A stretch of 64,000 bases of DNA from Candidatus Uhrbacteria bacterium. GTDB lineage: Bacteria > Patescibacteriota > Patescibacteriia > 2-12-FULL-60-25. Positions 1 through 64,000 of the stretch are shown one piece after another. Below the pieces are notes generated by a model. The model made no database searches and was not told the origin of the DNA. It saw only the letters and a list, made by a program, of their open reading frames with translations. Each line of letters opens with the position of its first letter. Within the stretch, counting starts at the first letter, position 1. A program made the translations under genes and the position numbers. Location: assembly GCA_003576745.1 (NCBI GenBank), contig QEVR01000002.1, forward strand, positions 423,884-487,883. Reading direction: 5' to 3'.

Positions 1-415
1 CGAGGAAGAGCAATTCCACGATCGAGGCGGGTTTGAGCCCCCTGCGATCGAGCTCGGCCTTCACCTGGTCCGTCGTGAGCCTCTCGTCCAGATGGACGAG
101 GACGACTTCGACCTCGCGCTTGCCATCGCTCTTCTTGAGCGGGAAATACGTCTCCGTGATATTTTCGTTCACGTAGCCGTACTTGCCTGCTGCGATCATG
201 TCGGCGAGGGTCTGCGACCGATCGATGGTGATACGGTAGACCGTCTCGGAGCCCTTTTGTGCGGGCTCGCGGACCTCGACCCTGCCTTCGATGAGGGCCT
301 GCAGATGGTCCATGATGTTTCTATAATCCAACGTTCCTTCGGCGACGCGGCGGATCAGTTCGTCCGTGCGCCTCCGAAGTTTTCCGTACTGCTCGTCATC
401 GACACATCGCGTCAT
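1..415 (-). CDS. Conserved hypothetical protein, 3' end outside the window
   Basis: I translated this from the minus strand. ATG lies at 415-413, and the frame stays open to the left edge (138 codons visible). A strong AAAGGAGG site sits 6 nt before the ATG, and a consensus promoter lies further upstream. The protein starts MTRCVDDEQYGKLRRRTDEL. It has a segment of the type TLADMIAAGKYGYVNENIT near residues 67-85, followed by a lysine/arginine-rich beta region. It resembles short uncharacterised proteins I associate with Patescibacteria genomes, but I can assign no function. There are no membrane segments or catalytic motifs in the visible part. The C-terminus is missing. Confidence 0.8.
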   Translation of the reverse strand, partial: MTRCVDDEQYGKLRRRTDELIRRVAEGTLDYRNIMDHLQALIEGRVEVREPAQKGSETVYRITIDRSQTLADMIAAGKYGYVNENITETYFPLKKSDGKREVEVVLVHLDERLTTDQVKAELDRRGLKPASIVELLFL

Positions 416-487
416 GACAAGCCTCCTTTGTAATAGGACATGCCCGTGTTCCGCACAGGCGCGGGGCGTTCACGCGAACGACGTCAA

Positions 488-516
488 AATATAGCGTATG
501 TTTGCGGTTTTGTCAA
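488..516 (-). promoter_or_regulatory. Sigma70-type promoter of the left-edge gene
   Basis: Read on the minus strand: -35 TTGACA (516-511), a 17-bp spacer and -10 TATATT (493-488). It gives a leader of about 70 nt with a strong Shine-Dalgarno before the ATG at 415. The -35 overlaps the stop codon of trmD, which is transcribed in the same direction. Confidence 0.8.
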
Positions 517-1205
517 TGCATCCGATGCGCCTTTTTCCAGGCCTCGATGTCCTTATGATGGCCGGACAAAAGAATCTTCGGCACCTTTATGCCGAGCCAT
601 GTTTCAGGACGGGTATATTGCGGGTACTCTCCTTCGCCGTCCGACCAGGATTCCTCGGCGAGCGATGCTTCTTTTCCGAGCACTCCCGGGACATGCCGCG
701 CGATGGCGTCGGTCATGACAAGCGCGGGAAGCTCGCCGCCGGTAAGCACATATGGCCCGATGGAAAACACCTCATCCGCGAGCCGGTCCAGAATGCGCTG
801 ATCCATGCCTTCGTACCGGCCGCAAAGGAACACAATGCGGGTATAACGCGTGGCCAGGCGCGCGGCATCGGCATGCGTAAACGGCTTGCCGTTCGCGGCC
901 GTGGCGATAACGCGCGCGCGCGCGGCGCCGGTTCGTCGGCGGCCGGTTTTGATATTCCGAAGTTTGAGCCATGCGAGCGCCTCCAAAAACGGCTGCGGTT
1001 TCATGAGCATGCCGGGTCCGCCGCCGAAAGGTTTGTCGTCCACGGTTTTATGCCTGTCATGCGTCCAGCGGCGCAGATTGTGCGCATGAAAAGAGAGGAG
1101 GCGCTTCCGCGCCGCCCGTCCCAACATCGATGCCTGAACATACGGATGAATGACTTCCGGAAAAATCGTCAGGTAATCGAAACGTAATGTCTTTCGTTTA
1201 GCCAT
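513..1205 (-). CDS. trmD: tRNA (guanine-37-N1)-methyltransferase TrmD
   Basis: TrmD methylates G37 of tRNAs with SAM and prevents +1 frameshifting. The 230-residue product has the family hallmarks: FDYLTIFPE at the N-terminus, DDKPFGGGPGMLMKPQP near residue 60, the knot region LCGRYEGMDQR, IGPYVLTGGELPA, and a C-terminal RPETWLG. The length is typical for the family. I chose ATG at 1205; an upstream in-frame TTG at 1214 would fall inside a strong hairpin. It lies 53 bp after the KH gene in the order rpsP-KH-trmD, a common bacterial ribosome/tRNA-modification cluster. It has no Shine-Dalgarno. Confidence 0.97.
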   Translation of the reverse strand: MAKRKTLRFDYLTIFPEVIHPYVQASMLGRAARKRLLSFHAHNLRRWTHDRHKTVDDKPFGGGPGMLMKPQPFLEALAWLKLRNIKTGRRRTGAARARVIATAANGKPFTHADAARLATRYTRIVFLCGRYEGMDQRILDRLADEVFSIGPYVLTGGELPALVMTDAIARHVPGVLGKEASLAEESWSDGEGEYPQYTRPETWLGIKVPKILLSGHHKDIEAWKKAHRMH

Positions 1206-1210
1206 ACATA

Positions 1211-1244
1211 GCAAAAACCATGGGGATCATCCCATGGTTTTTGC
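1211..1244 (-). terminator. Perfect 14-bp hairpin between the KH gene and trmD
   Basis: Arms GCAAAAACCATGGG and CCCATGGTTTTTGC with a 6-nt loop. Read on the minus strand, the T5 tract lies in the distal arm just before the trmD ATG (1205). It could terminate KH-gene transcripts or attenuate trmD. Confidence 0.6.
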
Positions 1245-1258
1245 GACTTGTCGATAAT

Positions 1259-1621
1259 TTAGATGCCGAGATCCGCGAGGTCCTGATCGGTGACCATCCC
1301 CGCCTCGCCATGCGTGGCGCTGCCGCCGACGGACTGCGACTTCCGCTCCTGATGTTCGCGCCGAAGTTCATCCGGCTCGAAAATTTTCAGGTTCACGCGC
1401 GCATTTTCTTTGGCGCCGACCGTTTTCAGAAGAATACGGAGAGCACGGGCGGTTTGGCCCTGACGGCCGATAATATATCCCATGTCGTCCTGATTAATAT
1501 GGAGCGTAATGAGCACGCCCCGGTCATCCACGGTCCGTTCGGTCCGGACATCCTCTGGATGATTAACAAGCGCCTTTACGGCATACTCAACGAACTCCTG
1601 ATCCTTATACGCTTCAGCCAT
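1259..1621 (-). CDS. khpA: KH-domain RNA-binding protein (KhpA-like)
   Basis: A small single-KH protein of about 120 residues with the GxxG loop in MGYIIGRQGQTARALR near residue 60. The usual KhpA core (about 75 residues) is followed by a charged tail of roughly 40 residues. KhpA-type proteins bind RNA, often with KhpB/Jag, and affect ribosome and cell-wall functions. I start it at MAEAYKDQEF (ATG at 1621), because the upstream extension does not match the family. It lies between rpsP and trmD, the normal location of this gene. A terminator follows the upstream rpsP, so the gene may be transcribed partly on its own. Confidence 0.88.
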   Translation of the reverse strand: MAEAYKDQEFVEYAVKALVNHPEDVRTERTVDDRGVLITLHINQDDMGYIIGRQGQTARALRILLKTVGAKENARVNLKIFEPDELRREHQERKSQSVGGSATHGEAGMVTDQDLADLGI

Positions 1622-1741
1622 AACGTAGATGTAAATGAGCTTCTGCTCTATTGGGTTAAGGAATGTGTGGCGAAAGCTGTCGGACCGCGCCGTGCGCAAG
1701 TGCGCACAAAGAGGGACATTCTTTCGTCGTGCCAGAGCATA

Positions 1742-1774
1742 GCAAAAACACCCGCCCTTGGGAAGGGCGGGTGT
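1742..1774 (-). terminator. Intrinsic terminator after rpsP
   Basis: Minus-strand hairpin with arms ACACCCGCCCTT and AAGGGCGGGTGT, a 3-nt loop and a T5 tail, starting 12 bp after the rpsP stop. Confidence 0.85.
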
Positions 1775-1786
1775 GGCATATTCGCG

Positions 1787-2275
1787 TTATTCGGCAGGTT
1801 TCTCTTCTGCAGACGGCGGGGCAGTTTCCGGCAGGACAGCGGCTTCCGGTTGCGGTTCCGGTCGGGAATCTAATGCTTCCGTGGCGGCTTCGGCTTGAGC
1901 TTTCGCCCGCTCTTCCGCCATGCGCGCTTCTTCTTTTGCTTTTGCATCCTCGACCGCTTTTTTCTCCTCTTCACGTTTGAGGTTCAGCTTTTCCTTGCGC
2001 GTCGTTGAAAGCCGCATGGTCTTCCGCTTGTCTCCCTCGAGAATACGCTGATCAACCAGCAAATTCCATACGGTTTCGGAAGGCTGGGCTCCCTTGTCGA
2101 GCCATGCCTTGATCCGGTCAGCCTTCAGCTGGATATCGACCGGATTGGCGCGCGGGTTATAGGTGCCCAAATTCTCCAAATAATCCCCGAGCGGGTCCTT
2201 GGTCTTTTCGCACACGATAAGTCGGTACATGGGGGCATTCCGCTTCCCGACCCGGCGCAATCGGATACTTAACAT
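1787..2275 (-). CDS. rpsP: Ribosomal protein bS16 with long charged C-terminal tail
   Basis: bS16 assembles into the small ribosomal subunit. The first 80 or so residues match the family: MLSIRLRRVGKRNAPMYRL at the start, DPLGDYLENLGTYNP, then KADRIKAWLDKGAQPSETV. ATG at 2275 is the natural start. Typical bS16 is 75-90 residues, but this one has 162. The extra half is a Lys/Glu/Ala-rich segment followed by a Pro/Glu/Ala tail ending EEKPAE, with no recognisable domain and probably partly helical or disordered. The gene heads the rpsP-KH-trmD group and has its own terminator. Confidence 0.95.
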   Translation of the reverse strand: MLSIRLRRVGKRNAPMYRLIVCEKTKDPLGDYLENLGTYNPRANPVDIQLKADRIKAWLDKGAQPSETVWNLLVDQRILEGDKRKTMRLSTTRKEKLNLKREEEKKAVEDAKAKEEARMAEERAKAQAEAATEALDSRPEPQPEAAVLPETAPPSAEEKPAE

Positions 2276-2345
2276 AGGTGGCGGAATCGTAATGGAAAGA
2301 GGGCATTCCGTCAAGCAGGCGGAGGGTTCATCCGGCGGGGGAGGA

Positions 2346-2387
2346 CAAACAAAAAGCCCCAGTACCCTGCCGGTCGGATACTGGGGC
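2346..2387 (-). terminator. Intrinsic terminator of the 2393-3214 gene
   Basis: Minus-strand hairpin GCCCCAGTA / TACTGGGGC followed by TTTTTGTTTGT, starting 6 bp beyond the stop codon. Confidence 0.85.
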
Positions 2388-2392
2388 GAAAT

Positions 2393-3214
2393 TCAGGACA
2401 TGATGATGACGGCCGCGGGTCCGCTCCCGTCTTCGGGGCGGAAGAGACTGGCGTTCCATTCCCCGCTACGCCTAGTGGCAAGGAGAACTCTCCGTTCGCC
2501 TCCGGATTCCTCCGCATATGTCCCGCCGAGAATGACGTCGGGAAACGGCACATCGTGCTGAAGCACGAACCATGCGAAGCTCGCCAGGTCCATGAGAAAA
2601 TCACTTGATGCGACATCGCCGCGCTGGCAATCCAAAAAGGTTCGCCAGGCCACATGCCGCGGATCCACGCCCACAAGCCCTACGCCCGCCTGCGAAAAAC
2701 GGACGGCCGGATCCTGCGGACCCACGAGATGTTGGCAAGCGTCGAGGAGATCGCCGCTCGCCCTCACGGATGCCGCGTCCAAGAGCGTTTCCGTATGAAC
2801 GTCCCATGAAAAGAACGGAAGGCACAGACCATGATGGGCGGGAAGGCGCATGTCATTGGCCGCGGCGCCGATGCGCTTGGTGAATTCGGCGTCAGGCACC
2901 GAGAGCTTGGAGGGAACGCCCGCTTTCAGCATGCGGCTCGCGGCCTTTCTGAGCATTTCGCGGATCCTGTTGCGGTTGCCGTGCAGACCCGCGAAGCTTT
3001 GCGGCTCGCGAACGGGGTAGGTGATGGCATCGACGTTCGCAATGTCCTCTTCGCTCGGCCGACGCACCTCCCAGGAAACAAACGGAAGTCTCGAGCTTTG
3101 ACGCACCTTGGCGCGCGCGAGCCACATCGGATTGCTGGGGGCGCGGGTTCGCGATTCCATGGTGGAATTCGGCCCCATTCCCATGAATGTACGGTCAGAT
3201 TTATCATCCGGCAT
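2393..3214 (-). CDS. Hypothetical protein, 273 residues
   Basis: I do not recognise the family. The start is set by GAGGAGG 5 nt upstream of ATG 3214 (MPDDKSDRTFMGMGP). The long open frame upstream of it overlaps gdhA and is not needed. The product is mixed alpha/beta with no signal peptide or membrane span. A Ser/Arg-rich N-terminus of about 50 residues is followed by a globular region with WEVRRPSEEDI, LPFFSWDVHTETLLDAA, VDPRHVAWRTFLDCQRG and a C-terminal DVILGGTYAEESGG. The segment FAWFVLQHDVPFPDVILGG looks like a buried core. It has its own terminator. Confidence 0.75.
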   Translation of the reverse strand: MPDDKSDRTFMGMGPNSTMESRTRAPSNPMWLARAKVRQSSRLPFVSWEVRRPSEEDIANVDAITYPVREPQSFAGLHGNRNRIREMLRKAASRMLKAGVPSKLSVPDAEFTKRIGAAANDMRLPAHHGLCLPFFSWDVHTETLLDAASVRASGDLLDACQHLVGPQDPAVRFSQAGVGLVGVDPRHVAWRTFLDCQRGDVASSDFLMDLASFAWFVLQHDVPFPDVILGGTYAEESGGERRVLLATRRSGEWNASLFRPEDGSGPAAVIIMS

Positions 3215-3272
3215 TCCGTCCTCCTCGCTCCGTGAAAGAGCATTCTCAACCTTGCAGAAAAAAGCGCATTCG

Positions 3273-4523
3273 TCAAGACGCGGCCCGGCTCCTTCGCTCC
3301 TGTTCCGCCGCGGCCACGCGCTCGAGCGCCAAGGCATATGCCGCGATCCGAAACGGAAGATTGCGCGAGGATGCAAAGGTAAAAAGATCGGTCGCGGCCG
3401 AACGCATGGTCGCTTCCAGCCGTTCATGCACCCGCTCTTCGCTCCAGCGCTCACCCTCCATATTCTGCAGCCACTCAAAAAAACTCACGACCACGCCGCC
3501 CGCATTGGCGAGCACGTCGGGGATAACGTGGACGCCCGCTTTCCGAAGCAGGACATCGGCCTCCCGGGTTGTAGGCCCATTGGCCGCCTCGAGGACGACC
3601 TTCGCCTGAACGGCCTGCGCGTTCTCCTCCGTAATTTGATTTTCCAATGCCGCAGGGACCAGAACACCGCATGGAAGCGCAAAGATGCCAGCCGGATCGA
3701 ACGGCCGCGCGCCGGAAAATCCTTTCACGGATCCCGAAACATTCTTGTGCGCGATGAGCGAGGGGACATCGATCCCCTGCTCCTCATGCATGGCGCCATG
3801 CGAGTCCGAAACCGCGATAACGCGATACCCATGCCGGAAAAACTGCAAGGCAACTTCCTGTCCCGCGTTCCCGAATCCCTGTACGGCAACGGTGATTGTT
3901 TCATTATCCAAACCGAGAAGCGGCCGGAGGGCATCGAATACCAAAAACACGCCCGTTCCCGTGGCCGTCGAGCGCCCCTGTGACCCGCCGGCTGCAAGAC
4001 TTTTTCCCGTGACCACGGCCGGCGCATTCTGCCCGGCGATTCTGGCATATTCATCGGCGAACCAGTCCATAACCGCGGCATCCGTGTTCACGTCCGGAGC
4101 GGGAACGTCTTTGGAGGGCCCGATGACATCGGCAAAGGCTCGGACGAAGGCGCGCGTGAGGGCTTCTTTTTCCGTCGATGACAGCGCTTTTCCGTCAATG
4201 GCTGCTCCGCCCTTGCCACCGCCGAACGGAATGCCCGCAAGCGCGCATTTAATCATCATCGCGCATGCGAGAGCGCGGACTTCATCCAAATCCACGCGTT
4301 CATGAAAACGAATGCCTCCCTTATAGGGGCCGCGCGCGTTATTCCATTGCACGCGATACGCGGGAATTTCGCGGAGCGCGCCATCATCCATGCGGACAAA
4401 AAGCCTGGCGTGAATTTCCCGATGCGGCGTGCTCAATATGGCGAGCGTATCCGCGTCGAGCTGAACGGCAAAAGCCGCTTCGCGAAGCGATGCAAGTACG
4501 TTTTCGAGATAGGAAGACATCAT
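3273..4523 (-). CDS. gdhA: Glu/Leu/Phe/Val-type dehydrogenase, probably glutamate dehydrogenase
   Basis: A 416-residue NAD(P)-dependent amino-acid dehydrogenase interconverting glutamate and 2-oxoglutarate plus ammonia. Visible motifs: the substrate-binding segment GPYKGGIRFH (about 65-75), the catalytic-lysine segment PFGGGKGG (about 99-106), VPAPDVNTDAAVMDW (about 140), the Rossmann GFGNAGQ (about 215) and a C-terminal NAGGVVVSFFEWLQN. The length fits the 410-450-residue hexameric enzymes. Specificity for glutamate rather than leucine or valine is inferred from the overall match. A nitrogen-assimilating dehydrogenase is notable in an otherwise biosynthesis-poor genome type. It starts at one of two adjacent ATGs. 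Confidence 0.93.
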   Translation of the reverse strand: MMSSYLENVLASLREAAFAVQLDADTLAILSTPHREIHARLFVRMDDGALREIPAYRVQWNNARGPYKGGIRFHERVDLDEVRALACAMMIKCALAGIPFGGGKGGAAIDGKALSSTEKEALTRAFVRAFADVIGPSKDVPAPDVNTDAAVMDWFADEYARIAGQNAPAVVTGKSLAAGGSQGRSTATGTGVFLVFDALRPLLGLDNETITVAVQGFGNAGQEVALQFFRHGYRVIAVSDSHGAMHEEQGIDVPSLIAHKNVSGSVKGFSGARPFDPAGIFALPCGVLVPAALENQITEENAQAVQAKVVLEAANGPTTREADVLLRKAGVHVIPDVLANAGGVVVSFFEWLQNMEGERWSEERVHERLEATMRSAATDLFTFASSRNLPFRIAAYALALERVAAAEQERRSRAAS

Positions 4524-4613
4524 TTTGGGCTAAGGGCTAAGGGCAGATTATGGTTTTCCTACGCCCTACGCAACCACGTCCTACAGGGCGCTGCTTGCCG
4601 CGCCCCCTACATC
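4524..4613. repeat. Intergenic word-repeat block A
   Basis: A 90-bp gap between gdhA and trxB made of the recurrent words GGGCTAAGGGC, CCTACGCCCTACGCAACCACG and CCCTACATCCTAC. It belongs to the dispersed family also seen at 5570, 8200, 10010, 14891, 26920, 27510 and 51815. No coding potential is seen. Confidence 0.65.
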
Positions 4614-5561
4614 CTACTTCCCACTCCCTACGTCCTGTTCCCGTTCTGACAAATACCGCTCGGCTTCGAGCGCGGCCATACACCCGGTGCCTGCGGCTGT
4701 AATGGCCTGCCGGTATCGCGCATCAATCAGATCGCCACAGGCAAAAAGCCCCGGCGTTTTTGTGGACGCCGTTCCGGGTTTCGTTATCACATATCCCTTG
4801 TCGTCCAGGTCGGCAAGATCCTTTACCAGGCCGGAATTCGGCGAATGCCCGATGGCGGCAAAGACGCCGTCAATCGGCATCTCGCGCTCGCTCCCGTCTG
4901 CGGTCGAGCGGAGACGTACGCCGGTAACCTTCCCCTCGTCCCGGCCGAGGATATCTGCGACTTCGCTATTCCAGATGACATGAATTTTAGGATTCTTCAA
5001 AATACGCTCCTGCATAATTTTGGACGCGCGAAACGCATCGCGTCGATGCACAATGGTGACCGTGTCGGCGAATCTTGTAAGAAAATTCGCTTCTTCCATG
5101 GCGCTGTCTCCTCCGCCGACCACAATGACGCGCTTCCCTTTGAAGAAAAACCCGTCACAGGTTGCGCAGGCAGATACACCTTTGCCGTAGAGCGCCTTTT
5201 CCGACTCCAGACCCAGCCTCCGTGCGGATGCGCCCGTGGAAAGAATAACGGCCATGGCCTGATGCATTTTTCCATTGGCAGATACGGCAAAACCTCCATC
5301 CGGCTCCCTGCGAAGCTCATCAACGCGCTCGGAACGAATGTCCGCGCCGAAACGCGCTGCCTGTCTTTTGCATCTCTCCATGAGATCCGGCCCCAAAAGG
5401 CCGTCCGGGAATCCGGGAAAATTTTCGACCTCGGTGGTGGTCATGAGCTGGCCGCCCGGCTCGTCACCTTCAAACACGAGCGGTTCCAAATTCGCCCGCG
5501 ACGCATAGATTGCGGCCGTCCAGCCGGCAGGACCGGATCCGATGATAATAAGATTCTTCAT
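4614..5561 (-). CDS. trxB: Thioredoxin reductase
   Basis: A 315-residue FAD/NADPH enzyme that reduces thioredoxin. It shows the N-terminal FAD-binding GSGPAGWTAAIYA, the redox centre CATCDGFFF (about 137-145), the NADPH-binding VVGGGDSAMEEA (about 152-163) and the C-terminal FACGDLIDARYRQAITAAGTG. It is full length. It is co-oriented with trxA, separated by a repeat block of about 170 bp, so the thioredoxin pair is kept together. There is no clear Shine-Dalgarno upstream of ATG 5561. Confidence 0.97.
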   Translation of the reverse strand: MKNLIIIGSGPAGWTAAIYASRANLEPLVFEGDEPGGQLMTTTEVENFPGFPDGLLGPDLMERCKRQAARFGADIRSERVDELRREPDGGFAVSANGKMHQAMAVILSTGASARRLGLESEKALYGKGVSACATCDGFFFKGKRVIVVGGGDSAMEEANFLTRFADTVTIVHRRDAFRASKIMQERILKNPKIHVIWNSEVADILGRDEGKVTGVRLRSTADGSEREMPIDGVFAAIGHSPNSGLVKDLADLDDKGYVITKPGTASTKTPGLFACGDLIDARYRQAITAAGTGCMAALEAERYLSEREQDVGSGK

Positions 5562-5569
5562 ATAACTTA

Positions 5570-5734
5570 TGGCCCATGCCTTACGAACCTACGAACGTAT
5601 GGATCCAAGGGCTAAGGGTTCGGGGAAAATTATGTCCCCCCTACGCAACCACGTCCTACGCAACTACGTACTCTTCCCCCCTACGTCCTACGCAACTACG
5701 AAACCCCGCTCCCTACTCCCTGTTCCGCACCCCG
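5570..5734. repeat. Intergenic word-repeat block B
   Basis: The gap between trxA and trxB. It contains CCAAGGGCTAAGGG, a small hairpin GGGGA-AAATTATG-TCCCC, then repeated CTACGCAACTACGTCC-type words and CTCCCTACTCCC. The same order of blocks recurs at 8200 and 26920. Confidence 0.7.
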
Positions 5735-6055
5735 CTACCCAAGATGCTTCTGCAATGTATTGAGCATGTCTTCTTTGGACATGGTTCCCACCATTTGCTC
5801 GGCGACTTGCCCTCCCTTGAAAACCAGAAAGGTCGGGATGGACATGATGCCGTATTGCCCGGGATAGTTCGGATGCTCGTCCACATTCATTTTGCCGACC
5901 GTCAACCGGCCTTCGAGTTCGCCGGCGATCTCATCTATAATCGGACTCATCACGCGGCAGGGGCCGCACCACGGCGCCCAAAAGTCCACCAGGACCGGCT
6001 TCGGGGATTTCAGAACCCGCTCCTCAAAATTTTGATCAGTAAAGATGTGTTCCAT
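5735..6055 (-). CDS. trxA: Thioredoxin
   Basis: A cytoplasmic disulfide reductase of 106 residues with the classical active site FWAPWCGPCRVM (residues 25-36), VDEHPNYPGQYGIMSIPTFLVFKGG with the cis-proline in SIPT, and a C-terminal helix. I chose ATG at 6055 (MEHIFTDQNF), because the longer frame upstream is not thioredoxin-like. It lies between infB and trxB, all on the minus strand. The infB terminator intervenes, so it is probably transcribed separately. No Shine-Dalgarno is seen. Confidence 0.96.
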   Translation of the reverse strand: MEHIFTDQNFEERVLKSPKPVLVDFWAPWCGPCRVMSPIIDEIAGELEGRLTVGKMNVDEHPNYPGQYGIMSIPTFLVFKGGQVAEQMVGTMSKEDMLNTLQKHLG

Positions 6056-6093
6056 ACGCGACAAGAGTAACGGGCGGCCGGAACATCCGCAAG

Positions 6094-6123
6094 AGGGAAA
6101 ACATCCCGGCAAACCGGGATGTT
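6094..6123 (-). terminator. Intrinsic terminator after infB
   Basis: Arms AACATCCCGG / CCGGGATGTT with a 4-nt loop and a short T tail on the minus strand, 2 bp after the infB stop. Nearly the same hairpin is found after tRNA-Arg at 19598-19626. Confidence 0.8.
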
Positions 6124-6125
6124 AT

Positions 6126-8141
6126 TTATGGCGCAAATTCGATCGTGCGCGTTTTGACTTCTTCATGATATACCTCGAGACGGTCTCCGATTTCCAAACG
6201 GAGTTTGCCCTTTACGGACAACCCGCATTCGGTTCCAGCATGGACGTCTTTCACATTCTGTTTGCCGATTTGAAGGGATTCGATGGTGACATCGCCCAGC
6301 GCCTCCTCTCCGCGCCAGACGCGCGCTTTTTCGCCGGCAACGATTTTCCCGTCCGTCACTCGTCCCCCGACCACCATGCGGCCGCTTTCCGTTCGGAAAA
6401 TGGCGACGGTTTCGAAGTTGCCGAGCTGCATGAGCGAGACCTCCGGCTTCAAAAGTTTGTTCAATTCCGCCATAACGTCGTCGAACAGCTCGTAGATGAC
6501 TTTGAATTTGCGGATGTCCACGCCCTGATCACGCGCGAGTTCCGGAATCTGCGGGCCCGGAACAACATTAAACGCATAGACGACTTTCGAGCCGTTCGCC
6601 GCCTGGAGCACGTCGGTGTCGGTCACGTTCCCGAGACCCTTTTGAATCACCTCCACGCCCACGAATTCGTCCTTGATCTTTTCGAGCATGCCGAGCACGG
6701 CCTCGAGCGATCCCAGGACATCGGCCTTGAGGACGATTTGATACATTGCTTTCTTTTGGGCGCCTTCGGACGACTCCGTGTCTTTCGGCTGCTGTTTTTT
6801 GGCGACCATGCCTTCCGCAACCTGATGCGTGGTTTTCACCTTCGTATCGAGCTTCCGGAAATCCTCCGGCACCTCCATAACGTCTCCCACGGCCGGAGCC
6901 ACTTTAAAACCGAGCACTTTTACCGGTGTTCCGGGAGGGGCTTGGTCGAGCAATGCTCCCGTCCAATCCTTGAGCGCGCGCACGCGCCCGTACAGGGTGC
7001 CGCCGATGCCCATAGAGTCATTGCGGCGGAGCGTCCCCGCCTGAACGAGTACCGTGGCGACCGGACCTTCGCCTTTGTCCACGTGCGCCTCGATGATGGT
7101 CCCGACCGCGCGCCGATCCGGATTCGCGCGAATGCGATCGGCGTGGACGTCGGCAACAAGCAGCACCGTGTCGAGCAGCTCTTCGATATTCTGGCCCGTT
7201 TTTGCCGAAATTTTTACCAAGGGAATATCGCCGCCCCATTCCTCCACCTGCACGCCCGCTTCCGCGAGGCCGGCCATAACTTTTTCCGGCTGGGCTTCCG
7301 GCTTGTCGATTTTATTCAAAGCCACGAGAAACGGGAGCTGCGCGGCTTTAATGATATTGATCGCTTCCTTTGTTTGCGGCTGAACGCCGTCGTCTGCCGC
7401 AACAACGAGAATGGCGATATCCGCAACTTTGGCTCCGCGCGAACGCATGACGGTAAATGCCTCATGGCCCGGCGTGTCGATGAACGTGATTTTCCGGTCC
7501 TTCTTTTCAACCTGGTATGCGCCGATATGCTGGGTAATACCCCCGGCCTCTCCTTCCATAACATTGGTCTGACGGATAGCGTCAAGTGTTTTCGTTTTCC
7601 CGTGGTCCACATGGCCCATGACAACAATAACCGGAGGACGGGGCTTAAGCGTCTCCCGCGTTTCTTCCGAGGTAATTTCCTTGAGTCTGTCCAAAGCTTC
7701 AACCCGCTCCGGAGCTTCGGGGACGCGTTCTTCGGCTTCGGCGCGATAGCCGAGTTCTTCGGCGATAATGGCCGCCGTATCAAAGTCGAGCCGTTCGTTT
7801 TGCGCGGCAAGAATGCCGTTTTTCATGAGTTCCTGTATAAGGCGCGTCACCGGAATACCCATGCTCCCGGCAAGATCGCGAACAATGACGACCGGGGGAA
7901 TGCGCACGGGCTTAAGCTGCGCCTTTTCTTCCTGGCTCTTGGGCTGATTCGAGGTTTTGATAAGCGAGGCGCGCATGCGTTCACGGCGCTGATTTTCCCG
8001 CCAGCGGCGCATAATCTGCTCGGCGACGGCATCATCCACTTTGATCGCGCGACGTCCGATAGAAAAACCGAGCACCGGGAGTTTATCCAGGAGCTCGTTC
8101 GGCGTAACATTGAGTCTTCGCGCGAGTTCCGATACGTTCAT
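6126..8141 (-). CDS. infB: Translation initiation factor IF-2
   Basis: A GTPase that places fMet-tRNA on the 30S subunit. In 671 residues it has an IF2_N domain (about 1-50), a second N-terminal helical segment, the G domain with GHVDHGKT (about 177), [12 protein letters not shown] and SAKT, then domains II-IV. It is shorter than E. coli IF-2 (890), because the variable N-terminus is reduced, which is usual in small genomes. It starts at [21 protein letters not shown]-17-TAGATT promoter ends 11 bp before the ATG, leaving essentially no leader and no Shine-Dalgarno. Confidence 0.97.
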
Positions 8142-8152
8142 AAAGTGCGCTC

Positions 8153-8181
8153 AATCTACGTGAAAAAGCCATTTCTGTCAA
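8153..8181 (-). promoter_or_regulatory. infB promoter, apparently leaderless
   Basis: Minus strand: -35 TTGACA (8181-8176), a 17-bp spacer, -10 TAGATT (8158-8153), then 11 bp to ATG 8141. A start about 7 bp after the -10 would leave only a few nucleotides of leader. Confidence 0.8.
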
Positions 8182-8199
8182 AGAATTGCGACATGGGGG

Positions 8200-8472
8200 T
8201 TCGGGTTACGGGGTCCGGGTCTAGGATGAAACCGCTTACCGACAAACCTACGATCTTACGGACCTACGGACATATAGGCACAAGGGCAAAGGGCTAAGGG
8301 AAACAGGTTATGAGTTATGGGGAAGATTATGCTCCCCCTAAGCAACTACGCCCGACGTACTACGCAACTCCCCCATACCTCACGACTCACGACCCATTTC
8401 CCACGTCCTGCGCAACTACGTACTCTTCCCCCTGCGCAATCCTACTCCCTCCTCCATCCTTCCTCCCCTTGC
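8200..8472. repeat. Intergenic word-repeat block C
   Basis: It fills most of the gap between divergent infB and truB. From left to right: a G-rich block (GGGTTCGGGTTACGGGG, CCGGGTCTAGGATGAAACCG), repeated CCTACGATCTTACGGACC-type words, AAGGGCAAAGGGCTAAGGG, the hairpin GGGGA-AGATTATGC-TCCCC, then CTACGCAACTACG words and CTACTCCCTCC. It is nearly the mirror image of block D. Confidence 0.75.
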
Positions 8473-8489
8473 TACACTCGCCTTCATCT

Positions 8490-9167
8490 ATGGACGGCCT
8501 TCTCCTCGTCGACAAACCCGCCGGCATCACGAGCCATGATGTCGTGGATGCGATTCGGAACATTGCGCACACGCGAAGAGTCGGCCATGCCGGCACACTG
8601 GATCCGTTCGCGACCGGGTTATTGATCCTCGGCATCAATAAAGGAACAAAAGCGCTCACCGGTCTTGTCGGCCTCGATAAAACGTATGAGGCAACGGCAA
8701 AACTCGGCGCGACATCAACGACGGACGATCCCGAAGGCATTATCGCGGAAGGACCGGCCTGTCCGCATCCCGACACTGACGTCATCCAAACTGTTCTTTC
8801 CTCTTTCCTCGGCGCATATGAACAAACCGCCCCCGTATTTAGCGCCAAGAAAGTGGGCGGAAAAAAACTGTATGAATTGGCAAGAAAAGGAAAGATGGAA
8901 GGCATTGTATTGCCGAAAAAAATAGTGACCATTCATGATATCGCATTGCTTGATTACCGCTGGCCGAATCTGCATTTCCGCGTGTCATGCTCTAGCGGAA
9001 CATATATCCGCGCGCTGGCGAAAGACATTGGGGCAAAACTCGGATGCGGGGCATATCTTACCGAACTCCGAAGAACAAACATTGGAGACCACAGGATCGA
9101 AGACGCTATTGCGTTGATCGATATAAACGAGAAAAATATCGGCAGCCGTCTTATTCCAATGATATGA
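8490..9167 (+). CDS. truB: tRNA pseudouridine-55 synthase TruB
   Basis: It isomerises U55 in the T-loop of tRNAs. In 225 residues it shows MDGLLLVDKPAGITSHDVV, the catalytic GHAGTLDPFATGLL (catalytic Asp about residue 40), LDKTYEATAKLGATSTTDD, TAPVFSAKKVGGKKLYELAR and SCSSGTYIRALAKDIG. It lacks the longer C-terminal PUA part of some homologues. ATG 8490 is the family start. A TACACT hexamer (8473-8478) lies 11 bp upstream and there is no Shine-Dalgarno, consistent with a leaderless transcript. It follows repeat block C. Confidence 0.96.
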   Translation: MDGLLLVDKPAGITSHDVVDAIRNIAHTRRVGHAGTLDPFATGLLILGINKGTKALTGLVGLDKTYEATAKLGATSTTDDPEGIIAEGPACPHPDTDVIQTVLSSFLGAYEQTAPVFSAKKVGGKKLYELARKGKMEGIVLPKKIVTIHDIALLDYRWPNLHFRVSCSSGTYIRALAKDIGAKLGCGAYLTELRRTNIGDHRIEDAIALIDINEKNIGSRLIPMI

Positions 9168-9200
9168 CATATCTGCGGATTTTCCCCGCATCTTCGAACG

Positions 9201-9612
9201 ATGTTCAGCGACGCGCTCTTCGCGCTCATGCCCCCTGCGATTGTTCTTGCTTTCCATGCAGCGCGTCTGCTCCTGCTTCCAGCCATGTACCGGGCCGACA
9301 TGTTCATGCCTGCCGCAGGTGGTGCCGCCATTGCATGGATGTATTTCATCTTATGGCGTAGATAGGGGGTTCGCGGCTGGATACCCACGCGTACTCCCCG
9401 ATGGATGAAGGCTCTCACGATCCTGGGAGCCGTTGCTCTCAATAGGCATCTGGTGGGAATTCATGGAATTCGGCGCTGATACAATTCTCGGTACGCGCAT
9501 GCAGTTTTCCGTTTCCAAAACCATGGGTTACCTCGGCTTGGACCTTGTCGGCGGACTTTTCTTGATTTTTTCTCTATTTTTGAAAAATGAAGCATTATTT
9601 TGCTTATTTTAG
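9201..9612 (+). pseudogene. Decayed small integral membrane protein (YjdF/DUF2238-like)
   Basis: Two reading frames together give one membrane protein. Frame 1 runs from ATG 9201 (MFSDALFALMPP) through two hydrophobic segments to an in-frame TAG at 9363. It then reads on as RTPRWMKALTILGAVA to about 9440. A +1 shift leads to GIWWEFMEFGADTILGTRM, then MGYLGLDLVGGLFLIF, ending at TAG 9610-9612. The WWEFMEFGADTILGT type of motif fits the DUF2238 family, in my reading. The premature stop plus the frameshift mean the gene is probably non-functional. The A/T-rich end may be truncated. No Shine-Dalgarno is seen. Confidence 0.6.
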
Positions 9613-9643
9613 CCATTTTCTGTAAATATATTGTTAAGTACCC

Positions 9644-9672
9644 TTGACAAGGGGAGAAATACATGTTATAAA
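9644..9672 (+). promoter_or_regulatory. Strong sigma70-type promoter
   Basis: TTGACA (9644-9649), a 17-bp spacer and TATAAA (9667-9672). This is the best promoter in the window. The next convincing gene starts only at 10632, so it probably drives a structured RNA or a long leader. Confidence 0.85.
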
Positions 9673-9679
9673 GATATAT

Positions 9680-10030
9680 CTTTCGAAAATAGAACACTTT
9701 GGGGAGAAAGTGTTCGATCCGTGAGCCGCCACAAAAAAAGGCCTTTTAGGCGTTTTTGACCGGCGGTGCATGAAGCGCTTTTCTCCTACAAAGATGAGCG
9801 CTTTTTTGTGGGCATCCTGCCCAGCAATCTGAGGAGGAGAGAGCCGTCGCGAGCAGCCAATTGGGCCAATCGCGCGGGGGCACCCGAGCCTGATACGTTC
9901 TGGATACGTCTGGAACAACTCAGGGTCTATGCCACGGGCGTGGTGATTCCTTCGGGAACGACCCTCGCCCATACCTTCTCAGGTTCTTGGGCGGGAAAAA
10001 TCATGAGGTATGGGCGATGCGGGAGGAAGG
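9680..10030 (+). ncRNA. Candidate structured RNA or long structured leader
   Basis: No convincing coding frame is present, but dense inverted repeats follow the promoter. They are GAACACTTT/AAAGTGTTC (9692-9715), GCCGCC/GGCGGT enclosing a GCCT/AGGC hairpin with a T5 run, AAGCGCT/AGCGCTT followed by T6, GGGCA/TGCCC, CCACG/CGTGG, and a perfect 11-bp pair CGCCCATACCT/AGGTATGGGCG at 9967-10017. I could not match it to tmRNA, RNase P, 6S or SRP RNA by motif. An early-terminating RNA of 70-120 nt is also possible. Confidence 0.4.
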
Positions 10031-10262
10031 AAGTTAGGGAGTAGGAGAATTGCGTAGGGCGTGGTTGCGTAGGACGTGAATCATGGGCAGTGAGCCATGC
10101 GCCCCGTAACCCGAACCCCATAATCAATAACCCGTAACCAAAACCCCGTTCCCTAAGCCCTTTGCCCTTGGGTCAGTAGGTTCGTAAGATCGTAGGTTCG
10201 TAGGTCAGCGGTTTCATCCTAGACCCGGATCCCGTAACCCGAACCCGTAACCAATTCCCGAC
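10010..10262 (-). repeat. Intergenic word-repeat block D, inverted relative to block C
   Basis: Read on the minus strand it repeats the order of block C: GGGTTACGGGATCCGGGTC, TAGGATGAAACCGCTGACC, CCTACGATCTTACGAACC, AAGGGCAAAGGGCTTAGGG, GGGTTCGGGTTACGGGGCG, then CGTCCTACGCAACCACG words and CTACTCCCTAAC. No coding potential is seen. Confidence 0.75.
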
Positions 10263-10498
10263 CGAAAACGCAATACACAGCCCACGACATTCTGATGAAG
10301 GATCTGGGGAGGAGAGAGACTGTCATGGATGTTCCGATACACATTGGAATACCCGTGCAGCGGCCGTCACCTGATTGATTCCGGTCAAGACTGGATTCCT
10401 TCAGAAACGACGGCCATGAGTGCGGCGCACCTTCGGGAGCCATCCGCACTCCATAGCGCGTTCTACGCGCCACCTCTTCAGATCCGTCGTCAGAATAA

Positions 10499-10589
10499 GG
10501 CAGTGCCGAACCGGGCTAGCCGGGGCCACGATGAGGGCAAAATTACCGTAACAGGGAAACCAGGGGTTCGACTCCCCTCACTGCCGCCA
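10499..10589 (+). other. tRNA-like acceptor and T-arm element of unknown identity
   Basis: GGCAGTG (10499-10505) can pair with CACTGCC (10579-10585), followed by GCCA. Just before lies a perfect T-arm: AGGGG, loop TTCGACT, CCCCT. The 56 nt between acceptor and T-arm do not fold into a normal D-arm and anticodon arm, and I find no anticodon. It could be a degenerate tRNA, an unusual long-variable-arm tRNA, a tmRNA-like 3' end or an integration scar. Confidence 0.35.
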
Positions 10590-10631
10590 CAGAAGCAAAC
10601 CGTCAGGAACGCAACGAAAGGAATGGGAGAC

Positions 10632-10832
10632 ATGAGGTATCTGAGCGACGAATACATCCCGGAGCTCGAGGGAGAAAATCCGGGAACGGATCAGCTGCTC
10701 CTGCTCGAACAGGAGCTCGCGGACCGCGGCATGCACGTGGACGGAGGCGTTCTCCGCGAAGCGGACATCCATGTCCTTGTCACCGCGCGACCCGTGCGGA
10801 AGAACATGCTTCCGCCGTTTCTGAAGGACTGA
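10632..10832 (+). CDS. Small hypothetical protein, 66 residues
   Basis: It starts MRYLSDEYIPELEGENPG, with GGAATGGGAG just upstream of ATG 10632. The product is acidic at the N-terminus with a central helix (TDQLLLLEQELADRG) and a basic end (ARPVRKNMLPPFLKD). There is no membrane span and no known domain. Codon use is typical of the neighbours (GC-rich third positions). A perfect 11-bp inverted repeat follows immediately. Together with the next gene it forms a pair of tiny genes each closed by a strong hairpin. Function unknown. Confidence 0.65.
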   Translation: MRYLSDEYIPELEGENPGTDQLLLLEQELADRGMHVDGGVLREADIHVLVTARPVRKNMLPPFLKD

Positions 10833-10838
10833 CACTGG

Positions 10839-10865
10839 CCGGAGCGGATTCTACATCCGCTCCGG
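10839..10865 (+). terminator. Perfect 11-bp hairpin after the 66-residue gene
   Basis: CCGGAGCGGAT, a 5-nt loop, ATCCGCTCCGG. There is no T tract, so it may act as an RNA-end stabiliser or weak terminator. Confidence 0.55.
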
Positions 10866-10933
10866 CGCCACCCGGGCAATATGAGTCATCGTAATGCCTG
10901 GAAGGTCAACATCGAACGCAAAGGGAGATCCGC

Positions 10934-11149
10934 ATGACCGCTTTCAGAACGGAAGAAGACCTTCATCACATCGACCGCGACATCGTGGACGGCATCCGCG
11001 ATGCCGCCGACTGGCTTCGCGGAAACCGGCAAACGCCGGATGAATCCGGAGTGTTCGAACGCACCGATCGCGATACCATTCCGGATATGCCGGCATGGGA
11101 GGAACCGCTCGATATCGAGATCGACGTCGTCATCGACGACGTCGCCTGA
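10934..11149 (+). CDS. Small acidic hypothetical protein, 71 residues
   Basis: ATG 10934 follows AAAGGGAGATCCGC, a fair Shine-Dalgarno. The product begins MTAFRTEEDLHHIDRDIV and ends EEPLDIEIDVVIDDVA. It is very acidic and probably helical in its first half, with no membrane span or known domain. It is followed by a perfect 13-bp hairpin. It probably shares a transcript with the 66-residue gene 101 bp upstream. Function unknown. Confidence 0.65.
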   Translation: MTAFRTEEDLHHIDRDIVDGIRDAADWLRGNRQTPDESGVFERTDRDTIPDMPAWEEPLDIEIDVVIDDVA

Positions 11150-11162
11150 ACCTTGCTCCGAA

Positions 11163-11192
11163 CCGGAAGCGCATGGCGACATGCGCTTCCGG
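11163..11192 (+). terminator. Perfect 13-bp hairpin after the 71-residue gene
   Basis: CCGGAAGCGCATG, loop GCGA (a GNRA tetraloop), CATGCGCTTCCGG. No T tract follows. Confidence 0.6.
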
Positions 11193-11375
11193 GAACTTCC
11201 GACGTCATCTTACGATGAGGCGGCATCGGATGTTCCGATGGATCAAGCCGCCCGACATGGGTGTGGTGTGGGGTTGGGAGTTCGTTTCTCCCTACTATGT
11301 TGCGTCGCTCGCAAGCGAAGCGACAGCGAACGCCCGGACATTCGCGCACTGCCCCTGTCTCGGGCGGTTTTTGCA
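11193..11375 (+). other. Gene-free stretch before the GT-C gene
   Basis: No credible coding frame. It contains short inverted repeats (TCGCTCGCAAGCGA near 11310) and CGCCCG...CGGGCG followed by GTTTTTG at 11332-11374, which resembles a weak terminator for the upstream small genes. Confidence 0.4.
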
Positions 11376-11404
11376 TTGACAAAAACGTGGAATCACGGTA
11401 TCCG
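11376..11404 (+). promoter_or_regulatory. Probable promoter of the GT-C glycosyltransferase gene
   Basis: TTGACA (11376-11381), a 17-bp spacer and TATCCG (11399-11404), followed by a GGAG site and ATG 11436. Confidence 0.65.
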
Positions 11405-11435
11405 AGGAGAGCACATTTCACATTCGGAGACCTGA

Positions 11436-13100
11436 ATGGGACTGAACCATCAACATTTGCGGATGATTGCGCGCGCGCTTGCGCTCTATGCGCCCGTATG
11501 GGCGGCAGCGCTGCTTGCGCACAGCGCTTCACTGAAAAGCGGCTTTGTTTTTGACGATAATAGGCTGCTTCTCGAAAATGCCTATGTAAAAGAATTCGGC
11601 GGACTCAAGACACTGCTCACGCACAGCCTATTCTCGACCACGCCGTTTCCGTTCGAAGGGACGTATTATCGGCCGGTATCGAGCTTGAGCTACTGGCTCA
11701 CCTGGCAATTGTTCAAAGACAATGCCGCACTGCATCATGCGGTAAATATCGTCCTCCATGCCATGGTGGCAAGCCTCCTTCTGCGGACGCTCGCCGCATA
11801 TGGGGTGCGAAGCGCCATTGCGCGCATTGTTGCCATCCTTTTTGCCGTTCATCCCGTAACCGCGGAAATCGTGGATTATATCGGCGGGAGGCAGGATCTC
11901 TTGGGCTGGGCCATTACCCTTGCGTGTCTCAGCCAGCTTCCCCGCATGAAGCGGACGACCTCCATTGCCATTCTCTCTTGTGCCGGCACGGTGCTCGCTC
12001 TGTTCTGCCGCGAATTCTTTGCTACGGCGGCCATGCTCTTCGTCATCGGATCCGCCGTAAGGCCGGATGACCATTCGCAAACGCGATCTCGTCTTGCGGC
12101 GAGCGCCGCGGGCGCTTGCGCTGGCATCGGCATCGACATGGCGCTCCGGCATGCATTCGACATTCCGCGTATTCCGTTTCGGGAGCTCATAACGGCAAAC
12201 ACGCCGAGAGTTCTGTGGGGAACGGGTTCTCGGCTCCTCAAAATCGTGTTCTGGCCATCGGACGTGGTGTCAGGGACGAGCATACATCCCCAGCCCGCCA
12301 TGTTCGCCCTCCTGACTCTTCTCCCCCTCGCGGTGCTTGCGTTTCTCGTATGGCGTTTGCGCCGACGAAGCCTTTGCCTCATGGGCATGGCGGGGAGCGC
12401 CACGATTGTTCTCTCCATCCTGCTCCCCCTCTACATTGCAGAGACAGAGTGGGTGCTCGGAGACCGTTACGGCTACGAAACGCTCGTTGGAGTGGCGCTG
12501 CTTGCCGGCGCCTGGGCGGAACAGTTTGCGTCAACAGTAACGATCCGCCTGCCATCGGCCATGGTCCGCCGATTCGTATGGGCCGCCCCGTTCCTTATTG
12601 CGGTCGCCGTTATCCCGCTCACGCGAGGACGCGCCTTCTGTTATACGGACGACGAAGTCCTGGCGGAGTGCGATGCCCTAACGAGACCGCACGATGCTCT
12701 TGTCCTTCTGCGGCGTTCCCATCAGTTGCAGGGAAGCGGCCAAATTGACCGCGCATTTCCGTACTGCGCCGCGTATCTTGAACGCGCGCCGGAACGGCGA
12801 CTGCATGTTGCCGACTGTATCGGAAACTATATGCTCCTGCATGACCGGGCGGCCATGGCGGTTCCCTTTCTGCGGGATGTCGCGTATGCCCGCCCTCGGT
12901 GGATCCAATCGCGAAGCACCTACTTTTTGGCGCTGGCGCTCGCCGGAGATTATGACGGCGCCGATCGGGAAATCGGCAAATGGAAACGCCGGTTTCCGAA
13001 TGCCGCAGATCTGGACGCCTCGGCCCGCGAGGTCCAGCTTGTCAAAAGCGGAAAAAAGATCCCTCTCTCCTATGCGGGGTTGCGGCGGGCATCACGATGA
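11436..13100 (+). CDS. Membrane GT-C glycosyltransferase with C-terminal TPR-like region
   Basis: A 554-residue multi-spanning protein. Near the N-terminus it has SGFVFDDNRLLLENAYVKEF and YYRPVSSLSYWL, typical of TMTC/PMT-like GT-C transferases that use lipid-linked sugars. The acidic pair in FDD of the first extracytoplasmic loop is the likely catalytic site. About 9-10 hydrophobic segments lie between residues 12 and 400. The last 150 residues contain helical repeats resembling TPRs (DALVLLRRSHQLQGSGQIDRAFPYC, ALALAGDYDGADREIGKW). The likely role is O-glycosylation of exported proteins. The donor is unknown. It has its own promoter and terminator. Confidence 0.8.
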   Translation: MGLNHQHLRMIARALALYAPVWAAALLAHSASLKSGFVFDDNRLLLENAYVKEFGGLKTLLTHSLFSTTPFPFEGTYYRPVSSLSYWLTWQLFKDNAALHHAVNIVLHAMVASLLLRTLAAYGVRSAIARIVAILFAVHPVTAEIVDYIGGRQDLLGWAITLACLSQLPRMKRTTSIAILSCAGTVLALFCREFFATAAMLFVIGSAVRPDDHSQTRSRLAASAAGACAGIGIDMALRHAFDIPRIPFRELITANTPRVLWGTGSRLLKIVFWPSDVVSGTSIHPQPAMFALLTLLPLAVLAFLVWRLRRRSLCLMGMAGSATIVLSILLPLYIAETEWVLGDRYGYETLVGVALLAGAWAEQFASTVTIRLPSAMVRRFVWAAPFLIAVAVIPLTRGRAFCYTDDEVLAECDALTRPHDALVLLRRSHQLQGSGQIDRAFPYCAAYLERAPERRLHVADCIGNYMLLHDRAAMAVPFLRDVAYARPRWIQSRSTYFLALALAGDYDGADREIGKWKRRFPNAADLDASAREVQLVKSGKKIPLSYAGLRRASR

Positions 13101-13110
13101 TATTGGTACA

Positions 13111-13136
13111 GGACGGCTCTCGAGCCGTCCTTTTTT
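13111..13136 (+). terminator. Intrinsic terminator after the GT-C gene
   Basis: GGACGGCTC / GAGCCGTCC with a 2-nt nominal loop followed by T6. Confidence 0.9.
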
Positions 13137-13366
13137 GTGCCTCCGGAGCGCTTTTCAAAATACGGAAACCATGCTAGCTTCATGGTGCGAATTGGCTAGC
13201 AATTAATCTGATCCGGATGACAAAGGTACGCATCGCGAAGGACGTACGGAATGCCTTGAACACGAACAAATGTCCATAAGGACAGTAACGTCGGTTGAGG
13301 GATAGAAACGGAACAGCGCGACAAACCGAAAAGGTTTTGCCTTTGAATACGCCGGACGGCTCATAT
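13137..13366 (+). other. Gene-free leader region upstream of rny
   Basis: 230 bp without a gene. It contains ACCATG/CATGGT (13169-13187), GCTAGC/GCTAGC, TGTCC-ATAA-GGACA (13271-13284) and CGTACG-type palindromes, so an RNA leader would be folded. No known riboswitch motif was recognised and no convincing -35/-10 pair was found. Confidence 0.4.
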
Positions 13367-14890
13367 ATGAGTTATGTTTTTCTTGCGATTGCGGGCGGAG
13401 CAATAGGCCTGGCTATTGGATGGCTTGTCCGAGACAATAAGGGAAAGAGCGACATTAATTCCGCAGAAGCGAAAGCGGAAAAAATCATCAAAGAAGCCGA
13501 GTCCAAGGAACAGGACGTACTCCTGCGCGCAAAGGACAAGGCCGTGAAAATCCTGGAGGAGGCGCGGCTTGAGGAAAAAAAGGCGCTCGAGGAAATGAAG
13601 CGCCAGCGCGACGAACTTTTTGAACGCGAAAATACCTTCAGCCAGAAACTCATCGAAATCGACGAGCAAAAAACGCGCGTCGAAGAAAGCAGGAAAAAGG
13701 CGGAGGAAGAATTACAAAGACTCGAGGAGCTCAAACTCGAGGAAACTAAAAAACTGGAAGAAGTGGCGGGTCTCACCGAAGCAGAGGCCATGGAGCGTAT
13801 TTTAAAACTCGTGGAGGACCGTAACAGGGACGCCGTCCTATCGCGCATGCGGAAACTGGATGAACAATCGCAAGAGGAAATCGACCGGAAGGCAAAAAAC
13901 ATCCTGGCAGTGGCCGTCCAGCGCCAGGCGGCAAGCCATGTGCAGGAAACGACCACGTCGCACTTGGAGCTCCCGAGCGATGAAATGAAGGGGCGCATTA
14001 TCGGACGCGAAGGGCGGAACATCAAAGCCATCGAGAACCTCACGGGCTGTGAGCTCGTGGTGGACGAAACGCCCGGGATGATTACGATCAGCGGCTTTTC
14101 GCCTATACGGCGCCAGGTGGCCAAACGCGCGCTTGAAAAACTCATTGAGGACGGACGCATTCACCCTGGAAGAATCGAGGAGGCTGTTATGGAAGCCAAG
14201 CGGGAACTCGCGCTTGATATGAAAAAGGCCGGCGAGGACGCCCTGTATGAAATGGGTATTTCCGTGGCCGATGTGGATCCCAAACTCGTACAAATTCTCG
14301 GCCGCATGAAATACCGCACGAGCTTCGGACAGAATGCCCTGCTTCACTCCCTGGAGGTTGCCAAGCTTTCCGTCGCCATCGGCGAACAGCTGGGCGCGGA
14401 TATGCATGTCTGCCGCGTCGGAGGACTCTTCCATGATATCGGCAAGGCGGTGGATCATGACTTGCAGGGAGGCCATCCGGAGCTGGGGTATCAAATCCTG
14501 AAAAAATTCGGCTATCCCGAAGAAATTTACTATCAGTCCATCGGACACCATGAAGACAAGCCGAAAACGCTGGAAGCCGTCATCATTAAGGCGGCGGATG
14601 CCATTAGCGGAGCGCGGCCCGGCGCGCGCAAAGATTCTTTCGAGCTTTACGTGAAGCGTCTGGAGCAGCTTGAAGAAACCGTTCAATCCTTCCCGGGCAT
14701 CGAAAAAGTGTATGCGATTCAGGCGGGCCGCGAAGTCCGCGTATTCGTGAACCCTTCGGAGGTAGACGACCTTGAGGCGGAGAAACTCGCGCGCGATATT
14801 GCCAGCAAGCTAGAACAGGAATTGAAATATCCAGGTGAAATCCGCGTCACGCTCATTCGTGAAAAACGCGTAACGGAATTCGCGCGATAG
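13367..14890 (+). CDS. rny: Ribonuclease Y
   Basis: A membrane-anchored endoribonuclease that initiates mRNA decay. 507 residues: an N-terminal transmembrane helix (SYVFLAIAGGAIGLAIGWLV), a long charged coiled coil (about 25-190), a KH domain with GRIIGREGRNIKAIE (about 210-225), and an HD domain with HSLEVAKLS and GLFHDIGKAVDHD (about 335-370), followed by HHEDKP. The length matches the 510-520-residue family. ATG 13367 was chosen because the membrane helix then begins at residue 2. The next gene is ymdB, a conserved neighbour pair in many bacteria. Confidence 0.97.
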   Translation: MSYVFLAIAGGAIGLAIGWLVRDNKGKSDINSAEAKAEKIIKEAESKEQDVLLRAKDKAVKILEEARLEEKKALEEMKRQRDELFERENTFSQKLIEIDEQKTRVEESRKKAEEELQRLEELKLEETKKLEEVAGLTEAEAMERILKLVEDRNRDAVLSRMRKLDEQSQEEIDRKAKNILAVAVQRQAASHVQETTTSHLELPSDEMKGRIIGREGRNIKAIENLTGCELVVDETPGMITISGFSPIRRQVAKRALEKLIEDGRIHPGRIEEAVMEAKRELALDMKKAGEDALYEMGISVADVDPKLVQILGRMKYRTSFGQNALLHSLEVAKLSVAIGEQLGADMHVCRVGGLFHDIGKAVDHDLQGGHPELGYQILKKFGYPEEIYYQSIGHHEDKPKTLEAVIIKAADAISGARPGARKDSFELYVKRLEQLEETVQSFPGIEKVYAIQAGREVRVFVNPSEVDDLEAEKLARDIASKLEQELKYPGEIRVTLIREKRVTEFAR

Positions 14891-14999
14891 GTACGGGGGT
14901 TCGGGTTACGGGGCGTATGGCTCACGGCGCAAGGCTCATGGCTCACGGCTTAAGGCCCATACCTCACGACCCACGCCCTACTCCCTACTTCCTCCCCAT
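14891..14999. repeat. Intergenic word-repeat block E
   Basis: The gap between rny and ymdB. It contains GGGGGTTCGGGTTACGGGG, tandem GGCTCACGGC/GGCTCATGGC words, CATACCTCACGACCCACGCC and CTACTCCCTACTTCCTCCCC directly before ATG 15000. It has the same family words as blocks C, D, F and H. Confidence 0.7.
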
Positions 15000-15800
15000 A
15001 TGTTCACCATCCTCTATTTGGGCGATATCGTCGGAAAGCTGGGAAGGAAGGCCGTGCAAACGGCGCTTCCGGATTTAAAAATGCGCTACAAGCCCGATCT
15101 CGTTATCGGGAATGTCGAGAACCTGACGCACGGCGTTGGCATTTCTCCGAAGGCGATGCGGGAAATGCTGGACGCCGGCGTGAATGCCTTCACGTCCGGC
15201 AATCATATCTGGGGAAACCCGGAAGGAACTCCGCTCCTGGATGATGCCGAATGGAAACTGGTCCGGCCGGCGAATGTTCCCGCATCCAAGAAAGGCAGAG
15301 GCTCGATCGTGCTGAACATGAACGGTGTCCGCGTGTTACTTATCAATCTCATGGGATCTTTGTTCACAACGACCGCTGATGACGTGTCGAATGCCTTTCC
15401 TGCGTTGGACGACATTTTGAAGACGAACGAGGGAATGTATGATGTGGCCTTTGTGGACATGCATGCGGAGCTCACGGCGGAAAAAGAAGCGCTCGGCCAT
15501 TATGCGGACGGACGGGTTGCGGCGGTCATCGGCAGCCACACCCATGTGCCCACGGCCGACGCGAAAATTCTCCCCGGGGGGACGGCCTATTGCACAGATG
15601 CCGGAAGGGTCGGGGCCTATACCTCCGTCCTCGGCTTTGAACCATCGTCGGTGATCAACCGTTTTTTGACCGGGGAAAGAACGCCATATACCTTGCCGGA
15701 CCGCGGCAAAGCCGAACTAAATGGCGTCGTTATCACGGCCGATCCGGCTACGGGAAAAGCCGTTACCATTGTGCCGATTCGGAACCTTGTTGAGTGCTAG
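15000..15800 (+). CDS. ymdB: YmdB-family metallophosphoesterase
   Basis: A 266-residue calcineurin-like phosphoesterase of the YmdB/TIGR00282 family. Motifs: the metal-binding LYLGDIVGKLGR (about 5-16), GNVENLTHGVG, TSGNHIWGN (GNH motif about 63-71), VDMHAE with AEKEALG, GSHTHVPTADAKILP (about 178-192) and TDAGRVGAY. Family members hydrolyse cyclic nucleotides or phosphoesters in vitro and influence RNase Y-dependent processes. The gene directly follows rny, as in Firmicutes. No Shine-Dalgarno; the start abuts a repeat block. Confidence 0.93.
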   Translation: MFTILYLGDIVGKLGRKAVQTALPDLKMRYKPDLVIGNVENLTHGVGISPKAMREMLDAGVNAFTSGNHIWGNPEGTPLLDDAEWKLVRPANVPASKKGRGSIVLNMNGVRVLLINLMGSLFTTTADDVSNAFPALDDILKTNEGMYDVAFVDMHAELTAEKEALGHYADGRVAAVIGSHTHVPTADAKILPGGTAYCTDAGRVGAYTSVLGFEPSSVINRFLTGERTPYTLPDRGKAELNGVVITADPATGKAVTIVPIRNLVEC

Positions 15801-15870
15801 GCAAAAAACCGCTATCCTCCCATGTATCGAGCTAATCCCTGTGGAAAGTCCACAGCTTTCCCGCGGTTCT

Positions 15871-16233
15871 ATGAATAAAGCCGAACTCATTACCCATATT
15901 TCAGATAAAGTAGGCCTGACCAAAAAACAGGCCGATGACATGGTTGAAGCTTTTGTGGATATTGTAACCAATACCCTCCAAAAGGGCGGCGAGGTTACCA
16001 TCGCGGGCTTCGGAACATTCATGTCGAAACGGCGGCAGGGCCGCACCGGGGTCAATCCCCAAAACCCCGCGGAAAAAATACAAATCCCTTCTGTTACGGT
16101 TCCAAAATTCAAGGCGGGCAAAGGATTAAAAGACGCGCTCAAAGCCAGCAATCCTCCGAGCATGGACGGGCCTTCAACAGCTCCTCTGCAGGCTCCCCCG
16201 AATCCGCCGCCGGCACCAACCCCTGGCATGTAA
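15871..16233 (+). CDS. hup: HU/IHF-family DNA-binding protein with Pro-rich tail
   Basis: A nucleoid protein of 120 residues. Residues 1-90 are a complete HU domain: MNKAELITHISDKVGLTKKQADDMV, then GEVTIAGFGTFMSKRRQGRTGVNPQNPAEKIQIP with the DNA-clamp arm, and VPKFKAGKGLKDAL. A tail of about 28 residues is unusual, rich in proline and ending PPNPPPAPTPGM. Canonical HU ends near residue 90. ATG 15871 is the family start; a GTGGA/TCCAC hairpin lies just upstream. A terminator follows. Confidence 0.95.
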   Translation: MNKAELITHISDKVGLTKKQADDMVEAFVDIVTNTLQKGGEVTIAGFGTFMSKRRQGRTGVNPQNPAEKIQIPSVTVPKFKAGKGLKDALKASNPPSMDGPSTAPLQAPPNPPPAPTPGM

Positions 16234-16238
16234 TCGCT

Positions 16239-16268
16239 AAACGCTCCGTCCGACGGAGCGTTTGTGTG
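16239..16268 (+). terminator. Intrinsic terminator after the HU gene
   Basis: AAACGCTCCGT / ACGGAGCGTTT with a 3-nt loop, followed by a short mixed T/G tail. Confidence 0.75.
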
Positions 16269-16284
16269 ATACGATACTGCCCAT

Positions 16285-17346
16285 ATGGCCGCGATTGCGC
16301 AGACCGCCGGGATGCTCCCGGTTCTCAAAAAAGCTTCGGAGCTGAATGCGTCGGATGTCCACTGTATGGTGGATTTTCCACCCGTATTCCGTTCGAACGG
16401 CAATCTCGCGCCAAGCGCTGAGTTCCCGGCGTATACGCAGGAAACGCTGCTGAAACAAATCGATGAGCTCATTTCGGAAGAACAGGCCAAGCGCTATCGC
16501 GATGACCGAGAACTCGACACCTCCGTAGTATTGCCCACAGGCGAGCGATTTCGCGTGAATGTCTTTTGGGAAAAAGGGAATCCGGCCTTGGCCGCGCGAT
16601 ATATTCCGGCCTCGATTCCCTCGCTGGATGATCTCCTGGCGCCGGAAGCCGCGTATGATTTTGTCGGACTGAATCAGGGGCTCGTCCTCGTAACCGGACC
16701 CACAGGTGCCGGAAAATCAACGCTCATCGCGTCCATGATCGAAGAGATCAATAACACGCGCAAAGAGCACATCATCACTCTGGAAGATCCGATTGAATTT
16801 CTGTACGCGTCCAAGCAGAGCTATATTGTCCAGCGGCAATTCGGCCAGGACTTTTTGTCCTTCCCGGAAGGATTAAAGCATATTCTCCGGCAGGATCCCG
16901 ACATTATCCTCGTGGGGGAAATGCGCGACCTCGAAACCATTTCCGCAACCATTACGCTCGCGGAAACGGGGCATTTGGTGTTCGCGACCCTTCATACGAA
17001 CAGCGCGCCGGAAACCATCGACCGCATCGTAGATGCCTTCCCGAGCCATCAGCAGCCGCAAATCCGTCTCCAGCTCGCTTTCGTGCTCCGCGGAATTATT
17101 TCTCAGATTCTCATTCCAAAAGTGGATGGGTCGCTCATTGCGGCGCACGAGGTGCTCGTGAACAATACCGCCATCGGCAATCTCATCCGTGAGGCGAAAA
17201 CTACGCAGATCCCGAATGTTCTGTACAGCTCCCCGGATTTACATATGAATACCTTGGACCAGGAACTGCATTGGCTCGTGAACGAGGGTTTTATTACGCC
17301 CGAAACCGCAAGGATCCACGCGAGAAAACCGGAATCATTCCAATAA
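16285..17346 (+). CDS. pilT: Type IV pilus retraction ATPase PilT
   Basis: A cytoplasmic hexameric ATPase that powers pilus retraction. 353 residues: an N-terminal PAS-like domain (about 1-100), Walker A GPTGAGKST (about 139-147), an Asp box (ITLEDPIEF), Walker B ILVGEMRDLET, a His box (TGHLVFATLHTNSA) and the PilT-type AIGNLIREAKTTQIPNVLY near residue 300. The last motif separates PilT from PilB. A TACGAT hexamer lies 9 bp before ATG 16285 and there is no Shine-Dalgarno. No other pilus gene is nearby. Confidence 0.95.
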   Translation: MAAIAQTAGMLPVLKKASELNASDVHCMVDFPPVFRSNGNLAPSAEFPAYTQETLLKQIDELISEEQAKRYRDDRELDTSVVLPTGERFRVNVFWEKGNPALAARYIPASIPSLDDLLAPEAAYDFVGLNQGLVLVTGPTGAGKSTLIASMIEEINNTRKEHIITLEDPIEFLYASKQSYIVQRQFGQDFLSFPEGLKHILRQDPDIILVGEMRDLETISATITLAETGHLVFATLHTNSAPETIDRIVDAFPSHQQPQIRLQLAFVLRGIISQILIPKVDGSLIAAHEVLVNNTAIGNLIREAKTTQIPNVLYSSPDLHMNTLDQELHWLVNEGFITPETARIHARKPESFQ

Positions 17347-17470
17347 GAGACTCCTGATGTATCCGAATTTGCGAATGCATCATTCGCCTTATTCGATTGA
17401 ACACGTTTTCAAATTCATCAACCGACACGCAAAAGAAAAAATTCGTCTTCGCGTGATTTGCTTTTCGTCT
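17347..17470. other. Short convergent gap
   Basis: The space between pilT and proS, which face each other. A mixed-composition stretch of 124 bp with no clear gene and no strong hairpin. Confidence 0.4.
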
Positions 17471-18742
17471 CTATTCCTTTACAAACGCCTCAACCTCTTC
17501 CTGAATGTCCTGCAATGTAACAAAGCGGGATTCGGAGGAGTCTCGAAACTTCCACTCTACGGCGTCTTCCTTGAGCGTCTTTTCCGATACGACCAAACGA
17601 AGCGGCATACCGAGCAAATCCGCATCCGCGAATTTCTGCCCGGGGGATGCATCCTCGCGGTCATCCCAGAGCGCGTCGATTCCTTGCTTGGAAAGATCGT
17701 CCGCCAGGGTCTCGGCCGTGTTCACAATGCGCTCCTGCACGGTTTCATCCTTGGAGTGGAGTGAAACGAGATGAACGGGATACGGCGCTACATTCTTGGG
17801 CCAGCGAATGCCGTCATCGTCATGTAGCGCTTCCACGATAGAGCCCACAAGGCGCGTGGTTCCGATGCCGTAACAGCCCATGTATACTCGCTGCCGCGCG
17901 CCGTCTTCATCCGTAAACTCCACGTCAAAATCTTCCGCGAACTTCTGGCCCAAATCGAAGATGTTGCCGGCTTCAATACCCTTTTCCATGCCGAGCGATG
18001 CGCCGCAGGACGGGCAGGCATCCCCCTGTCGCACGGTCGCGATTTCCGTATTCTGCGCGAACGTGCAGGACGGGCAGGCTAAAATAATGTCCTCGCCCGC
18101 CGGCGTAAGTACATGGAATTCGTGGGAATATTTTTTCGTAAACGACCCGCCGGACGCTTCAACCACCTTCACCGTCAAGCCGCATCGCGTATAAATACGG
18201 ACATATGCCTCCAGCGCCTTCTGATAGAACGCTTCGAGATCTTCCTTTGTGCGGTGAAAGGAATATAAGTCCTTCATGCCGAATTCGCGGCCGCGCAATA
18301 TGCCGCTTTTCGCGCGGAGTTCATCGCGGAATTTTGTTTGGATTTGATACACGGCTACCGGAAGATCCTTATATGATTTCACGAACGAACCCACGAGCGG
18401 GGTAACGATTTCTTCATGCGTCGGACCCAGCGCGTATTCCTGTCCGGTCTGACTTTTCACTTTGAACATGACGTCAATGGTGTCCCAGCGCCCGGTTCTG
18501 ATCCACGGCTCCTTGGGCAAAAGCGCCGGCATGAGGACTTCCTGCGCGCCGAGGGCATTCAGCTCATCGCGAATAATCGCCTCAACCTTTCGAAGCGCCC
18601 GAAGGCCGAGTGGCAACCAGGAATATACGCCGGCCGCCTCCTGCCGTACGAATCCGCCGCGGATGAGGTATTTCGCATTCGCGCTCTCGGCCTCCTGCGG
18701 AGCCTCCTTCGCAGTTTTGGTAAGCAAGTGGGTCATGCGCAT
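17471..18742 (-). CDS. proS: Prolyl-tRNA synthetase, short form
   Basis: Class II synthetase charging tRNA-Pro. Motif 1 region: GLRALRKVEAIIRDELNALGAQEVLMPAL. The TxE segment LGPTHEEIVTPLV and motif 2 FRDELRAKSGILRGREFGMKDLYSF follow. Motif 3 is GCYGIGTTRLVGSIVE, then comes an anticodon-binding domain. Between motifs 2 and 3 there are only about 110 residues, with two CxxC pairs (CPSC...CPSC). The 180-residue editing domain of standard bacterial ProRS is therefore absent. I chose MRMTHLLTKTAKEAP (ATG 18742); a TACCCT hexamer lies 10 bp upstream. ATG 18751 or 18736 is possible. Confidence 0.94.
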   Translation of the reverse strand: MRMTHLLTKTAKEAPQEAESANAKYLIRGGFVRQEAAGVYSWLPLGLRALRKVEAIIRDELNALGAQEVLMPALLPKEPWIRTGRWDTIDVMFKVKSQTGQEYALGPTHEEIVTPLVGSFVKSYKDLPVAVYQIQTKFRDELRAKSGILRGREFGMKDLYSFHRTKEDLEAFYQKALEAYVRIYTRCGLTVKVVEASGGSFTKKYSHEFHVLTPAGEDIILACPSCTFAQNTEIATVRQGDACPSCGASLGMEKGIEAGNIFDLGQKFAEDFDVEFTDEDGARQRVYMGCYGIGTTRLVGSIVEALHDDDGIRWPKNVAPYPVHLVSLHSKDETVQERIVNTAETLADDLSKQGIDALWDDREDASPGQKFADADLLGMPLRLVVSEKTLKEDAVEWKFRDSSESRFVTLQDIQEEVEAFVKE

Positions 18743-18829
18743 AATGGCCATAGGGTAGAACGGGGAGGCTATGCGGGCAAGCATCGCGAATATCGGCAAA
18801 CTCCCATACGTGACTGATAAGGAGAGTCC

Positions 18830-18858
18830 TTTACAGTCCGTTCTCTTTCTCGTAGATT
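18830..18858 (+). promoter_or_regulatory. Promoter of the Cys-rich small gene
   Basis: TTTACA (18830-18835), a 17-bp spacer and TAGATT (18853-18858), then a leader of about 25 nt with GGGAGG before ATG 18891. Confidence 0.75.
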
Positions 18859-18890
18859 CTTGGAAGTTCATTCACCTTCGGGAGGAAACC

Positions 18891-19154
18891 ATGGCGGTTA
18901 TTGCTCGACTCTGCAAAGGATGTTCGTATAAACAGTGCTATTGCGTGAAGTGCGGTGGACCGCTCGGATTCTCGAATAACACGGCAAAGCTCTGCTGGTC
19001 ACACGCGCATGCCTTTGTGCACGGAAAAAACGGGTGTCAAACGTGCGCGTCCGGAACCGTCACGGAAAACGATGTCGAAGCCCATATCTGCGCGGAGTGC
19101 GGCGGTCTATTTGGAAGCATCTGTTGCCGACCGGACTGCGAAACCATGGCGTAA
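18891..19154 (+). CDS. Cys-rich small protein, probable metal binder
   Basis: 87 residues with 13 cysteines. ATG 18891 follows GGGAGGAAACC, a strong Shine-Dalgarno. The order is CKGCSYKQCYCVKC (residues 8-21), a lone C and two His in CWSHAHAFVH (35-44), CQTC (49-52), CAEC (67-70) and a terminal CCRPDC. Four CxxC-type pairs suggest two or three zinc sites, although an Fe-S role cannot be excluded. There is no signal peptide. The gene has its own promoter and terminator and lies between proS and tRNA-Lys. I do not recognise the family. Confidence 0.8.
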   Translation: MAVIARLCKGCSYKQCYCVKCGGPLGFSNNTAKLCWSHAHAFVHGKNGCQTCASGTVTENDVEAHICAECGGLFGSICCRPDCETMA

Positions 19155-19189
19155 CTTCATCCTGTAAGCACTCGATGCGCTTTTTCCAC

Positions 19190-19216
19190 AAAACCTGTCT
19201 CTCGGCAGGTTTTTGT
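19190..19216 (+). terminator. Intrinsic terminator after the Cys-rich gene
   Basis: AAACCTG / CAGGTTT with an 8-nt loop and a T5 tail. Confidence 0.8.
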
Positions 19217-19335
19217 ATCGGCAGAACGCAACCCTATCTAACTTCCTGATACACACGCAAGAGGATCGTCTGCAAACCCGCGCCGCATCACAAAAACGCG
19301 CGCACGGAAAAAGCTCGTAACGCGCGTTTCATGCA

Positions 19336-19412
19336 TGGTGCGTCGCCTCGGAATCGAACCGAGAACCTTGGGCTTAAGAGGCCCCTGCTCTAACCAATTG
19401 AGCTAGCGACGC
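19336..19412 (-). tRNA. tRNA-Lys (CTT)
   Basis: Minus-strand cloverleaf of 77 nt. Acceptor GCGTCGC/GCGACGC, D-stem GCTC/GAGC, anticodon loop CTCTTAA with anticodon CTT (codon AAG), T-loop TTCGATT, and encoded CCA. The outermost anticodon-stem pair is a G-A mismatch. Confidence 0.95.
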
Positions 19413-19520
19413 TTGTTCTATTTTGCCGCGAGACAATATCGGGATTTTTCATGATTGTCAACGAAATCGAAGGCCTCAGCCTTGCCGGATTGGACGATTT
19501 CCCCTATGATCCGTTCGCTC

Positions 19521-19597
19521 GCGCCCCTAGCTCAGCTGGATAGAGCGCTTCCCTCCGGAGGAAGAGGTCAGACGTTCGAATCGTCTGGGGCGCACCA
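19521..19597 (+). tRNA. tRNA-Arg (CCG)
   Basis: Cloverleaf of 77 nt: acceptor GCGCCCC/GGGGCGC, D-stem GCTC/GAGC, anticodon stem CTTCC/GGAAG, loop CTCCGGA with anticodon CCG (codon CGG), T-loop TTCGAAT, encoded CCA. Confidence 0.96.
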
Positions 19598-19626
19598 AAA
19601 ACATCCCGGCACGCCGGGATGTTTTT
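19598..19626 (+). terminator. Bidirectional terminator between tRNA-Arg and the lipoprotein gene
   Basis: AAAACATCCCGG / CCGGGATGTTTT with a CACG loop and T5 on the plus strand. On the other strand it ends the convergent lipoprotein gene (stop at 19631). The core is shared with the infB terminator. Confidence 0.85.
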
Positions 19627-19630
19627 GTAT

Positions 19631-20371
19631 TTATGGAAGCGTAACGGACTGAGCCTCAATGGTGGCGCCTTCGCCGACCGATTTCACCATACCGACGCCT
19701 TTCACCCAGTATTCGATACTGTCCACGGCGGTATTCATGGGCACCGGAAGGTCCGCGGATTCCATGGTCATATGCGATTTTACCTTGAGCGCCGTATAGG
19801 TTCCGGCCGGTACGGTAACCTCTTCCGTCCCCATGACGCTTCGATTCATGGTGACGACGCTCTGCACGTTCTGCAGGAATTCGGGAAGTCCCATCGCGGC
19901 GGACGCCTGCATGGTGATATCGAATGTGGACGTCCACTCGGATCCGACGGCCAGATTGCTCGGGAGCCATTCTCCCTCCGCGCTGTTGGTGATAAAGGAA
20001 AACCCGGTATTGCCCATGGCGCTCCCCATGTCCAAATATCCTTCCGCGACAATATGCCCGCCGTCGCAGGAGATGTTCTGGGTGACCGTCACATTCGAGT
20101 TGGAAAACGCGTAAGCGAGAACCGCGCCGCTCCCCTGCACGGAATCGACACTCATCGTATATTCGCTCTTTCCCGCCGGACCCTGCGAAGCATAGGTAAC
20201 GGCATACCCCGGCGCAATGGGGAAATACGGATGCATACAACCTTTGGAGGCCACCGGAACCGAAGGGGCGCCGCCACCGGAAACGGATGGGGACGATGCT
20301 GGTGCACAGCCTGCGCCGACAAGAGCAACAAGAGCAATGGACGACATGATTCGCGTAAAGAAACGATTCAT
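19631..20371 (-). CDS. Secreted lipoprotein of unknown function
   Basis: 246 residues. The N-terminal signal peptide ends in a lipobox LVGAGC (Cys about residue 22), then a Ser/Gly/Pro linker. A beta-rich domain follows, with paired elements such as [21 protein letters not shown] and [21 protein letters not shown], in the style of DUF3108-like lipid-anchored beta proteins. Two further cysteines (CMHPYF and ISCDGGH) could form a disulfide. The start overlaps the femAB-type gene by 4 bp (ATGA), so the two are translationally coupled. The anchoring location is inferred; the function is not known. Confidence 0.8.
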
Positions 20372-21381
20372 AGATGTGTTCGTGAAAGGATTCTTAGAAT
20401 TCTATAGGCAAAGGGACGACGGGGCAATTCCCATGTTCCCGTATATTCCACGCGTTCTCCGCCGAATCCGAGCTTAAACCGCGTGATGCCTTCCCAAGCC
20501 GTTTTGTAATACGGTGACGCGGCATCGGAGGGATTGATGCCATGAAAATCATAAAAGAGTATTCCGGACGCTCTTGCCGCGCGGATGGCTTCCCAGTGCA
20601 GGGCATAAGGCGCCATAATATTTCGTTGGGAGGACGAGGATGCGCCGTGCAAATACGTAACCGTATCGGCATACCGTATTTCCATGCTTGCGGCGAGCGT
20701 ATGTCCTCCGCACTCGGCCAGGCGGAGATGCGCCATGCCTCGCGGATGGAGAAACCGGAACGTCTCGCGGAGATACTCCGACGAGAGCGGACGAAACTGA
20801 TCCCGCGCCGCGGTTTCTTCATGCAGACGGAGGAAGACGTCGAGATCGCGTTCGCTCCCTTCGCGAACCGTAACGCCCTTTTTCGAAGCAAGCCGGATAT
20901 TGTAGCGGGTCTTTTCGTGCATGGCCGACAGCAAGGCATCTTCGCTCTTCATGAGATCGACCACAAGCGTGGATGCCGGCATATAGGCTTGCGCGCGCAC
21001 GAATCCTTCCGGAAGCAATGGAAGGACGGCGGTGGAAAGGGGCGGCTCGATACGCAGAAAAAACCCGCGTTCCGCGTATCCCTGAAGCCGGATGAGACGC
21101 GTGAATTCGCGAAGAATCTCCGAAGCCTCCGATGCATGGTCATTCGCGATCACGGGGCCGCGAGGAGCATACCAGTACCCTCCGAAAAAACGCTTCGGAT
21201 AATGGATGATTTGTCCCGCGGCGATATGCCGTCCTCCATGCTCGAGCGCGAGACGATGCACGGGCTGCCCGAGCGATACGCGAAACTCCCCCCAATCCCA
21301 CGACTGGGTAAATGGAGCATGGGGCACGGACGATACAGCGCGGTCCCAGTCTTTCTGTTGCGTTACCTCGACGAGTTTCAT
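20368..21381 (-). CDS. FemAB/FemX-type peptidoglycan aminoacyltransferase
   Basis: 337 residues with the tandem GNAT-like fold of Fem transferases. These move amino acids from aminoacyl-tRNA to the peptidoglycan stem peptide (lipid II). Signature-like parts: FTQSWDWGEFR (about 24-34), YWYAPRGPV (about 69-77), EKTRYNIRLASKKGVTV (about 155-171), the acceptor-site segment DTVTYLHGASSSSQRNIMAPYALHWEAI (about 245-272) and YDFHGINP followed by YYKTAWEG and FKLGFGGE near the end. It precedes a lipoprotein gene with a 4-bp overlap, an envelope pair. The amino acid used cannot be told. Confidence 0.9.
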   Translation of the reverse strand: MKLVEVTQQKDWDRAVSSVPHAPFTQSWDWGEFRVSLGQPVHRLALEHGGRHIAAGQIIHYPKRFFGGYWYAPRGPVIANDHASEASEILREFTRLIRLQGYAERGFFLRIEPPLSTAVLPLLPEGFVRAQAYMPASTLVVDLMKSEDALLSAMHEKTRYNIRLASKKGVTVREGSERDLDVFLRLHEETAARDQFRPLSSEYLRETFRFLHPRGMAHLRLAECGGHTLAASMEIRYADTVTYLHGASSSSQRNIMAPYALHWEAIRAARASGILFYDFHGINPSDAASPYYKTAWEGITRFKLGFGGERVEYTGTWELPRRPFAYRILRILSRTHL

Positions 21382-21430
21382 GTGTTGAAATCAATAGTTT
21401 CCGCTGTCTGGGAACAGCGGATGACGTCCA

Positions 21431-21988
21431 TTACGCGCTCACGATCCGCAAGGCTTCACGGACGCGCAAAGACACGTCCGTAATCTCGGCAGGGACGAGT
21501 TTCATGGCCTCTCTCGCTTGATGCGCGGAATATCCCAGAGACACCAGGGCATCGATGACTTCTCGGTCGGGGCCGGGCGCCGTATCTTCCTCCACGAGCT
21601 GGCCTTTCAGCTCGAGGATGATTTTCTGCGCAATCTTTTTTCCGATGCCCGGCACGGACGTGAGCAAAGCAAGATCGCCGTTCATGATGGCTTTCCGTAC
21701 CGCCTCGGCCCGGCCCAAGGAGAGCATGGCCAAGCCGACCTTCGGACCGACGCCGGAAACGGAAATGAGGCGTTCGAACAACTCCAAATCTTCTTCCGCG
21801 GGAAACCCGAACAGATCATGCGAATCTTCGCGAAGATGGTCATGAATATACAGGGTTGTCTCTTCCCCCTTGCGAAGGCCGGAGAGCGTCCCGGGGGACG
21901 CATGGACGACATATCCGATGCCGCCGACATCGAGAAGGACCGACGCCGGTTTGACACTTGCGATGATGCCGCGCAAAAAGCCGATCAT
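21431..21988 (-). CDS. ruvA: Holliday junction branch migration protein RuvA
   Basis: A DNA-junction-binding subunit of RuvAB. 185 residues: an N-terminal OB fold (MIGFLRGIIASVKPASVLLDVGGIGYVV), two helix-hairpin-helix motifs (ISVSGVGPKVGLAMLS and LTSVPGIGKKIAQKIILEL) and a C-terminal domain III (VIDALVSLGYSAHQAREAM). The length is typical. TATACT lies 7 bp before ATG 21988 with no Shine-Dalgarno, so it is probably leaderless. ruvB and ruvC are not in the window. Confidence 0.97.
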   Translation of the reverse strand: MIGFLRGIIASVKPASVLLDVGGIGYVVHASPGTLSGLRKGEETTLYIHDHLREDSHDLFGFPAEEDLELFERLISVSGVGPKVGLAMLSLGRAEAVRKAIMNGDLALLTSVPGIGKKIAQKIILELKGQLVEEDTAPGPDREVIDALVSLGYSAHQAREAMKLVPAEITDVSLRVREALRIVSA

Positions 21989-22028
21989 AGAGCGGAGTAT
22001 ACCCTAGCGGGATTGGCCGTCCCATTCA

Positions 22029-22072
22029 AGAAAAGCAAAAACCCCACCGAGGATGATGGTGAGGTTTTTAGG
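22029..22072 (-). terminator. Intrinsic terminator of the Ser/Thr kinase gene
   Basis: Minus-strand hairpin AACCTCACC / GGTGGGGTT (one bulge) with a TTTTTGCTTTT tail. Confidence 0.75.
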
Positions 22073-22092
22073 GTTTGTCCGCGAAGCGGATC

Positions 22093-23745
22093 CTATTTGA
22101 GGTTTCGAGCAATACTCTCGGCCTCGAGCGCCTGATCGAATTGGCGGAGCTGGCGATAGCACTTGGCCATTTCCGCATAGATCTCCGGCGCATTCGGCGA
22201 GCTCGTTCTTGCGAGCTCGAATGAACGGATAGCGGCGCGGCAGTCCCGTTTGGCCACGGTCTTGCCGTAGTCGAAGGCCTGACGCGCCGTCTCGTTCATG
22301 GCTTCGGCTCTGCGCACCGCATCTCCCGCCGGAACCGGCACGGAAGGCGGAAGCGCTGACGCGGGTTCGGGCGGCACATCGGGTGCTGCCGGAGACGGCG
22401 GCGCCAAAACCGTTGCGGGGGCTTCCCCGCGCGGAATCGTTTCCGGTCTCGTTGCCACAAACATGCCGTATCCCGACAGCGCCGCAACGAGCATTCCGGC
22501 TCCGGCCCAAAGCGGCCATGGAGAGCCGTGCTGTTTCAACGGCAGATTTCTGGAAGGCGCCGCTTCGACCTTCTTGGTGGGAATCTGCGAAGCCGACAAA
22601 GCCCGTGGGGGCTCCGAATGGACTGTCGGGCTATAGGCAATGTCAGCCATCGGACGCGAAGAGCCCCGGCGCATGCCGAAGATTTCCGCCTCCGCGTCGA
22701 TGAGCGCGCTCCGGAGCTGATCCGCGTCCTGAAACCGATCCCATGGCTGTTTCGCGATGCACTTCATGACGACCTCGCGCAATTTCCTCGGCATGTCGGG
22801 CCAGTACAGCGCGGGATCCGGATCGGGCGCCGCCGTATCATGCAGGAACTCGAAGATTCGGAGATAGTGGGACTTGTCCACGTGCGGGAGCACCCCGGTC
22901 AGCATGATGAACATCACCATGCCGAAGGAATAAATGTCCGCTGGCGGACCGATGGGCACCACCTGACCGAGTTTGTCCTTGTACGGATTGCCCGGCGTGT
23001 AGAACACCTCCACCGCCATGTACTGTGGCGTGCCCGGCGTGCCTTCTTTGGTGAGCTGGCTCTCCTTGGGATCGAGCTCGAAGACTTTGGCGATGCCAAA
23101 ATCCATGATCTTGACCGTGGGAACATTGCGCCGGCTCCGGACAATCATGATATTCGCCGGTTTGATGTCCCGGTGGATGATCTGCTTGATGCCGGGCGTC
23201 GGGTGATCGTGCAGGTAAATGAAGGCCTTGCACGCCTGATCCGCCACGCGGAAAAAATCCTCGAGCGGGTAGAGCGGGCCACGAAGAACTTCGGCGCGTT
23301 CTTCGGGAAGCTTGAGCTCCCCGTCCTCGTCGAGGAGATTGACGGCCTTGGCATGCTCGAGGATTTCGTCCTCGAGCGTTTTCCCGTTCACGTATTCGCT
23401 CACGTAGTACGGACAGCCGTCCCAGAGACCCGCATCGAGCACCTGAACCAGGTTCTCGTGGCGGAGTTGCGCCTGGAGCTTTACCTCGCGCTTGAAGCGT
23501 TTGAAGTATTCGCTCTCTTTGGGGTCCTTGGCATGTCCGCCCTTGGTGCGGGACGCCTTCATCCAGGCTCCCAGCATGAGGTCGTTCATGAACTTCATGG
23601 CGACCTTTGGCGCATCGCCCGACAGCAAAAGGTCCTCATCAGACTCGTCGACAGCCAGCCACACGTCGGCCATGCCGCCGCGTCCGAGCTGCTGCAAGAG
23701 GCGATAACGATCGCCGATGAGCTGCTGATTGCGCAATTTCGGCAT
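22093..23745 (-). CDS. Hanks-type Ser/Thr protein kinase with TM helix and TPRs
   Basis: 550 residues. Kinase domain about 10-350: a glycine loop (LGRGGMADVWLA), a lysine in VAMKFMND, the catalytic HRDIKPANIM, the DFG segment KIMDFGIAKVF, an activation loop with GTPGTPQYMAVE, and PPADIYSFGMVMF. A linker follows, then a transmembrane helix near residue 410 (WPLWAGAGMLVAALSGYGMFVAT), a Pro/Ala-rich stretch and a C-terminal TPR-like region (RSFELARTSSPNAPEIYAEMAKCYRQLRQFDQALEAE). The tail would be extracytoplasmic and could sense or bind partners. No partner phosphatase is seen nearby. Own promoter, Shine-Dalgarno AAAGGCGG. Confidence 0.95.
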   Translation of the reverse strand: MPKLRNQQLIGDRYRLLQQLGRGGMADVWLAVDESDEDLLLSGDAPKVAMKFMNDLMLGAWMKASRTKGGHAKDPKESEYFKRFKREVKLQAQLRHENLVQVLDAGLWDGCPYYVSEYVNGKTLEDEILEHAKAVNLLDEDGELKLPEERAEVLRGPLYPLEDFFRVADQACKAFIYLHDHPTPGIKQIIHRDIKPANIMIVRSRRNVPTVKIMDFGIAKVFELDPKESQLTKEGTPGTPQYMAVEVFYTPGNPYKDKLGQVVPIGPPADIYSFGMVMFIMLTGVLPHVDKSHYLRIFEFLHDTAAPDPDPALYWPDMPRKLREVVMKCIAKQPWDRFQDADQLRSALIDAEAEIFGMRRGSSRPMADIAYSPTVHSEPPRALSASQIPTKKVEAAPSRNLPLKQHGSPWPLWAGAGMLVAALSGYGMFVATRPETIPRGEAPATVLAPPSPAAPDVPPEPASALPPSVPVPAGDAVRRAEAMNETARQAFDYGKTVAKRDCRAAIRSFELARTSSPNAPEIYAEMAKCYRQLRQFDQALEAESIARNLK

Positions 23746-23813
23746 TCTGCCGCCTTTCTTGGTTGAAGTGAATGTCCGGCACCCGGCCCATTTTTGAGCC
23801 GCAGTGACCCCAT

Positions 23814-23842
23814 ACCATACAGAAAAAAGGTCGCCTCGTCAA
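23814..23842 (-). promoter_or_regulatory. Promoter of the Ser/Thr kinase gene
   Basis: Minus strand TTGACG (23842-23837), a 17-bp spacer, TATGGT (23819-23814), then a leader of about 65 nt to ATG 23745. Confidence 0.75.
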
Positions 23843-23876
23843 GCCTTCTTGACCAAGCCGCGATATGGAAAGTTTC

Positions 23877-26855
23877 CTATACTATCCCTAGTTCAACATC
23901 TTCCCCGTCAAGGGAAAATGTCATCGAGTCTTTCTGTTTTGGAAACGTATCAGGAATATCCAAATCATCCGCCTTGATCTGTTCCATCAGCATACCCATA
24001 GACGCCTGTATGACTTCGCGAAGCGCGGGATCGGCGGTCGCGGCATAGGCGCGAATGCGATCGGAGGGCTTTAGTCCGCGTTCCTTTCGCAGCGCCATAA
24101 ACCGGCGAATGAGTTCGCGAAGCTGACCCTTCGCCTTCAGCTCCGGCGTGAGGGCGGTATCAAGGACAACGGTTGTTTCGTCGCCGGGGTTCAAATCGAA
24201 TTCAACGGATTCCACATTCAGCTCGTCTTTCACGAGCGCGAGCAGATCGGTTTTGGCGGATAAACGATTTGCATCCATCCCATGCTTCATGCGGATTGTT
24301 GCGCGGGAAAGCGCCTGGCGGACGGGTATCTTGACGATGGCGCGCTGTTCCAGACCACGCGATACGATGTCCCTTACCCACGCCATGTCTTCCAAAAGTT
24401 TTTCATCGATGAGACGCGGATCCGCCTTGGGCCAGCGCTCCAAATGCACGGAGGCTTTCGGCCCCTCGAGATCCATATAGAGACGCTCGGCCATAAAGGG
24501 AGCCGAAGGCGCCATGAGCATGGAAAAATCGAGCAGGACCTCGCGAATCGTTTTGAGCGCATCCAAACGTTCATACGCGTCCGCACCACGCATGCGATCT
24601 CGCGAACGCCGAAGCCACCAGGTGGATACGTCATCCACGAATGCGGAAAGCGGCCGGACGGCACGGACGATTTCGTATCGTTCATAGGCATCCGTCACGT
24701 CTTGAATAAGACCGTGCAGGCGCGCATAGAGCCACCGGTCGAGGACATGCGCGCTCCTCGGCTTTGCGAGCTCAATGCGGTCGGTTCCGGCATAGGTCTT
24801 ATAAAAGACGCTCACGTTCCAAAGGATATTCAGGAATTTGCGGACAACATCGTCGATCTCGCTCTCCGAAAAATTCAGCTGCTCCCCGTCCACCACGGGG
24901 GAGGAAAGGATATAGGTGCGAAATGCATCCGCGCCGTAGGTGTTCAGAATCTCCCACGGATCGGGATAGTTTCCAAGCGATTTCGACATTTTTTTGCCGT
25001 CCTCGGCCATTATGAGGCCGGTCACGACGACGTCCTTAAACGCGGGCTTGCCGAAAAGAGCCGTGGAAAGAACGTGAAGGACATAAAACCAGCCGCGCGT
25101 TTGATCCTGCGCTTCGCCGATAAAGTCCGCGGGAAAGTGAGACTCGAACCGCGCTTTGTTCTCGAACGGATAATGCTCCGAGGCGTACGGCATGGATCCG
25201 GATTCGAACCAGCAATCGAACACATCCGGAATGCGATGCATGGTGCCGTCGCAGGATGCGCAGGAAAGCGTGACGGCGTCGATGGCCGGCCGGTGCAAAT
25301 CAAGATGTTCTGGAAAGGTGCCGGCAACAGCTTTTTTCCGGAGGTCCTTCAGGGATCCGATAATTTCGCGCGCATCGCAGGATCCGCATTCCCATACCGG
25401 AATGGGCGCGCCCCAAAAACGGGTGCGGGACAAATTCCAATCCGGCGCCGTTTCCAAGCCATGACCGAAACGCCCGTCTTTCAGATGAGCCGGATGCCAA
25501 TTGATGCGCTTGGCCGCATCGAGCAATTTGGGTTTCAAGGCCGTTACGTCCACAAACCACCCCGGCAGAGCGCGATACATGAGCGGGTCCTTGCTTCTGG
25601 GATCGATGGGAACGCTGTGAGCGATGTCTTCCCGACGATAGAGGAGGCCGCGGGATGCCAAGTTTTCCATGATGGGATTGTTCGCTTCCGCATACTCCAT
25701 CCCCGCCACAAATCCAGCCTCTTCGCGGAATCGTCCCTGCTCGTCCAGCGCGTCGATAAAAGACAGTCCGCGCTCATGACCGATCTGGTTGTCTTCCTCG
25801 CCGTAGGCAGGCGCAATATGCACAATGCCCGTGCCGTCCGTGTCGCTCACGTATCGGGCCGTCACCACGTGGTGTCCGTTTTTCACAGGATAAAAATCAT
25901 ACGGCGGCTCATAACGGATTCCTTCCAGCTCTTCTCCCCGGTGCCGCTCGACGATTTCGAAGGGCATGGTGTTATGTTCGCCGAACTGATGCGGATCATC
26001 CAGAGGGTAATACTGCTTGAGTATTTCGTTCATCCGGGTTTCCGCGAATGTAAAGTATTCTCCGGTCTCGTTCATGCGGACCGTGACGTATACCATATTC
26101 GGATGCACGGCGAGCGCCACATTCGATGGAAGTGTCCAGGGCGTGGTGGTCCAGGCAAGCAAAAACGACGACTCCTTCTCTTTGATTTTGAATTTCACCG
26201 TGACGGCCGGATCAATTTTTTCCGCATAGGAATTATCCATGTTGATCTCAAAATTCGCGAGCGGCGTGGCGCGCTTCGGCGAATAGAGCATGGTTTTATG
26301 TCCCTTGTAGATATGTCCCTTTTTCACCAATTCAGAAAATACCCACCACACGCTTTCAATATAGTCGTCGTCAAGCGTACGATAGGCGTTTTCCATGTCT
26401 ACCCAGCGGCCGACGCGCCGGATATATTTTCCCCATTCCCCCACATACCGGAAAACCGAACTGCGGCAGGATTCCGTGAATTTTTGAATGCCGAAGGCGC
26501 AAACCTCTTCTTTCGATGCAAGACCCTCCTCCTTTTCTACGAGCCATTCCACCGGCAGGCCGTGGCAGTCCCACCCCCAGCGGCGAAGCACGCGATATCC
26601 CTGCATGGTCTTATATCGTGGAATAACATCTTTTATGACGCTCTGAAGAAGATGGCCGTAATGCGGCAAACCTGTTGCAAACGGCGGGCCGTCATAAAAA
26701 ACAAACGGTTTATGTTCGGGCCGCTCCTCAATGGATCGTTCGAATATCTTCTTTTTCTCCCAATACGAAGCGATAGCTTCTTCCATCGCCGCAAAATCCG
26801 GACGCCCCTGGCCCGGTTGCTTTCCGCCGGAAGGTTCCGCTTTCTTCTTGGCCAT
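23877..26855 (-). CDS. ileS: Isoleucyl-tRNA synthetase
   Basis: Class I synthetase of 992 residues from ATG 26855 (MAKKKAEPSGGKQ). It has PFVFYDGPPFATGLPHYGHLL (HIGH-type motif) near residue 50, the CP1 editing domain with TTPWTLPSNVALAVHP, the tryptophan motif GWFYVLHVLSTALF, the KMSKS loop in DGKKMSKSLGNYPDP near residue 600, and a helical anticodon-binding domain. Two CxxC pairs (CGSC, CASC) lie in the middle. Promoter TTGACC-17-CATCCT ends 10 bp before the ATG. No T-box leader is present. Confidence 0.97.
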   Translation of the reverse strand: MAKKKAEPSGGKQPGQGRPDFAAMEEAIASYWEKKKIFERSIEERPEHKPFVFYDGPPFATGLPHYGHLLQSVIKDVIPRYKTMQGYRVLRRWGWDCHGLPVEWLVEKEEGLASKEEVCAFGIQKFTESCRSSVFRYVGEWGKYIRRVGRWVDMENAYRTLDDDYIESVWWVFSELVKKGHIYKGHKTMLYSPKRATPLANFEINMDNSYAEKIDPAVTVKFKIKEKESSFLLAWTTTPWTLPSNVALAVHPNMVYVTVRMNETGEYFTFAETRMNEILKQYYPLDDPHQFGEHNTMPFEIVERHRGEELEGIRYEPPYDFYPVKNGHHVVTARYVSDTDGTGIVHIAPAYGEEDNQIGHERGLSFIDALDEQGRFREEAGFVAGMEYAEANNPIMENLASRGLLYRREDIAHSVPIDPRSKDPLMYRALPGWFVDVTALKPKLLDAAKRINWHPAHLKDGRFGHGLETAPDWNLSRTRFWGAPIPVWECGSCDAREIIGSLKDLRKKAVAGTFPEHLDLHRPAIDAVTLSCASCDGTMHRIPDVFDCWFESGSMPYASEHYPFENKARFESHFPADFIGEAQDQTRGWFYVLHVLSTALFGKPAFKDVVVTGLIMAEDGKKMSKSLGNYPDPWEILNTYGADAFRTYILSSPVVDGEQLNFSESEIDDVVRKFLNILWNVSVFYKTYAGTDRIELAKPRSAHVLDRWLYARLHGLIQDVTDAYERYEIVRAVRPLSAFVDDVSTWWLRRSRDRMRGADAYERLDALKTIREVLLDFSMLMAPSAPFMAERLYMDLEGPKASVHLERWPKADPRLIDEKLLEDMAWVRDIVSRGLEQRAIVKIPVRQALSRATIRMKHGMDANRLSAKTDLLALVKDELNVESVEFDLNPGDETTVVLDTALTPELKAKGQLRELIRRFMALRKERGLKPSDRIRAYAATADPALREVIQASMGMLMEQIKADDLDIPDTFPKQKDSMTFSLDGEDVELGIV

Positions 26856-26865
26856 AATGTGCTCA

Positions 26866-26894
26866 AGGATGCGGTGTTTTGTACGGTTGGTCAA
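26866..26894 (-). promoter_or_regulatory. ileS promoter, apparently leaderless
   Basis: Minus strand TTGACC (26894-26889), a 17-bp spacer, CATCCT (26871-26866), 10 bp to ATG 26855. Confidence 0.65.
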
Positions 26895-26919
26895 GGCGGG
26901 GTGGCAAGGATGTTGGGCC

Positions 26920-27060
26920 ATAACTCGGGTCTCGGGTGAAGCTTTTAGCAATTCGCAAAAGGCACAGGGCCAAGGGCAAAGGGCAAAAGGCATGGGTTAC
27001 GGGTCTCGGGGTTCGGGGAGAATTTTGCTCCCCCCACGCCCTACTCCCTCCTCCCCCTAT
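26920..27060. repeat. Intergenic word-repeat block F
   Basis: Between divergent ileS and rpiB. It contains CTCGGGTCTCGGGTG, AAAGGCACAGGGCCAAGGGC words, GGGTTACGGGTCTCGGGG, the shared hairpin GGGGA-GAATTTTGC-TCCCC and CCCTACTCCCTCCTCCCCC before the rpiB promoter. Confidence 0.7.
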
Positions 27061-27074
27061 GCTATCCTTTCCCC

Positions 27075-27509
27075 ATGAAAAACCCGACGATCTACATCGG
27101 TGCGGACCACGCCGGATTTACGCTCAAAGAAAAACTGCTCCCGCTGCTCCGGAAACACGGGTATGACGTACAGGATATGACGCCCGGCTTTATGGAAGGC
27201 GACGATTATCCTCCGATCGGAAAAACTCTTGCCCGCAGAATCGCGGGGTCGAAATCCAAAGGTATTTTGGTGTGCGGCAGCGGCGTGGGCGTGGCGATTG
27301 CCGCAAACCGCATAAAGGGGGCGCGTGCCGTGGAGGCGCATTCCGAGCATCAGGTAAAAAAAGCTCGCGAACACAATGACGTAAACATCCTCACGCTCGG
27401 GGGATGGAACACCACGCCCGCGAAAGCGTTATCACTCATCCGGACATTCATGCAAACGCCGTTTTCATCGGCAGAGCGGCATCGAAGACGGGTGAAACAG
27501 CTTGGATGA
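27075..27509 (+). CDS. rpiB: RpiB/LacAB-family sugar-phosphate isomerase
   Basis: It probably interconverts ribose 5-phosphate and ribulose 5-phosphate. 144 residues: IYIGADHAGFTLKEKLLPLL at the N-terminus (substrate-contacting DHAG), the conserved VCGSGVGVAIAANRIKGARA (catalytic Cys about residue 66), then HNDVNILTLGGW. Typical length. Its neighbours rpe and transketolase support a pentose-phosphate role. TATCCT (27063-27068) lies 6 bp before the ATG and there is no Shine-Dalgarno, the clearest leaderless arrangement on the plus strand. Confidence 0.95.
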   Translation: MKNPTIYIGADHAGFTLKEKLLPLLRKHGYDVQDMTPGFMEGDDYPPIGKTLARRIAGSKSKGILVCGSGVGVAIAANRIKGARAVEAHSEHQVKKAREHNDVNILTLGGWNTTPAKALSLIRTFMQTPFSSAERHRRRVKQLG

Positions 27510-27857
27510 CGGTTATGAGCCGTGCGGGATGCGCGGACAGGAAGTTAGGAAGTGGGGTGTGGGGTGTGGGACGTAGGACGTGGGAAATGGGTCATGTGGT
27601 TTGCGGGATGCGCTCAAAACCCGAGACCCAAAACCCGTTCCTCTGGCCTTTGCTCTTTCACATCCGTTCTAGGGTGTCAGGGTTGCTGAGTTCTAGAGTT
27701 TTTCTTTCCCACCATGGAACCCTAACACCCTGATACTCTTGAACGACTGCAATGCCAAAAATCCCATCTATCACCTTCCTCCGAACCCGCATACTTTCCT
27801 CATAACCCGCGTTCCACGCCCACGCACCTCTCCCAACTTTTTACCCGCCCTGCCCGT
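27510..27857. repeat. Intergenic word-repeat block G with an imperfect palindrome
   Basis: Gap of 348 bp between rpiB and rpe. The left part has GGGGTGTGGGGTGTGGGACG, TAGGACGTGGGAAATGGG and CAAAACCCGAGACCC words. The centre has an inverted repeat: AGGGTGTCAGGGTT (27671-27684) with AACCCTAACACCCT (27718-27731), 13 of 14 paired. The right part is pyrimidine-rich up to ATG 27858. No coding frame is seen. Confidence 0.65.
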
Positions 27858-28526
27858 ATGACTATCGAAATCATTCCCGCAATTTTGGCATCATCCCGCG
27901 CGGCATTCAAACGAAAACTCCAGCTCATGGAAGGCGTCGCGCCCGCGGTGCAGGTGGATATTATGGACGGAAAACTCGTGCCGAATGAGACGTGGCATGA
28001 AGCGGGAGACGTGGCAGCATGGAAATACCATTTTCGATACGAATTGCATTTGATGGTAGAAGACCCGATTCCGGAAATCGAACGATGGAAATCCGTCCGC
28101 GGCTTCACGCGCGCCATTATCCATGCGGAAGCTCCCATTAGGATAACGCAGGCGCTGAATTGGATTCAGGATCACGGATTGGAGGCCGGATTGGCGATTT
28201 CGCCGGGCACGAGCCTTGCCGCTGTGGAACAGCATCTAAAACGCGTTGATATGGCGCTCGTGATGGGAGGAAAGCCCGGCTTTTCCGGCCAGCGCCACAA
28301 TCCGAAACGACTTGATGTTGTCCGAAATATACGAAAGCGCTATCCGAACCTTCCCATTGGCTTTGATATCGGCGTGAATGCGCGAACGGTGCCGGCGCTT
28401 GTGGCAGCAGGCGCGACAAGACTCTGCGCCGCCAGTGCCATTTTTCAAAACCGGTCGCCGAAGCTCGCGTATAAAAAGCTGCTCGCAGCGGCGCGCGACG
28501 CGAACGCGAATGCGCCGGACGCTTGA
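27858..28526 (+). CDS. rpe: Ribulose-phosphate 3-epimerase family protein
   Basis: A TIM-barrel epimerase interconverting ribulose 5-phosphate and xylulose 5-phosphate. 222 residues: IIPAILASSRAAFKRKL, VQVDIMDGKLVPN (metal and catalytic Asp), YELHLMVEDPIPEI, MGGKPGFSGQRHNP and GFDIGVNARTVPALVAAGATRLCAASAIF. The usual VDGGIN is replaced by FDIGVN, which keeps the aspartate. N-terminal SIL/SAD segments are altered, so a related pentulose or hexulose phosphate is possible. It precedes a coupled membrane gene. Confidence 0.88.
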   Translation: MTIEIIPAILASSRAAFKRKLQLMEGVAPAVQVDIMDGKLVPNETWHEAGDVAAWKYHFRYELHLMVEDPIPEIERWKSVRGFTRAIIHAEAPIRITQALNWIQDHGLEAGLAISPGTSLAAVEQHLKRVDMALVMGGKPGFSGQRHNPKRLDVVRNIRKRYPNLPIGFDIGVNARTVPALVAAGATRLCAASAIFQNRSPKLAYKKLLAAARDANANAPDA

Positions 28527-28945
28527 CCGGCAAAACATTCTTTTTTAGGCTCCAATTCGTGGAGGCTGTGTTCATCCTCGCGCTCCTTCTCGGACTCTGT
28601 GCCGTTGCATGGATGACGAATGCCCTTGCACGCGCCCTCTCGTGCGAGCACACAGAGCCTGCGTGCATTGCGCGCACCTTCTCATATAACGGCATCATCC
28701 CGGCGTTGCGCGATATTCCGGAATTCCGGTCGTCCATCGGACATTTCGAGGTCCGTATCGGCAGATGCAAGCAGTGCCTGGAACCGGAATTCTTTTGCGC
28801 CGTCAGGGTGGAAGGCGAACAAGATACGCGACGCTGCCCCACAGAGCTCGCCCTCGGCTGCGCCGACCATGCTATGCGCAGCGCAATGATTCTGGCGCTC
28901 ATGGATTATCGGGCATCGACCATGTCCCTGCGATCCAGACCCTAG
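28523..28945 (+). CDS. Membrane-anchored Cys-containing hypothetical protein
   Basis: About 140 residues if it starts at TTG 28523, which overlaps the rpe stop (TTGA); GTG 28562 or 28568 would also be possible. One N-terminal transmembrane helix (FVEAVFILALLLGLCAVAW) is followed by an extracytoplasmic domain with seven cysteines, including CKQC (about 81-84) and paired C...C spacings. This suggests disulfides or a redox/metal site. There is no signal-cleavage motif. It is followed by a terminator. I do not recognise the family; the start is uncertain. Confidence 0.6.
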   Translation: MTGKTFFFRLQFVEAVFILALLLGLCAVAWMTNALARALSCEHTEPACIARTFSYNGIIPALRDIPEFRSSIGHFEVRIGRCKQCLEPEFFCAVRVEGEQDTRRCPTELALGCADHAMRSAMILALMDYRASTMSLRSRP

Positions 28946-28970
28946 CCCCTGCCTTTCGGCGGGGGCGTTT
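28945..28970 (+). terminator. Intrinsic terminator
   Basis: GCCCCTGCC / GGCGGGGGC with loop TTTC and a GTTTGTG tail, after the Cys-containing membrane gene. Confidence 0.75.
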
Positions 28971-29000
28971 GTGTTCATGGTATCCTAAGCCACGAACCGT

Positions 29001-30083
29001 ATGCGGAACGCCCTTCTTTTTTCCCTCGTCCTCGCCCTCCTTTTGGGAGCGGCGCCCGTGCGCATCGCGCATGCCGCGATTCTCCCTTCGGATCTCGTGC
29101 GTTCATTCGATGTGGATACGATTTATTACGTTTCTCCCGCGGACGGCAAACGATACAGCTTTCCCTCCGTCGGCGTTTATCATACCTGGTACGCGAATTT
29201 TGAACGGGTAGCATTCGTTTCCGCGGAGGAATTGGCGGCGATTCCGTTCGGAGGCGTGGTATATGTGCGGCCGGGGTCCGCCATGGTAAAAGTGACGACC
29301 GATCCCAAAACCTATGCCGTCGCGGCAGGCGGAAAGCTCCGCCATGTCGCGAATGAGGAAGCGGCCGCGAGCGTGTATGGCGCGGACTGGAACACGCATA
29401 TTATCGACATCGATCAGGCATTTTTCGCGAATTACGATATCGGCGCGACGGTGGCGGGGGCCGATGACTATGTCCCCGCATACGAACTCCACATGAACGG
29501 AGAAATTTTTCAGACACTTGATCGGCCGGCCGGGGGAGCGGGCGCCGCGCCCCAGAGCATGAACGGAACACTGCCTTCGTCCATCGGCGCAGGATCAGGA
29601 TTCTACGCCGAAACCGCTATGCTCTCACCGTCGAATGCCGACCGCATGCTTCTGGCCGCGAACGATGTTGTATTCGCGCGATGCGAAACAAGCGTATGCG
29701 CGGGCGTAGCCGGACCCTTTTTTAACGCGGAAAATATCAAGGTCGAAAGTTATGCATGTGATGCATATCGAACATGCCGGCGAACCGCGCTCGGTTCCGT
29801 TCATATTCTGCCATCATCGTCCATGCCGAACTTGTCCGTGAACTTCGATCATCATATAGGAACCAAAACGGCCACGCTCACGCTCGCGGCCTCGGGCGGC
29901 ACGCCGTCGCATATCTCCATTACCCGCGAAGCGGGGCAAACAACGACCTGCGCGAATACGAATGTCTGCCAAACAGAAAGCCCCCCGCTTTCCCTTGGCC
30001 CATACACCTATACTGCCCTTGCCTGCGACGAGGCTCGCCGTTGCGTGTTTGCGGATCCCATAACCATCGGCCCTTTGTATTAA
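29001..30083 (+). CDS. Secreted paralogue 1 with shared N-terminal module
   Basis: 360 residues. Signal peptide LLFSLVLALLLGAAPVRIAHA, then a module of about 140 residues also found in the next two genes: LPSDLVRSF, YYVSPADGKRYSFPSVGVYHTWYANF, VYVRPGSAMVKVTTDPKTYAV, GGKLRHVANEEAAASVYG and IIDIDQAFFANYDIG. After a Gly/Ala linker the C-terminal region differs: CETSVCAG, CDAYRTC, TTTCANTNVC and CDEARRC. Four closely spaced Cys pairs suggest disulfide-bonded repeats. TATCCT lies 14 bp before ATG 29001. Extracellular location is inferred from the signal peptide; the function is unknown. Confidence 0.8.
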   Translation: MRNALLFSLVLALLLGAAPVRIAHAAILPSDLVRSFDVDTIYYVSPADGKRYSFPSVGVYHTWYANFERVAFVSAEELAAIPFGGVVYVRPGSAMVKVTTDPKTYAVAAGGKLRHVANEEAAASVYGADWNTHIIDIDQAFFANYDIGATVAGADDYVPAYELHMNGEIFQTLDRPAGGAGAAPQSMNGTLPSSIGAGSGFYAETAMLSPSNADRMLLAANDVVFARCETSVCAGVAGPFFNAENIKVESYACDAYRTCRRTALGSVHILPSSSMPNLSVNFDHHIGTKTATLTLAASGGTPSHISITREAGQTTTCANTNVCQTESPPLSLGPYTYTALACDEARRCVFADPITIGPLY

Positions 30084-30102
30084 CATCGCCTCCTCGCCGA
30101 AA

Positions 30103-30128
30103 GCCTCCCGTAGCGCGGGGGGCGTTTT
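30103..30128 (+). terminator. Intrinsic terminator after paralogue 1
   Basis: GCC(T)CCCG / CGGG(G)GGC hairpin with a TTTTC tail. Confidence 0.65.
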
Positions 30129-30146
30129 CGTGTAAGATATAGGCAT

Positions 30147-31553
30147 ATGAAACGATGCCTCTTTTTCCTCTCCGTCGCTTTGGGCCTTCTATCCGTTGCT
30201 GGCGCGAACGCCGCAACGCTTTCCCCCGGCGATCTCATAAAGGCCTCCGGGTCTGCCGTGTACTATTACGGCGCGGACGGGACGCGCCTCGCATTCCCGA
30301 ATGAAAAAACGTATTTCACGTGGTATGCAGACTTCTCGTCGGTGAAAACCGTTACTGATGCGGAGCTCGCGGCCATTCCGTACGAAGGCAAGGTCGTCAC
30401 CTACCGCCCGGGTACGCGAATGCTAAAACTCACCACCGATCCAAAGGTGTATGCCGTAGGTCCGAAAAATGAACTGCGCTGGATCACAAATGAACAGATC
30501 GCGGGCGAGCTATTCGGAAGCGGCTGGGCCATGCAGGTGGACGATCTTCCCGATGCCTTCTTTGTTTTTTACAATATCGGATCGAGTATTGCGCAGGCAT
30601 CCGAATACAGTGCCGATGCGCTGAAAAACGAGGCGCAAAATATCGGCGATCTCGCCCCCGCGCCGTCGCCCGAACCCGGACCCCTTCCCGAACCCGAACC
30701 GAGTCCCCTGTCATTCAATCTCACCATGACGCCGAGCAAAGCCGAAGCTCAACCGAATGAGGGCGTAGATCTTTTGGCGCAGACGAATTATCCGGGACAA
30801 ATACAGACCCTCGATATTTTCGTAAACGGCAATCTGTATACGTCATGCGCATCCGTCACCAGCTGTTCCATCTCGTGGAAAATCCCAACCATCTCCTATG
30901 CCGCGGAATACGTGTATACGGCGCGTCTCGTGACCATGAACGAGGGGACATTTGAGGCGACCGGAAAAACGGCCGTGGTCATGGAGCCGCTCCATGCGTC
31001 CATCCAGGTGAACCTGGAACGCGAAACGATACGGCCGAATCAAATCGCCTATGTCCGTTCGCAGGTGGTGCAGGGCCTGACCGCCGCAAAGAATGAAATT
31101 GTCATAGACGGCGTGGCCGTAAAAGCGTGCACCTCGACGCCCGGCGATTGTCGGTACCAGGATTATGTAGCGGGGGAAATCGGTTCCACGCATCAAGTAT
31201 ATGCGCGCGTGGAAACGCCGGACGGTCTCAAGTACCGGAGCGCGGCAAAGACCCTGACCATCGCGGAGAATGATACGCCCATCATCACGCTCGGGACGAG
31301 CCTCGGTTCCATATATCCGTCCGAAACCGTCGAGGTTCATGCCGTGGCGAATGATGATGATGGCGTGGACTATGTCGAGATCCTGTATGAGGAACAAGTG
31401 ATGGCGCATTGCATCGGCGCACTTCCCTGTTTTGTGTATATCGGGCCATTCAAGGACAAGCCGAGCGGAACCGTGCTGGAATTCAAAGCGCGCGCCGCGG
31501 ATTTGCTCGGCGCGATGGGCGAAACCACGGGCGGATACGTTCTTCTGAAGTAG
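30147..31553 (+). CDS. Secreted paralogue 2 with Ig-like C-terminal domains
   Basis: 468 residues. Signal peptide ends near AGANA; then the shared module: LSPGDLIKASGSAVYYYGADGT, FPNEKTYFTWYADFSSVKTV, TYRPGTRMLKLTTDPKVYAV, ELRWITNEQIAGELFGSGW and DLPDAFFVFYNIGSSI. A Pro/Glu linker (PSPEPGPLPEPEPSP) leads to about three Ig-like beta domains with repeated Cys pairs (CASVTSC, CTSTPGDC, CIGALPC), resembling the Cys motifs of paralogue 1. It lies 63 bp after paralogue 1. Probably a surface or secreted adhesion/binding protein; the ligand is unknown. Confidence 0.82.
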   Translation: MKRCLFFLSVALGLLSVAGANAATLSPGDLIKASGSAVYYYGADGTRLAFPNEKTYFTWYADFSSVKTVTDAELAAIPYEGKVVTYRPGTRMLKLTTDPKVYAVGPKNELRWITNEQIAGELFGSGWAMQVDDLPDAFFVFYNIGSSIAQASEYSADALKNEAQNIGDLAPAPSPEPGPLPEPEPSPLSFNLTMTPSKAEAQPNEGVDLLAQTNYPGQIQTLDIFVNGNLYTSCASVTSCSISWKIPTISYAAEYVYTARLVTMNEGTFEATGKTAVVMEPLHASIQVNLERETIRPNQIAYVRSQVVQGLTAAKNEIVIDGVAVKACTSTPGDCRYQDYVAGEIGSTHQVYARVETPDGLKYRSAAKTLTIAENDTPIITLGTSLGSIYPSETVEVHAVANDDDGVDYVEILYEEQVMAHCIGALPCFVYIGPFKDKPSGTVLEFKARAADLLGAMGETTGGYVLLK

Positions 31554-31624
31554 CGCATCATCCGTTGACGTCCCCCGGTATTGCGGGCATCATAACAATC
31601 ACATTTATTCATTCTTCACCATAT

Positions 31625-32419
31625 ATGATGAAACGACTCCTTACATTCATCGCGGGCATTGCCGTGTTCGCGACCAGCGTTCTGCCCACGAGCGCGGCCA
31701 CGACGGACGTTGCCTTAAGCCCCGGCGATCTTATTACAAGCAATCAAACGCAGGCGGTGTATTATTACGCCCCGGACGGCCGCCGGTATGTGTTCCCGAA
31801 TGAAAAGACCTATTTCACATGGTATCCGGATTTTTCGACGGTTAAGGTGATTGACCATGGCAGGCTCTCCACCCTCCCGCTCGGCCGCAGCAATGTCACC
31901 TATCGCCCGGGCGTAAAAATGGTAAAGATCACCACGGATCCGCGCACCTATGTTGTGGAACGCGGCGGCATTCTGCGTCATGTTACGAGCGAGGAACTCG
32001 CCAAAACGCTGTATGGCACCAATTGGAAGGACAAGATCGAGGACGTCCCGGATGCGTTCTTCTCCAATTACAAAGTCGGAACGCAAATCGACACGGCATC
32101 CCAGTACAGCCCGGCGGACGTCACGAATACCACGGCAACCATTACGCAGGATAAGAGCTTCGACGACACCATCGCAACCATCTCCATCGGAAATATTTCT
32201 AATGGATTCGTGCCGAAGAGCCTTACCATCAAAAAGAACACGCGCGTAACCTGGGTCAATCGCGACATTGCGGATCATACGGTTACAGGGACCGGATTCA
32301 ATTCCGGCAATATCCCCGCGGACGGCGAATTCAGCTATACCTTTAAGAACGTGGGGTCGTACAACTACTCCTGCTCCATTCACCCGAGCATGACGGCGAC
32401 GATCAACGTGGTGGAATAA
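31625..32419 (+). CDS. Secreted paralogue 3 with C-terminal cupredoxin domain
   Basis: 264 residues. The signal peptide (RLLTFIAGIAVFATSVLPTSAA) is followed by the same module: LSPGDLITS, AVYYYAPDGRRYVFPNEKTYFTWYPDF, TYRPGVKMVKITTDPRTYVV, GGILRHVTSEELAKTLYG and DVPDAFFSNYKVG. The last 90 residues are a plastocyanin-like fold: NISNGFVPKSLTIKKNTRVTW, then DHTVTG and YNYSCSIHPSM. These give the classical type-1 copper ligands His, Cys, His, Met. It is therefore probably a blue-copper electron carrier or copper binder outside the cell. First of two adjacent ATGs used. Confidence 0.88.
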   Translation: MMKRLLTFIAGIAVFATSVLPTSAATTDVALSPGDLITSNQTQAVYYYAPDGRRYVFPNEKTYFTWYPDFSTVKVIDHGRLSTLPLGRSNVTYRPGVKMVKITTDPRTYVVERGGILRHVTSEELAKTLYGTNWKDKIEDVPDAFFSNYKVGTQIDTASQYSPADVTNTTATITQDKSFDDTIATISIGNISNGFVPKSLTIKKNTRVTWVNRDIADHTVTGTGFNSGNIPADGEFSYTFKNVGSYNYSCSIHPSMTATINVVE

Positions 32420-32440
32420 GCCCTTGCCCGCCAAAGATGC

Positions 32441-32470
32441 AACACCCCCGCTCCCGCGGGGGTGTTTTTT
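32441..32470 (+). terminator. Intrinsic terminator after paralogue 3
   Basis: AACACCCCCGC / GCGGGGGTGTT with a TCCC loop and T-run. Confidence 0.9.
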
Positions 32471-32504
32471 CGATTATGCCCATGACTGCTACAATGGTCC
32501 GCAT

Positions 32505-33500
32505 ATGCCAGCCCCCAAAAAACCGGGAATCCTCGGATGGATTCTCTATGCGATGGCCCTTATTGCCGGCCTCGCCATTATCAGTTCGATCGTTCAGTCC
32601 ATAACATCCTGGCCCGCATCCAAAACTCGCGGCATCGCCACGAACCAGATGGGCGAAGGCGTTGCCGGATATGCGGCGCCGGACATGATGCCCTTCGGAG
32701 CGCCGGTGGAGAGCAAATTCATGGACGCCATGATCGCTCCCTCGCCGATGCTTCCCCCGCCCGTTGGCGGAGGATCGACGAACCGCGACCTTGAAGGAAA
32801 TGTCCCGGAACCGAAAATCATCCGAAACGGCGATTTGAATCTCCGAGTTGCCGACGCCACCGAGGCCATGGCCGCGGCGCGGAATATCGCGAATGGCGCG
32901 CAAGGATTCGTCGAGCAATCGTCGGTCAGCGATACGGGAACAGGGCCGCGTACGGGATATATGACCTTGCGAATCCCGGCGGCGGCATTTGACGATGTCT
33001 TCGGCAAACTGAAAGCGCTCGCCGTGGTGGTTCTCCATGAAGAAACCGGCGCACAGGACATCACCGCCCAATTTATTGATCTGGAGGCAAGGCTCAAAAA
33101 TGCAAAAGCGGAAGAAGCATCGTATGTCGCCATATTAAGCCGCGCCGGCGATATTGAAGACGTGCTCATGGTGACGCGCCAGCTCGCCGAGGTGCGCGGC
33201 CGTATTGAGCAGATGCAGGCTGAGCAACGGTATCTTGAAAATCAGACGGACCTCGCGACTATACGGCTCACGCTTACCGAAGAAACGCGTTTCGAAATTC
33301 CCTCGCGCACCTGGAAACCCGGAGAAGTGCTGCGGCAGGCTTTCCAGGATCTTGTTCTTTCCCTGCAGGGATTTGTCGATTTCCTCATCCGCTTTACCAT
33401 CGCCCTCCTAGGCCTTCTCCTCCCCGTCGGCGCCTTTGTCGCGCTTCTCATCTGGATCGGCTGGCGGCTCGTGAAAGCGGTGCTCCGCAAGATCAAATAA
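32505..33500 (+). CDS. DUF4349 membrane protein
   Basis: 331 residues. N-terminal transmembrane helix (ILGWILYAMALIAGLAIISS), a linker, then a DUF4349 domain from EPKIIRNGDLNLRVADATEAM through GYMTLRIPAAAFDDVFGKL, QDITAQFIDLEARLKNAKAEEASY and a coiled coil (QLAEVRGRIEQMQAEQRYLENQTDLATIRLTLTEE). A second transmembrane hairpin near the C-terminus (FLIRFTIALLGLLLPVGAFVALLIWIGW) completes it. The family is widespread but uncharacterised; it resembles anti-sigma or envelope-stress proteins in layout. TACAAT (32490-32495) lies 9 bp before ATG 32505 with no Shine-Dalgarno. Confidence 0.88.
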   Translation: MPAPKKPGILGWILYAMALIAGLAIISSIVQSITSWPASKTRGIATNQMGEGVAGYAAPDMMPFGAPVESKFMDAMIAPSPMLPPPVGGGSTNRDLEGNVPEPKIIRNGDLNLRVADATEAMAAARNIANGAQGFVEQSSVSDTGTGPRTGYMTLRIPAAAFDDVFGKLKALAVVVLHEETGAQDITAQFIDLEARLKNAKAEEASYVAILSRAGDIEDVLMVTRQLAEVRGRIEQMQAEQRYLENQTDLATIRLTLTEETRFEIPSRTWKPGEVLRQAFQDLVLSLQGFVDFLIRFTIALLGLLLPVGAFVALLIWIGWRLVKAVLRKIK

Positions 33501-33503
33501 CGT

Positions 33504-34367
33504 ATGCCCGCCCTGTACGAAACAAAAACGAAGAAACTGCAACGCCTAGCAAATACGCTACGCCAGCACGTTATCCGCATGGTCGCTCGCGCCGGAAGCG
33601 GGCATCAGGGCGGGCCCCTCGGCCTCGCGGAAATTTTCTCCGTATTGTATTTCCATCAGCTCCGGCACCGTCCGAAACACCCGCAATGGGAAAACCGTGA
33701 TCGGCTCATCCTTTCGAACGGCCATGTCTGCCCCATCCAATATGCGGCCATGGCGGAAGCGGGATATTTTCCGGTAAAGGAACTTGATACCCTGCGGCGG
33801 CTCGGAAGCCGGCTCCAGGGCCATCCCGAACGAACACGCCTACCCGGGCTGGAAACTACCTCGGGACCGCTTGGCGCCGGTCTCGCGCAGGCCGCCGGTC
33901 TCGCGTATGCCGGGCGCATGGACGGAAAAACCTGGTTCGTGTACTGCGTAACATCCGACGGGGAACATGAAGCCGGTATGCACTGGGAAGCATGCCTTTT
34001 CGCCGGAAAATACCGGCTGGACAATCTCATTCAAATCGTGGACCGCAACAATATTCAAATCGACGGCGACACCGAGGACGTGATGCCGCTCGAACCACTG
34101 CGAAAAAAGTACGAAGCCTTTAACTGGCATGTTATTGAATGCAATGGCAATGACGTGGAGGAAGTAAACAACGCCATCGATGAAGCAAAAGGCATTCATC
34201 AAAAACCGATCTGCATTCTCGCGCATACCATTCCGGGAAAAGGAGTTTCTTACATGGAGAATAACTATCTGTGGCACAGTCAGCCGTTCGCCGAGGGGCA
34301 GGCGGAGCAGGCCCTCGCCGAGCTCCGGGCCGCGGAACGGGAACTCCGGGCCGAACAGCAAAAATAG
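33504..34367 (+). CDS. tktA1: Transketolase, N-terminal subunit
   Basis: The thiamine-diphosphate-binding half of a split transketolase (287 residues). It has IRMVARAGSGHQGGPLGLAEI, RDRLILSNGHVCPIQYAAMAEAGYF, TSGPLGAGLAQAAGLAYAGR, the TPP motif region VTSDGEHEAGMHWEACLFAG ... DNLIQIVDRNNIQIDG, and a C-terminal IPGKGVSYMENN. It is followed after one base by the C-terminal subunit, so the two assemble as alpha/beta partners. It lies in an apparent operon with PfkB and aldolase genes. Transfers two-carbon units between sugar phosphates. Confidence 0.96.
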   Translation: MPALYETKTKKLQRLANTLRQHVIRMVARAGSGHQGGPLGLAEIFSVLYFHQLRHRPKHPQWENRDRLILSNGHVCPIQYAAMAEAGYFPVKELDTLRRLGSRLQGHPERTRLPGLETTSGPLGAGLAQAAGLAYAGRMDGKTWFVYCVTSDGEHEAGMHWEACLFAGKYRLDNLIQIVDRNNIQIDGDTEDVMPLEPLRKKYEAFNWHVIECNGNDVEEVNNAIDEAKGIHQKPICILAHTIPGKGVSYMENNYLWHSQPFAEGQAEQALAELRAAERELRAEQQK

Positions 34368-34368
34368 T

Positions 34369-35370
34369 ATGCTGAAAAAAAACGCGCACCTCCTTCCGCT
34401 CCCGAAACTTCTTGGCAAAGGGCTTGATATGGCCGCGACGCGCAATGGCTACGGTCACGGCGTAGTGGACGCCGCAAAACGGGACAAGCGCATTGTTGTT
34501 TTATGCGCCGATCTCACCGAATCAACAAGAAACGACGAGTTCAAAAAGCTGTTCCCGGACAGATTCATCCAAATGGGCGTTCACGAACAGCTCCTTGCGG
34601 CGTCCGCGGCCGGTCTCGCGCTCGGAGGAAAAATTCCCTTCATTACGAGCTATGCCATGTTCTGTCCCGGGCGCGCATGGGAAATGATCCGGACGAATAT
34701 CTGCCTCAATGATGTGAATGTGAAAGTCATTGGAAGCCACGCGGGGGTTTCTGTGGGCCCGGACGGCGCCACGCATCAGGCCATCGAGGATATCGCGATT
34801 ATGCGCCCCATCCCGAACATAACCATCCTCGCGCCCTGCGACGTGAACGAGGCGCGAAAAGCCACGGCCGCCGTGGCGGCATATGACGGGCCATGCTATG
34901 TCCGATTCGCGCGTGAAAAAACGCCGGTGTTCACCACGGCGCGAACGCCGTTCAAAATCGGCAGGGCGGAAATCTACCGCGATGGAAAAGACGCGGCTAT
35001 TATTGCGTGCGGCCCGCTCGTCTATAATGCCCTTGTTGCCGCAGAAGAGCTGTCGAAGGAGGGTATAAACGCCATGGTGATAAATTCCCACACCATAAAA
35101 CCGCTGGACGGGGCGGCCGTTCTGAAGGCGGCAAAAACCTGCCGCGCCGTGGTAACCGTAGAAGAGCATCAGGTAACGGGCGGACTCGGAGGCGCCGTGT
35201 CGGAATACCTTTCCGCAACCTTCCCGGTGCCGCAGGAATTCATCGGCGTGCCCAATGCCTTCGGCGAGTCCGGCAACCCGTTCGAGCTTGTGGAACATTT
35301 CGGCATGGGCGTGGTGAATATCAAGCGTGCGGTAAAACACGTGATAAAACGCAAGCGATCGTATGCATGA
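34369..35370 (+). CDS. tktA2: Transketolase, C-terminal subunit
   Basis: Pyrimidine-binding and C-terminal domains (333 residues): RNGYGHGVVDAAKRDKRIVVLCADL, DRFIQMGVHEQLLAASAAGLALGG with the catalytic Glu in GVHEQ, SYAMFCPGRAWEMIR, GSHAGVSVGPDGATHQAIEDIAIMR, and a C-terminal domain with GPLVYNALVAAEELSKEG and VEEHQVTGGLGGAVSEYL. ATG 34369 overlaps no upstream codon but lies one base after the N-subunit stop. Its 3' end overlaps the PfkB gene by 8 bp, so co-transcription is certain in practice. Confidence 0.96.
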   Translation: MLKKNAHLLPLPKLLGKGLDMAATRNGYGHGVVDAAKRDKRIVVLCADLTESTRNDEFKKLFPDRFIQMGVHEQLLAASAAGLALGGKIPFITSYAMFCPGRAWEMIRTNICLNDVNVKVIGSHAGVSVGPDGATHQAIEDIAIMRPIPNITILAPCDVNEARKATAAVAAYDGPCYVRFAREKTPVFTTARTPFKIGRAEIYRDGKDAAIIACGPLVYNALVAAEELSKEGINAMVINSHTIKPLDGAAVLKAAKTCRAVVTVEEHQVTGGLGGAVSEYLSATFPVPQEFIGVPNAFGESGNPFELVEHFGMGVVNIKRAVKHVIKRKRSYA

Positions 35371-36370
35371 TCACGTAAAACTGCTCGCCGTGGGTGATGC
35401 CACCAAGGACGTTTTTATTAATATCGAGGAAGCAACAGTGAGCTGTACCTTGAATACGGAGGCGTGCCTGCTGTGTTTAAATTATGCGGACAAAATTCCC
35501 GTAAAAAGCGTGGTGCAAGTCCGCGCCGCCGGAAACGCCGCGAATGCGGCCGTAGGAACGCGGCGGCTTGGGCATACGAGCGCCCTGCTCACCATTTTGG
35601 GAGACGATGACGACGGGCATGAGCTTCAGGAAGCGCTCCGGCACGAAAAGGTGGATCACCGCTTTGTCCAATTCGACAAAAAACACGCCACGAATTACTC
35701 CACGGTGCTGAATTTCAAAGGCGAACGGACCATCCTCATACATCATGAGCCCAGAACCTATTGCTTCCCAAAAAAAATTCCGCATGCCGACTGGGTGTAC
35801 TACACCACGCTCGGGGAAAACCACGAGCCCCTCGAAAAGGGCCTGCTCGCTTATCTGAAACGCCATCCGAACACAAAGCTTCTGTTCAATCCCGGCGTAT
35901 TCCAGCTCCGGCGCGGACGCAAAGCCCTGCTTCCCGTCCTTAAACGCTCAACCATCCTGATCGTGAATAAACACGAAGCCGAGCTCTTGCTGGAAGAACG
36001 GCAGGGACATGAAATGCCCAATCTGCTCATGCGTCTGCGCGACCTGGGATCGGATATCGTTATCATCACGGACGGACCAAAGGGATCCTGCGCGTTTAAT
36101 GGAAAGGAAATGTGGTCGCTCGCCGTGTTCCCGGGAAAAGCCAAAGAACGCACGGGCGCCGGCGACGCATATGCCACCGGACTCGTGAATGGTCTTGTCT
36201 CAAAAACATCGCTCCCCGAAGCCATGCGCTGGGGTACGGCGAATGCCTGGAGCGTCATCCGCGATATTGGACCTCAAAAAGGCCTGCTCGACGCCGCAGG
36301 CATGAAAAAGACCCTCTCAAAATTCTTGTCCATTAAGGCCGTCCGCATCAATCACTTCGCAAAACGATAG
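35363..36370 (+). CDS. PfkB-family carbohydrate kinase (1)
   Basis: 335 residues of the ribokinase/PfkB fold. N-terminal glycine region (VRAAGNAANAAVGTRRLGHTSALLTILGDDDDG) and the C-terminal ATP/anion-hole motif RTGAGDAYATGLVNGL with the catalytic Asp (about 260-275). Substrate is uncertain: it could be fructose 6-phosphate, a tagatose phosphate, ribose or adenosine. Its position between transketolase (8-bp overlap) and class II aldolase (7-bp gap) favours a sugar-phosphate kinase feeding aldolase. An N-terminal Cys pair region (CTLNTEACLLCLNYADKIP) is typical of the PfkB subgroup I associate with Patescibacteria. Confidence 0.88.
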   Translation: MHDHVKLLAVGDATKDVFINIEEATVSCTLNTEACLLCLNYADKIPVKSVVQVRAAGNAANAAVGTRRLGHTSALLTILGDDDDGHELQEALRHEKVDHRFVQFDKKHATNYSTVLNFKGERTILIHHEPRTYCFPKKIPHADWVYYTTLGENHEPLEKGLLAYLKRHPNTKLLFNPGVFQLRRGRKALLPVLKRSTILIVNKHEAELLLEERQGHEMPNLLMRLRDLGSDIVIITDGPKGSCAFNGKEMWSLAVFPGKAKERTGAGDAYATGLVNGLVSKTSLPEAMRWGTANAWSVIRDIGPQKGLLDAAGMKKTLSKFLSIKAVRINHFAKR

Positions 36371-36377
36371 GATATTT

Positions 36378-37295
36378 ATGCTTGTCACCGCAAAAACGCT
36401 TCTCGTGCCGGCGCGAAAAAAGAAATATGCGATTCCCGCCTTCAACGTGAACAATCTTGAATTCCTGAAGTCGGTTATGGCCGCGGCGGAAGCCATGAAG
36501 TCCCCGGTAATCGTTCAAACGTCCGAAGGAGCCGTCGAGTACGCGGGGATGGACTATCTCGTCGCCATGATTCGCGTGGCGGCTTCGGGAAATATTCCAG
36601 TCGCCATGCACCTGGATCATGGAAAGAACCTCGGCATCATCCGACAGGCGATACGCTCGGGATATTCTTCGGTAATGATTGACGCCTCGGCGCTCCCGTA
36701 CAGGGAGAATGTCGCCAAAACGAAAAAAGTCGTACGCTGGGCGCATGCGAAGCGGATTTCGGTGGAAGCAGAAATCGGCGCGCTCGCCGGCATCGAGGAT
36801 TTGGTGAGCGTGCAGGAACGCGATGCGAAACTTACGGATCCCGAAGAAGCCCTCCGATTCGCCCACGCTACCGGCTGCGACAGTCTGGCCGTTGCCATCG
36901 GTACGGCGCACGGCGCATTCAAGTTCAAAGGGATGACGCATTTGGACATTCCGCGGCTTCAACGAATCGCCGCGCTCGTAAAACTTCCCATCGTGCTCCA
37001 CGGAGCCTCCGGCGTGCGCGAGGATTTGAAACAGCTCGCGGAACGCCATGGCGCGAAGCTCGGAAAGGCGCGAGGGGTTTTGGATGGCGATATCCGAAAG
37101 GCCATCCGGCAAGGCGTTGCCAAGGTGAACATCGATACAGATTTGCGCATCGCATTCACGGCGGGCATCAGGGAAGCGGTGGACGGCCTTCCGACCATCA
37201 TCGATCCCCGAAAACTCCTCGAAAGGCCAAATACCCTCTTAACCGAGGTCGCAAAACAAAAAATGAAGCTCTTTGGAAGCGCAGGCCGCGCCTGA
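36378..37295 (+). CDS. fba: Class II fructose-bisphosphate aldolase
   Basis: A zinc aldolase splitting fructose 1,6-bisphosphate. 305 residues: IPAFNVNNLEFLKSVMAAAEAMKSPVIVQ, the zinc-binding AMHLDHGKN (about 75-83), SVMIDASALPYRENV, VEAEIGALAG, IGTAHGAFKFKG with a zinc His, and LHGASGVREDLKQL. GVAKVNIDTDLRIAFT near residue 250 completes the phosphate site. Typical length. Last gene of the transketolase-PfkB-aldolase operon; a strong terminator follows. A tagatose-bisphosphate specificity cannot be excluded. Confidence 0.95.
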   Translation: MLVTAKTLLVPARKKKYAIPAFNVNNLEFLKSVMAAAEAMKSPVIVQTSEGAVEYAGMDYLVAMIRVAASGNIPVAMHLDHGKNLGIIRQAIRSGYSSVMIDASALPYRENVAKTKKVVRWAHAKRISVEAEIGALAGIEDLVSVQERDAKLTDPEEALRFAHATGCDSLAVAIGTAHGAFKFKGMTHLDIPRLQRIAALVKLPIVLHGASGVREDLKQLAERHGAKLGKARGVLDGDIRKAIRQGVAKVNIDTDLRIAFTAGIREAVDGLPTIIDPRKLLERPNTLLTEVAKQKMKLFGSAGRA

Positions 37296-37324
37296 CTCCG
37301 CCGCGACCAATGCAGCCGTTAACA

Positions 37325-37350
37325 AAAAACGGGCAAACGCCCGTTTTTGC
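37325..37350 (+). terminator. Intrinsic terminator after fba
   Basis: AAAAACGGGC / GCCCGTTTTT with loop AAAC. Confidence 0.92.
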
Positions 37351-37355
37351 GCTCC

Positions 37356-37384
37356 TTGACAAACGCTCCGTTTTCCGCCATTGT
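37356..37384 (+). promoter_or_regulatory. Probable promoter of the acidic 521-residue gene
   Basis: TTGACA (37356-37361), a 17-bp spacer and CATTGT (37379-37384; weak -10), then a leader of about 55 nt with GGAGGAGGAC before ATG 37444. Confidence 0.55.
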
Positions 37385-37443
37385 GCGGTGTTGCACCTTC
37401 ACGTTTGTAGAATTCAACCAATCCTCAAACCCCGGAGGAGGAC

Positions 37444-39009
37444 ATGACAGACGAAACAAACCAGAACGGCCAGGAACAAGAAGCCGAACGGCCGGAAGAA
37501 CAGGCGCCGGAAACCCCGGTATTTCATTCGGCGCTTGCCGAAGGACGGGATCGTTTCCTGTCCGAAATCGTGGAGGAAGGCTTCCGCAGCGGCGTCGTGA
37601 ACGCCGATGCCTTCGTCCGCCGATTTCCACCGGCGCGCATCATGGAAGCATTCGCGGACAGCGCGGATCGCCGCGCAGACTTCGTCCACGGAATTTCGCA
37701 GACCGATCGAAAGATCGCCCTGCGCCTGGGCGCGGAGGCGAGCGGCGAGGTCATCCAGATCGCGCTCGAAGAAAAGGTCGCGACGACCAAAGACCTCGTC
37801 ACGCTCTTTCTTCCGGACGAACGGGTTTCCCGCCTGGACCGGCAGGAGCTCTGGAGCTTCTGCACCGAGTGGGAGCCCTGGAGCAAACGGCGGGACGATA
37901 CGGCCTATGCCGATGCGCAGCGCTATACCGCGTTCATTCTCGAGCGCGCCTTGGGCGAAAGCCTCATCATGCCGCCACATGTCACGGAAGCGCTCACACT
38001 GGATGCCGTCCGAGAGAGCCTCATCCTAACGAGTCTTCTCCACGATCTTCTGAAAGACGCCATCGGCTTGGGCCGCGAAGGAAAACCGTTCACGGACGAC
38101 GACCTCATCCGCCATGTGACCCCGCGAGTGATCGTGGAACGCATCGACGTCGCCGTCATCTGGGACAAACTCGTCCGTCCGCATATTGCGGAGGAACACG
38201 GTTTCGTCGCAAAAACGGAAGCGCCGCCCGAAGCTCCACCCAAGGAAGCGGGAGCGGAGGATGCGGGGACCAAGCCGGACATTCCCGAGGAAAACGCGTC
38301 AGAACGCGACGAAGCAGACTGGAGCGATGTCGCGGATTCCATCAAAGCCGACGCTTCCGGAAAGGGACCCGCAGACCCAAAAGCCTGTGAGGCGCCGGCC
38401 GCCGCGGCCGGTGCCGCGGACCCGGCCCTGGACGATGACGATGAAGAAAACCGCATGACCCTGGCTCCTCCCCGACTCCACAAACCCGTGGAGGGACCGA
38501 GCGTGGAAATCGACAGGACCAGCATCATCGAGGTGGACGTGTCCGAGCTCGAGGAAGAGGACATCCTCCTCGAGAATGCCGAGAGACCGGACAACTACAT
38601 TCCGGATGAGGAGTTTGCGAGAGTCGGCGGGGCCAGCCCCAACCAGACTCCCCGCGAACGGACCATTGTCCCGGATGAAAGCAAAATCCGGAAGCATGTG
38701 GTCGAACTCCTGAAAGAGACGGATCTCACGCTTCCGGACAAGGCGGAGGAAATGCCGCTCAAAGATCTGTTCATCCGTCTGCTCTCGGAATTGGATCCGA
38801 AAACCTACGGAGACATCGGGCAGGCGCAAGGCGCCACCACTAAAGACCTTGGCAATATGCTGTGCCGAGAACTCATGAACAGGAACCGCGGACAGCTGTC
38901 CGACAAGCTCCGCGACGCCCTGTACACCATTCTCGGCGTGGATCCCGACAGGAGATCCTATATGCCGCCGCGAGCGCGGCACTCGAAAGAAAAACGGAAG
39001 AGGCGCTAA
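37444..39009 (+). CDS. Large acidic hypothetical protein
   Basis: 521 residues with a strong Shine-Dalgarno. It is not a family I recognise. Residues 1-30 are Glu/Gln-rich. Residues 30-260 look globular and helical (FLSEIVEEGFRSGVV, SQTDRKIALRLGAEASGEV, SLLHDLLKDAIGLGREGKPF). Residues 260-400 are Pro/Glu/Ala/Asp-rich and likely disordered. The final 120 residues are again ordered (IRKHVVELLKETDLTL, LGNMLCRELMNRNRGQLSDKLRDAL), ending in a basic tail (RARHSKEKRKRR). No signal peptide or membrane span, so cytoplasmic. It has its own promoter and terminator. Confidence 0.8.
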   Translation: MTDETNQNGQEQEAERPEEQAPETPVFHSALAEGRDRFLSEIVEEGFRSGVVNADAFVRRFPPARIMEAFADSADRRADFVHGISQTDRKIALRLGAEASGEVIQIALEEKVATTKDLVTLFLPDERVSRLDRQELWSFCTEWEPWSKRRDDTAYADAQRYTAFILERALGESLIMPPHVTEALTLDAVRESLILTSLLHDLLKDAIGLGREGKPFTDDDLIRHVTPRVIVERIDVAVIWDKLVRPHIAEEHGFVAKTEAPPEAPPKEAGAEDAGTKPDIPEENASERDEADWSDVADSIKADASGKGPADPKACEAPAAAAGAADPALDDDDEENRMTLAPPRLHKPVEGPSVEIDRTSIIEVDVSELEEEDILLENAERPDNYIPDEEFARVGGASPNQTPRERTIVPDESKIRKHVVELLKETDLTLPDKAEEMPLKDLFIRLLSELDPKTYGDIGQAQGATTKDLGNMLCRELMNRNRGQLSDKLRDALYTILGVDPDRRSYMPPRARHSKEKRKRR

Positions 39010-39028
39010 ATGCTCCTTCTCTCATTCA

Positions 39029-39068
39029 CAAGCCCCCGAAAGCCTTACGGCCCGGGGGCTTTCTCTTG
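39029..39068 (+). terminator. Intrinsic terminator after the 521-residue gene
   Basis: AGCCCCCG / CGGGGGCT with a 14-nt loop and a TTCTCTT tail. Confidence 0.75.
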
Positions 39069-39076
39069 CCAAGAGC

Positions 39077-40786
39077 CTACCAGCTTCCGCCTCCGCCTCC
39101 GCCAAAACCGCCGCCCGATCCGCCTCCGCCAAAACCGGAGCCGCCGGAACCAGCGCTGGAAGGAGCTGCATACGCGGCGCTTGCGGCTTGGGCGTCGAGG
39201 GCGTGCATGCTATTCGCAAATGCCGCCGCATTCCATGCGCCATAGCCCGTTGCATACTCGGGTTCGGGAATCTGCATGCCCTTGAACTGTTCCGCCCATT
39301 CCCTTTCAACGCCGAAAGCAATAGCATACGGCAAATACGCATGGAAGGTTTCCGGTTTAAGTTTCGGAGCATTGTGGAAGGACATTCGGTCTTTTTCCGT
39401 AACGGATAAAAACCATTTGAATCCCTCTACTTCTTCCAGCGCCTCCGCGCCTTTGACGGTTTTTTGAGGCATAAACCAGCCAAATGCCGCGATAATGGCC
39501 CCGGAGAGGATAAAGGAAGCAAACGCGATCGCGCTGAAGCCATAGAAAGACGACAAAAAAATCGGAATTGCCGCCACGGCGCCGCCGGCAATGAAATATG
39601 TTCCCCGAACCTTGCCCGGGCTTTCCCCGAATAAATCTTTGTCACGAAGCGCTTCGAATACCTGATCTTTCGCTTTCTGAATATCCTTATAAAAGCTCCC
39701 CTTCAATTCTTCCAGCTCCACCCTATCCTCGCCGTCGCCGAAGATGCCATCGAATAGTTCGCGTTCGAATGACGGCGCATCTTCCGGCGGGCTCATCTTC
39801 CGCACGAAGGCATAGGTTTGCTTATTCTTGAACAATCGTTTTTCCTCGCCGAATTCAATTTTCAAATACCCTTTGCGGGCGAGATCGAGCAATGTGGCCG
39901 TAATGCCCTCATGGGGAATATCCTGTCGCATAAGACCGGTCATTTCCATGGGCGAAAGCCCATACGGGGGTTCATACTGCGGCACAACGGTTCCTCGGCC
40001 GTCCGGTTCCTTCCCCCGTTTGCGCCATCGGAAAAACATAAAGAACAATACGAAGACCGGGACGAACAACACGCCATTGTCAGCTACGATCTGCCAAATG
40101 ATTTCCGCCCGGGTCGGTTCTGCGATCATTCCTTTCGGAAAACGAAGTGCGATGGTAAGGCCCTCTGCCGGTCGGAGGAGGCGCGTAGAGGAAAATTCGA
40201 CCGTGTCCCCTGCGGCATTCATGGAGCACGCCCGTTCCGTGGATCCATAAACGCCCGTAAAACAGGTGGTGCTTGCCGACGTTGCGTCATAGCCCTTTGG
40301 GCCCGTCACCTGAACGCTCGCGCGTTCGATGGGAATCTCCCAGCCATTCCCCGTAACATTCCAGTACAGTTCCCCTTCGCCGTCAAAAAAATTGATGGCG
40401 CGATTCGTGCGATAGGTGATGGTATACACGTGCGCGCCGGTAACATACGCATCCGGATCGCCGATGCGGAGTTTGATATTGCCGGACGGGTGCTCTTCCT
40501 TTACCTGCGCGGGCTTTCCGTCCTGAAGAACCTTCGTGGCTTCAAGCCGAAGATTGTATTTCCCCCCGTATCGCTCATACGCTGTCGGAATAATCCGATA
40601 GATCCCGTGCCGTTCATTGTCGCCGAAATCATAGGTAATGCGTTCCGTCACCGTGAGCGTCCTGTCCGCCGCAACGGCAGCCGTCACCTGAAAATCGCGA
40701 ATGGTTTCGCCGGCGGCCGTGGCTGCCATGGGGGAAAACAGGACGGCAAAAAGCGGAAGGAGGAGAAACAGACGTCGGATATTCAT
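39077..40786 (-). CDS. DUF2207 membrane protein with Gly-rich tail
   Basis: 569 residues from ATG 40786; an in-frame GTG at 40807 is less likely. Signal peptide (LFLLLPLFAVLFSPMAATAAG), then the DUF2207 extracellular beta domain (DFQVTAAVAADRTLTVTERITYDFGDNERHGIYRIIP, AHVYTITYRTNRAINFFDGEGELYWNVTGNGW). A transmembrane helix near residue 240 (VLFVPVFVLFFMFF), a cytoplasmic winged-helix-like part (GITATLLDLARKGYLKIEF), two more hydrophobic segments, and a C-terminal tail GGGFGGGGGGSW complete it. The family is widespread and uncharacterised. Confidence 0.92.
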   Translation of the reverse strand: MNIRRLFLLLPLFAVLFSPMAATAAGETIRDFQVTAAVAADRTLTVTERITYDFGDNERHGIYRIIPTAYERYGGKYNLRLEATKVLQDGKPAQVKEEHPSGNIKLRIGDPDAYVTGAHVYTITYRTNRAINFFDGEGELYWNVTGNGWEIPIERASVQVTGPKGYDATSASTTCFTGVYGSTERACSMNAAGDTVEFSSTRLLRPAEGLTIALRFPKGMIAEPTRAEIIWQIVADNGVLFVPVFVLFFMFFRWRKRGKEPDGRGTVVPQYEPPYGLSPMEMTGLMRQDIPHEGITATLLDLARKGYLKIEFGEEKRLFKNKQTYAFVRKMSPPEDAPSFERELFDGIFGDGEDRVELEELKGSFYKDIQKAKDQVFEALRDKDLFGESPGKVRGTYFIAGGAVAAIPIFLSSFYGFSAIAFASFILSGAIIAAFGWFMPQKTVKGAEALEEVEGFKWFLSVTEKDRMSFHNAPKLKPETFHAYLPYAIAFGVEREWAEQFKGMQIPEPEYATGYGAWNAAAFANSMHALDAQAASAAYAAPSSAGSGGSGFGGGGSGGGFGGGGGGSW

Positions 40787-40863
40787 AGTATGGTATGTGC
40801 TATACACTATGCCGATTTCCCGCGAAACGCCAGCTTCCGGCCGTCATGGTATGATATGAGCCT

Positions 40864-41883
40864 ATGAAACATGCGGCGTCCCGCCGTCGTCCGGTATTCG
40901 ATGTGATTACGATCGGTTCCGGGGTGATCGACCATTTTGCAAAAAGCAAGGCATTCGAGCTGGAGCCTTCTCGTTCGTCCCCTACGGGGTTTGATGCGTG
41001 TTTCCCCTTGGGGGCAAAGCTTGCCCTTGATGACTTGAGTCTTCATACCGGTGGCGGAGCAACGAATGCCGCGGCTACGTTCGGCCGGCTCAAATTCAAA
41101 ACGGCAACAGTATGCCGCGTGGGAAACGATGTTTTTGGAGGCCTTATCACAAACCAATTGCGCTCCGACGGCGTTTCCACGTCTTTCGTGCAGGTAGACC
41201 CGAAAGTTGGCACGGGACAAAGCATTATTCTGCTCGCGCATTCGGGCCACCGGAGCATTCTGTCATTCCGGGGCGCGAGCGCGGAAATCAGTACAAAGGC
41301 GATTCCGTGGAACAATCTCACCGCACGCTGGTTTTATGTTACGTCTTTGGGCGGCGATGTGGGCCTTCTTTCGCTCATCCTCGACCGTGCTCTTGCCTGC
41401 GGCGCAAAGGTGGCATGGAATCCCGGGGGTGCGGAACTCTCCAAAGGACTGGATAAACTTGCGCCGCTCATCCGCAGGGTGGACATTTTCGATGTGAACC
41501 GTGAAGAAGCGGCCTCGCTTACGGAAACGCCTGTGCGGCATTTGAAAACCATTATGGATATGATCGCAGACCTGCCGCGTGTGGCGCTCCTGTTATCCGA
41601 CGGACCCCGCGGCGCCTACCTATCTGCGCGAGGCTGTACATGGTTTTCTCCGGCTCTTCCGGGAAGACGAGTGAATACCACGGGCGCCGGAGATGCGCTC
41701 GGAAGCGGATTCGTTGCGGGCTTCGTGAAAACCTGCGATCTCACCATCGGACTCCGCGTGGGAATGCTGAATGCCCTCGGCGTGATCATGCAGATGGGGG
41801 CGAAAAACGGCATTCTCGAATCGTGGCCGTCGGAACGGGAACTCGCACGCGTGCGCATACAATCCGCCCATATCCGCAATTAG
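40864..41883 (+). CDS. PfkB-family carbohydrate kinase (2)
   Basis: 339 residues. DVITIGSGVIDHFAKSK at the N-terminus, THE glycine region LHTGGGATNAAATFGRLKFKTATVCRVGNDVFGG, GTGQSIILLAHSGHRSILSFRGAS in the lid, and the catalytic NTTGAGDALGSGFVAGF. It diverges from the kinase at 35363 and has a fuller lid, so the substrates probably differ. A C-terminal extension is absent. TATGAT lies 7 bp before ATG 40864 with no Shine-Dalgarno. It is followed after 2 bp by the BASS transporter, which may deliver or export a related substrate. Exact sugar unknown. Confidence 0.88.
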   Translation: MKHAASRRRPVFDVITIGSGVIDHFAKSKAFELEPSRSSPTGFDACFPLGAKLALDDLSLHTGGGATNAAATFGRLKFKTATVCRVGNDVFGGLITNQLRSDGVSTSFVQVDPKVGTGQSIILLAHSGHRSILSFRGASAEISTKAIPWNNLTARWFYVTSLGGDVGLLSLILDRALACGAKVAWNPGGAELSKGLDKLAPLIRRVDIFDVNREEAASLTETPVRHLKTIMDMIADLPRVALLLSDGPRGAYLSARGCTWFSPALPGRRVNTTGAGDALGSGFVAGFVKTCDLTIGLRVGMLNALGVIMQMGAKNGILESWPSERELARVRIQSAHIRN

Positions 41884-41885
41884 CT

Positions 41886-42863
41886 ATGAAGGCTGCGCTT
41901 GATTTCATAAGCCGCTATCAGCTCGGACTCGTCCTGCTGGCTCTCGTCGCCGGTTTTATTATTCCGGAATTTTTTGCGCCCCTCAATCCGCTGAACAGCT
42001 TTTTCCTCATGGTCATTATGTTCGCCACAGGCATTCGTTTAGACTATGCGCGGCTTCTTGAACAAGTAAAAGACTGGAGGACGCTTTTGCTCGCCGTGTC
42101 CATGATGATGGTTCTTATGCCCTTTTTGATAACCATACCGCTTAAATTTTTTGCGCCGGATTGGACCCTTCCCTTCATTCTCGCCGCCGCCATGCCCACC
42201 GGCCTCACGGCGCCGGCCGTTATGGCAATTATGGGAGGCAGAACATCGCTCGCCCTCCTCATTTCCGTGTCCACGTCCGTGGTCGCCCCGTTCGTGGTAC
42301 CGATCATGTTGAACGTCCTCATCGGCGAAACCGTGGCCATCGATACCGTAAGCATGATGACGAATATCGCGCTGGTCGTGATCGTCCCCCTGCTTGTTGC
42401 CGGGCTTGTCCAATGGAAGGTCGGAATAAAGCGCATTCAAAAAGCGGATGCCGCCATCCGCATGGGGAATCTGGCGGCCTTTGCGCTCGTCATTGCATCG
42501 GTAACAGCCTCGAGCGCGTCTACCGGCGCCCAGACGGGCGCCGCATGGCTTGGCGTCGGCGCCGACGGCATCATTATTGTCTTCCTTATGATCGTTTTTT
42601 GGTTCGGCATTGCATGGCTCGCGGCTTCCCTGCTTGCGTGGCGCGACAAGCTCGACCGGCTCACCATTATTTTCTGCCTCATGTACATGAATACCACGCT
42701 CGGCGTATGGCTTGCCGACCGGTTTTTCCACGACACCGGCATTGCCCCAAAGCTCGTCGCCATTTTCGTGGCCACGACGATCATCCTCCCCCTCTTCAAA
42801 CTCTATATCCCCGCAGAAAAACGGAGGGGCTATCGCCGGGTGTATTCGGTGGAACAGACCTGA
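41886..42863 (+). CDS. Bile-acid:sodium symporter (BASS/SBF) family transporter
   Basis: 325 residues with about ten hydrophobic helices: LGLVLLALVAGFIIPEFF, FFLMVIMFATGIRLDY, LLLAVSMMMVLMPFLITIPL, FILAAAMPTGLTAPAVMAIMGG (the conserved discontinuous-helix region with Pro/Gly), ALLISVSTSVVAPFVVPIML, and later spans. BASS proteins move organic anions with sodium. The true substrate cannot be read; pyruvate, pantothenate-like or bile-acid-like anions are known for the family. It begins 2 bp after the second PfkB gene, so the two are probably one transcript. Confidence 0.88.
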   Translation: MKAALDFISRYQLGLVLLALVAGFIIPEFFAPLNPLNSFFLMVIMFATGIRLDYARLLEQVKDWRTLLLAVSMMMVLMPFLITIPLKFFAPDWTLPFILAAAMPTGLTAPAVMAIMGGRTSLALLISVSTSVVAPFVVPIMLNVLIGETVAIDTVSMMTNIALVVIVPLLVAGLVQWKVGIKRIQKADAAIRMGNLAAFALVIASVTASSASTGAQTGAAWLGVGADGIIIVFLMIVFWFGIAWLAASLLAWRDKLDRLTIIFCLMYMNTTLGVWLADRFFHDTGIAPKLVAIFVATTIILPLFKLYIPAEKRRGYRRVYSVEQT

Positions 42864-42990
42864 CGGTATGTCGTTGACGGTTGATGGTATTCGTATCCGG
42901 TAAGATCGAGCGTCGATCTCGAGAGAACTGCCGCCAACACTGCAAGATTCAAGCCACCAACCACTACCTCCCAATTACCAACCACCACCT
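42864..42990 (+). other. Short gap with CCAACCACC-type words
   Basis: 127 bp without a gene. The 3' half contains CCACCAACCACTACC, ATTACCAACCACCACC repeats directly before ATG 42991. It resembles the other word-repeat blocks in design but uses different words. Confidence 0.45.
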
Positions 42991-43983
42991 ATGAACGTCT
43001 TTATCTCCTTTAACCCCAAAGGCTTTGCCGAAAGCGCCGTACGCATTCTGAAAAAAGCCGGACACGCCGTTACCGTGTATCCCAAAGTGTACGGCATTTC
43101 ACGAAAGGATCTTTTGCGGCTCTCCAAGGGCCGTGATGCCGTTCTGCCGCTCTTGACCGACCGCATTGACGAAGAATTCTTCCGCGCGGCCGGGCCAAAA
43201 CTCAAAATCGTCGCGAACTACGCGGTGGGTTTTGACAATGTGGATTTACAGGCCGCCAAAAATCACGGCGTGATCGTGACAAATACGCCAAGCGAAACCG
43301 TCAACGAATCCGTGGGCGAACATACCTTCGCCCTCATGCTCACGCTGGCACATCGCATTGCCGAAGCGGATCGCTTTTCAAAAGGCGGCAAATACTCGGG
43401 ATGGAAGCCGGACCAGCTTTTGGGATCAAATCTGCGCGGAAAAACGCTTGGCATTATCGGCGCCGGACGTATTGGATCCAATGTGGCCTTCCATGCCGTA
43501 AACGGCTTTGGCATGAACCTGCTCTATTCGGACATGAAACGAAATCCTGACATCGAAAAAGCCTTTGGAGCGAAATATGTTTCCAAGGATGCGCTCCTCA
43601 AGCGGTCGGACTATGTTTCGCTCCATGTTCCCCTGCTCCCTTCAACAAGACATCTCATTTCCGCCAAGCAGCTGCGCCTCATGAAAAAAACCGCCTTCCT
43701 CATTAACACGGCGCGCGGTCCGGTCGTGGACGAAAAAGCGCTGTTGAAAGCCCTAAAAGCAAAGCGAATTGCCGGAGCCGCTTTGGATGTGTTCGAGTGC
43801 GAACCCGCCATAGACTGCGATCTCCGCGACAATTTGGAACTCAAAGCATTTGAGAACGTTATTCTGACCCCGCATATCGCAAGCGCCACCATTGAAGCGC
43901 GCGAGGCTATGGCCGATGTCGCCGCGAAGAACATTGTCGCCGTCCTTGCCGGAAAAAAACCGCTGACGCCCGCAAAGGTCTGA
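42991..43983 (+). CDS. D-isomer-specific 2-hydroxyacid dehydrogenase
   Basis: 330 residues. It reduces or oxidises 2-keto/2-hydroxy acids with NAD(P). Motifs: KIVANYAVGFDNVDLQAAKNHGV, TNTPSETVNESVGEHTFALML, the Rossmann GRIGSNVAFHAVNGFGMNLLYSD (GxGxxG-type, about 155-175), VSLHVPLLPSTRHLIS, INTARGPVVDEKALLKAL with catalytic Arg, and a terminal LTPHIASATIEAREAM with the catalytic His. Candidate roles are D-lactate, glyoxylate or phosphoglycerate dehydrogenase; length fits the glyoxylate-reductase-like group. It has a terminator. Confidence 0.93.
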   Translation: MNVFISFNPKGFAESAVRILKKAGHAVTVYPKVYGISRKDLLRLSKGRDAVLPLLTDRIDEEFFRAAGPKLKIVANYAVGFDNVDLQAAKNHGVIVTNTPSETVNESVGEHTFALMLTLAHRIAEADRFSKGGKYSGWKPDQLLGSNLRGKTLGIIGAGRIGSNVAFHAVNGFGMNLLYSDMKRNPDIEKAFGAKYVSKDALLKRSDYVSLHVPLLPSTRHLISAKQLRLMKKTAFLINTARGPVVDEKALLKALKAKRIAGAALDVFECEPAIDCDLRDNLELKAFENVILTPHIASATIEAREAMADVAAKNIVAVLAGKKPLTPAKV

Positions 43984-43991
43984 CAAACATC

Positions 43992-44018
43992 AAAGCCCCG
44001 GCATGCGTCGGGGCTTTT
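43992..44018 (+). terminator. Intrinsic terminator after the 2-hydroxyacid dehydrogenase
   Basis: AAGCCCC / GGGGCTT with a 10-nt loop and TTTT; it overlaps the stop of the convergent minus-strand gene at 44017. Confidence 0.8.
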
Positions 44019-44565
44019 AGAATGAGATAATGGGACCGCTCGACGGACGGAGAATCCGCGGCACCCCCATGATATTCGGGAATTCGATCTGCAGGAGCCA
44101 GGGCTCCGTATGATGCGCGAGCGCAATGTGCGGACGCACCCAGAGCCGCTTGATATTACGGAGTTTTGGCACGTTCTCTATTTTGACAAAGGTGTAGGGA
44201 AGCCTAACCGGCGGGGATGGCCTCGCCAAGACCGTCCGTATACCCAAAAGTTCATCTACGCCCGCATCCGAAGCGGCGTGAGCAGCCTTCGTTCGCGAAG
44301 ACGCAAGAACAAATTGGATTTTCAGCCCGAGCTCTTGCAAGTACGGAATGTCCCGGATAAGCGTTTGGCTTACACGAAGTTCGACGACAGACGCCGAGCC
44401 GTCACGAGGACCTATAGAATAGACGGCTTGCTCGCCAATCTCCATCCAAAGGAGCGTTTGTTGATGATCTACGGCCATACGGCCGTCGGGAATCGTAGGA
44501 TACGAATCGCGCCTGTCGCGCGTCACAGCAACAATCCTTTTTTGCTCACGGAATGACGCTAACAT
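44017..44565 (-). CDS. Hypothetical protein, 182 residues
   Basis: It starts MLASFREQKRIVAVTRDRRD; no Shine-Dalgarno. The minus frame has hydrophobic/charged patterning and conserved-looking blocks (TLLWMEIGEQAVYSIGPRDGSASVVELRV, IPYLQELGLKIQFVLASSRTKAAHAA, ALAHHTEPWLLQIEFPNIMGVPRIL), while the plus-strand frame over the same place does not. Mixed alpha/beta, no membrane helix or known motif. The C-terminus (LRPSSGPIISF) overlaps the terminator of the convergent dehydrogenase gene. Function unknown. Confidence 0.6.
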   Translation of the reverse strand: MLASFREQKRIVAVTRDRRDSYPTIPDGRMAVDHQQTLLWMEIGEQAVYSIGPRDGSASVVELRVSQTLIRDIPYLQELGLKIQFVLASSRTKAAHAASDAGVDELLGIRTVLARPSPPVRLPYTFVKIENVPKLRNIKRLWVRPHIALAHHTEPWLLQIEFPNIMGVPRILRPSSGPIISF

Positions 44566-44611
44566 CCATGGTTTTTAACGTCAATGAAGCCGAAATCATG
44601 CTCATTCACGC

Positions 44612-44640
44612 TTGACGCAGCCTAAAATTACGGATATGGT
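44612..44640 (+). promoter_or_regulatory. Probable tRNA-Ala promoter
   Basis: TTGACG (44612-44617), a 17-bp spacer and TATGGT (44635-44640), about 100 bp before the mature tRNA. Confidence 0.6.
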
Positions 44641-44742
44641 ACGGCTCGCTTTTCCGGTACGATCCTTCGCTTCGCCGGATGAGCAACCTGATAAAATCGA
44701 GAAGGACGCCTGAAGCAAAATAAAAACTCTCATATTCCTCGC

Positions 44743-44818
44743 GGGCCCTTAGCTTAGTTGGTAGAGCGCCTCGTTTGCAACGAGGAGGTCATCGGTTCGA
44801 ATCCGATAGGGTCCACCA
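44743..44818 (+). tRNA. tRNA-Ala (TGC)
   Basis: Acceptor GGGCCCT/AGGGTCC (one G-T), D-stem GCTT/GAGC, anticodon stem CCTCG/CGAGG, loop TTTGCAA with anticodon TGC (codons GCN), T-loop TTCGAAT, encoded CCA. Its 3' end is the left attachment site of the island that follows. Confidence 0.96.
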
Positions 44819-44819
44819 T
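44810..44819 (+). repeat. Left attachment-site copy (attL-like)
   Basis: GGTCCACCAT at the end of tRNA-Ala, identical over 10 bp with 47874-47883. Confidence 0.65.
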
Positions 44820-44820
44820 G

Positions 44821-44851
44821 AAAACACACTCCTTGCACGGAGTGTGTTTTT
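44821..44851 (+). terminator. Terminator directly after tRNA-Ala
   Basis: AAAACACACTCC / GGAGTGTGTTTT with a 6-nt loop and T5. It lies on the island side of the attachment site. Confidence 0.9.
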
Positions 44852-44897
44852 CGATCTTGACCCATTTAGCGGTCACCTTGCCAGCCCTGTTCCAAGT

Positions 44898-45527
44898 ATG
44901 TACGGTTTTGGCAATATGCTGAATACATCCTATCTTTTGACGACCAATCGGCTGCCCCAGATGCTACAGGCGATTCAGAATGCTGGCGTACCCCCTCGGT
45001 TTACACATGAGTTCGTCAAAACGCTCGGTTTCAAAAGCACCAATGACCGCGCATATGTCGGGCTCCTCAAGGGTATCGGATTTCTTGATGACTCCGGGGT
45101 CCCGACAGAGTCGTATAGAGCCTACCGCAATCGCGTAGAAGCGAAGAAGGTTCTCGGAGCCGCTCTTCGGAGAACGTATGACGAGGTCTTTCTCGCGAAT
45201 GAGAACGCCCAAGATTTGACTGTGGAGGCACTGAAAGGGATCATCGCAGCGCGGACCGGAAAAGGAGATTCTGTCGTAAAAAAGATGGCTTCAACTTTCA
45301 AGGCTCTGACCGCTCAAGCGGACTTGAAGGACTCACAAGTGCTACCGAACGCCCCGCAGACAGTTGAAACGAATCGGGATAGTTCCTCAAAGGAAGCGCC
45401 CAAAAGCTTCTCGCCAGCACGAGAGCTTAGCGAGTTCCACTACAATATCCAGATCCATCTGCCGGTCACGAAAGATATCTCTGTGTACAACGCCATTTTC
45501 AAAAGCCTCCGTGATCACCTTGTATGA
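44898..45527 (+). CDS. DUF5343 domain protein
   Basis: 209 residues. It starts MYGFGNMLNTSYLLTTNRL (ATG 44898; ATG 44916 is an alternative). The first 130 residues match the DUF5343 pattern: PQMLQAIQNAGVPPRFTHEFVKTLGFKSTNDRAYVGLLKGIGFLDDSGVPTESYRAYRN, then AAAL-type LRRTYDEVFLANENAQ. The fold is expected to be winged-helix-like tandem helical repeats. A Lys/Ser-rich linker follows, then an N-terminal-like strand segment (EFHYNIQIHLPVTKDISVYNAIFKSLRDHLV). It overlaps the HEPN gene by 4 bp (ATGA), so they are coupled. The function is unproven. Confidence 0.8.
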   Translation: MYGFGNMLNTSYLLTTNRLPQMLQAIQNAGVPPRFTHEFVKTLGFKSTNDRAYVGLLKGIGFLDDSGVPTESYRAYRNRVEAKKVLGAALRRTYDEVFLANENAQDLTVEALKGIIAARTGKGDSVVKKMASTFKALTAQADLKDSQVLPNAPQTVETNRDSSSKEAPKSFSPARELSEFHYNIQIHLPVTKDISVYNAIFKSLRDHLV

Positions 45528-46109
45528 TGGATCGTCTGCAGAATTTCGTTTTTCGAGGAATGCTGTCTAGCAACGGGCTTGAGGTGTTGGAAGATATCGG
45601 GATCCTGACCAAGGATACAGGATCCCTAAACGGGGCGAAGGGCGACGAAGCAGCCTTTGCCCTCGAAGATTTCAGCCCAATGATCCGATTTAATGCCATC
45701 AAGATGTCCGGAGTGTATATCGCCTTCTTTTGCTTCGAAAACTCAGTTCGTGAACTGATTGTTGAACGCATGACGGAGCTGGTCGGTGCCGGATGGTGGA
45801 ATACCAAGGTTTCTAAAAAAATCAGAGACAGCGTGAAGAAACGCAAGGAAGACGACGGGCAAAAACCGCTGGCATGCCCCGCGCGCATCAGCGGAGATTT
45901 ACTACACGGACTTCGGAGATATGGCCGACATCATCGTCACCAACTGGGAGCAGTTCAGCGAGCTCTTTCCCGGTCAGGATTGGGTGAAGACACGGTTGGG
46001 TGATATGGAACAGTCGCGAAACGCGATCGCTCACAACAACCCGCTCGAAGAGCGCGACATCGCACGAATTAAGATGTACCTAGACGATTGGCAGAAACAG
46101 GTTGGTTAA
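45524..46109 (+). pseudogene. Swt1-type HEPN protein with a single-base frameshift
   Basis: It starts ATG 45524 (MMDRLQNFVFRGMLSSNG). The N-terminal helical part is followed by IRFNAIKMSGVYIAFFCFENSVRELIVERM and KIRDSVKKRKEDDGQ. Frame 1 then breaks. Removing one A from the A5 run at 45861-45865 restores QNRWHAP and continues as EIYYTDFGDMADIIVTNWEQF to QSRNAIAHNNPLEERDIARI, ending at 46109. The RNAIAH segment is a HEPN R-N-x3-H ribonuclease motif. As written, the gene is broken and stops at 46003. The break could be biological, phase-variable or a sequencing error. Family: HEPN RNase, often toxins or antiphage. Confidence 0.75.
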
Positions 46110-46150
46110 CGTCAAAATACCCCTTACGTGAATTGTACCGATCGCGCTTT

Positions 46151-47239
46151 TTATGAGCCAAAGAGTGAAAAGGGCTTCGTTCTCAGGATGGGGGTTCGTG
46201 AGACGAAGATCGGCCTCACCTCTTTCTTGGGGATCAGAAACGCGTGACCGGATCCGAAACGTTTTCGGGGGATAAGGTTGCTGAAAGGGTATGTGCCCAG
46301 CTCCATCTCGTAGGTAAACCAGTTGAGCAGAGAGACACGGCCCATGATCCGCCCGCCCTCTTCGTAGAATGCAACGCCGTGAATAGGCATCGGTCCAGCG
46401 TCCCCGGGTTCTCCCGGCGGCATTTCTGGAAGATTCACGAAACCACCCTGCCTCATGGTGACGGGCAGAATCGGTTCCATGCCCATCAGGTAATCTCGGA
46501 GTTTATTGAAGGCGTCACCGAAAAGCATGTCGCGATATCCGGATTCCTTTGCGCAGTAAGCAAAGTAGTGAAAAGCGATTTTGGCAGGCAGACGCAAGAT
46601 ATCTTGGTCCCACGCCATCTCGAAGCTCTCAGTGAAGGAGATGTGTTGGTTTGGCTGGACGTGCTCCCGCGTCTTCTCTTGGTACTCGACGCCAAACGTT
46701 TTGAGCGTCTGGGCGATTTCCTCAACCGAGGTCTGCTCGTCTCCAACGACGGACATGCCCTTCGCACTGAGTTCGCCTAGCAACTTCTTCTTTTTTCTGA
46801 ATTCTTTGCTCTGCGGTCTTGTGGCGAGCTTCGCCAGGGTCTCGACCCTGAGACGAACAGGTGCACCGGCCTTGTCATGCATGACGACCGTTGGAACCAG
46901 ACACCATTGGTTAGCCACATGGTCCCAGAGCGGGAATACCTCGGCGAAGGCATCTCCCAAGCCGCCGGTTTCAATCTTCAACTTGAACCTCTGCCCCTTC
47001 AATCGAGTAGATACGCGTGTAGGTTTGAGCAGTAACTTGTTGGCGAAGTAACCCTCCGGTGAGTCTGGGCTGAATTCCTCGTCGATCTTAGAGAGGAAAC
47101 CATTGTTGCATTCTTCGCATACTAAATCGGGACCGAGTGTCAGGTCGGGCACGAACACACCGAGATACTTCGGCATGACGTGTTCACCTGGGGTCGTGAA
47201 CACCGCGTCGGTTCGTCGGCAGTAAATGCAGCGTGGCAT
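46151..47239 (-). CDS. HNH endonuclease-domain protein
   Basis: 362 residues. The N-terminal 50 residues hold an HNH_5-like motif: CIYCRRTDAVF, GEHVMPKYLG and VCEECNNGFLSKID, with two CxxC pairs and the core H. The rest is a conserved larger domain with no close match that I can place (KTREHVQPNQHISFTESFEMAWDQDILRLPAKIAFHYFAYCAKES, GGFVNLPEMPPGEPGDAGP). The nuclease may cut DNA or act on the island or invading DNA. Convergent with the DUF5343-HEPN pair. No signal peptide. Moderate Lys/Arg excess. The gene is the last of a three-gene minus-strand unit with the two genes to its right. Confidence 0.82.
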   Translation of the reverse strand: MPRCIYCRRTDAVFTTPGEHVMPKYLGVFVPDLTLGPDLVCEECNNGFLSKIDEEFSPDSPEGYFANKLLLKPTRVSTRLKGQRFKLKIETGGLGDAFAEVFPLWDHVANQWCLVPTVVMHDKAGAPVRLRVETLAKLATRPQSKEFRKKKKLLGELSAKGMSVVGDEQTSVEEIAQTLKTFGVEYQEKTREHVQPNQHISFTESFEMAWDQDILRLPAKIAFHYFAYCAKESGYRDMLFGDAFNKLRDYLMGMEPILPVTMRQGGFVNLPEMPPGEPGDAGPMPIHGVAFYEEGGRIMGRVSLLNWFTYEMELGTYPFSNLIPRKRFGSGHAFLIPKKEVRPIFVSRTPILRTKPFSLFGS

Positions 47240-47300
47240 TCATCGACCTTATACAGCGTGTGGTTTGTCCGGCAAGTCCCGGAGTTCCATGGCTCGGACA

Positions 47301-47504
47301 TCAGATCTGATCCGGGTCTTTGTGGCGGTTTGATATCTCGAACATCAACCGAAACGTCCGGAGCATCCGACCACCAAGAACCTCCGCCTCCGCAAGCGTG
47401 AGCTCCTTGCCCAGCTCGTCCCGACAGATCCTCTGCAGATCGGAGATCTGTTCCGTCGAGAGTTGCAGGGTGTCGATGGCTTCGGCGTGGTCAATGCGTT
47501 GCAT
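47301..47504 (-). CDS. Small helical hypothetical protein, 67 residues
   Basis: MQRIDHAEAIDTLQLSTEQISDL, then IC-rich RDELGKELTLAEAEVLGGRMLRTFRLMFEIS. Entirely helical, no membrane span. Similar short proteins with an LT.AEAE.....L pattern are common in Patescibacteria islands, in my recollection. It lies 4 bp downstream of the excisionase-like gene on the minus strand and 61 bp upstream of the HNH gene. It could be a small regulator; function unknown. Confidence 0.6.
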   Translation of the reverse strand: MQRIDHAEAIDTLQLSTEQISDLQRICRDELGKELTLAEAEVLGGRMLRTFRLMFEISNRHKDPDQI

Positions 47505-47508
47505 CCCA

Positions 47509-47754
47509 TCAGGATGCGGGTTTTTCGACGTTTACGTCAAGGGCTGGAGTGGCGCCGATGCGGCGCTCGATGCGGAGGAAGTTCGCGAGGTCTTTCTCCC
47601 GTACGCGGAAGAGTCGTCCGATGCGGTAGTGCGGGAAGTAACCTGTTCGTATCCAGTGATAGACAGTGCCTTTCGAAACACGGAGGACCGCTGCCGCACG
47701 CTCAACGTCAATGAGGTCTTCTGGGAGCGCTGTTTCGTACATCGCGATGTTCAT
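47509..47754 (-). CDS. Excisionase-like helix-turn-helix protein
   Basis: 81 residues, MNIAMYETALPEDLIDVERAAAVLRVSKGTVYHWIRTGYFPHYRIGRLFRVREKDLANFLR. This is the classic HTH_17/excisionase (MerR-like winged helix) pattern: helix-turn-helix in AAAVLRVSKGTVYHWIRTG, then the wing and the recognition R-x-x-x-K-DLAN. Such proteins bend DNA in site-specific recombination or regulate the element. Its position near the right attachment site fits an island role. First gene of the minus-strand unit. Confidence 0.8.
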   Translation of the reverse strand: MNIAMYETALPEDLIDVERAAAVLRVSKGTVYHWIRTGYFPHYRIGRLFRVREKDLANFLRIERRIGATPALDVNVEKPAS

Positions 47755-47873
47755 AATGATGTTCGGTTGTAATGCCTTCAGTGTCGCGCGGCGTTGTCTC
47801 GCGTGACAGGGGCGCGAAATGACAATTCGAGACCCCTAGCGTTGGGGATAAGCGTTCGGACGTTCTTAATACT

Positions 47874-47883
47874 GGTCCACCAT
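47874..47883 (+). repeat. Right attachment-site copy (attR-like)
   Basis: GGTCCACCAT, a copy of the tRNA-Ala 3' end, 114 bp from the excisionase-like gene. Flanking bases diverge from the left copy, so the match is short. Confidence 0.65.
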
Positions 47884-47889
47884 TAAACA

Positions 47890-47918
47890 TCTCTCCGAAA
47901 TGGAGGGATTTTTGTTTT
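47890..47918 (+). terminator. Terminator downstream of the right attachment copy
   Basis: TCTCTCC / GGAGGGA with a GAAAT loop and T5GT6. Likely the original tRNA-Ala terminator displaced by the island. Confidence 0.75.
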
Positions 47919-47939
47919 TTCAAAAAATACATTCCGCAT

Positions 47940-48032
47940 AAAAAAGGCCGTCCGCGAGAAGCGGACGGCCCAAATAGTACACGCGCCGTGCCAATAGGGG
48001 GGCACGCACGCGGAATGTACAAAAACATCGTT
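47940..48032 (-). ncRNA. Candidate small RNA with terminator, minus strand
   Basis: A minus-strand unit of about 90 nt. TTGACA (48055-48050), a 17-bp spacer and a weak -10 AACGAT (48032-48027) precede it. Then comes a strong stem-loop: GTACA / TGTAC enclosing CGCG / CGCG and GTGCC / GGCAC (about 47977-48020). A Rho-independent terminator follows: GGCCGTCCGC / GCGGACGGCC (47970-47946) followed by T6. No coding frame and no downstream gene on this strand. It is not recognised as a known RNA. The stem also exists on the plus strand, but only the minus strand has the U-run. Confidence 0.55.
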
Positions 48033-48146
48033 TCAAAAAACTTGGGCTTTGTCAAGATTCTCGGCTATTACCCGTACAAAACTTTTCCCGGAATGCTTTG
48101 GCAAAAAAATTATATCCCTCCCCTCTCCCTGCTACAATGCCCCTGC

Positions 48147-49697
48147 ATGCCCACATTCCTCCTCGGAAAACGAACGATTGCCGAACGTATCGAAACCGCC
48201 CTGCGAAAAACAGGTGCGGTTGGAATGACCGTCCAAATACTGGCAGAAACCGTTTCGCGTTTGCCGGCCAATCCCGCTTATGCCGGAAAATCTCCCCGGC
48301 TTTTGCTGGTGGGCGGCTTTGTGCGGGATGCTCTTATGGGAATACCATCGAAAGACATGGACGCCGAAGTCTATGGCGTGTCTCCGGAACGGCTCGAAAA
48401 GCTTTTGGAAGAGGAATTCCCCCACCGCGTGAATAAGGTCGGAAAATCGTTCGGCGTGTATAAAGTGTCGCTCCGAAGCGGAGAGACATTCGATATTTCT
48501 TTTCCGCGACGCGAATCAAAATCCGGCCGCGGCCATCGTGGATTCCGCGTGGAGGGCGACCCGTCCATGAGCATTGAAGATGCGGCGAGGCGGCGCGACT
48601 TTACCTTTAATGCCATGGCCGCGGATCCGCTTACGGGCGATCTGGCGGATCCGTTCGGCGGCTTGCGCGACCTTGCGCATCAGCGGCTCCGCATGACAGA
48701 TGCGGAGCGGTTTCCTGACGATCCCCTGCGCGTTTACCGCGCGCTGCAATTTGCCGCGCGTTTCGATTTGATGACAGAAACGGACACACGGGAAACCATG
48801 CGCGAAATGGTGGCGCGGGGCGACATGAACGAATTGCCCAAGGAGCGCATTACGGGCGAAATGGAAAAACTACTCTTGGCTAAAAAACAGTCCGTGGGAT
48901 GGGAGCTGGCAAAAGAACTGGGGTTAATTCAACGGTATTATCCGGAACTGCATGCGCTCATCGGCGCGCCGCAGGACCCGGAATGGCATCCGGAAGGCGA
49001 TGTATGGACGCATACCATAATGACGCTGGATGAAGCTGCCGGCCTTCTCCGCGAACAGGGAAAGGAACTCACGCGAAATGAACGGCTACAGGTAATGCTT
49101 GGTTCCCTGTGCCATGATTTGGGAAAGCCCCAAACCACGCGCGTAATGGACGGGAGAATACGCGCACCGGGTCATGCGGAGGCCGGGGCGGAAGAGGCCA
49201 AATACCTTCTCTCGCGCTGGACATTCCCGGAAGACGCGAAACATGCCGCGGTCGTGATCACCAAAGAGCACCTTGCTCCCCGCGAACTCTTTTGGGCGCG
49301 TGAACGCGGGGATCTGGATGATGCGAATTACGCCAATGCCGTCCGGCGGCTTATCAAACGTATCGCGCCCGTTTCCTGGCGCGTGCTTGTGTTGGCGGCG
49401 GAAGCGGATCATCGCGGCCGCGCCGTTCCGGGTATTGAATCGGCGCCGTATGCCGCGGGTCAGGCCATGACGCAAGTTATATTGCGCCACGGTTTCCACC
49501 GCGAACCCGCACAACCGCTTCTTTTGGGAAGAGATTTGCTTGCACTCGGCCTTGAGCCCAGCCCGCGCTTTTCGGAACTGCTGCGTACCGTGGAGGACGA
49601 ACGGGACCTGGGCCGCATTTGCTCCAAAGAAGAGGCTATCACCTTTGTCCGAAATCTTTTGCATAGGAAAAAGGACAAGCCCAAGGCCCGTCCTTAA
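48147..49697 (+). CDS. cca: tRNA nucleotidyltransferase (CCA-adding) / poly(A) polymerase family with HD domain
   Basis: 516 residues. Nucleotidyltransferase core: LLLVGGFVRDALMGIPSKDMDAEVYGV (about 50-75; G[GS]xxR and DxD), FDISFPRRESKSG, DAARRRDFTFNAMAADP, DPFGGLRDL and FPDDPLRVYRALQFAARF. An HD phosphohydrolase segment begins HPEGDVWTHTIMTLDEAA, with SLCHDLGKPQTTR and TKEHLAPRELF (about 280-410). It is therefore a class II-like enzyme with HD domain that repairs tRNA 3' ends. tRNAs here already encode CCA, so a repair role is likely. TACAAT is 8 bp before ATG 48147; no Shine-Dalgarno. Confidence 0.93.
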   Translation: MPTFLLGKRTIAERIETALRKTGAVGMTVQILAETVSRLPANPAYAGKSPRLLLVGGFVRDALMGIPSKDMDAEVYGVSPERLEKLLEEEFPHRVNKVGKSFGVYKVSLRSGETFDISFPRRESKSGRGHRGFRVEGDPSMSIEDAARRRDFTFNAMAADPLTGDLADPFGGLRDLAHQRLRMTDAERFPDDPLRVYRALQFAARFDLMTETDTRETMREMVARGDMNELPKERITGEMEKLLLAKKQSVGWELAKELGLIQRYYPELHALIGAPQDPEWHPEGDVWTHTIMTLDEAAGLLREQGKELTRNERLQVMLGSLCHDLGKPQTTRVMDGRIRAPGHAEAGAEEAKYLLSRWTFPEDAKHAAVVITKEHLAPRELFWARERGDLDDANYANAVRRLIKRIAPVSWRVLVLAAEADHRGRAVPGIESAPYAAGQAMTQVILRHGFHREPAQPLLLGRDLLALGLEPSPRFSELLRTVEDERDLGRICSKEEAITFVRNLLHRKKDKPKARP

Positions 49698-49876
49698 TTA
49701 TTGCCGTCCGCGCGCCGGATGAATTCTTCCGCCCGCAAAATTACAATGGTGCCGTCCCATTCATGCAGATGAACGACGCCGTTGGATAACAGCTCGCAGC
49801 GGATCACGCGCTCCGTGTCGAGCGTATCCCATTGAAGGGCGCGAAAGCAATCGCGGACGCGCATGAGCGTCCCCAT
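49694..49876 (-). CDS. Small hypothetical protein (WDGT-type), uncertain start
   Basis: About 60 residues from ATG 49876, or up to 93 from an in-frame TTG at 49975. The conserved-looking part is FRALQWDTLDTERVIRCELLSNGVVHLHEWDGTIVILRAEEFIRR: three or four beta strands with a charged end. It convergently overlaps the cca stop by 4 bp. No Shine-Dalgarno or membrane span. Function unknown; could be a single-domain RNA or ligand binder. Confidence 0.45.
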   Translation of the reverse strand: MGTLMRVRDCFRALQWDTLDTERVIRCELLSNGVVHLHEWDGTIVILRAEEFIRRADGNN

Positions 49877-50005
49877 GCGGAGGAGGAGATGAAGAGAACG
49901 GTTTTTCGGAATGACGGCGGAAGGTGCGGCTTTCACGATAGGCAAATCCTGACCCGAAACGCGCCCATGCGTCAAGCGCAGAATCGTGATACAGTAGGGG
50001 TCGCT

Positions 50006-50749
50006 ATGAAGGATATTACGCCAATTTTAAAGTCACTCGGGCTTTTGGACAGCGAAATCAAAACCTATCGCGCGGCGCTCCAATACGGTCCGCAAACCGT
50101 GCTGGATCTCACCAAACGCACCGGACTGTCGCGGCAGGCCATTTACGTGGCCATCGACAGCCTGTCGGAACGCGGAATCATGTCGAGCGCTCTACACGGA
50201 AAAAAGCGTCTGTATGCGGCCGAGCATCCGGAAAAACTTCTTGCATATGCCCGCCGCCGCGAATCGGACATGAACGAGCGCATCCGCGACCTTGAACGCC
50301 TCGTGCCGGAACTCGAATTACAAATCGGCGGCGAACGTCCCACGGTGCGAGTGTTCGAAGGAAAAGAAGGCGTCAAGGCCATTTTGGCCGACATGTACGA
50401 AGCAAAGGCCGAGCACTTCGAAGAAATCGCGGATTTAGATGCGCTCTATGCCGTGCTGGATGTGGAGGATCTCAAACCTCTTCGGACGCATACCGTCAAA
50501 ATGAAAGCGCGTTCCCTGCTCTCCGGCGAACCCAAAAGCATTATGCCGAAAGCAGACCGGTATTTGCTGCCCAAGGAGTACGCGGGGTTCAAGTCGAATA
50601 TCACCATCTACGGCAATAAAATCGCCCTCGTGACGTTTGAAGGAAAAATGTATTCGGTCATCATTGAAAGCGCGGCGCTCGCAAAAACCCTTCGCGTCCT
50701 GTTCGATCTGGCTTTGAAAGAAGCCTCCAAACATTTTCCGAAATCATAA
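50006..50749 (+). CDS. TrmB-family transcriptional regulator
   Basis: 247 residues. N-terminal winged helix of the TrmB type: ITPILKSLGLLDSEIKTYRAALQYGPQTVLDLTKRTGLSRQAIYVAIDSLSERGIMSS (about 4-65), then KKRLYAAEHPEKLLAYARRRESDMNERIRDLERLVPELELQ, a coiled dimerisation helix. A C-terminal domain has PTVRVFEGKEGVKAILADMYE, SNITIYGNKIALVTFEGKMYSVIIES. TrmB regulators are mostly archaeal and bind sugars; CPR genomes contain many. ATG 50006 was chosen because the winged helix starts there. Targets unknown. Confidence 0.88.
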   Translation: MKDITPILKSLGLLDSEIKTYRAALQYGPQTVLDLTKRTGLSRQAIYVAIDSLSERGIMSSALHGKKRLYAAEHPEKLLAYARRRESDMNERIRDLERLVPELELQIGGERPTVRVFEGKEGVKAILADMYEAKAEHFEEIADLDALYAVLDVEDLKPLRTHTVKMKARSLLSGEPKSIMPKADRYLLPKEYAGFKSNITIYGNKIALVTFEGKMYSVIIESAALAKTLRVLFDLALKEASKHFPKS

Positions 50750-50754
50750 GAAAA

Positions 50755-50777
50755 CCCCGCCATGCGTTTTGGCGGGG
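50755..50777 (+). terminator. Hairpin after the TrmB-like gene
   Basis: CCCCGCCA / TGGCGGGG with a 7-nt loop. The T tail is on the minus strand (TTTT), so the directionality is unclear. Confidence 0.55.
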
Positions 50778-50866
50778 GCGAGCGGCTCTGCAAAGAAGCC
50801 ACGTGTATCTTTCATCTATTGTGCGCGGCATAACGAAGGAACCGTAGAAACGCGGATGGAGCATTC

Positions 50867-51148
50867 ATGCTTGGTTTGCATGAACCAGAACGGGGGGCGA
50901 TGGTCTCCGTAATCTACCCGGAAAACATCGTCTTCATCCGGCTGGAAGCGCCCGCGGAGCATGCATCGTCAATGCGGCTCGTCATTCCTGTTTCCTCCGT
51001 GTTTCCGTTCCGAACATGCGGGAATCCTACAAACGTTGTCGCCTACCCGCTTCCCATAAACGCATTCATGGGACCGGGCACCCTAGGTGTTTCCGGCCTT
51101 TTTGTCAAGAAATCGATGGAAACACGCGACCGGTTCCCGCACGTATGA
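50867..51148 (+). CDS. Hypothetical protein, weakly supported
   Basis: 93 residues starting MLGLHEPERGAMVSVIYPENI (ATG 50867), with GGATGGAG a few bases upstream. The middle is beta-like (VIYPENIVFIRLEAPAEHASSMRLVIPVSSVF). No family is recognised and no overlap with another gene. The right half (PINAFMGPGTLGVSGLFVKKS) reads as plausible protein. It could be a real small gene or a chance frame. Confidence 0.4.
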   Translation: MLGLHEPERGAMVSVIYPENIVFIRLEAPAEHASSMRLVIPVSSVFPFRTCGNPTNVVAYPLPINAFMGPGTLGVSGLFVKKSMETRDRFPHV

Positions 51149-51266
51149 ACCTGCCGGATAGTGGACCTGTCCAAAAGGAAATAGACGGTTGTAAAGAATT
51201 ATTTACACATTTTTCATAAAAAAGACTTCTTTTTCAAAGAAAAATCATTTTTTGTCCAGCACTCTC
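51149..51266 (+). other. AT-rich gap with an inverted repeat
   Basis: About 120 bp with low GC, including TGTAAA-GAATTA-TTTACA near 51190 (a possible operator) and polyA/T runs, ahead of the 51267 promoter. No coding frame. Confidence 0.4.
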
Positions 51267-51295
51267 TTGACACATCATGCGTTTTGTGATAGATT
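51267..51295 (+). promoter_or_regulatory. Sigma70-type promoter of a tiny-gene transcript
   Basis: TTGACA (51267-51272), a 17-bp spacer and TAGATT (51290-51295). Next: a leader with GAGGAGAGAG and GTG 51344. Confidence 0.75.
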
Positions 51296-51343
51296 CTCGC
51301 GTTCGCTGCTCAGACTTCTGCCAATGCGAGAGGAGAGAGACAA

Positions 51344-51484
51344 GTGAACAGCCATCGAGGAGAGGGCGAAACCGGCGCATACGGTTTCTGTGCGGGTACA
51401 ACTATGTGTTCAACCTTTATTGAAACCACAGACCCGTTGAACAGAGCCGCGCCGCTTCCCGCCCTCGAAATATTCCGTTTGTGA
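51344..51484 (+). CDS. Tiny Cys-containing protein, 46 residues
   Basis: GTG start at 51344 preceded by GAGGAGAGAGACAA and, 50 bp further up, by a consensus promoter. The product is MNSHRGEGETGAYGFCAGTT then CSTFIETTDPLNRAAPLPALEIFRL. Two cysteines in FCAGTTMC; no membrane span. It is too short for confident assignment. It opens a segment with further small frames and hairpins ending in a terminator at 51722-51790. Confidence 0.5.
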   Translation: MNSHRGEGETGAYGFCAGTTMCSTFIETTDPLNRAAPLPALEIFRL

Positions 51485-51814
51485 TAAACCGGACGCGGCG
51501 ACGAATAATCCCGCTTCCCGAATGCCGCCCCCTGAAACATTCTTTGGCCAACCATGACAGGAACGCAGTCGTCTGCGTTCCCGCCCATATCGCACGCATG
51601 GAGCATAAGGAGAGAGAGCTTCATTGCGGTGTGGGCGGGCTTGCAGGTAACGCCGTGACAATGATACATACGGTACGCGGAACCGGTTCTGCCGATGCGG
51701 AACGAATCCTGCACGTCTTCGAGCGCAAACGCCGGATGGTGACGATGACCCCTCAATCGTCTCTCCGCGCGTTTGCGCTTTCTTTTTCGCTGTTGGCAAT
51801 GAGCGATTGGTGAA
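51485..51814 (+). other. Hairpin-rich tail of the tiny-gene transcript
   Basis: Contains GGAACGCAG / CTGCGTTCC (51561-51582) and then AAGGAGAGAGAG. A short frame starts MIHTVRGTGSADAERILHVFERKRR (ATG 51661). It ends in AGCGCAAACG / CGTTTGCGCT (51722-51779) with a T-rich tail. Whether the last frame is a gene is uncertain. Confidence 0.4.
51722..51790 (+). terminator. Terminator with a large loop
   Basis: AGCGCAAACG (51722-51731) pairs with CGTTTGCGCT (51770-51779), followed by TTCTTTTTCG. Confidence 0.65.
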
Positions 51815-52060
51815 AGGGAACAAGTGAGTAGTTAGTGGTGAGTGGTTACGGGTTTCGGGCGCAAGGCTCACGGCGCATTGACTTTGCACCCTCTACGTTC
51901 TACGTCCTACGTACTCTTCGCATCCCGCTTACCGCATGGCCCCCTACGCAACTACGTACTACGCAACTACGCAACTCCCCGCATGACTCACGACCCATGA
52001 CCCACGCAACTACATCCTACGCCCTACGTACCCATCCTTCCCTTCCACCCGCGCGCATCC
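51815..52060. repeat. Intergenic word-repeat block H
   Basis: Ahead of the NUDIX gene. It contains GTGAGTAGTTAGTGGTGAG, GGTTACGGGTTTCGGGCGC, AAGGCTCACGGCGC, CTACGTTCTACGTCCTACG, CTACGCAACTACGTACTACGCAACTACG (as separate words) and CTCACGACCCATGACCC. Same families of words as C and E. Confidence 0.75.
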
Positions 52061-52072
52061 TATTCTCTCCGC

Positions 52073-52648
52073 ATGCCCTATACCCTTCCGCCGCATGCAC
52101 AACGCGTATTCGATGGTGTTCTATTCAATGTATGGCAATGGGACCAGGAACTGTATGACGGATCCCATGCCACCTATGAATGCGCCACGCGGCATGATTC
52201 CGCATCCATGATCGCGTTTTCCGACCCCAAAACCATTCTTCTCACAGAGCAAGAACAGCCCTCGCGCGAAAAGCCGTTTTTGGATGTTCCGGGCGGGCGC
52301 GTGGATAAAGGGGAAACAGCGGAACACGCGGCGCGCAGGGAGTTTGAAGAAGAAACGGGATTACGCGTGGGCAGAATGCGACATTTCCAAACTATTCCTC
52401 TTGAAGGATCAACCCGTTTTTCGATTTCCCTGTTTTTAGGAACCGATCTCACGAATCATGCCGAGGGATCGCACACCGAACCCGGTGAAAAAATCCGCTT
52501 GCGGCCCGTGCCCTGGGAAGAAGCCGTGCGACTTTCCCTAAACGGCGCGCTTCGACAGGCTTGGGTAATGCTCGCCATTCTCCGCATAGAGTATGATCCG
52601 GAAACGCGGCGCATGCTCGACGATTTTTTGAAGCCTTCCGGCGCATAG
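52073..52648 (+). CDS. NUDIX hydrolase
   Basis: 191 residues. Nudix box GGRVDKGETAEHAARREFEEETG (matching GX5EX7REUXEEXGU; split here for length) around residue 75-97. Upstream is a beta region TLPPHAQRVFDGVLFNVWQWDQELYDGSHATYECATRH, resembling ADP-ribose- or sugar-nucleotide-hydrolysing nudixes. It may clean oxidised or sugar nucleotides. TATTCT lies 6 bp before ATG 52073; no Shine-Dalgarno. It follows repeat block H directly. Confidence 0.9.
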   Translation: MPYTLPPHAQRVFDGVLFNVWQWDQELYDGSHATYECATRHDSASMIAFSDPKTILLTEQEQPSREKPFLDVPGGRVDKGETAEHAARREFEEETGLRVGRMRHFQTIPLEGSTRFSISLFLGTDLTNHAEGSHTEPGEKIRLRPVPWEEAVRLSLNGALRQAWVMLAILRIEYDPETRRMLDDFLKPSGA

Positions 52649-52703
52649 TCGTTTTGCAGGTCCTCGCCATGCGCCCTATACTCACGGCCGTATATATCTT
52701 GAT

Positions 52704-53417
52704 ATGAAACGCGCCACCCCGCTCATCCTCGCAATTCTCTTGGGCGCTTTGGCCGCCGGCGCCGGCATCGGTATTTTTTTGAAGCTCGCAAACGATGACA
52801 GGCACCGTCTGGCGGTAGCGCTCGAAGATGCGCGAACCAAAGCGGAACAAGCGGTAAAAGACAAACAGACGATTGCGGACGACGCGAATCAGAAAGTGGA
52901 GGAAGCGAATGCCGAAGTCGCCAAAGCGCAGCGCGTGGTTGAAAACATTAAAGAGGAGCAAAAGCTCATGCTCGCTGCGGAAAAACTTACAAAACCTCCG
53001 AGCTACCTTCTGCGGAACTGGTCGCATGCCGTATCGCTCTCTCAAGGTATAGGTTTGTCCCTTCCGCCTGATACCGGCATCGAGTCCGACACCTCCGCCG
53101 CCCTCACGGCTGTCATTTCGGGCGCGAATGCGGGCGTAACGGGGGATATGCGATGGCTCTCTATTACACCGTATGATGCGAATCGGGAACAGGAGATGCT
53201 CGCTTCCTTCGCCACGAGCACGGGTATTTCCTATGTGGTCGATGGCGTACTCCTGACCGGCAAAACCGGAACCATGCCCGGCGGCGGCGCCATGTTGGTG
53301 CTCCGCGTACGATCATCCGGCGTACCTACGCATCTTCTTTGGATGAAGAATCCCGGAACACTCGGGAGCGGCGACGGATTCAAGCGACTGCTTTCCACGC
53401 TTGAATTCGACTCCTAG
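52704..53417 (+). CDS. Single-pass membrane protein with coiled coil
   Basis: 237 residues. Transmembrane helix (ATPLILAILLGALAAGAGIGIFLKLA), then a coiled coil (RLAVALEDARTKAEQAVKDKQTIADDANQKVEEANAEVAKAQRVVENIKEEQKLMLAAEKLTK, about 35-95). A C-terminal beta domain follows (SHAVSLSQGIGLSLPPDTGIESDTSAALTAVISGANA, GGGAMLVLRVRSSGVPTHLLWMKNPG). Family not recognised; surface-exposed by topology. TATATA lies 7 bp before ATG; mutY follows after 22 bp, so possibly co-transcribed. Confidence 0.78.
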   Translation: MKRATPLILAILLGALAAGAGIGIFLKLANDDRHRLAVALEDARTKAEQAVKDKQTIADDANQKVEEANAEVAKAQRVVENIKEEQKLMLAAEKLTKPPSYLLRNWSHAVSLSQGIGLSLPPDTGIESDTSAALTAVISGANAGVTGDMRWLSITPYDANREQEMLASFATSTGISYVVDGVLLTGKTGTMPGGGAMLVLRVRSSGVPTHLLWMKNPGTLGSGDGFKRLLSTLEFDS

Positions 53418-53439
53418 TACTATCGCTGTTTCGAGCGCT

Positions 53440-54330
53440 ATGGCAGATCCGAGGCTTCTCCGCCTGCTCCGCTGGTTCGCAAAACACAAACGAAGGCTCC
53501 CCTGGCGGAATACGCGCGACTCGTATCGGATTTACATATCGGAAATCATGCTCCAGCAAACGCAAGTACCGCGGGTGCTGGAGCATTACCGCGCATGGCT
53601 CCGACGCTTTCCGTCGTGGAAAGCGCTCGCGAAAGCGCGGACGGATGACATTCTCCGAGCCTGGGCCGGCCTTGGTTATAATCGCCGCGCATTACACGCG
53701 CGCGACGCGGCTCGACATGTTTTGCGGCATGGTGTTCCAAAAACGCTCGAAGAATGGATGCGTCTCAAAGGCGCCGGCTCATACACCGCGCGAGCCGCGT
53801 ATGCCATTGTGTCGCGGAAACCCGTGCTCGCCATCGATACCAATGTCCGCAGGGCGGCGGGCCGCATATTTTTAGGCATCCCCTATCCCTCGCCGGAAAA
53901 CGATGCGCGGATTGAGAAAGCTTTGGCCAAGGCAGGATTCGGCGCGCCATCCCATTGGGCGCTTGCGCAAGCCTTTATGGATTTCGGGACGGCCATTTGC
54001 CGGAGCAAACCAAACTGCGGAGCCTGCCCGTTCGCGGCCGACTGCATGGCCGCGCAAGAATTTTTGAGCGGGTCCGCCGCCAAACCGAAACCGCGGCGCG
54101 CAGAAACCGTCCGTGCGGGAAAACGCTATCCGGATCGCATATACCGGGGACGCATTGTGGAGATTCTGCGCACGCAACAATATGCCGACCTCCGCACCAT
54201 CGGCGCAAACATCGATCCATCGTATTGTCACGCGCATGACGCCGCATGGATTACGAACATGGCGAATCGATTGGTGAAAGACGGATTAATCGGTCGTCGC
54301 GGTTTTCGCATTTTTCTCGCTATGGAATAA
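53440..54330 (+). CDS. mutY: A/G-specific adenine glycosylase, MutY-like
   Basis: Removes A opposite 8-oxoG. 296 residues: LLRWFAKHKRRLPWRNTRDSYRIYISEIMLQQTQVPRVLEHYRAW with the catalytic Glu in SEIMLQQTQV, the helix-hairpin-helix LKGAGSYTARAAYAIV and catalytic-Asp segment AIDTNVRRAAGRIF, then a 4Fe-4S cluster C-X6-C-X2-C-X5-C (CRSKPNCGACPFAADC). Canonical MutY has a NUDIX-like C-terminal domain; here it is replaced by about 80 residues that look like a winged helix (RIVEILRTQQYADLRTIGANI). Confidence 0.9.
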   Translation: MADPRLLRLLRWFAKHKRRLPWRNTRDSYRIYISEIMLQQTQVPRVLEHYRAWLRRFPSWKALAKARTDDILRAWAGLGYNRRALHARDAARHVLRHGVPKTLEEWMRLKGAGSYTARAAYAIVSRKPVLAIDTNVRRAAGRIFLGIPYPSPENDARIEKALAKAGFGAPSHWALAQAFMDFGTAICRSKPNCGACPFAADCMAAQEFLSGSAAKPKPRRAETVRAGKRYPDRIYRGRIVEILRTQQYADLRTIGANIDPSYCHAHDAAWITNMANRLVKDGLIGRRGFRIFLAME

Positions 54331-54636
54331 AAGTTATCCACATGTTTCACTTTTTCCCGCTATATTCACGATCGCATTTTCATAGTCACGTTCGCGACAA
54401 TATGCAGTGCACATAACGCATTGTTCAATCTCTGTATGCGAGCCGCGCGCATGCAAAATGCATAAACGACGCAAAAAACCGCTACATTAAGAGCATTTTT
54501 TGCAAAAAAATCATACGCATGACGCATACGCATTCTGTTGCGCATGAAGACACGCATGCGACAAAAGAAAAAAAAGAAAAAATATGTTCACCGTTTGAAT
54601 GCTCAAACGCGCGTATTGTGCAGAAATATTTTTCCA
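54331..54636. other. AT-rich gap with a DnaA box and CGCAT words
   Basis: A gene-free stretch of about 300 bp. It contains a perfect DnaA box TTATCCACA (54334-54342), recurrent ACGCAT/GCGCAT words around 54520-54570 and an A/T-rich tract (ATTTTTTGCAAAAAAATCA). No protein frame is convincing. Confidence 0.5.
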
Positions 54637-54662
54637 TTGACGAAACAATTCTGTGCTATACT
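54637..54662 (+). promoter_or_regulatory. Likely promoter of the Lys-rich small gene
   Basis: TTGACG (54637-54642) and TATACT (54657-54662). The spacer is 14 bp, shorter than usual, so the -35 assignment is uncertain. Confidence 0.5.
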
Positions 54663-54743
54663 TCTTTTGTAATCGTTTTGCGTACGGACTCACGACGCAC
54701 GCGATTCACGAACATCCATCACGAAAGAAAGGGAGGTGATACT

Positions 54744-54851
54744 ATGGCAAAACGTCGAAAGAAGGCAGCTCCGAAGAAGAAGGCGGCCCCGAAGCGAAAG
54801 AAGAAGGCCGCTCCGAAGAAGCGAAAGGCAACGCGTCGCAAGAAGCGCTAA
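54744..54851 (+). CDS. 35-residue Lys/Pro/Ala-rich basic protein
   Basis: MAKRRKKAAPKKKAAPKRK, with KAAPKK repeats and an RRKKR end. More than half the residues are Lys or Arg, and there is no acidic residue. ATG 54744 follows GGGAGGTGAT, essentially the full anti-Shine-Dalgarno complement, so translation is expected to be strong. The pattern resembles histone-H1-like or AlgP-type nucleoid-binding tails. It is probably a DNA- or RNA-compacting peptide. Own promoter and terminator. Confidence 0.8.
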   Translation: MAKRRKKAAPKKKAAPKRKKKAAPKKRKATRRKKR

Positions 54852-54860
54852 AACCGTTCT

Positions 54861-54888
54861 CAAAATCCCCCGCTCGTCGGGGGATTTT
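54861..54888 (+). terminator. Intrinsic terminator after the basic protein gene
   Basis: AAAATCCCCC / GGGGGATTTT with a 6-7-nt loop. Confidence 0.88.
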
Positions 54889-54891
54889 GAT

Positions 54892-56139
54892 TTATATCGC
54901 GAGATTCGATTGCTTCGGCGCCTCCGGCAAAGAAACGCGGATACGACCGTATGCGCCGTCATACCCGGGTGTTCGGATAACCCTCCCCTCGCGCATGGCC
55001 GAAATGGCATCCGAGATTGCGTGCCCCGCCAAAGCGCGGATGTCCTCGGCGGACATATCGAGAAGCACGCCGAATTCCGTTCTACCGTCCGATACCAGCG
55101 CATCATAGGCCGTGCGCACTTTTTTGGACGACGGGCCCACGCCGAGCATCTGGCCCAGCAATTCCGCAAGAGGAATAATGTAGCGATGCGGAACCGAGGC
55201 GGGAACAAAAGCCGCGCTTTCCTCGCGATCGGCGAGCGCAGATACCCGATGAAGCACGCCCACGGTGAGCGGCTTTCCGCACACCGGACAGATCCCTTTT
55301 CGTTTTTTCGTTTCCCCGGGTTCGCACCAAAACGCGCATTGCCGATGGCCGTCCGCATGGTATTTTCCTTCCTCCGGAAAAAATTCAATGGTTTCGATAA
55401 AAGCGCTGCGGTCTTTCTCCGCGAGAATACGGCGCAATTCCGAATATGACGGTTCATTCATACGAAACACATTTGCTTCGCGACCGAGCTTGTCGAGCGA
55501 ATGCGCATCGGAATTCGAGACGAGCAACATATTGTCGAGCGAGGACACTTTTCGATTCATGGGCGGATCGGAAGAAAGACCGGTTTCGATGGCAAAGATA
55601 TGCGGCGCCATGTCTCCAAAACATTCTGTGAGGGAATCGAATCCGGATTGGGAGCCGAATACGGAAAACCACGGCGTCCAGGCATGCGCGGGAATGCACA
55701 GGATTTCCGGACTGCATTCAAGCGCGATCTTCAGCAATTCCTCGGAATCGATTCCCAAAATCGGACGGCCGTCCGCTTTTAGATTGCATCCCCTCTTCTC
55801 CAATGCCGCGATGAACCGGTCAACGGAGACAAGATCAGGAAACAAAAATATATGATGCACGCGGCGCACGTTGCCGCCGCGTTTGTAGATGCAGGAAATC
55901 TCCGTTGAAAGAATAAAACGGGTTCTGCTCCTGTCGCCGGTGAGCTGGTACACGCCATTGCCCGCCAGTTCAAGCTCATCGCTGATATGCGCCCTCCATG
56001 CCGGATGCGTAATGTCGGATGTACCCACGAGGTGTATGCCTTTCCGTTCGCACGCGCGGGCGATATTCGGGAGGGTAAGCTCTTTGGAACAGGCGCGTGA
56101 ATATTTTGAATGCAGGTGGAAGTCGGTAATGCAGCGCAT
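54892..56139 (-). CDS. PHP-family endonuclease Q-like protein
   Basis: 415 residues. N-terminal PHP metal sites: DFHLHSKYSRACSKELTLPNIARACERKGIHLVGTSDITHPAW (about 6-48), FILSTEISCIYKRGG (about 75-90), CIPAHAWTPWF (about 147-157), and NSDAHSLDKLGREAN (about 208-222). Then a zinc-binding part CAFWC...KGICPVCGKPLTVGVLHRV (about 272-300). This layout matches archaeal/Bacillus EndoQ (TIGR00375), which nicks 5' to deaminated bases (uracil, hypoxanthine). DNA repair role inferred. TACGAT lies 7 bp before ATG 56139. A hairpin with T5 lies just upstream. Confidence 0.85.
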   Translation of the reverse strand: MRCITDFHLHSKYSRACSKELTLPNIARACERKGIHLVGTSDITHPAWRAHISDELELAGNGVYQLTGDRSRTRFILSTEISCIYKRGGNVRRVHHIFLFPDLVSVDRFIAALEKRGCNLKADGRPILGIDSEELLKIALECSPEILCIPAHAWTPWFSVFGSQSGFDSLTECFGDMAPHIFAIETGLSSDPPMNRKVSSLDNMLLVSNSDAHSLDKLGREANVFRMNEPSYSELRRILAEKDRSAFIETIEFFPEEGKYHADGHRQCAFWCEPGETKKRKGICPVCGKPLTVGVLHRVSALADREESAAFVPASVPHRYIIPLAELLGQMLGVGPSSKKVRTAYDALVSDGRTEFGVLLDMSAEDIRALAGHAISDAISAMREGRVIRTPGYDGAYGRIRVSLPEAPKQSNLAI

Positions 56140-56149
56140 GGCGTTTATC

Positions 56150-56365
56150 GTACAAAAACCGGCCCCGAGACGCCAGCAGGTACTGGCAGGGAGCCGGCTT
56201 TATATGGAATCGGCGTACAGGACCAACCCTTGGCCGTATGCCGATCCTGGAGCTGTGCTCCAATGATGTACTATTTGTACATAGTTCTGTTTTTGTATTT
56301 TGTTTTCGCAATCGGTAATGGCCCGATTGGTACTATCATCGTACCGTAACAGAATGATGAATGGC
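56150..56365 (-). ncRNA. Candidate structured RNA upstream of the EndoQ gene
   Basis: A minus-strand, gene-free segment of about 215 nt with six inverted repeats in order: GGTAC/GTACC, AATCGG/CCGATT, TGTAC/GTACA, GGAGC/GCTCC, ATCGGC/GCCGAT enclosing GGCCAA/TTGGTC, and a terminal CCGGC/GCCGG hairpin enclosing TGCCAG/CTGGCG, followed by T5 (56154-56158). The terminator-like end lies 15 bp before the EndoQ ATG, so it could be a stand-alone RNA or an attenuator/riboswitch-like leader. No known motif was recognised. Promoter not clear. Confidence 0.45.
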
Positions 56366-56372
56366 CATGATA

Positions 56373-56412
56373 TAACAATTTCCGCTTCATTGAGCGGAAA
56401 TTGTTATTTTCT
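56373..56412 (-). terminator. Terminator of the 56437-56847 gene
   Basis: AACAATTTCCGCT / AGCGGAAATTGTT with a 6-nt loop. It lies about 25 bp beyond the minus-strand stop; T-rich on both sides, so it may act both ways. Confidence 0.75.
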
Positions 56413-56428
56413 GACTTTTGAATAACTT

Positions 56429-56437
56429 GTGGATAAC
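56429..56437 (-). other. DnaA-box match
   Basis: TGTGGATAA is the reverse complement of TTATCCACA. It overlaps the stop end of the 136-residue gene. A single box here may be incidental. Confidence 0.35.
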
Positions 56438-56847
56438 TACTTCTTTTCGTATTGCTGTATGGCATTGGCCACCTTTCCGTCTGCTTTTAGGGTTTCTATG
56501 AAAAGAATCTGGGATTTCATGATTTCCATGCGATCTTCCGGAGTATGCAGCTCGGTTCCGAGCTTAACAAGCTCCGTATCCGTAACCGTAGGGCTATCGG
56601 GCGCCAAATCACGCTTTGCCCTCGGATAAAACACGCGCTCCAGCACAATGGTTTCCTTGGTGGACTTGGTCAAATTGCCGAAATACACCTGCCCATTCGT
56701 TAAAAAGACGGCCCTGAATGCCTCCCTGTCTCCGTTTGCCGAGAGCATCTCCGACCCCCGCAATAAGGCTCCGGATAAAAGAAGGGCAAGAAATACGGCC
56801 AAGAATACTCCCAGGGAAAAGATGAGATGCTTTTGCTGTTCCTCCAT
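56437..56847 (-). CDS. Single-pass membrane protein, 136 residues
   Basis: MEEQQKHLIFSLGVFLAVFLALLLSGALLRGSEM: one N-terminal membrane helix (8-30). Residues 35-110 are an extracytoplasmic domain of mixed beta (FRAVFLTNGQVYFGNLTKSTKETIVLERVFYPRAKRD), resembling a small beta barrel. A C-terminal amphipathic helix follows (DRMEIMKSQILFIETLKADGKVANAIQQYEKK). Twelve bp separate it from the LytR_C gene upstream on the same strand, so they are one unit. No family recognised. Envelope role suggested by context. Confidence 0.8.
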   Translation of the reverse strand: MEEQQKHLIFSLGVFLAVFLALLLSGALLRGSEMLSANGDREAFRAVFLTNGQVYFGNLTKSTKETIVLERVFYPRAKRDLAPDSPTVTDTELVKLGTELHTPEDRMEIMKSQILFIETLKADGKVANAIQQYEKK

Positions 56848-56859
56848 ACATTCGTGAAT

Positions 56860-57609
56860 TTACAGGCTCACGTCTCGGCCGATGAGAATGAGAATATCGG
56901 CCGTTGTTGCGCGTTCCGTATCCGGAAGAACCGATGTTGCCTGTGCCTCGGGAATGGCTTCCGCCAGCGCGGTTATGGCATTCGCCACCGCCCCTCCCGT
57001 AAGGTCAATAATCAACGTTTCCTCATACACCGCACCCGCGTCCCCGATGGAAATAACGGTCATGCCGCTTTCCCTCAAGGTGGTGCGGAGCCTGGATGCG
57101 GCGCCGGCCACGCGGGACCCGTTCCGTATTTCGATATTCGCCTGTTTTTCCGGTTCGCTTGGTGTGGAGGTTGGCTGCTGGGAAAGGTCGGGCGGTATGG
57201 ACGTCATTACAGCGACAAGCTTGTCCTTCGTGGGAGAATAGACCACGGCTTTGTCGCTCCAAATGAGGACTTTGTCCCCCTGCTCCGCATCTTTATAGAA
57301 CACGGGATTGTTCTGCCGCACGAGATCAATATTCGTAATGGTAGCGACATAGGGCGCTTCATTTGGATTCACGAGAAGATGCCGCGATACCTTCGTAACT
57401 ATGCTTTCGACCTCCTGCTGCATGTCCTCGGTTTTTGCCACGGGGACGGCCTGCCGCTGCGGCGCGGCTTTATTCGGCTGCGTAAGAAGGAGATACAGGG
57501 CCGCGGCGGCCATGGCAACCACAAGGATGAGAAGAATAAGCGGTTGCGTAAAAAATGGCGTGCGCGGTGCTTGAACAGGCGCTTTCGCGCTTACACGTTT
57601 CACTGGCAT
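56860..57609 (-). CDS. LytR_C-domain membrane protein
   Basis: 249 residues. An N-terminal Lys/Pro segment, a transmembrane helix (LILLILVVAMAAAALYLLL, about 25-43), then a beta-rich central part (VESIVTKVSRHLLVNPNEAPYVATITNIDLVRQNNPVFYKDAEQGDKVLIWSDKAVVYSPTKDKLVAVM). A C-terminal LytR_C domain (IEIRNGSRVAGAASRLRTTLRESGMTVISIGDAG, then EETLIIDLTGG) completes it. LytR_C domains accompany cell-wall polymer ligases but also stand alone, as here. TATACT lies 9 bp before ATG 57609; no Shine-Dalgarno. Confidence 0.88.
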   Translation of the reverse strand: MPVKRVSAKAPVQAPRTPFFTQPLILLILVVAMAAAALYLLLTQPNKAAPQRQAVPVAKTEDMQQEVESIVTKVSRHLLVNPNEAPYVATITNIDLVRQNNPVFYKDAEQGDKVLIWSDKAVVYSPTKDKLVAVMTSIPPDLSQQPTSTPSEPEKQANIEIRNGSRVAGAASRLRTTLRESGMTVISIGDAGAVYEETLIIDLTGGAVANAITALAEAIPEAQATSVLPDTERATTADILILIGRDVSL

Positions 57610-57701
57610 ATTAGGAAGAGTATATCACATCTTTTTGACAATTGTGCGCGCATGTGGAGAACGCCGCTATCGAAACGACGGAAGAAGAGAATGCGTCGCT
57701 C

Positions 57702-60700
57702 TTATGCGCCCGGATCCGGAGCCGTAAATTCACTTTCAACAGGTTCAGATTGGGCATCGGTTTCGGCCGGCGTTTCGCTTCCGAATGCCTGAGTCGTTTC
57801 CGTTTGAATTTCGGTAGCGCTATCGGGTGGCGTTAAATTTTCCACCGGGTCAGGAGACGGGGAAACCGGGATTACGGTGGTTATCCCTTTCTTGCCTTTT
57901 TTGATAATGACGTCGGAAGCATCCGCTTCGGCGGAAACATTATCGTCCGCGAGTGCCGGAGCGGCTGTTCCGCGCCACGTGCTTTGCTCCGACACTTTTC
58001 CATAGGTGCCGTCCGAAATATAGATATACGGTTCATTCACGGCGGTCACAGCCCACGAGAATGTAATGTCGTATTCCGTTTCTTTTTCGCTCAAGATAAT
58101 GGAGAATCCTTCCTCGCTGATTCCGGAAATCCAATACCGTCCCTTTACTTCGTTTTGCGGGGTAACCGTTACCACCGGCGGATACAGATAATGATCGCGG
58201 AACGACACCTGCACCTGTTTATCGCCGGCAAGCAGAGTGGCAAGGCCCGCGGCATCCTCGCCCTGATACACATGTTTCAGGATAAGAACATCCCCGTTGA
58301 ATTTTGCCGGTTCAAGCACCACCACCGGCTTGTCGAATTCCACCGCTCCCTGAACGCTCACGCTGAAATAGTCTGCAACCGTATAGCTATTGAATGTTAT
58401 GTTCTTTTCAGGTTCGGATGCGGATACCACCGTTACCTCTGTTTCCGCGGTGCTTGTGGCGGCGGCAAAGCGCGCCATAGGCGGCGGAAGGAATACGAAA
58501 TGGGGCGCATACCCTATTTTCCGTTGTCCGCTTCCGCCAAAGCTCTCGGCCGCAATGCCCACGATTTGCCCGTATTCCGAGGCCTTGGCCGCCTTGCCGT
58601 CCTCGGACATCACAAGGAGATCGCCCGAATATACGGGTCCCTGAACAAGAATACGTTCATCCCCTTCGCGTTCGGCAAGTATCGTCTGAATATCCGCGGG
58701 GGAAAGCACCGGCGGCACTGTGACGCTCTCGTCTTCCTTGGCATCCGGTCCTAGGTAATACATATTCTGCACAAAGGTCATCACGGTCATGCGGAATGGC
58801 TCATCCTTCGGCGACTCCTGGCTTTCCGGCAGGGGATCCCAATTGCTCATGGCGCGGCCAATGGTGTATCCGGCTTCCGTCGCCTTTTCCGCCATTCCCG
58901 GATGCGTCTTTGACGCGCGCAGCCAGTCCCCGCGCTTTACCGGCTCGGAATTGGGCGCGATTTTAACGGGTACGCGGCCTTTTAGAGCCACGAGACGGCC
59001 ATTCACGGACGGCTGGCCGAGCACTTTGCCGGGATTCGTGGAAATAATTCCAATGGCGTCCGCGGGATTGTGCGCTTTTACGATATGCTCATCATGATCC
59101 GGATCAATGGCAACCACGTCGCCCCAGCCAATGCTCTGATCATAGGTTGGATAGTATTCCGCAAGGTCCACGCCGGCATTGTTGAGCTTTACATAAAGAG
59201 TAAGCACCGTATCATTCGCGCTCGATGGCAGAAGGCCGGAGAAATTGCGGATGGCGCTCAAACTGGTATTCGCATCGAAGGCGTCCGTACACGATGCGGT
59301 GGATGTTGTTTGTCCGTTCGCGAGCGTAAGGGCGCAATTCGTGTTCGACGTGGTGGAACTTGTCAGCCGGATGGTAAAGGTTTCGCCGTCATTTGTGCCG
59401 CTCGGTCCGGCATCCGCGGCAACCGTAAGTTTGCGAATGGATCCTCCGAAGCCCATAAGATACCCGGTGCCCGCATTTGTACCATCATGAATTTTCAGAA
59501 GTTCCCCGTTCGCGCCCGTGCCATTGTCCGACCAGGAAAGATTGATCACCGGATTCGACTTGAGCTCATTGATGGCGCCGATAATGCTCTTGGCCGTAAA
59601 GGAAGCATCGAGGCCCGTTTCCCCTGCTTCGGCAAGCGCGATGGCTTCCGCAAGATGCTGATCTTTGAGGGTGAGTCCGCTCGCAGCTTCGATGGTGGTT
59701 GTGCCGGATAAACTCCGGATTGCATCGGTAACGATAGCGGTGGCAGTTACCGTGCCCGTGATAATGCCCGTGGAAGAAACATTCCCGGCCACCGTGAGGC
59801 GCTCCGTGGGTGTGGCATTGCCGATAGCTACATAGCCTTCCAGTGCGCCCGAACCGAGCATCCGGAATGAATATGACCCATTCAGGATGTCGGAAAGCGT
59901 CTTCATAAAGATATCGCCGCCCAAGGCCGCCAAGCCCACATGACTGCCATTGCTCATGTCGCCGTACAAATACACGCTGTTCGCGATGCCCGGCAGGGCG
60001 GCGTAATTGTCGCCGAGCGCAGCCACGCCGCCACGGTTTATACCGCCGATTCCGAGTTTCATGAGCGCCGTGGAGTTTGTGGCATCCAGCGTATTCATAA
60101 CATTCATAGCGTAATCGCCATCTAATGCGCCGCTCACATCAAGGGCATTTGCCGGATTCAAGGTCCCAATGCCCACATTGCCATTCGTGAGAATGGACAA
60201 ACGCTCGGATCCGCCTATGTCCGAGATGGAGAAGTGGCCATCGCCGGACTGGGACAGCTTCCATGTGGACGTACCCACATACACTTCGGACGCCCACAAC
60301 TGTGCCCAGCGCGTGCTGGATGAACCGAGCGAATAGGTATTCGTTTCCGCCGGATTAAAGTCGCCCGTGCTCGTGCCGCCGCCGAACTGGAGCGGCAATG
60401 TGGTGCTGGCGCCATTCAGGGCGATGGCGTCGAGCGTAAGGCCGTTCGCGGTGGTGGATACCGCCTGGAGGACCGCGTCGAGGTCGGCCAGGACGCCCTG
60501 CACGCTCGTGGCATTCGAGAACATAAAGGCATCGAAGACGCCAACCAAACTGGCGCCCGAATTCGTGCCTGTAGTGCCTACGGCATCGAGCCGTATTCCG
60601 TTCAGCGACAAATAGGAGGCGAGATTCAGCGAAGTCCCAGATGCATTCGTGAATATCAGACTCTGCAAATCCGTTGCGCCCGTTGCCGTAAGGTCTGAAA

Positions 60701-63700
60701 CGGTTAATCCGCCGTAGAACGTGACAGCGTCCGTGGACGTGGCGCCTTGGCCAGTAACCTCCGCAAGCGTGGGCGTAGCAGAACCCCCGAGCGCGGGACA
60801 GTTGGTTCCGTCCTGGAGACACACATTCACCCCGCCCACGGTAAGACCGCTCGAGAACTCGGCGCTCGTGGCGGACACAGAGCCTAAGAACGTATTCACG
60901 CCCTCGCCAGCAAAATATGCCGTGCCCGTTGCATAGATATTTCCGGCAACGGTCAAAATCTCCACCGCATCGATAATGCCGATAGTCACATTGCCGGCAT
61001 CATCAATGCGCATGCGTTCATTTTCGGCGAGCGTGCCCGCGGTATGGAAAATAAGTGATGATCCAGATGCCGTTCCGATAGTGAGATTGGCGCCGTAGGT
61101 ATAGAGATAGGCGTCATTCGGTCCGGTAATACTGAATTCTGGATTATCGTAATTCGAACTGTTGATGCCAAGGTCCACATACCATTCGTAATCGTTTCCG
61201 ATATCATTTGTTGCCACATAATCCGTAGACGCATTCGTGCCGCTGGAAATATTCTGTACATTTATCTGCAAATACGTGTCCATATCGCCTTGGAACTGAG
61301 CAATGGCCGATTCGCCTACGGGCGGCAGATCTATTTGCCCAACGCTCAAATAGCCAATGGCACGGAGGGTCTGATAGGCGCCATTATCCGTGGGCATGTA
61401 GTTGCCGGTTTGGACGGAAACAAGCACGGTGCCCGTAGCAGATGACGTAGCAACACCCTCCGGAACCACAAAGTTCTGGAGCGCCCTGCCCACAATGGGG
61501 CCGGGTCCCGTAGCTCGCATGGCATAGCCCGCGGTGCTAGCGCTGGTGAGCGAATCGCCAATATTCACAATGCCGTTTTCCGCGCTGAATTTTACGGGCA
61601 CGCGCCCTGCCAAAGCCACGCTCACAAATCCCTCCTTGTCTTCCTGACCGAGCGTAAAGGCCGGCTTGGTAGAAATAATGCCGATCAGGCGGGGATCATA
61701 TGAGCGAGTGCTGCGTATTACGGCATTGCCCGACTCTGTGTTGATGGACACCACATCCCCGTTCTCAAGACCGGTTTCTCCTGCCGGGAATTGTTCCGCC
61801 ACATCATAGGCCCCGGCTTCGGTAATAATGCCGTGGGAGAATTTGAAGACGCCGGTAAGAATCTCGGCCACGGATCCCTGTCCCTGCGTATTAAAGGACT
61901 GCTGTTCAAACCACAAATCGCCCGTGGAAGAACCGGCATTGAATTTGAGGTTTTGCGATGCCGTACGACCGATGCGATTGTAGAATATCTGGCCATTGCC
62001 CGTGCTGTTTCCGCGACCGGCATAAATAACGCCATTAAAGTTGGCAAAGGCATAGGTGGCCTCAAAGCCTGTGCCCGGATCCGATGTGCTTGCGAATGAA
62101 ATATTGAATTGGTGGATTTGCCCCTCGCCCGCGGTATTGCCTTCATATCCCACCCACAAACTACCGGCATAGGTGGAAAGGGCCATGGCACGTTCAATGC
62201 CCGTGTCGATCGCCGTGCTAAAGTCCGCGCCATTGTCGCAGAGCGCGCGGTTTCCGGCTGAAGCCGGTGTGCACTGTATCACGTCTCCCTCGCCCGCATC
62301 ATTGCCCTGCGCCAAATAAAGATTGCCATTATAGACGGCGCCGGCATTAAATTCGTCCGCGGCAAGGTTCACGGCTTGAGACCAATCGGATTTTGAATCG
62401 CAACGATCTGTATTTCCGGCTATTGTCGGATTGCACACGTACGGGTCTCCATCGCCATTGCCGTCGCCGATGAGCGCATACATGCGGTTCAGGTAGACGA
62501 CCAGTTCGAAACCGCGATTGTATCCTGATGCGCCAATATCCACCTCGGTCCAGTCTCCGCTGTCGCAGGTTTCGGCGTTGCCGGTGGACGCAGGGTTGCA
62601 CACGAGCACGCGGACGGATCCGTTCGTATTCGAGTCCCCGATGGCGTACAAATAGCCCTGATACGGCACAAAATGATGAATGACATTCCTTGTAGTTGTC
62701 ACGGATACGCTCCAGTCTCCGCTGTCGCATTTTAGGGCATTGCCCGTGGTGGACGGGGAACAGCGGCGAATTATGCCCTTGCCTGCTCCTTCGCCTTCTG
62801 CGGCATACAGGTGGCGGTTATATACGGCGAGGCCGTACACGGCATTGGCGGACGTATTGTTATATGACACCGACCAATCCGATGCAGAGTCGCAAAGCGA
62901 CTGATCGCCCGCAATCGTGGGATCACATACCTGAATATCACCGTCTCCGGCATCGTCTCCCTGACCGGCATACAGATAGCCGTTAAAGCCCTGCAGAGAA
63001 CGAATGGATTCAATGCCGGTTGCGGTAATGGGTGCCGTGAGCCATCCGGTGGACGTGGTGACATCCGCCGAATCGAGCAAAATGGTTCCTTGGCTTGTCA
63101 GTCCCGACCCTTGAGGAATATTGAGCGTGCCCGTGACGGTCAAATTGGTAAACGTGGCGCTGTGCCCTAAAAGATAGGAAACATACAAACTCGTGGAGGT
63201 GACATTTCCAAAATTGGCGTTCAAAACATACAAGGAGGTTCCCGTGGCGCCCACAAAGAGCAAATTCGTAACATACAAATTGGTGCTCGTGGTATTCGTG
63301 CCCGTGGCATTGGTCCACACGATGTTCGTGACGGTGGAATTGGTAAATATCCCGTTTGTTGCGAAGACATTGGTGGCCGTTGCGTTCGTAAAGGCCGCAT
63401 TGGTCACAAAGACATTTGTGCCCGTAGCATTGGTCCATGCGGCGTTGGTAGTAAAGAGATTCGTACTTGTGACATTGGCAAAGCTCGCCTCTGTGGCAGA
63501 AAGATTGGTGGAGGTGACAGAGACGGCCGAGAGGCCAAGCCAGCGGAAGCTTGCGGTATGGTGGATGTCGTCACATTGCCCTGGTCGGTCACCTGCTGAA
63601 GCGTGGGGGTGGCACCCGACCCCGCAGGACAATTGGTGCCATTTGAGAGACACACGTTCACGCCATTCACGGTGAGGGAAGAAGATACGTTCAAATTCGT

Positions 63701-64000
63701 CCCCGTGGCATTCACGAAGGTAAAGGTATCGATGGTGCCGGAGCTTGAAAGGAGGGTGGTGATATTCCCATTGCTTGCAATGAGATTGGTCCCGGAGAGA
63801 TTCGTGGCAAAGAGATTGGTGCCGGTGGCGCCATTGAAGAACATGGATACCGTATTGAAGTTCGTGATGGTGCCGGAGGCCGATGAGAGATAGGAGAAGG
63901 TTCCGGTGGCGCCGTTCAGAACCCCTGTAAGGGTAAGGTCAACTCCTGTGCCTGTCGTGAAGGCGAGGAGAACGGTATCAAGGGTGGTCGTATCGATATT
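57702..64000 (-). CDS. Giant surface protein, 5' end outside the window, one frameshift
   Basis: The minus frame is open from 64000 inward (NIDTTTLDTVLLAFTTGTGV) to a frame break near 63530-63560, then to stop at 57702; more than 2,080 residues are visible. A hydrophobic/Asn/Thr-rich repeat region follows the break (many TNATGTN and VTNAAFTNA-type units, about 63510-63130). Then come about eight propeller-like repeats with CDPTIAGDQSLCDSASDWS-type Cys pairs and YLYAGQGDDAGDGD (about 63000-61900). Beta modules follow, with GVNVCLxxGTNCP and LAEVTGQGATSTDAV, then two copies of a GDVV...IGIISTxP...LGQ domain. Near the C-terminus is FRDHYLYPPVVTVTPQN and an acidic end. Probably a cell-surface adhesin. 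Confidence 0.85.

Follow-up and report, generated by a model that had tools for sequence, protein, structure and literature searches.

Three genes that lie in tandem in a genome of Candidatus Uhrbacteria, one of the ABY1 lineages of the Patescibacteria, each encode a protein that begins with a signal-peptide-like sequence and continues immediately with the same module. What does this module do, and why is it joined to different domains? To our knowledge, little is known about how Patescibacteria build their envelope and display proteins on it. In what follows, the window is the whole stretch of DNA that was analyzed (64,000 nucleotides), S1, S2 and S3 are the three genes or their products, and a carrier is any protein that contains the module.

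Three tandem genes and their surroundings

An earlier reading of the sequence by itself (below, the sequence-only reading) had noticed a module of about 140 residues in three successive secreted reading frames. BLASTP comparisons bear this out, in that the modules of S1, S2 and S3 are pairwise 43-49% identical over about 140 residues (E 1e-33 to 1e-49), and the motifs quoted in that reading are present.

All three genes are on the forward strand. S1 (29001..30083) encodes 360 amino acids: a signal peptide, the module with its two repeats (29079..29480) and two Ig-like units rich in Cys pairs (29574..30071). S2 (30147..31553) encodes 468 amino acids, with the module (30210..30620) separated by a Pro/Glu linker from three Ig-like units (30732..31550). 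S3 most likely starts at ATG 31625 and not at the listed TTG 31409, because the latter falls within the S2 gene. With this corrected start, S3 (31625..32419) encodes 264 amino acids, consisting of a signal peptide, the module (31703..32119, with repeat 1 at about 31721-31906 and repeat 2 at about 31901-32098) and a cupredoxin domain (32162..32416).

Terminator-like hairpins are found upstream of S1, in the gap between S1 and S2 (30103..30123, forward strand) and, with 11 pairs and therefore strong, 3' of S3 (32441..32466, forward strand). These hairpins, all of them matches to a consensus only, suggest that S1 is transcribed by itself and S2 and S3 together. A DUF4349 membrane protein is encoded directly 3' of S3 (window 32424-33500), and its family also adjoins the array in several other genomes.

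The array sits in an old syntenic locus, whose conserved order is rpiB, rpe, the array and transketolase. Rpe is present in 34 of 41 loci, as is transketolase, and some loci end at contig ends. In 25 of 42 cases, the gene immediately upstream of the cupredoxin carrier encodes an Ig carrier. In some Uhrbacteria (L129 and L133, also L119, L124, L128 and L138) the array instead consists of cupredoxin-like carriers, two or three in tandem, and the Ig carrier is absent. A recent tandem duplication that gave rise to S1-S3 is ruled out by the module tree, because the modules of S2 and S3 belong to separate old clades and that of S1 pairs only with a carrier from another Uhrbacteria genome (L099:2620-3714).

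C-terminal domains

The sequence-only reading distinguished three kinds of C-terminus, namely disulfide-rich repeats in S1, Ig-like domains in S2 and a type-1 copper domain in S3. However, a profile of the Ig-like unit built from relatives of S2 finds two units in S1 as well as three in S2, with a whole-sequence E-value of 3e-10 for S1 in a search of two sequences. Because the S2-type profile recovers the units of S1, the C-termini of S1 and S2 are, as judged by profile, one family of Big_7-type Ig-like units. All units contain at least one C-x(4-6)-C pair: two pairs (C-x(4-5)-C) per unit in S1 and one (C-x(5-6)-C) in S2. The C-termini are thus of two kinds rather than three and only S3 differs, so it is still the case that they do not all belong to one family.

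The assignment of S3 to the type-1 copper cupredoxins held up at the level of sequence. Its C-terminus matches Pfam Copper-bind (PF00127) with 24.0 bits against a cut-off of 21.2, its nearest solved relatives in the PDB are amicyanins and a cupredoxin domain of a nitrite reductase, and it holds the full His-Cys-His-Met ligand set (H218, C250, H253 and M256 in S3 numbering). In these respects it resembles cupredoxins of the amicyanin/plastocyanin type. It differs from them in being fused to the module, and in most of its orthologues Asp replaces the Cys ligand. Among 42 cupredoxin relatives, all four ligands are kept in 10, the S3 of the window among them, and the position of the Cys ligand is occupied by Asp in 27 and by Cys in 13. 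On the tree, the states at this position need 8 changes, of which at least 5 are forced by well-supported branches. That Asp should be preferred is surprising, given that two base changes are required to go from Cys to Asp. Orthologues such as L058:5959-6750 and L113:5911-6699 are natural cupredoxins with Asp in the type-1 site.

Repeats and fold of the module

Searches of Pfam, NCBIfam, PHROGs and PADLOC with the module gave nothing above chance. The module is therefore not a known domain in any of the family libraries searched, and it would qualify for description as a new family of domains.

The module is composed of two homologous repeats of about 60 residues, whose HHalign probability is 95.8, whereas the highest value among 30 column-shuffled controls is about 10. 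The consensus of the repeat reads PGTLVKITSDPAVYYVGADGKRRVFPNEKVAFSWYADFSKVDDISDAFLANYPLGGNV. Structure prediction, which had been proposed as a check, gave a confident AlphaFold2 model of the two-repeat module from an alignment of 131 relatives (pLDDT 97.1, pTM 0.87). In a PDB fold search with this model, ranks 1-10 are all EccB, a component of type VII secretion (best E 4.8e-3, prob 0.96, TM 0.33). A profile of the repeat also matches EccB1, with an E-value of 0.0036 when built from 84 repeats and 6e-5 when built from 102 more diverse ones; the matches ranked over EccB1 (Crov588 and designed beta-propellers) are each pieced together from numerous very short stretches. When 131 module sequences were searched with Pfam EccB, the family reached only E 0.06, in one member.

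The EccB repeats have been reported to resemble the lysin subunit PlyCB, and peptidoglycan binding has been proposed for them without experimental proof (PMC4769845). Among predicted viral structures, the best fold match of the module is a 115-residue phage protein without known function (E 1.8e-6), followed by a CHAP protein (prob 0.89), an amidase (0.85) and a lysozyme (0.63). The record of Weasels2, the phage of the best match, contains no sequence match to the module.

Fold and profile searches agree, although weakly, and the repeats appear, on borderline evidence, to be EccB/PlyCB-like, with a similar repeat length. Unlike EccB, the module is free-standing or fused to many domains, and neither a transmembrane helix nor secretion-system genes are evident for its carriers. 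The poor whole-domain superposition (TM 0.33) would fit repeats that are arranged differently in the modelled module. One other likeness was considered and set aside: the second half of the module weakly resembles NdhS (10 of 131 members, best E 1e-5), but the PDB fold search ranked EccB and not NdhS.

Distribution and partner domains

With a profile of 131 rows, the module was found in 120 of 144 genomes of its own class, with up to 17 copies per genome. An earlier sample of the phylum had it in 22 of 22 genomes of the class, and the figure from the larger class sample is the better one. The module is also present in 34 of 265 genomes sampled from the rest of the phylum. The genome of the window has six copies, and most named relatives come from Candidatus Uhrbacteria and other ABY1 lineages. 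Collections of plasmids, phages and viruses yielded no module relatives, and hence no link to mobile elements.

We collected 213 carriers in the loci that were fetched. In complete carriers, the module is N-terminal in 119 cases and C-terminal in 50, while 7 proteins consist of a signal peptide and the module alone; several of these stand-alone proteins occupy the position of S1, beside S2 and S3. A signal-peptide-like start is present in 172 of 183 complete carriers. The sequence-only reading had called for a search for further domain partners in Patescibacteria, expecting one module to carry various domains, and the related genomes contain many more than the window does. Some partners are peptidases or of a wall type (M23, trypsin-like peptidases, PG_binding_1, CAP, and PA14 with SpoIID). 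Others are Ig-like domains (Big_1, Big_5 and Big_7), cupredoxin, CARDB, fn3 and LamG. A carrier from a genome of another class (L034:703-3381) combines PA14 and SpoIID with seven tandem module-type repeats at its C-terminus.

It had also been suggested that the module acts as a cap, or serves export or surface attachment. The first two jobs are unsupported, because export is done by signal peptides and because about 50 complete carriers have the module at their C-terminus; the part of the suggestion that concerns surface attachment is likely to be correct.

Other means of attachment were sought in the carriers. By a simple hydropathy rule, none of 183 complete carriers has a C-terminal membrane helix, and LPxTG was matched 4 times within the last 60 residues of carriers. 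Lipoprotein anchoring was rejected as a general explanation, as there are only 8 lipobox-like matches in 186 complete carriers and most are unconvincing. In one carrier of the window's own genome (L037:3231-4523) a Cys ends the signal peptide (IGQGC), and this protein is possibly a lipoprotein. Concerted evolution of the modules within a genome was also rejected: within-genome similarity is slight overall (0.492 versus 0.472) and there is none in the module's own family.

A large carrier as a candidate S-layer protein

The largest cluster of partners has 47 members, most of which have 1150-1650 amino acids when complete. Judged from the lengths of open frames, such a large carrier is present in about 20 of the 22 class genomes of the first sample. 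Its members mostly have a pI of 4-5, are rich in Thr, Ser, Ala, Gly and Val, contain 0-1% Cys and have one anchor region. This composition is that expected of S-layer proteins, although it is not specific to S-layers. A model of the large carrier is all-beta (pLDDT 83), and several members have a third, divergent repeat after the module. The representative in the window's own genome (L036:4490-8473, contig C2) has about 1300 amino acids and is acidic, secreted and all-beta, with the module at its N-terminus.

Solved S-layer proteins were sought in a fold search with the large carrier, but the top 50 matches are only generic multi-domain Ig-like proteins, and a literature search found no paper linking Uhrbacteria and S-layers. 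The large carrier resembles an S-layer protein, and we regard it as a candidate for the main surface-layer protein of these cells.

A proposed anchoring role and its alternatives

From the domain make-up, repeats, distribution, partners and secretion signals described above, we infer that the module is probably a non-covalent surface anchor of ABY1 Patescibacteria, built from two EccB-like repeats and working in the manner of CWB2 or SLH domains. According to this proposal, signal peptides would export the carriers, and the exported module would bind some constituent of the wall or surface layer of the same cell. The bound module would then keep the attached domain, for example an Ig-like stalk, a cupredoxin or a peptidase, at the surface. 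The large carrier of about 1300 amino acids would be the main surface-layer protein, with S1-S3 as accessory surface proteins that use the same anchor.

The closest parallel is with Clostridioides difficile, in which CWB2 motifs occur at the N- or C-terminus of a family that includes the S-layer protein, proteases, wall enzymes and adhesins, and in which the anchor is proven (PMC4973711). The module and the CWB2 (PF04122) proteins, SlpA included, have in common a repeated anchor motif, located at either terminus and joined to diverse partners. However, CWB2 proteins have three motifs of about 100 residues, as opposed to two repeats of about 60 in the module, a putative anchor. SLH (PF00395) repeats, of about 55-60 residues, are likewise mobile between surface proteins, with a probable link to an S-layer protein; the module usually has two repeats, to which the large carrier adds a third. 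Across 131 module sequences there was no match to CWB2 or SLH in Pfam, so the module is a member of neither family. It nevertheless has the feature by which such anchors are recognized, in that a motif is repeated and lies at one or the other terminus of exported proteins of many kinds.

Several observations favor an anchor. The partners are extracellular, the module occurs at either end or alone, and it is widespread in the class. The predicted fold and the profile matches point to EccB, and several of the viral fold matches are phage lysins. In addition, the large carrier has an S-layer-like composition and often a third repeat, and the C. difficile family offers an analogous architecture. 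Since no C-terminal membrane helix was found, the carriers show no alternative anchor. What speaks against this reading is, first, that the fold resemblance to EccB is borderline and that the binding of EccB itself to the wall is unproven. The top-ranked viral match lacks a known function, and the large carrier matches generic Ig-like structures only. Moreover, carriers with PG_binding_1, and the possible lipoprotein, would need no second anchor. Finally, modules that share a ligand would be expected to resemble one another within a genome, and that resemblance is slight overall and absent in the module's own family.

The main rival is that the module is a protein-protein docking domain, which would join accessory proteins to one another or to the large carrier, as in a lattice or a cohesin/dockerin-like arrangement, and would bind no wall polymer. 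The stand-alone module proteins adjoining S2 and S3 in several genomes would suit such a role, their partner could be the large carrier with a third repeat, of which there is one per genome, and the conservation of aromatic and RPG positions is also what a protein interface might show. We nonetheless consider docking unlikely, as no complementary second domain family was noticed next to the module, the carriers that contain M23, SpoIID or PG_binding_1 suggest a link with the wall, and arrays of up to seven tandem repeats in distant relatives fit polymer binding. Somewhat less likely still is that the module binds glycans outside the cell, on a host cell or in a biofilm, so that carriers attach to the host and not to their own cell. 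Patescibacteria are often host-dependent, and the partners include adhesin-like Ig and LamG domains. However, an S-layer-like carrier, peptidases and PG_binding_1 proteins also have the module, the carriers show no other means of staying on their own cell, and the module occurs throughout most of a class whose hosts must be numerous.

Electron transfer had also been raised as a shared role, and S1-S3 might in principle form an electron-transfer or copper system capped by the module. The complete type-1 site of S3 and its amicyanin-like relatives are in keeping with this. Yet a metal site is lacking in two of the three proteins, S1 and S2; copper ligands have been lost in most orthologues of the cupredoxin, whose ligand state changed several times on the tree; and the neighboring genes belong to the pentose-phosphate pathway. 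Copper is therefore not the common function of S1-S3, and we consider such a system very improbable.

Implications for the Patescibacteria surface

Anchoring to the cell's own surface is accordingly the reading that we prefer. We put forward more tentatively, as a possibility somewhat short of an even chance, that ABY1 has an entire surface system, so far undescribed, in which the module serves as the common anchor. In such a system, the S-layer would be formed by the carrier of about 1300 amino acids, and each genome would encode up to a dozen or more accessory proteins, S1-S3 among them, that are displayed by means of the same EccB-like repeats. Because the module is present in most genomes of one class, it provides a sequence tag with which the surface proteome of these bacteria can be listed, and the large carrier is a testable S-layer candidate. 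The module may also extend the EccB/PlyCB-like repeat to a general role in anchoring.
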